In this document: positions 1 through 10,421 of the stretch, in pieces | How positions within the stretch are numbered: the stretch's first letter is position 1 | Layout of the letters: each line of letters begins with the position of its first letter | Assembly (NCBI GenBank): GCA_031254445.1 | Contig: JAIRUL010000056.1 | Span: forward strand, 1-10,421 | DNA length: 10,421 bases | Origin: Chitinispirillales bacterium | GTDB lineage: Bacteria; Fibrobacterota; Chitinivibrionia; Chitinivibrionales; Chitinispirillaceae | Reading direction: 5' to 3' | Translations under genes and position numbers: made by a program | The notes under the pieces: generated by a model | Seen by the model: the letters and a program-made list of their open reading frames with translations, nothing else | What the model was told of the DNA's origin: nothing | Database searches by the model: none

Positions 1-100
1 CGGTGTGGATGGTTTTGATGTTGATGTTGACTTTGACTTTGTGTGGCGGCTCTGCGCCACACGTTATGAAGCCGTAGGCTTCGTCTGAAAAAGATTTTAA
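1..100 (+). repeat. Intergenic repeat element, copy A (REP/BIME-like)
   Basis: This copy matches the reverse complement of 5341-5440 at 97 of 100 positions by direct comparison; the differences fall at 6, 15 and 93. It contains TTTGAC units (29-40), a hairpin with 8-bp arms GTGTGGCG/CGCCACAC (41-62), a spacer, and a second hairpin GAAGCC-GTA-GGCTTC (68-82), followed by GTCTGAAAAAGATTT. The element lies in non-coding DNA and may continue beyond the left edge. No T-run follows either hairpin, so it does not look like an intrinsic terminator. Confidence 0.85.
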
Positions 101-120
101 AAAGATTTTGACTTTTAAAA

Positions 121-156
121 GACTTAAAAGACTTAAAAGACTAAAAAGACTAAAAA
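121..156 (+). repeat. 9-bp tandem repeat, 4 units
   Basis: Four consecutive 9-mers, GACTTAAAA twice and then GACTAAAAA twice, follow a related partial unit at 110-120. The stretch is AT-rich and non-coding. It lies between repeat copy A and recD2 and is probably a slippage-prone extension of the element's tail, which also contains AAAGATTTT/GACTTTT words. Confidence 0.75.
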
Positions 157-203
157 GATTTTGGCTTTTTAAAGTCTTCGGCCTCAGGCGCCCGAATGTT
201 ATT

Positions 204-217
204 TTCCATATATGGAA
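204..217. promoter_or_regulatory. Perfect 14-bp palindrome over the recD2 start codon
   Basis: TTCCATATATGGAA is a perfect inverted repeat centred just before the ATG at 212. No Shine-Dalgarno sequence is visible upstream. The palindrome could be an operator, or a weak RNA structure or leaderless-type context affecting initiation. A regulatory function is inferred only from position and symmetry. Confidence 0.35.
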
Positions 218-2359
218 CGCATCGATGGCACCATAGAAACCGTCACCTACCAGAACGACGACACCGGCTACTGCGTCCTGCAGGTTCTAACTGCAAGCGG
301 CGGGCTCTGCACCTGCGTCGGCAGCGCTCCTGCGGTGCGCAGGGGGATGAGCGTCTCTTTCGACGGCGATTGGGCGACGCACAAGCGCTTCGGGCGGCAG
401 TTCGCCTTTAAGGGCTACCAGATAGCCCGCCCCACAACAATAGACGGCATCACGCACCTGCTTGAGTCGGGGCTTATAAGCAATATCGGGGCGAAGCGGG
501 CGCGGATGATCGTCGGCAAGTTCGGGCTCGAAACGCTAAACGTGTTGGACGACGCCCCCGATAGGCTCTCCGAGGTTTCCGGGATTGGCGGGAAGACGCT
601 CGCCAAGATAAAAGACTCCTGGGCGCAGCAGCGGCATATGCGCGGCCTCGTGCTGTTTTTGCAGGAACACGACATTTCGGCGGCCACGGCAAACCGCCTC
701 TACAAGGCCTACGGCGGCGACGCCGAGAGGCGCATTTGCGAAAACCCGTACACGCTGATAGACGACGTCTGGGGCATCGGTTTCGTCAAGGCCGACGCGA
801 TTGCGGTCAAGATGGGGTTCGACGTCAATTCGTACAAGAGGATAAAGGCGGGGATCGTCTATACGCTGCAGGAGGCGGCGTCGGCGAATGGGCACACGTA
901 TCTGCCCAAGGCTGAGATAGAGGCGGTATCGACGGAGCTGCTTGGGGTAACAGCCGAGCAGGTGCTCTACACGCTTGACGATTGCATTAGTCAAGAGGCG
1001 CTCATCTGCGAGGACGGATGCGTCTACCTGCCCTATCTATACCACGCCGAAGCGGAGGCCGCGCGGTGCTTGTCGGAGAGGATTGGCGGCGGCAATAGGC
1101 CCGCCCTCTCCGACAAAGAGATAGACGAGTTTATCGGATACTATCAGCAAAAAACCGGATGGATAGGCGCGCCCGAGCAGCTCGAGGCCGTCCGCCGCGC
1201 CGCGAAGAACAAAATTTTCATCCTTACCGGCGGCCCGGGCACGGGGAAGACCACCGCCCTCCGCGCCATTGTCGCGCTTTTTACGCAGCTCAACCTCAGA
1301 ATCGCGCTCGCCGCCCCCACCGGGCGCGCCGCCGCGCGCATGGGCTCGATTTCGGGCATCGCGGCCCGCACCATCCACCGGCTCTTAGAGTTCAAGCCGA
1401 ACAGCGGCGCGGGCGGGTTCAAGTTTTTGCGCTGCGAATCGAACCCCATAGAGGCCGACGCCGTAATCTTAGACGAGGCCTCGATGATTGACATCACGCT
1501 AATGAAGAGCTTCGTCTCCGCCGTCCCGCGCGGCGCGGCGCTCATTCTCGTCGGCGACAAGAACCAGCTGCCCTCCGTCGGCCCGGGGAACGTGCTCGCC
1601 GACCTCATCGCTAGCGAGCGCATCCCGCACGTCGAACTCACCCGCATCTTCCGCCAGTCGGCCATGAGCCGCATCGTAACCGCCGCCCACGAAATCATCG
1701 GCGGGGAGACGCCGGAGTTTTCCAATTCCGCAGCCGACAACTGCTTCTTAGCCGCCGAAAACGATCCGCAGAAGTGCTTAGGCACCCTCGTAGACTTAGT
1801 GAGCCGCCGCCTCCCCGCGCGCTACGGGCTCGACCCGATGGCCGACATCCAAGTCCTCTCCCCCATGCACAGGGGGACGCTCGGCACAGTCAGCATAAAC
1901 GCCGCGCTTGCGGGCGCGCTAAACAAGAACGGCAAGAAAATATGCGCCGGCCAGTACACCTTCACCCTCGGCGACAGGGTCATCCAAACAAAAAACAACT
2001 ACGACGCCGGGGTCTTCAACGGGGACATCGGCTTCATCACCGCGATGGCAGACGGCAAGGTCACGGTAACATTCGACAAAACCCCCGCGACCTACGACGA
2101 ACGCGACTTAGACCAGATAATCCCCGCGTACTGCATAAGCATCCACAAGAGCCAAGGGTCGGAGTTTAGGGCCGTGGTAATACCGGTCTCCACGCAGCAC
2201 TTCATAATGCTGCAAAGAAACCTAATTTATACGGCGCTCACGAGGGCGAAAGAATTGTGCGTATTCGTAGGCACGAAAAACGCGCTGTCCATGGCGGTTA
2301 GGAACGATAAGGCGCTTACTAGGAACTCGAGGCTTTGCGCGTTGATTGACAATAGGTAA
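212..2359 (+). CDS. recD2: RecD2-type (RecD/TraA family) SF1B DNA helicase
   Basis: ATP-dependent 5'-3' DNA helicase of the RecD2 class, which works without RecBC in DNA repair and replication-fork maintenance. The 715-residue protein has the RecD2 N-terminal OB-like segment (from MERIDGTIETVTYQ), helix-hairpin-helix-like repeats with GIGGKTLAKI near 124-133, then the helicase core. Core motifs are Walker A GGPGTGKTT (340-348, Lys346), motif Ia APTGRAAARM (368-377), Walker B DEAS (421-424), motif III GDKNQLPSVGPG (448-459), the LTRIFRQS segment (476-483), SIHKSQGSEF (643-652) and motif VI YTALTRAKE (673-681). Length is normal for RecD2, and motifs run from end to end, so it looks intact. ATG 212 is the first start codon in this frame after the stop at 170-172, although no Shine-Dalgarno precedes it. 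It is convergent with the gene ending at 2383. Confidence 0.95.
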   Translation: MERIDGTIETVTYQNDDTGYCVLQVLTASGGLCTCVGSAPAVRRGMSVSFDGDWATHKRFGRQFAFKGYQIARPTTIDGITHLLESGLISNIGAKRARMIVGKFGLETLNVLDDAPDRLSEVSGIGGKTLAKIKDSWAQQRHMRGLVLFLQEHDISAATANRLYKAYGGDAERRICENPYTLIDDVWGIGFVKADAIAVKMGFDVNSYKRIKAGIVYTLQEAASANGHTYLPKAEIEAVSTELLGVTAEQVLYTLDDCISQEALICEDGCVYLPYLYHAEAEAARCLSERIGGGNRPALSDKEIDEFIGYYQQKTGWIGAPEQLEAVRRAAKNKIFILTGGPGTGKTTALRAIVALFTQLNLRIALAAPTGRAAARMGSISGIAARTIHRLLEFKPNSGAGGFKFLRCESNPIEADAVILDEASMIDITLMKSFVSAVPRGAALILVGDKNQLPSVGPGNVLADLIASERIPHVELTRIFRQSAMSRIVTAAHEIIGGETPEFSNSAADNCFLAAENDPQKCLGTLVDLVSRRLPARYGLDPMADIQVLSPMHRGTLGTVSINAALAGALNKNGKKICAGQYTFTLGDRVIQTKNNYDAGVFNGDIGFITAMADGKVTVTFDKTPATYDERDLDQIIPAYCISIHKSQGSEFRAVVIPVSTQHFIMLQRNLIYTALTRAKELCVFVGTKNALSMAVRNDKALTRNSRLCALIDNR

Positions 2360-2375
2360 CGCTTAGTGTTAAGCG
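2360..2375. terminator. Short hairpin between convergent genes (possible weak terminator)
   Basis: CGCTTA-GTGT-TAAGCG forms a 6-bp stem with a 4-nt loop immediately after the recD2 stop and 7 bp before the stop of the convergent gene. On the plus strand it is followed by CAACTCTTTATTT, which is only modestly T-rich, so any terminator activity would be weak. No other terminator is visible between the two genes. Confidence 0.35.
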
Positions 2376-2382
2376 CAACTCT

Positions 2383-3168
2383 TTATTTATATGTGTTTTG
2401 CCGATGCTCAATATCAATGATTTGATACCTTCCAGCGTTTATATCTTCCAGCCCAGCATCCAAGTCTTTTTCGAAAGCCATAATTTCTTTCATTTCTTCA
2501 TCATTCACAATATCGTTGGGAGGTGATGTTAATTTGCTTCGTATCAACCTTTCTACGTCGTCAATCTTATAATTGATAGACCGTATAGAAACATAAACGG
2601 ATGTTTCCGGCGGATCCGTAGAATCGGCCGGATACCTAGCTGGGTTTTCCAGCCAAATACACAAGCCCCGATCGGTTCGTTTTACTTCCCATATATCCTC
2701 CCAAACAATCAAGCGTTGATTTTTACCACCATTTGGAACGACAAGCCCGTCTTTTGAGATTTGCATAATTACCTTTGGCTTTATAAGCCTGATTATTGAC
2801 GCAATAAAACAATAACCAAAAAACAATATACATACAAATCCCAGAATATAGTCCTTCGGAGGCACATATCTCCAGCCGTCATGAAATAGGCGGCGAGGGG
2901 ACAAAATAAAGTAACCGCCAGCCACAAAGCACAAGCTGGCCAACATCGCAAAAACCATCGCGCCGCGCCTCACGGTAATTGTTATTATAATTTCGTCCTG
3001 TCCAATGCCCTTGTTTGCGCTTTTCTCAAGCGCAGACGTAAGCCAGCCTACGCCGACGACTATTAACAGCGCCGGCATACCTATCCAAAAAAGAAACTTT
3101 AGGTCTTTCGTTGCAACGACCACAACGATTGTCATAATTAGGATAAAATAGAGCCTTGGGTCTTTCAT
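2383..3168 (-). CDS. Four-helix membrane protein with C-terminal PH-like domain
   Basis: This 261-residue inner-membrane protein has four hydrophobic segments, at about residues 6-20, 23-44, 69-89 and 106-128. A soluble beta-rich segment follows (about 131-213), with the pattern K-V-I-M-Q-I-S-K-D-G-L and I-V-W-E-D-I-W-E-V that I associate with bacterial PH-like or STM3941-type membrane proteins. The tail, about 214-261, is acidic. The match is by style only and no enzymatic motif is visible; the function is unknown. It is the last gene of a minus-strand operon, 19 bp after the preceding gene. A GGGGGA stretch lies about 13 nt before the ATG, longer than ideal, so expression may depend on the upstream genes. 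It is visibly more AT-rich than recD2, which could reflect different ancestry. Confidence 0.8.
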   Translation of the reverse strand: MKDPRLYFILIMTIVVVVATKDLKFLFWIGMPALLIVVGVGWLTSALEKSANKGIGQDEIIITITVRRGAMVFAMLASLCFVAGGYFILSPRRLFHDGWRYVPPKDYILGFVCILFFGYCFIASIIRLIKPKVIMQISKDGLVVPNGGKNQRLIVWEDIWEVKRTDRGLCIWLENPARYPADSTDPPETSVYVSIRSINYKIDDVERLIRSKLTSPPNDIVNDEEMKEIMAFEKDLDAGLEDINAGRYQIIDIEHRQNTYK

Positions 3169-3187
3169 TGCGAGCTTATTTTCCCCC

Positions 3188-3757
3188 TTACATCTCCGAG
3201 AGCATCCTATTGTACTTCTCCACCCAAAACAGCTCGTGCGACAGGGATAGCACCGACAGCTTGTTTTCTTTCCGGTTGTAATAGAGCTCGGTAGCCAGAT
3301 TGTCGGCGTAGGGCTGGTTGTCGCAAATCGTCCCTGGGAACATGAACCCGTCGTTTTTGTCTAAAAAGGCGATGAGCCCCGCGTTTTTATAGTTTTCGTT
3401 GTCCCCGTGTATGAATGTCCGCAGCGCCGTCAAACCGACATAGATGGCGATGTCCTCCCGCAGGCGCTCGTTTTTAGTGAGCTTGGCGCACTTGTCAAGC
3501 CTCAAACCGTTTAGCGTGGAAACCATGAAAGCCGCGGAGCACTTGTGCCGATCCAACAACCCCGTCTTGATTCTCATGTAATTGGCCTTTGCGTAATTGC
3601 TGATGTCAACATAGCCGCGGAATAGGAAAGGTTTGGAACGCTCAAGGTCGCCGCTGAGGGCCAACCTAAGGGCGTCTTCCAAGGCGGAAGATCCCACTAG
3701 GTCTATTATGTCGTCGTAAAGGCTGTTAAAAGCTTTTTTATCAAGCACGGGCGTCAC
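3188..3757 (-). CDS. Conserved-looking hypothetical protein
   Basis: I do not recognise this 189-residue protein. It has no signal peptide or clear membrane segment and looks mostly alpha-helical. The middle (about residues 55-115) contains RIKTGLLDRHKCSAAF, LREDIAIYVGLTALRTFI and charged helices. A C-terminal part contains LSVLSLSHELFWVEKYNR. A Fic/Doc-like reading was considered because of the helical HKCSAAF region, but no HxFxDGNxR catalytic loop is present. It starts at GTG (3755-3757), which overlaps the TGA stop of the upstream gene in a GTGA arrangement with no Shine-Dalgarno, so translation is probably coupled to the 64-residue ORF. The gene lies in the middle of a three-gene minus-strand operon. 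Confidence 0.75.
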   Translation of the reverse strand: MTPVLDKKAFNSLYDDIIDLVGSSALEDALRLALSGDLERSKPFLFRGYVDISNYAKANYMRIKTGLLDRHKCSAAFMVSTLNGLRLDKCAKLTKNERLREDIAIYVGLTALRTFIHGDNENYKNAGLIAFLDKNDGFMFPGTICDNQPYADNLATELYYNRKENKLSVLSLSHELFWVEKYNRMLSEM

Positions 3758-3948
3758 CGCAACGCATTAAGCAACAGGTTGGGGTTCGATGGGATAAAGC
3801 GCCCGCCGTTATTTTCAACGATAGTGTTCAAGTAGACATCGCTGTTGCTGAACGTCACGTCGCCGTCGGACGCCTCTTTGCTAAACGCGTCCCGCAATAG
3901 ACACTCACTGCAAGACTCGCTCGCCTTTTCGGTAGGGACACTGTTCAT
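3754..3948 (-). CDS. Small hypothetical protein, first gene of the operon
   Basis: This 64-residue protein is polar and unrecognised. A CSEC pair near residues 18-21 could bind metal or simply be coincidental. An asparagine-rich C-terminal half follows (VYLNTIVENNGGRF, NPNLLLNALR). The start is well supported: AAGGAG lies 6 nt before the ATG. Its stop overlaps the next gene's GTG by 4 nt, which fits a small partner encoded just before a larger one, as in coupled antitoxin/toxin or subunit pairs. That interpretation is speculative. It could also be the N-terminal part of a once longer protein split by a frameshift at the GTGA junction; a comparison with homologues would decide. Confidence 0.6.
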   Translation of the reverse strand: MNSVPTEKASESCSECLLRDAFSKEASDGDVTFSNSDVYLNTIVENNGGRFIPSNPNLLLNALR

Positions 3949-3954
3949 AAGCAG

Positions 3955-3960
3955 CTCCTT
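3955..3960 (-). promoter_or_regulatory. Ribosome binding site AAGGAG
   Basis: Read on the minus strand, AAGGAG sits 6 nt before the ATG at 3948. It is the main evidence that the 64-residue ORF is translated and that the three-gene operon begins there. Confidence 0.75.
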
Positions 3961-4416
3961 GGTTATTTTTGGATGGAAGCCCGCCGTGCCCGGCGCGGGC
4001 GCGGCCTCCTATTTAATTTTAAAATAATATATGCGCAAAATGCTCCTATTATTTAATAAATTCTGTGGCGCCGCCCGATCCCGCCCCAAAACCCGCATAA
4101 TAGCGTAAAAAAGCGTGTTTTCGCATAAGGCGCGATGCTTCGCAATACCCTCCAAATCCGCGGCGGAGCTTGCGGCAGGCATAACGCCAAATCCTTGAAT
4201 TGTCTATTAAAACCCCCATGCCGGATATGGCTTTGGGATAGCGCGCCGCTTTGGGGGTTAAAGGGAGCCCCGAATTTTGCGCAATCCCCGTAAGGGCGTA
4301 TATTTAAAAATCCCCGCAACAGCTTGACAGCAATCGCGATTAATCGGGTATATAATTATGTTAAGCAGCCAATATCTGAATTTTAAGTTAAACAAATTCG
4401 GACATATGCCGATACT
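3961..4416. other. Gene-poor intergenic region with stem-loops
   Basis: I find no convincing gene in this stretch between divergent transcription units. It holds a GC-rich interrupted stem (GCCCGCCG at 3979-3986 against CGGC-gc-GGGC at 3991-4000), which would lie in the 5' leader of the minus-strand operon just before its ribosome binding site. AT-rich DNA at 4011-4060 could contain that operon's promoter. A 7-bp stem, AACCCCC (4211-4217) with GGGGGTT (4253-4259), encloses GC-rich sequence. A minus-strand open frame at 4053-4319 lacks coding character. The region may be an interspersed repeat or decayed sequence, which cannot be settled from one window. Confidence 0.5.
4324..4356 (+). promoter_or_regulatory. 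Candidate promoter with internal palindrome
   Basis: A consensus -35 box TTGACA (4324-4329) is followed by TATATAAT (4349-4356). The spacing is 19 nt to TATATA or 21 nt to TATAAT, longer than the ideal 17. Between the boxes is the perfect palindrome CGATTAATCG (4337-4346), overlapping ATCGCGAT (4333-4340). A suboptimal spacer carrying a palindrome is compatible with a regulated promoter or operator, but this is inference. It would drive the gene starting at 4453. Confidence 0.45.
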
Positions 4417-4440
4417 ATGAATGCATCGCAGTGTCAAAAT

Positions 4441-4447
4441 GGGGAGG
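4441..4447 (+). promoter_or_regulatory. Ribosome binding site GGGGAGG deciding a GTG start
   Basis: GGGGAGG lies 5 nt before the GTG at 4453. The in-frame ATG at 4417, 36 nt upstream, has no Shine-Dalgarno. The site therefore argues for initiation at GTG 4453. Confidence 0.75.
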
Positions 4448-4452
4448 TTAGC

Positions 4453-5274
4453 GTGAATATACCTAGCGTATGTATGGGGCGTATAGGCGACTATATTAAG
4501 CAAACGCAGCTTAAAACCGCGTGGGAAAACAAAAAAGAGGGGCTATTTGCCCAGCCTAAGAAGGATAGCTTTGTCTCCTCGTTTATAAAGCAAAACGACG
4601 AAATGCAAAAAACCGTCAAACTTACGCAAATCGACAGCAAACTAAAATCCGGCCATAAGCTGTCGGGCGCGGAGATGGATTATTTAAGGGAAAACGCTCC
4701 GGAGTTATACAGACAAGCGTTAAAACTTGAAAAAGAACGCGAAGAATACCGCCGCGCGCTTGAAAATTGCAAAACAAAAGAAGAGGCGCAGCAGCTCCAT
4801 ATCACAAGAATGGCGGCTACGATGTCTGCTATAAAAGAAGCGTCTAAAGCCAAGGGCGGCGATGCGGTGCTTGTGCTCCAAATGCAATTAATGATGATGG
4901 TGAACGAGTTTAACGAGTTCGTGCAATCCGAAGAATACGCCGAAATGCCTAGCGTGTTTGATGCGGACGAAGAAGAAAAAGACGAACGCTCCGAAAAAAT
5001 AAAAGTTGAAAGCGGCGACGACGAGTTACCGCTTCAGACAGACGAATCTGGGCAGCAGGTATTTGATTCGATAGGCAGTTCGCCCGAAAACGCTAAACGG
5101 GGTAGTCCTAAATCGGATAGTCCTAAACCGGATAACCATAAATCAGATAGCCCTAAACCGGGTAACCATAAATCAGGAACAGTTAAAGCCGATAACGTCG
5201 GTTTTAAGAAAAGCGAAAGCGTTCGTGTTAGTGAAAGCCGCGTTACGGGGGGAGAATTTAAAAATGCGGTGTAG
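4453..5274 (+). CDS. Coiled-coil hypothetical protein with pentapeptide-repeat tail
   Basis: With the GTG start chosen by GGGGAGG the protein has 273 residues (285 from ATG 4417). It is cytoplasmic by appearance: no signal peptide and no clear membrane segment. The N-terminus starts MNIPSVCMGRIGDYIKQ. A lysine/glutamate-rich helical region (about 60-130) with KLKSGHKLSGAEMDYLRENA and LKLEKEREEYRRALENCKTK is probably coiled coil. A methionine-rich helix follows (about 145-162), then an acidic stretch. The tail has six pentapeptides of the type [S/N]-[P/H]-K-x-[D/G] (residues 218-247). The central region resembles uncharacterised clostridial hypothetical proteins that I recall only loosely, so no function is assigned. 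It is a single-gene unit followed directly by repeat DNA. Lower GC than the encapsulin operon may indicate separate origin. Confidence 0.75.
   Translation: MNIPSVCMGRIGDYIKQTQLKTAWENKKEGLFAQPKKDSFVSSFIKQNDEMQKTVKLTQIDSKLKSGHKLSGAEMDYLRENAPELYRQALKLEKEREEYRRALENCKTKEEAQQLHITRMAATMSAIKEASKAKGGDAVLVLQMQLMMMVNEFNEFVQSEEYAEMPSVFDADEEEKDERSEKIKVESGDDELPLQTDESGQQVFDSIGSSPENAKRGSPKSDSPKPDNHKSDSPKPGNHKSGTVKADNVGFKKSESVRVSESRVTGGEFKNAV
5104..5193 (+). repeat. 15-bp coding tandem repeat, 6 units
   Basis: Six in-frame pentapeptide units are present: SPKSD, SPKPD, NHKSD, SPKPG, NHKSG, TVKAD. The alternation of SPK and NHK units at the DNA level suggests duplication of a larger block. The tail is basic and probably disordered. 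Confidence 0.8.
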
Positions 5275-5340
5275 CGAAGATAACGTTTTCGGTCTCAAGT
5301 CAAAATCTTTAAAGCCTTTAAAAAATAAAAGTCAAAATTT

Positions 5341-5440
5341 TTAAAATTTTTTTCAGACGAAGCCTACGGCTTCATAACGTGTGGCGCAGAGCCGCCACAC
5401 AAAGTCAAAGTCAACATCAACATCAGAACCATCCTCACCG
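5341..5440 (-). repeat. Intergenic repeat element, copy B (inverted copy of A)
   Basis: The reverse complement agrees with positions 1-100 at 97 of 100 bases, and similarity continues with a gap for about 18 more bases into TTTTGACTTTT. It carries the same two hairpins in reverse order: GAAGCC-TAC-GGCTTC (5359-5373) and GTGTGGCG/CGCCACAC (5379-5400). Confidence 0.9.
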
Positions 5441-5445
5441 CCGCC

Positions 5446-5520
5446 TTTGACTTTGACTTTGTGTGGCGGCTTTAGCCGCCACACGTTATGAAGCCGTAGG
5501 CTTCGTCTGAAAAAGATTTA
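5446..5520 (+). repeat. Intergenic repeat element, copy C (head-to-head with B)
   Basis: This direct copy of element A's core has a variant first hairpin with a longer perfect stem, GTGTGGCGGC-TTTA-GCCGCCACAC (5461-5484), followed by the same GAAGCC-GTA-GGCTTC hairpin (5490-5504) and GTCTGAAAAAGATTTA. Together B (5341-5412) and C form a large inverted repeat around a loop of about 33 nt, so this locus could extrude a long cruciform. Confidence 0.9.
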
Positions 5521-5580
5521 AAAGAATTTGACTTTTATAGGTTTAGTCTGAAAAAGATTTAAAAGAATTTGATTTTAAAG
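5505..5580 (+). repeat. Direct repeat with 41-bp period
   Basis: The word GTCTGAAAAAGATTTAAAAG and the following AATTTGA occur at 5505-5531 and again at 5546-5572, with near-identical flanks. This duplicates the tail of the intergenic repeat. Confidence 0.8.
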
Positions 5581-5612
5581 TCAAAGTCAAAGTCAAAGTC
5601 AAAGTCAAAGTC
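5577..5612 (+). repeat. (AAAGTC)6 microsatellite
   Basis: Six perfect copies of AAAGTC occur here. The complement, GACTTT, is the unit found in shorter runs inside repeat copies A, B and C (for example 29-40 and 5446-5460). Perfect hexanucleotide runs are prone to slippage. This one is more than 200 bp before the encapsulin start codon. Confidence 0.9.
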
Positions 5613-5816
5613 AACCCCTAAAAAATTTTTCGGTATGGTATTGACTTTCCCCCGCCGACCATTTATTTTTACTTAGTATGTAGGTATGTATTCTCTGCGT
5701 TCCGCCCGCAGTTGGCGTGGGTCAAGACATACGTGCCTGCCGATGCGTTGTTATTGCGCCAAAATGGCTTAAAATCGCTGTTTTTTACCTTTATCTTTCA
5801 TAAATCTTCAATTTTT

Positions 5817-5822
5817 AGGAGG
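5817..5822 (+). promoter_or_regulatory. Ribosome binding site AGGAGG of the encapsulin gene
   Basis: A perfect AGGAGG stands 7 nt before ATG 5830, fixing the encapsulin start and suggesting strong translation, as expected for a shell protein made in many copies. Confidence 0.9.
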
Positions 5823-5829
5823 AATTGCC

Positions 5830-6792
5830 ATGTCTAAGGAGTCCAAGGAGCTGAACTTGAACGCGCTCAACAAGGCGCAGGCCTACCAATTAGCCGATAT
5901 TGCCAAGACCCCGCCGCAGTTCGGCGCCATCACGCCGCGTTGGCTGACGCGCTTTTTGGAGTTCAAGGGGCTCTCGGCGGGCATATACAGGGTGAACAGG
6001 GTCGTGGAGGGGGAGACGCCGCTCGACGTTTTGTGCTCTGCGGAGAAGAAGAGCTTGGAGATTCCGGAGGGGTTCGTGGAGTACCAAGAGAAGCCGCGGG
6101 AGTACGTGCTGAACTCCATCTCCACCATTATCAACGTGGACACGGCGGTGGCGGACGTCTACTCTTCGCCGTTCGACCAGACGAAGGAGCAGCTCCATCT
6201 GGCGGTCGAGAGCCTCAAGGAGCGCCAGGAGAGCCAGATCATCAACAACGACGACTACGGGCTATTGAAGAACGCCGCGGCCTCGCAGCGCGTTACGCCC
6301 ATCAAGGGCGCGCCGATGCCGGACGACTTGGACGAGCTTTTAAGCAAGGTGTGGAAGGAGCCGTCGTTCTTCCTCGCGCACCCGCGGGCGATCGCGGCGT
6401 TCGAGCGCGAGTGCACGAGGCGCGGGGTGCCCCCGGTCACGGCGAACATCTACGGCGGGACGTTTATTTTGTGGCGCGGGGTCCCCATCGTGCCGACCGA
6501 CAAGCTGCTCGTGGATGGGCTTAAGAACCCCAAAAGCAAGGGCGGGAAGACGAACATCTTGCTAGTCCGCACGGGCGAGTCTAAGCGCGGGGTGGTGGGG
6601 CTGTACCAGTCGGCGGTGTCGGGGCTTTCGGGCGAGCAGTCGCGCGGGCTCTCCGTCCGCTTCAGGGGCGTTGACAACAAGGGGCTCGCCTCGTACCTGC
6701 TGTCTATGTACTGCTCGGCGGCGATACTTGCCGACGACTCGGTTGCGGTGCTGGAAGACGTGGAAGTGGGCGATTACTATGATTACCGCTGA
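5830..6792 (+). CDS. Family 2A encapsulin shell protein (SrpI-like, HK97 fold)
   Basis: Shell-forming protein of an encapsulin nanocompartment. The 320-residue sequence reads along the family 2A/SrpI type throughout: QLADIAKTPPQFGAITPRWL (20-39), SPFDQTKEQL (113-122), ERQESQIINNDDYGLL (131-146), PDDLDELL (164-171), FFLAHPRAIAAFERECTRRG (180-199), WRGVPI (215-220), LLVRTGE (244-250) and GLSVRF (273-278). There is no cyclic-nucleotide-binding insertion, which separates 2A from 2B encapsulins, and no phage portal, protease or terminase gene adjoins it. Family members assemble icosahedral shells in the cytosol around a cysteine desulfurase. The next gene encodes that enzyme and overlaps by 14 nt, strong support for the assignment. 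The start is fixed by AGGAGG. The protein looks complete. Known relatives are linked to sulfur metabolism and sulfur starvation, but nothing in the upstream DNA proves such regulation here. Confidence 0.95.
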   Translation: MSKESKELNLNALNKAQAYQLADIAKTPPQFGAITPRWLTRFLEFKGLSAGIYRVNRVVEGETPLDVLCSAEKKSLEIPEGFVEYQEKPREYVLNSISTIINVDTAVADVYSSPFDQTKEQLHLAVESLKERQESQIINNDDYGLLKNAAASQRVTPIKGAPMPDDLDELLSKVWKEPSFFLAHPRAIAAFERECTRRGVPPVTANIYGGTFILWRGVPIVPTDKLLVDGLKNPKSKGGKTNILLVRTGESKRGVVGLYQSAVSGLSGEQSRGLSVRFRGVDNKGLASYLLSMYCSAAILADDSVAVLEDVEVGDYYDYR

Positions 6793-8482
6793 GAGCTACG
6801 GCTTGCCGAGCGCACAGGAGCTGGAGGCGTGGGCGCAGGGGCTGTTTCCCGAGTGGGGGGAGGCCGCGGCTGGGCCGGAACCGCCTGAAGGCGCGGGGTA
6901 TGATACGCCGACAGGGTATGATCGGCCCGCAGGGTATGATTTGCCTGCGGGGTATGATCAGTCCATCGGGCACGATCATCTCGTAGGGTATGATCCCTCC
7001 GTCGGGCATGATAAATCCGCAGGGTATGATCCGTCTGTAGGGTATGACAAGCCTATAGGGTACGATCAACCCGTAGGATACAATCCGCCCGTAGCGCACA
7101 ATCCCTCCGCCGGATATAACCCGTCTGCGGCGGGGTACGGCCATCCTGCGGGGTACAATCCGCCCGTAGCGCATGACCCGTCCGGACGGCATAATGATCC
7201 CCCGGCCGCCGCCTATGCCCCGGTCGTCGTGCCGCATACCGCCATGCCGCCAGGGAGCGGCGCGGCATCCGGCTTCGACGTGAACCGCGTCCGCGCCGAC
7301 TTCCCCATACTGAGCGAGAGGCTGTCTAACGGCAAGCAGCTTATATGGCTCGACAACGGCGCGACCACGCAGAAGCCTCGGCAGGTGATAGAGCGCATCT
7401 CACGCTACTACGAGCACGAAAACTCGAATGTCCACAGGGGCGCGCACGAACTGGCGGCGCGCTCGACGGACGCCTACGAGGCGGCGCGGGAGACCGTCGC
7501 CAACTTCCTCGGCGCACCGTCTAAGGACAATATCGTCTTCGTGAGGGGGACGACGGAGGGCATAAACCTCGTGGCGCACAGCTACGTGCTGCCGCTCCTA
7601 GGCCCGGGCGACGAGATTATCCTCACCATGCTTGAGCACCACGCCAACATCGTGCCGTGGCAGATACTGGCGCAGGGGACGGGCGCGGTGATAAAGGTCG
7701 CGCCGGTCGATAAGACGGGGCAGATAATCCTGCCGGAGTACGAACGCCTCTTTAGCCCGCGCACAAAGTTCGCCTCCGTCACGCACGTGTCAAACGCCCT
7801 CGGGACGGTTACGCCCATTTGCGAAATGGTGCAGATAGCGCACCTCCACGGGGTCAGGATACTCGTCGACGGCGCGCAGTCGGTCGCGCACACGCCGCTG
7901 AACGTTACCGCGCTCGACGCCGATTTCTTTGTCTTCTCGGGGCACAAAATTTTCGCCCCCACCGGCATAGGCGCGGTGTACGGCAAGGGCGACGTTCTGG
8001 AGGCGGCGCGCCCGTATCAGGCCGGCGGGAACATGATTAAAGACGTAACCTTCGAGCGCACGGTGTACAACCCCGCGCCGAGCAAGTTCGAGGCCGGAAC
8101 GGGCAACATCGCCGACGCGATAGGCCTCGGCGCGGCGTTAGACTACGTCTCGCAAATCGGCCTGCCGAACATCGGCGCCTACGAGCACGGCCTCTTAGAC
8201 TACGCCACCCGCGAACTCGCCCGCATCCCCGGCCTGCGCATGATAGGCACGGCCGCCGAGAAGGCGAGCGCGCTCTCGTTCGTGCTTGACAATGCAAGCG
8301 TCGAGCAAGTAGGCAAGCATTTAGCAAACCACGGCATAGCCGTCCGCGCCGGCCACCACTGCGCGCAGCCCATCCTGCGCCACTTCGGGCTGGAGGCGAC
8401 GGTGAGGCCGACGATAGCGTTCTACAATACGCAGGAGGAAATAGACGCGCTTGCGCGGGCGGTTTGGGAGCTGGCGAAGTAG
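6779..8482 (+). CDS. Encapsulin cargo: SufS-type cysteine desulfurase with repeat-bearing N-terminal domain
   Basis: PLP enzyme that removes sulfur from cysteine, giving alanine and an enzyme persulfide; predicted to be packaged in the neighbouring shell. From ATG 6779 it has 567 residues. A short amphipathic segment (LPSAQELEAWAQGLFP, 9-24) is followed by a hexapeptide-repeat region (40-136), a Pro/Ala linker (137-164) and a full SufS/CsdA-like catalytic domain (about 165-567). Key residues are WLDNGATTQKP (190-200), HRGAHELAARST (219-230), LEHHAN (285-290, ring-stacking His region), VDGAQS (363-368, PLP Asp364), SGHK (387-390, Schiff-base Lys390) and RAGHHCAQP (523-531, catalytic Cys528). 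The frame stays open upstream to 6671, but that part only overlaps the shell gene and looks non-coding; ATG 6779 overlaps the shell stop by 14 nt, suggesting coupled translation. Family 2A cargo enzymes characteristically carry long disordered N-terminal extensions that direct loading. Confidence 0.93.
   Translation: MITAESYGLPSAQELEAWAQGLFPEWGEAAAGPEPPEGAGYDTPTGYDRPAGYDLPAGYDQSIGHDHLVGYDPSVGHDKSAGYDPSVGYDKPIGYDQPVGYNPPVAHNPSAGYNPSAAGYGHPAGYNPPVAHDPSGRHNDPPAAAYAPVVVPHTAMPPGSGAASGFDVNRVRADFPILSERLSNGKQLIWLDNGATTQKPRQVIERISRYYEHENSNVHRGAHELAARSTDAYEAARETVANFLGAPSKDNIVFVRGTTEGINLVAHSYVLPLLGPGDEIILTMLEHHANIVPWQILAQGTGAVIKVAPVDKTGQIILPEYERLFSPRTKFASVTHVSNALGTVTPICEMVQIAHLHGVRILVDGAQSVAHTPLNVTALDADFFVFSGHKIFAPTGIGAVYGKGDVLEAARPYQAGGNMIKDVTFERTVYNPAPSKFEAGTGNIADAIGLGAALDYVSQIGLPNIGAYEHGLLDYATRELARIPGLRMIGTAAEKASALSFVLDNASVEQVGKHLANHGIAVRAGHHCAQPILRHFGLEATVRPTIAFYNTQEEIDALARAVWELAK
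6896..7186 (+). repeat. About 16 hexapeptide repeats in the cargo N-terminal domain
   Basis: In-frame 18-bp units encode G-[Y/H]-[D/N]-x-[P/S]-x from residue 40 to 136, for example GYDTPT, GYDRPA, GYDLPA, GYDQSI, GHDHLV, GYDPSV and GYNPPV; late units diverge to AHNPSA, AHDPSG and one 7-residue unit. Synonymous codons differ between units (TAT/TAC, GAT/GAC, GGG/GGA), so the protein pattern is better conserved than the DNA. The segment is expected to be disordered, with an aromatic residue every six positions. Confidence 0.92.
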
Positions 8483-8488
8483 CGTGGA

Positions 8489-8577
8489 TTTTTTTCGCGT
8501 CGTGAAGCGATGCATCCCCCCGAAGGGCGTGGCTCCGGCGGGGGAAACATCCTTCAGGGGGGCGGCGCGAAAAAAAA
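8489..8577. other. Large A/T-flanked palindromic stem-loop
   Basis: The outer arms are TTTTTTTCGCG (8489-8499) and CGCGAAAAAAA (8566-8576). An inner stem pairs CCCCCCGAAGG (8516-8526) with CCTTC-A-GGGGGG (8551-8562), with a single bulged A. In both directions the U-run would precede and the A-run follow the stem, so it is not a standard intrinsic terminator. It could be an intergenic repeat, a structured RNA or an RNA-end-stabilising hairpin after the cargo gene. Confidence 0.6.
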
Positions 8578-8588
8578 TAACAATACCC

Positions 8589-8618
8589 TTGCGCTGGGGC
8601 TACGCCGTAACATATACT
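8589..8618 (+). promoter_or_regulatory. Candidate promoter of the toxin-antitoxin pair
   Basis: A weak -35 TTGCGC (8589-8594) is 18 nt before TATACT (8613-8618), a five-of-six match to the -10 consensus. It lies about 50 nt before the GTG at 8670. Only the -10 box is convincing. Confidence 0.35.
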
Positions 8619-8669
8619 TAAATGTCAGTCGAATCCAAATTAATAATGGTTGATTTATAGGATGTAACA

Positions 8670-8918
8670 GTGAATTTTGAGATTAAATGTAGCCGCTCTG
8701 CTTTTAAGCATGGGCTAATAGAAGCCGATATTCTGTGGGCGTTTCAAACAATAGAATACGACGCCATGTTGGAAGAATATGCAGGTAAGCATCTGCTTAT
8801 TGGTTTTGACAAGAGCGCGAATTTGATTGAGGTTTTGTATAATGTTATTGATGATAATACAGTTTTGGTTTTTCACGCGATGAAATGCCGCCCGGCGTTT
8901 ATTGCATTGATAAAATAA
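8670..8918 (+). CDS. BrnT/DUF4258-like toxin of a toxin-antitoxin pair
   Basis: This 82-residue protein has the small RelE-like toxin pattern found in BrnT and DUF4258-type proteins: a basic N-terminus with AFKHGL (11-16), a helix with DILWAF (20-25), a strand pair HLLIGFDKSANLIEVLYNVI (41-60), and a C-terminal VLVFHAMKCRPAF (65-77). Such toxins generally act as ribonucleases, but I see no specific proof here. It starts at GTG, with AGGAT 7 nt upstream. The partner gene begins 13 bp downstream, giving the toxin-first order seen in brnTA. More AT-rich than the desulfurase gene before it, it may be part of a transferred module. The symbol is withheld because assignment to BrnT proper is not certain. 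Confidence 0.75.
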   Translation: MNFEIKCSRSAFKHGLIEADILWAFQTIEYDAMLEEYAGKHLLIGFDKSANLIEVLYNVIDDNTVLVFHAMKCRPAFIALIK

Positions 8919-8931
8919 GGAGAGAGAGGCT

Positions 8932-9153
8932 ATGAACGAAGAAGAATACGACGCCTTAGACGAGTTGCTGACAAAAACAACCCCCAAGGTTGGCGCGAAC
9001 GGGACAGGCTTCGTGAGCAAACGAAACGCCAAGCTGTTTGGCCTAGACGACCTTTCAATAGACTATCTTTACACCAAATCGCTAGCAACTCGTAAAAGCC
9101 CGGCGGAAATCATCGGCGGAATGGTGCGGGAAAAAATAGCGGTCGGCGATTAA
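8932..9153 (+). CDS. Ribbon-helix-helix-like antitoxin
   Basis: This 73-residue acidic protein probably neutralises the preceding toxin and autoregulates the pair. The N-terminus is acidic (EEEYDALDELL). The middle holds a short polar segment, GTGFVSKRNAKLFGLDDL. The C-terminal SLATRKSPAEIIGGMVREKI resembles the helical end of CopG/BrnA-like antitoxins, where a ribbon-helix-helix or dimerisation element sits. The basis is pattern resemblance to spirochaete antitoxins plus operon position, not a motif that proves function. A purine-rich GGAGAGAGAGG stretch precedes ATG 8932 and serves as ribosome binding site. The stop lies only 5 bp from the stop of the convergent gene. Confidence 0.75.
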   Translation: MNEEEYDALDELLTKTTPKVGANGTGFVSKRNAKLFGLDDLSIDYLYTKSLATRKSPAEIIGGMVREKIAVGD

Positions 9154-9158
9154 ACCGC

Positions 9159-9689
9159 CTATCTCAACCCCACATCCCTAAGAGGTATCCGCGCCGTATA
9201 CTGGGTGAGAACTTGCGCGGTCGACACATCATAGGCCTGCAACCTTAGCTGGCAGAACCCAGCGAAACGGACGAGCGCTCCGCCTACTACCATTTTCGCC
9301 CCCAAATAGCCGCCGAGGCCAGCTATGGACGAGTCGCTCACGCTGCCCGACATCTGGAAGCTGTGCTCGGCGGAGACCGCGTCCTGCGCCGCGCCGGCGC
9401 GGCGCTCCAAGACTACGAACTTGCCGCTGGCGAAGAGGCGGGCGGAAAGCTCGCCGGTTAGGAATTCCGATACGGCGGGGGCCGGGGCATCGATTTGGGA
9501 TACGGCGATTTCTAACTTTCCCGCCCCCTGCGCCTTCGAGGCGATGTCGGAGACAGCGGCGGTTAAGGCGGCGTCTAGGCTGACTAGACCCGGAGCCGAC
9601 TTGGCAGAGGGGGCGCACACGGCATGGGCGGCGAGCGCGATGGCTATGGGTAACAAAAGGCTTTTTGCTGCGGGAAATAGGTTGCTCAC
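9159..9689 (-). CDS. Secreted LpoB/CsgG-like protein
   Basis: This 176-residue exported protein begins with a signal peptide: MSNLFPAAKS and the hydrophobic LLLPIAIALAAHAVCA (11-26). Cleavage after HAVCA is plausible; Cys25 is not in a canonical lipobox but spirochaete lipoboxes are loose, so lipidation is possible. The mature part follows the CsgG/LpoB pattern: KLEIAVSQID (58-67), SEFLTGELSARLFASGKFVVLERR (74-97, an N-terminal domain with a two-strand/one-helix alternation), SFQMSGSVSDSSIAGLGGYL (110-129) and GAKMVVGGALVRFAGFCQLRLQAYDV. Such proteins bind periplasmic partners; the exact role here is unknown. GTG 9687-9689 is the start, with AAGGGG 6 nt before it. It follows the TPR gene by 28 bp on the same strand, probably in one transcript. 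Confidence 0.75.
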   Translation of the reverse strand: MSNLFPAAKSLLLPIAIALAAHAVCAPSAKSAPGLVSLDAALTAAVSDIASKAQGAGKLEIAVSQIDAPAPAVSEFLTGELSARLFASGKFVVLERRAGAAQDAVSAEHSFQMSGSVSDSSIAGLGGYLGAKMVVGGALVRFAGFCQLRLQAYDVSTAQVLTQYTARIPLRDVGLR

Positions 9690-9717
9690 TTTTTACCCCT
9701 TTGTTACACGTTGCCTT

Positions 9718-10421
9718 TTAACGCTTTTGCATTTCGCGGCGAGCGAGTTCTATGTTTTTCCGAGCATCAGCATTATTAGGATCAATACGTAACACGGCTT
9801 CCCAATCCGCGATGGCTCTGTTGTAGTCGCCTTTACGGTAATAGGCATCGCCGCGATTGCTCAGAGCCTCGTAGTAATCCGGTTTAATTTTCAAAGCGGC
9901 GTTATAGTCCGCGATGGCTCTGTCATAGTCGCCCTTGTTGAAATACGCATTGCCGCGATTGTTCAGAGCCTCGTAGTCATCCGGCTTAATTTTCAAAGCG
10001 GCACTATAGTCCGCGATGGCTCTGTCGTAGTCGTCTTTGTCGAAATACGCATTGCCGCGATTGAGTAGAGCCTCGTAGTCATCCGGTTTAATTTTCAAAG
10101 CGGCGCTATAGTCCGGGATGGCTCTGTCATAGTCGCCTTTGTCGAAATACGCAACGCCGCGATTGAGTAGAGCCTCGTAGCCATCCGGCTTAATTTTCAA
10201 AGCGGCGTTATAGTCCGCGAAGGCTCTGTCGTAGTCGCCTTTGTTGTGATAGACATTGCCGCGATTGCTCAGAGCCACGTAGTGATCCGGCTTAATTTTC
10301 AAAGCGGCGTTATAGTCCACGATGGCTCTGTCGTAGTCGCCCTTTCTGAAATAGGCCACGCCGCGATTGCACAGAGCCTCGTAGTAATCCGGCTTAATTT
10401 TCAAAGCGGCGATAAAGTCCG
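9718..10421 (-). CDS. TPR repeat protein, 5' end outside the window
   Basis: Tetratricopeptide-repeat scaffold protein; the reading frame is still open at the right edge, so the true N-terminus lies beyond it and the nearest start-like codon (TTG at 10402-10404) sits inside a repeat. About 233 residues are visible. Six complete 34-residue TPRs of the form NRGxAYFxKGDYDRAIxDYxAALKIKPDxYEAL can be read, with a partial one before them. The last unit diverges (NRAIADWEAVLRIDPNNADA) and a short capping helix NIELARREMQKR ends the protein. Units are nearly identical in DNA (102-bp period), typical of recent duplication. TPR arrays mediate protein binding, but no partner is shown. It precedes the LpoB-like gene by 28 bp on the same strand, so the two may be cotranscribed. 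Confidence 0.92.
   Translation of the reverse strand, partial: DFIAALKIKPDYYEALCNRGVAYFRKGDYDRAIVDYNAALKIKPDHYVALSNRGNVYHNKGDYDRAFADYNAALKIKPDGYEALLNRGVAYFDKGDYDRAIPDYSAALKIKPDDYEALLNRGNAYFDKDDYDRAIADYSAALKIKPDDYEALNNRGNAYFNKGDYDRAIADYNAALKIKPDYYEALSNRGDAYYRKGDYNRAIADWEAVLRIDPNNADARKNIELARREMQKR
9770..10421 (-). repeat. 102-bp coding tandem repeats (TPR units)
   Basis: Six full 102-bp units plus a partial one run to the window edge. They share long near-identical blocks, for example TTAATTTTCAAAGCGGC recurring on the plus strand at about 9883, 9985, 10087, 10189, 10291 and 10393. The spacing is exactly 102 bp, so assembly collapse and copy-number change are real possibilities. Confidence 0.9.

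What the first reader, a model, noticed from the sequence alone, without database searches (positions are those of the whole stretch)
5830..8482. Two-gene family 2A encapsulin / cysteine desulfurase nanocompartment operon in a probable spirochaete
An SrpI-like shell gene directly overlaps a SufS-type desulfurase with a long disordered extension, the known family 2A cargo arrangement. The sequence shows both gene types and all catalytic residues (Lys390, Cys528). Family knowledge says such shells encapsulate the desulfurase, with reported sulfur storage. The host assignment and the lack of other sulfur genes (rhodanese, serine acetyltransferase) nearby make this a minimal version worth characterising.
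Basis: partly seen in the sequence, partly recalled or inferred. Interest (0 to 1): 0.8.

Follow-up and report, generated by a model that had tools for sequence, protein, structure and literature searches.

The report
Gut bacterial sulfur nanocompartment, split operon
A gut bacterium of the Fibrobacterota (not a spirochaete) carries a two-gene protein nanocompartment that probably encloses a cysteine-splitting enzyme; in many close relatives the same gene pair sits in a larger cluster that looks able to turn the freed sulfur back into cysteine.

Summary
The gene pair is real. The shell (5830-6792) is a family 2A encapsulin: NCBIfam NF041162 466.7 bits, cut-off 380. It overlaps by 14 nt a SufS-type cysteine desulfurase (ATG 6779 to 8482, 567 aa) with Lys390 and Cys528. 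The spirochaete assignment is wrong: RecD2 on the same contig is 76-78% identical to two Fibrobacterota genomes and has no match in 11 of 11 spirochaete genomes searched. New here: (1) the cargo's N-terminal arm has a helical motif, about 16 GYDxPx-like hexapeptides seen in no other cargo examined, then YAPVVVP; the database gene call misses this arm. (2) The shell belongs to a clade spread over nine phyla, with an insertion in 81 of 81. (3) In 62 of 81 loci the shell neighbours an E1-like (mostly E1-rhodanese) enzyme, often with a JAMM protease, a cysteine synthase and CysE, resembling CysO/MoeZ/CysM/Mec+ cysteine synthesis on a protein thiocarboxylate. Of 46 loci with 3 kb or more before the shell and after its end, only the window has none of these; its genome keeps cysE-cysM-JAB on another contig. 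Known kind, new variant. Particle formation and sulfur storage were not testable here.

The parts
5817..5822 (+). Shine-Dalgarno-like AGGAGG of the shell gene
   Evidence: read directly from the sequence, 7 nt before ATG 5830
5830..6792 (+). family 2A encapsulin shell protein, 320 aa
   Evidence: NF041162 466.7 bits (cut-off 380), PF19307 303.7 bits; SrpI 6x8m 363 bits; pore residues RRGVPP and the F and Y that lie near SrpI's cargo density are kept
6779..8482 (+). SufS-type cysteine desulfurase, predicted cargo, 567 aa, likely start overlapping the shell stop by 14 nt
   Evidence: an in-frame start codon lies before the shell stop in 73 of 74 loci with a cargo (start chosen mechanically there)
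6797..6856 (+). motif 1 of the cargo arm, YGLPSAQELEAWAQGLFPEW (aa 7-26), predicted loading tag; helix 12-22 in the model
   Evidence: pattern in 65 of 74 cargo arms, shuffled mean 0.8, maximum 4 (pattern written after seeing the sequences); helix, pLDDT 79 for aa 11-20
6896..7186 (+). hexapeptide tandem repeat, about 16 units of G-Y/H-D/N-x-P/S-x (aa 40-136), disordered linker
   Evidence: 13 G[YH][DN] triplets here, at most 1 in the other 73 locus cargos, at most 2 in the 119 other best database homologues; pLDDT under 50 for aa 30-164
7214..7234 (+). motif 2 of the cargo arm, YAPVVVP (aa 146-152)
   Evidence: pattern in 61 of 74 cargo arms, shuffled mean 4.2, maximum 15
7946..7948 (+). codon of Lys390, PLP-binding lysine
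   Evidence: SGHK motif; invariant in alignment A2 of 30
8360..8362 (+). codon of Cys528, catalytic cysteine
   Evidence: RAGHHC motif; invariant in alignment A2 of 30

Best explanation
The locus encodes a family 2A encapsulin shell and its overlapping cysteine desulfurase cargo in a gut Fibrobacterota. Shown by sequence: shell family, cargo enzyme family, catalytic residues, overlap, a predicted-disordered cargo arm with a conserved helical motif at its tip. Inferred from studied relatives: 60 shell copies form a cage, the arm holds the enzyme inside, cysteine enters through the fivefold pore, and the enzyme splits it to alanine and sulfane sulfur that is held in or on the particle. Inferred from gene order in relatives: that sulfur is passed to a rhodanese-E1 enzyme, loaded on a GG carrier as a thiocarboxylate, and rebuilt into cysteine (or, with MetY, homocysteine) by a cysteine synthase with acetylserine from CysE, a JAMM protease releasing the product. 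In the window's genome this second half is only partly present (cysE-cysM-JAB on another contig; no E1-rhodanese found).
For: Shell and cargo models and structure matches. Overlapping pair in 73 of 74 loci with a cargo. Arm motifs in 65 and 61 of 74. E1 relative near the shell in 62 of 81 loci, starting 1.5-3.0 kb before the shell's end on the same strand in 58; JAB 52, CysK/M 50, CysE 50 of 81, each with at least one copy on the shell's strand; MetY 29, in 24 on that strand. JAMM motif in 56 of 56 JAB ORFs. PAIAGG-type carrier in 52 of 80 relatives: 25 fused to the E1, 13 ending there, 14 with a short tail after the GG. Own-genome cysE-cysM-JAB in the order of L015 and L002. Loading by the N-terminal arm and a sevenfold rate gain in the S. 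elongatus homologue: passages of PMC8049743.
Against: The cargo is below the cut-off of NCBI's cargo model (776.3 against 800) because only its catalytic part aligns. The second arm motif of the S. elongatus family, AASPYYFLDG, is not present. The shell structure prediction failed (mean pLDDT 33.9). No E1-rhodanese was found in the own genome beyond a 30% match over 110 residues to another protein; the genome is about 70% complete. CysE hits in the own genome are below the cysE model's cut-off (168.5 and 166.6 against 210.65), as are those of the relatives tested, which pass EpsC instead; the relatives' cysteine synthase is below the cut-offs of cysM and cysK models. In 14 relatives the carrier's GG is followed by a short tail.
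Confidence: 0.72

Rival explanations
1. The compartment does not store sulfur for cysteine synthesis; it confines a reactive desulfurase so that only one chosen acceptor can take the persulfide (channelling or redox protection).
For: PMC8346489 proposes such channelling to a co-regulated rhodanese (passages); an E1-rhodanese is the commonest neighbour of those sought here (62 of 81).
Against: The neighbours include a whole set for making cysteine or homocysteine, not a rhodanese alone (48 of 81 loci have E1, JAB and CysK/M or MetY). Storage and channelling are not exclusive.
Confidence: 0.3
2. The desulfurase works as an ordinary SufS for iron-sulfur cluster assembly and the shell is incidental.
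For: It matches the SufS family model above cut-off (511.5 against 475.1).
Against: No SufB/SufD gene in the own genome although the same search rings in 14 of 14 controls (genome about 70% complete); a NifU gene and an IscS/NifS-type desulfurase are present elsewhere (the IscS/NifS type is my reading of the sequence).
Confidence: 0.07
3. The repeat arm is not translated; the desulfurase starts at ATG 7244 (412 aa) and stays outside the shell.
For: The protein database holds this protein as 412 aa (P0121), and one relative, P0172, is 412 aa with no motif 1.
Against: The frame is open from before the shell stop; motif 1 and motif 2 stand in frame at both ends of the repeat as in most relatives; the third codon position varies most between repeat units, though the contrast is modest (positions 1, 2, 3: 0.36, 0.26, 0.44).
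Confidence: 0.07

Closest known systems
SrpI/CyD family 2A encapsulin of Synechococcus elongatus (plasmid pANL)
   Same: Shell 55% identical over 97%; SufS-type cargo with disordered N-terminal arm; arm motif 1 resembles LARLANEFFS of PMC8049743.
   Different: Shell has an 8-residue insertion (in VDGLKNPKSKGGKT) and a 3-residue one (SAV); genes overlap instead of being 234 bp apart; arm of about 160 aa made largely of hexapeptide repeats; YAPVVVP in place of AASPYYFLDG; no cysK, epsC or rhodanese beside it, which S. elongatus has.
Aliarcobacter cibarius plasmid pACIB encapsulin cluster
   Same: Shell 68% identical with the same 8-residue insertion; overlapping shell and cargo.
   Different: Rhodanese, MoaD/ThiS-type protein, cysE and cysK annotated around the pair on a mobilizable plasmid; the window has none.
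CysO/MoeZ/CysM/Mec+ cysteine synthesis of mycobacteria
   Same: Relatives' cluster has a GG carrier, E1-rhodanese, cysteine synthase and JAMM protease.
   Different: That pathway as described (passages of PMC3227635) uses phosphoserine and names no sulfur source; here CysE points to acetylserine and a predicted encapsulated desulfurase is the neighbour. Not filed as the same pathway.

Membership tests
family 2A encapsulin shell | scores above the curated cut-off of NF041162 over its whole length | tested here: met
   466.7 bits against 380, positions 1-295 of 295
family 2A encapsulin shell | no cNMP-binding domain (that would make it 2B) | tested here: met
   320 aa; 2B model 361.4 below cut-off 400 and matched only over residues 61-314; one Pfam family only
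family 2A encapsulin shell | HK97 fold | tested here: inconclusive
   55% identity over the length of SrpI, whose solved structure has the fold; own prediction failed, pLDDT 33.9
family 2A encapsulin shell | forms a T=1 particle | not testable with these tools
   needs expression and electron microscopy
family 2A cargo cysteine desulfurase | gene next to the shell, SufS-type domain with both catalytic residues | tested here: met
family 2A cargo cysteine desulfurase | scores above the cut-off of NF041166 | tested here: not met
   776.3 against 800; only model positions 219-623 of 623 align. By this model it is not filed as a member, though it is placed like one
family 2A cargo cysteine desulfurase | long disordered N-terminal arm | tested here: met
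   aa 30-164 below pLDDT 50 in a model from 30 sequences
family 2A cargo cysteine desulfurase | arm motifs LARLANEFFS and AASPYYFLDG, found in most members (PMC8049743) | tested here: not met
   first present in a degenerate form (ELEAWAQGLFPE); second absent, YAPVVVP in its place
family 2A cargo cysteine desulfurase | is loaded into the shell | not testable with these tools
   needs co-purification
CysO-type thiocarboxylate cysteine synthesis (relatives' cluster) | E1-rhodanese activator | tested here: met
   E1 relative in 62 of 81 loci; rhodanese active-site loop in 61 of 77 E1 ORFs
CysO-type thiocarboxylate cysteine synthesis (relatives' cluster) | carrier with C-terminal GG | tested here: inconclusive
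   carrier in 52 of 80 relatives; GG terminal (within 2 residues) in 13, fused before the E1 in 25, followed by a short tail in 14, so many would need cleavage after the GG
CysO-type thiocarboxylate cysteine synthesis (relatives' cluster) | JAMM protease | tested here: met
   HxHx7SxxD in 56 of 56 JAB ORFs of 52 loci
CysO-type thiocarboxylate cysteine synthesis (relatives' cluster) | CysM above its curated cut-off | tested here: not met
   L010 319.1 and L015 319.8 bits against 394.2
CysO-type thiocarboxylate cysteine synthesis (window's genome) | all parts present | tested here: not met
   cysE-like, cysM-like and JAB on C279; E1-rhodanese not found in this about 70% complete genome

The most novel reading that the evidence does not exclude
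In this gut clade the encapsulin is the deposit box of a closed cysteine-sulfur cycle: the encapsulated desulfurase turns surplus cysteine into alanine and stored sulfane sulfur, and the neighbouring E1-rhodanese, GG carrier, cysteine (or homocysteine) synthase and JAMM protease turn it back, the encapsulin being the sulfur source of a protein-thiocarboxylate pathway. The set moves between phyla in animal guts, and the window's organism has split it in two.
Probability: 0.35. Interest if true: 0.75.

Novelty: new variant of a known kind. Interest (0 to 1): 0.5.

Why it matters
Family 2A encapsulins are known to enclose a cysteine desulfurase, but, as far as I know (recall), what the freed sulfur is for is not settled. 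The clade around this window often puts shell and cargo in a run with the parts of a protein-thiocarboxylate route to cysteine or homocysteine, which names a concrete sulfur acceptor that can be tested. It also offers a sulfur source for such pathways, which PMC3227635 (2011; passages seen) called unknown for mycobacterial MoeZR. [quoted passage not shown]

Tried and rejected
Spirochaete host: rejected. 16S rRNA of the own genome: none found (that search also misses it in 5 of 14 controls), so the host rests on RecD2 and on the genome search's kinship labels. Shell structure prediction from 35 close relatives failed (pLDDT 33.9) and was not used; no fold search was run. The search with the repeat region alone gave no hit, but it did not return the window's own protein either (the database holds it without the arm), so it is not evidence of uniqueness; I rely on 73 other locus cargos and the 119 other best homologues, some of which may be cut short by gene callers too. 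One-clade descent of the Fibrobacterota shells is rejected (p-AU 7.9e-5; without the long row L051 0.003), but for the desulfurase domain it is not (p 0.27, L051 left out), and the desulfurase tree does not join the window to its two same-genus relatives, which group with L002 instead; so cross-phylum transfer of the pair is likely, not proven. SufS role in iron-sulfur assembly considered and thought unlikely. The arm motif patterns were written after looking at the sequences, and related sequences are counted singly. RecD2 is joined to the operon across a 216-bp repeat with many copies in the genome, so a mis-join of the contig cannot be excluded; the shell tree still places the window beside its two same-genus relatives (98/68, not starred).
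Full report
What is there. The window is contig C298 of a 1.97-Mb, 301-contig genome, about 70% complete. The shell gene 5830-6792 and the desulfurase gene 6779-8482 are real and overlap by 14 nt. The shell passes the family 2A model (466.7 bits, cut-off 380) and not the 2B model (361.4, cut-off 400), matches Pfam SrpI-like, and is 55% identical to SrpI over 97% of its length (structure entries). SrpI's pore stretch RRGVPP (with R192, G194, P196) and its F262 and Y273, which the SrpI paper places near the cargo density (PMC8049743, passages), are kept in the window. The desulfurase passes the SufS model (511.5, cut-off 475.1) and its best match among solved structures is 8kg1 (570.5 bits). Against membership: it falls short of NCBI's cargo model (776.3 against 800), whose first 218 positions do not align.

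Host. Of 24 genomes searched with the RecD2 protein of the same contig, those of L015 (Chitinispirillales bacterium) and L012 (Fibrobacteria bacterium GUT77) match at 78% and 76%; the other matches, including those in other Fibrobacterota, are 44% or lower, and 11 of 11 spirochaete genomes have none (one further spirochaete locus, L041, was not held; these are draft genomes). In the search of 60 genomes (the own one among them) the handles G030 and G027 are labelled 'same genus'; their loci L088 and L089 are 100% identical to L012 and L015 over the aligned stretches. Of seven other genomes of the genus, three have the shell.

The cargo arm. The arm from Met1 to about residue 160 is missing from the database's gene call, which starts at residue 156, ATG 7244 (P0121, 412 aa). 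It has motif 1 (aa 7-26), predicted as a short helix, then a stretch with pLDDT under 50 (aa 30-164), then the catalytic domain (mean pLDDT of that model 68.2). Between motif 1 and motif 2 (YAPVVVP) lie about 16 hexapeptides of the form G-Y/H-D/N-x-P/S-x. Thirteen G[YH][DN] triplets occur here; the other 73 locus cargos have at most one, and of the 119 other best database homologues one has two and none has three. Other relatives carry other repeats (P0137, P0166, P0216, P0229, P0237; by eye) or almost no linker (P0123). Linker length, where both patterns were found in order (55 of 74 cargos), runs from 15 to 155 residues, the window 126. I read this as a conserved tag and docking motif with a freely changing spacer.

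The clade. A scan of the 84,980 species genomes with peptide patterns of the shell found 285 relatives; the best 80 were kept. By title they fall in nine phyla: Bacillota 27, Spirochaetota 22, Fibrobacterota 9, Thermodesulfobacteriota 6, Lentisphaerota 5, Planctomycetota 4, Synergistota 3, Campylobacterota 1, Pseudomonadota 1, and 2 without a phylum. Titles name a ruminant gut compartment in 16 of 80; the codes Co191 and Th196 occur in a paper on genomes from the gut of higher termites (PMC7024585, search listing only); other isolate codes I take from recall to be termite or rumen projects. All 81 shells (window and 80) carry the insertion pattern VDGxKxP, as does Aliarcobacter cibarius; S. 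elongatus, Azospirillum, Variovorax and Methylosinus do not. In the shell tree the window stands with its two same-genus relatives (98/68, not starred) inside a starred group of 17 rows: Fibrobacterota 8, Spirochaetota 6, one beta-proteobacterium, one campylobacterium and the window. The desulfurase tree (70 rows with enough sequence) has the same group (14 rows, 100/99), less the three rows without a neighbouring desulfurase, but within it L012 and L015 group with L002, not with the window. The shell data reject a single Fibrobacterota clade (p-AU 7.9e-5, or 0.003 without L051); the desulfurase data do not (0.27, L051 left out).

The wider cluster. Within about 6 kb of the shell, 62 of 81 loci have an E1-like adenylyltransferase relative, in 58 of 81 starting 1.5-3.0 kb before the shell's end on its strand, that is next to it; the rhodanese active-site loop is seen in 61 of the 77 E1 ORFs. 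52 loci have a JAB protease, 50 a CysK/M-type synthase, 50 CysE, 29 a MetY-type enzyme; each of the first four has at least one copy on the shell's strand in every such locus, MetY in 24. NCBIfam and Pfam name the parts in L010, L015, L028 and L043; the cysE hits pass the EpsC model but not the cysE one, and the synthases stay below the cysM, cysK and cysKM cut-offs. A PAIAGG-type carrier is found in 52 of 80 relatives: 25 fused before the E1, 13 ending within two residues of the GG, 14 with a short tail. 56 of 56 JAB ORFs have the JAMM motif. These are the parts of the mycobacterial CysO pathway (PMC3227635, passages), and with MetY they recall thiocarboxylate-dependent homocysteine synthesis (recall, no call). 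Of 46 loci with at least 3 kb before the shell and 3 kb after its end, only the window has none of these genes; four more loci with none (L012, L017, L035, L046) have short flanks. L002 has shell, desulfurase, CysE, CysM, JAB and carrier-E1-rhodanese in one run. In the window's genome a cysE-like gene, cysM (82% to L015) and JAB (65%) sit together on C279, in the order seen in L015 and L002; no carrier-E1-rhodanese was found. So the two-gene locus is best seen as one half of a split cluster, with the caveat of an incomplete genome.

In print. One of the two studies of the family that I looked into mentions serine acetyltransferase and rhodanese neighbours (PMC8346489, passages). Searches for encapsulin with thiocarboxylate or with sulfur carrier protein found 0 papers, and with MoeB one paper, on imaging tags by its title; none of 19 papers listed for CysO-pathway terms mentions encapsulin; searches for encapsulin with termite or rumen found nothing on point by their titles. 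The library holds open-licence papers only, so this is weak evidence of novelty. That family 2A particles store elemental sulfur is recall; the paper I had in mind is not held.

How it most likely works. Shown: the protein families, catalytic residues, overlap, arm architecture, gene order. Inferred: assembly, loading by the helical tip, conversion of cysteine to alanine and sulfane sulfur inside, and, in relatives with the cluster, return of that sulfur to cysteine or homocysteine by way of a carrier thiocarboxylate. The identity of the locus is nearly certain; the storage role is about even; the closed cycle I put at about one in three.

Noticed in passing
window 5325-5540: A 216-nt near-perfect palindrome (62-nt arms 94% complementary, predicted -140 kcal/mol as RNA) about 290 nt upstream of the shell gene. 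40 places in the 1.97-Mb genome match it, its own included (101 rows, both orientations; only 40 of 336 first-look candidates were scored, so a lower bound), several at contig ends. MITE-like or REP-like; may break or mis-join the assembly.
   Followed up: partly
L013 shell 8001-8954, L019 shell 2377-3312, L017 shell 8001-8924: Three Fibrobacterota shells with open frames and no desulfurase next to them (L017's contig ends 647 nt later); L013 and L019 have a cysK-type gene upstream, and L019 lies in the same genome (Nx346_bin45) as the complete pair L002. Possible second shell component or shell loaded in trans.
   Followed up: partly
P0172 (412 aa) and P0123 (444 aa): P0172 is a close relative of the cargo without motif 1; P0123 has motif 1 joined nearly directly to motif 2. 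Natural test cases for the loading tag.
   Followed up: no
L103 (Aliarcobacter cibarius pACIB): Plasmid typed as mobilizable carrying rhodanese, shell, cargo, cysE and cysK with insertion-sequence transposases upstream: a possible vehicle for the spread of the cluster.
   Followed up: no
window 9159-10419 (-) and L115 3-1223 (-): LpoB/CsgG-like (weak matches) plus TPR-repeat genes, 54-77% identical in parts, lie near the shell pair and near the split-off cysE-cysM-JAB block; repeats of this kind could have mediated the split.
   Followed up: no
window 4417-5274 (+) and L002 7380-7829 (-): An ORF with a repetitive KSDSPKPDNH tail and no family match has a 35% identical counterpart just upstream of the shell in L002.
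   Followed up: no
window 8670-8918 and 8932-9153 (+): Two small adjacent ORFs without Pfam or NCBIfam matches, arranged like a toxin-antitoxin pair.
   Followed up: no
window shell residues 261-263 (6610-6618): A three-residue insertion (SAV, in QSAVSGLSGEQ) in the shell, seen in no other of the 81 shells by the pattern used; L012, L015 and P0074 have other insertions in the same loop.
   Followed up: no
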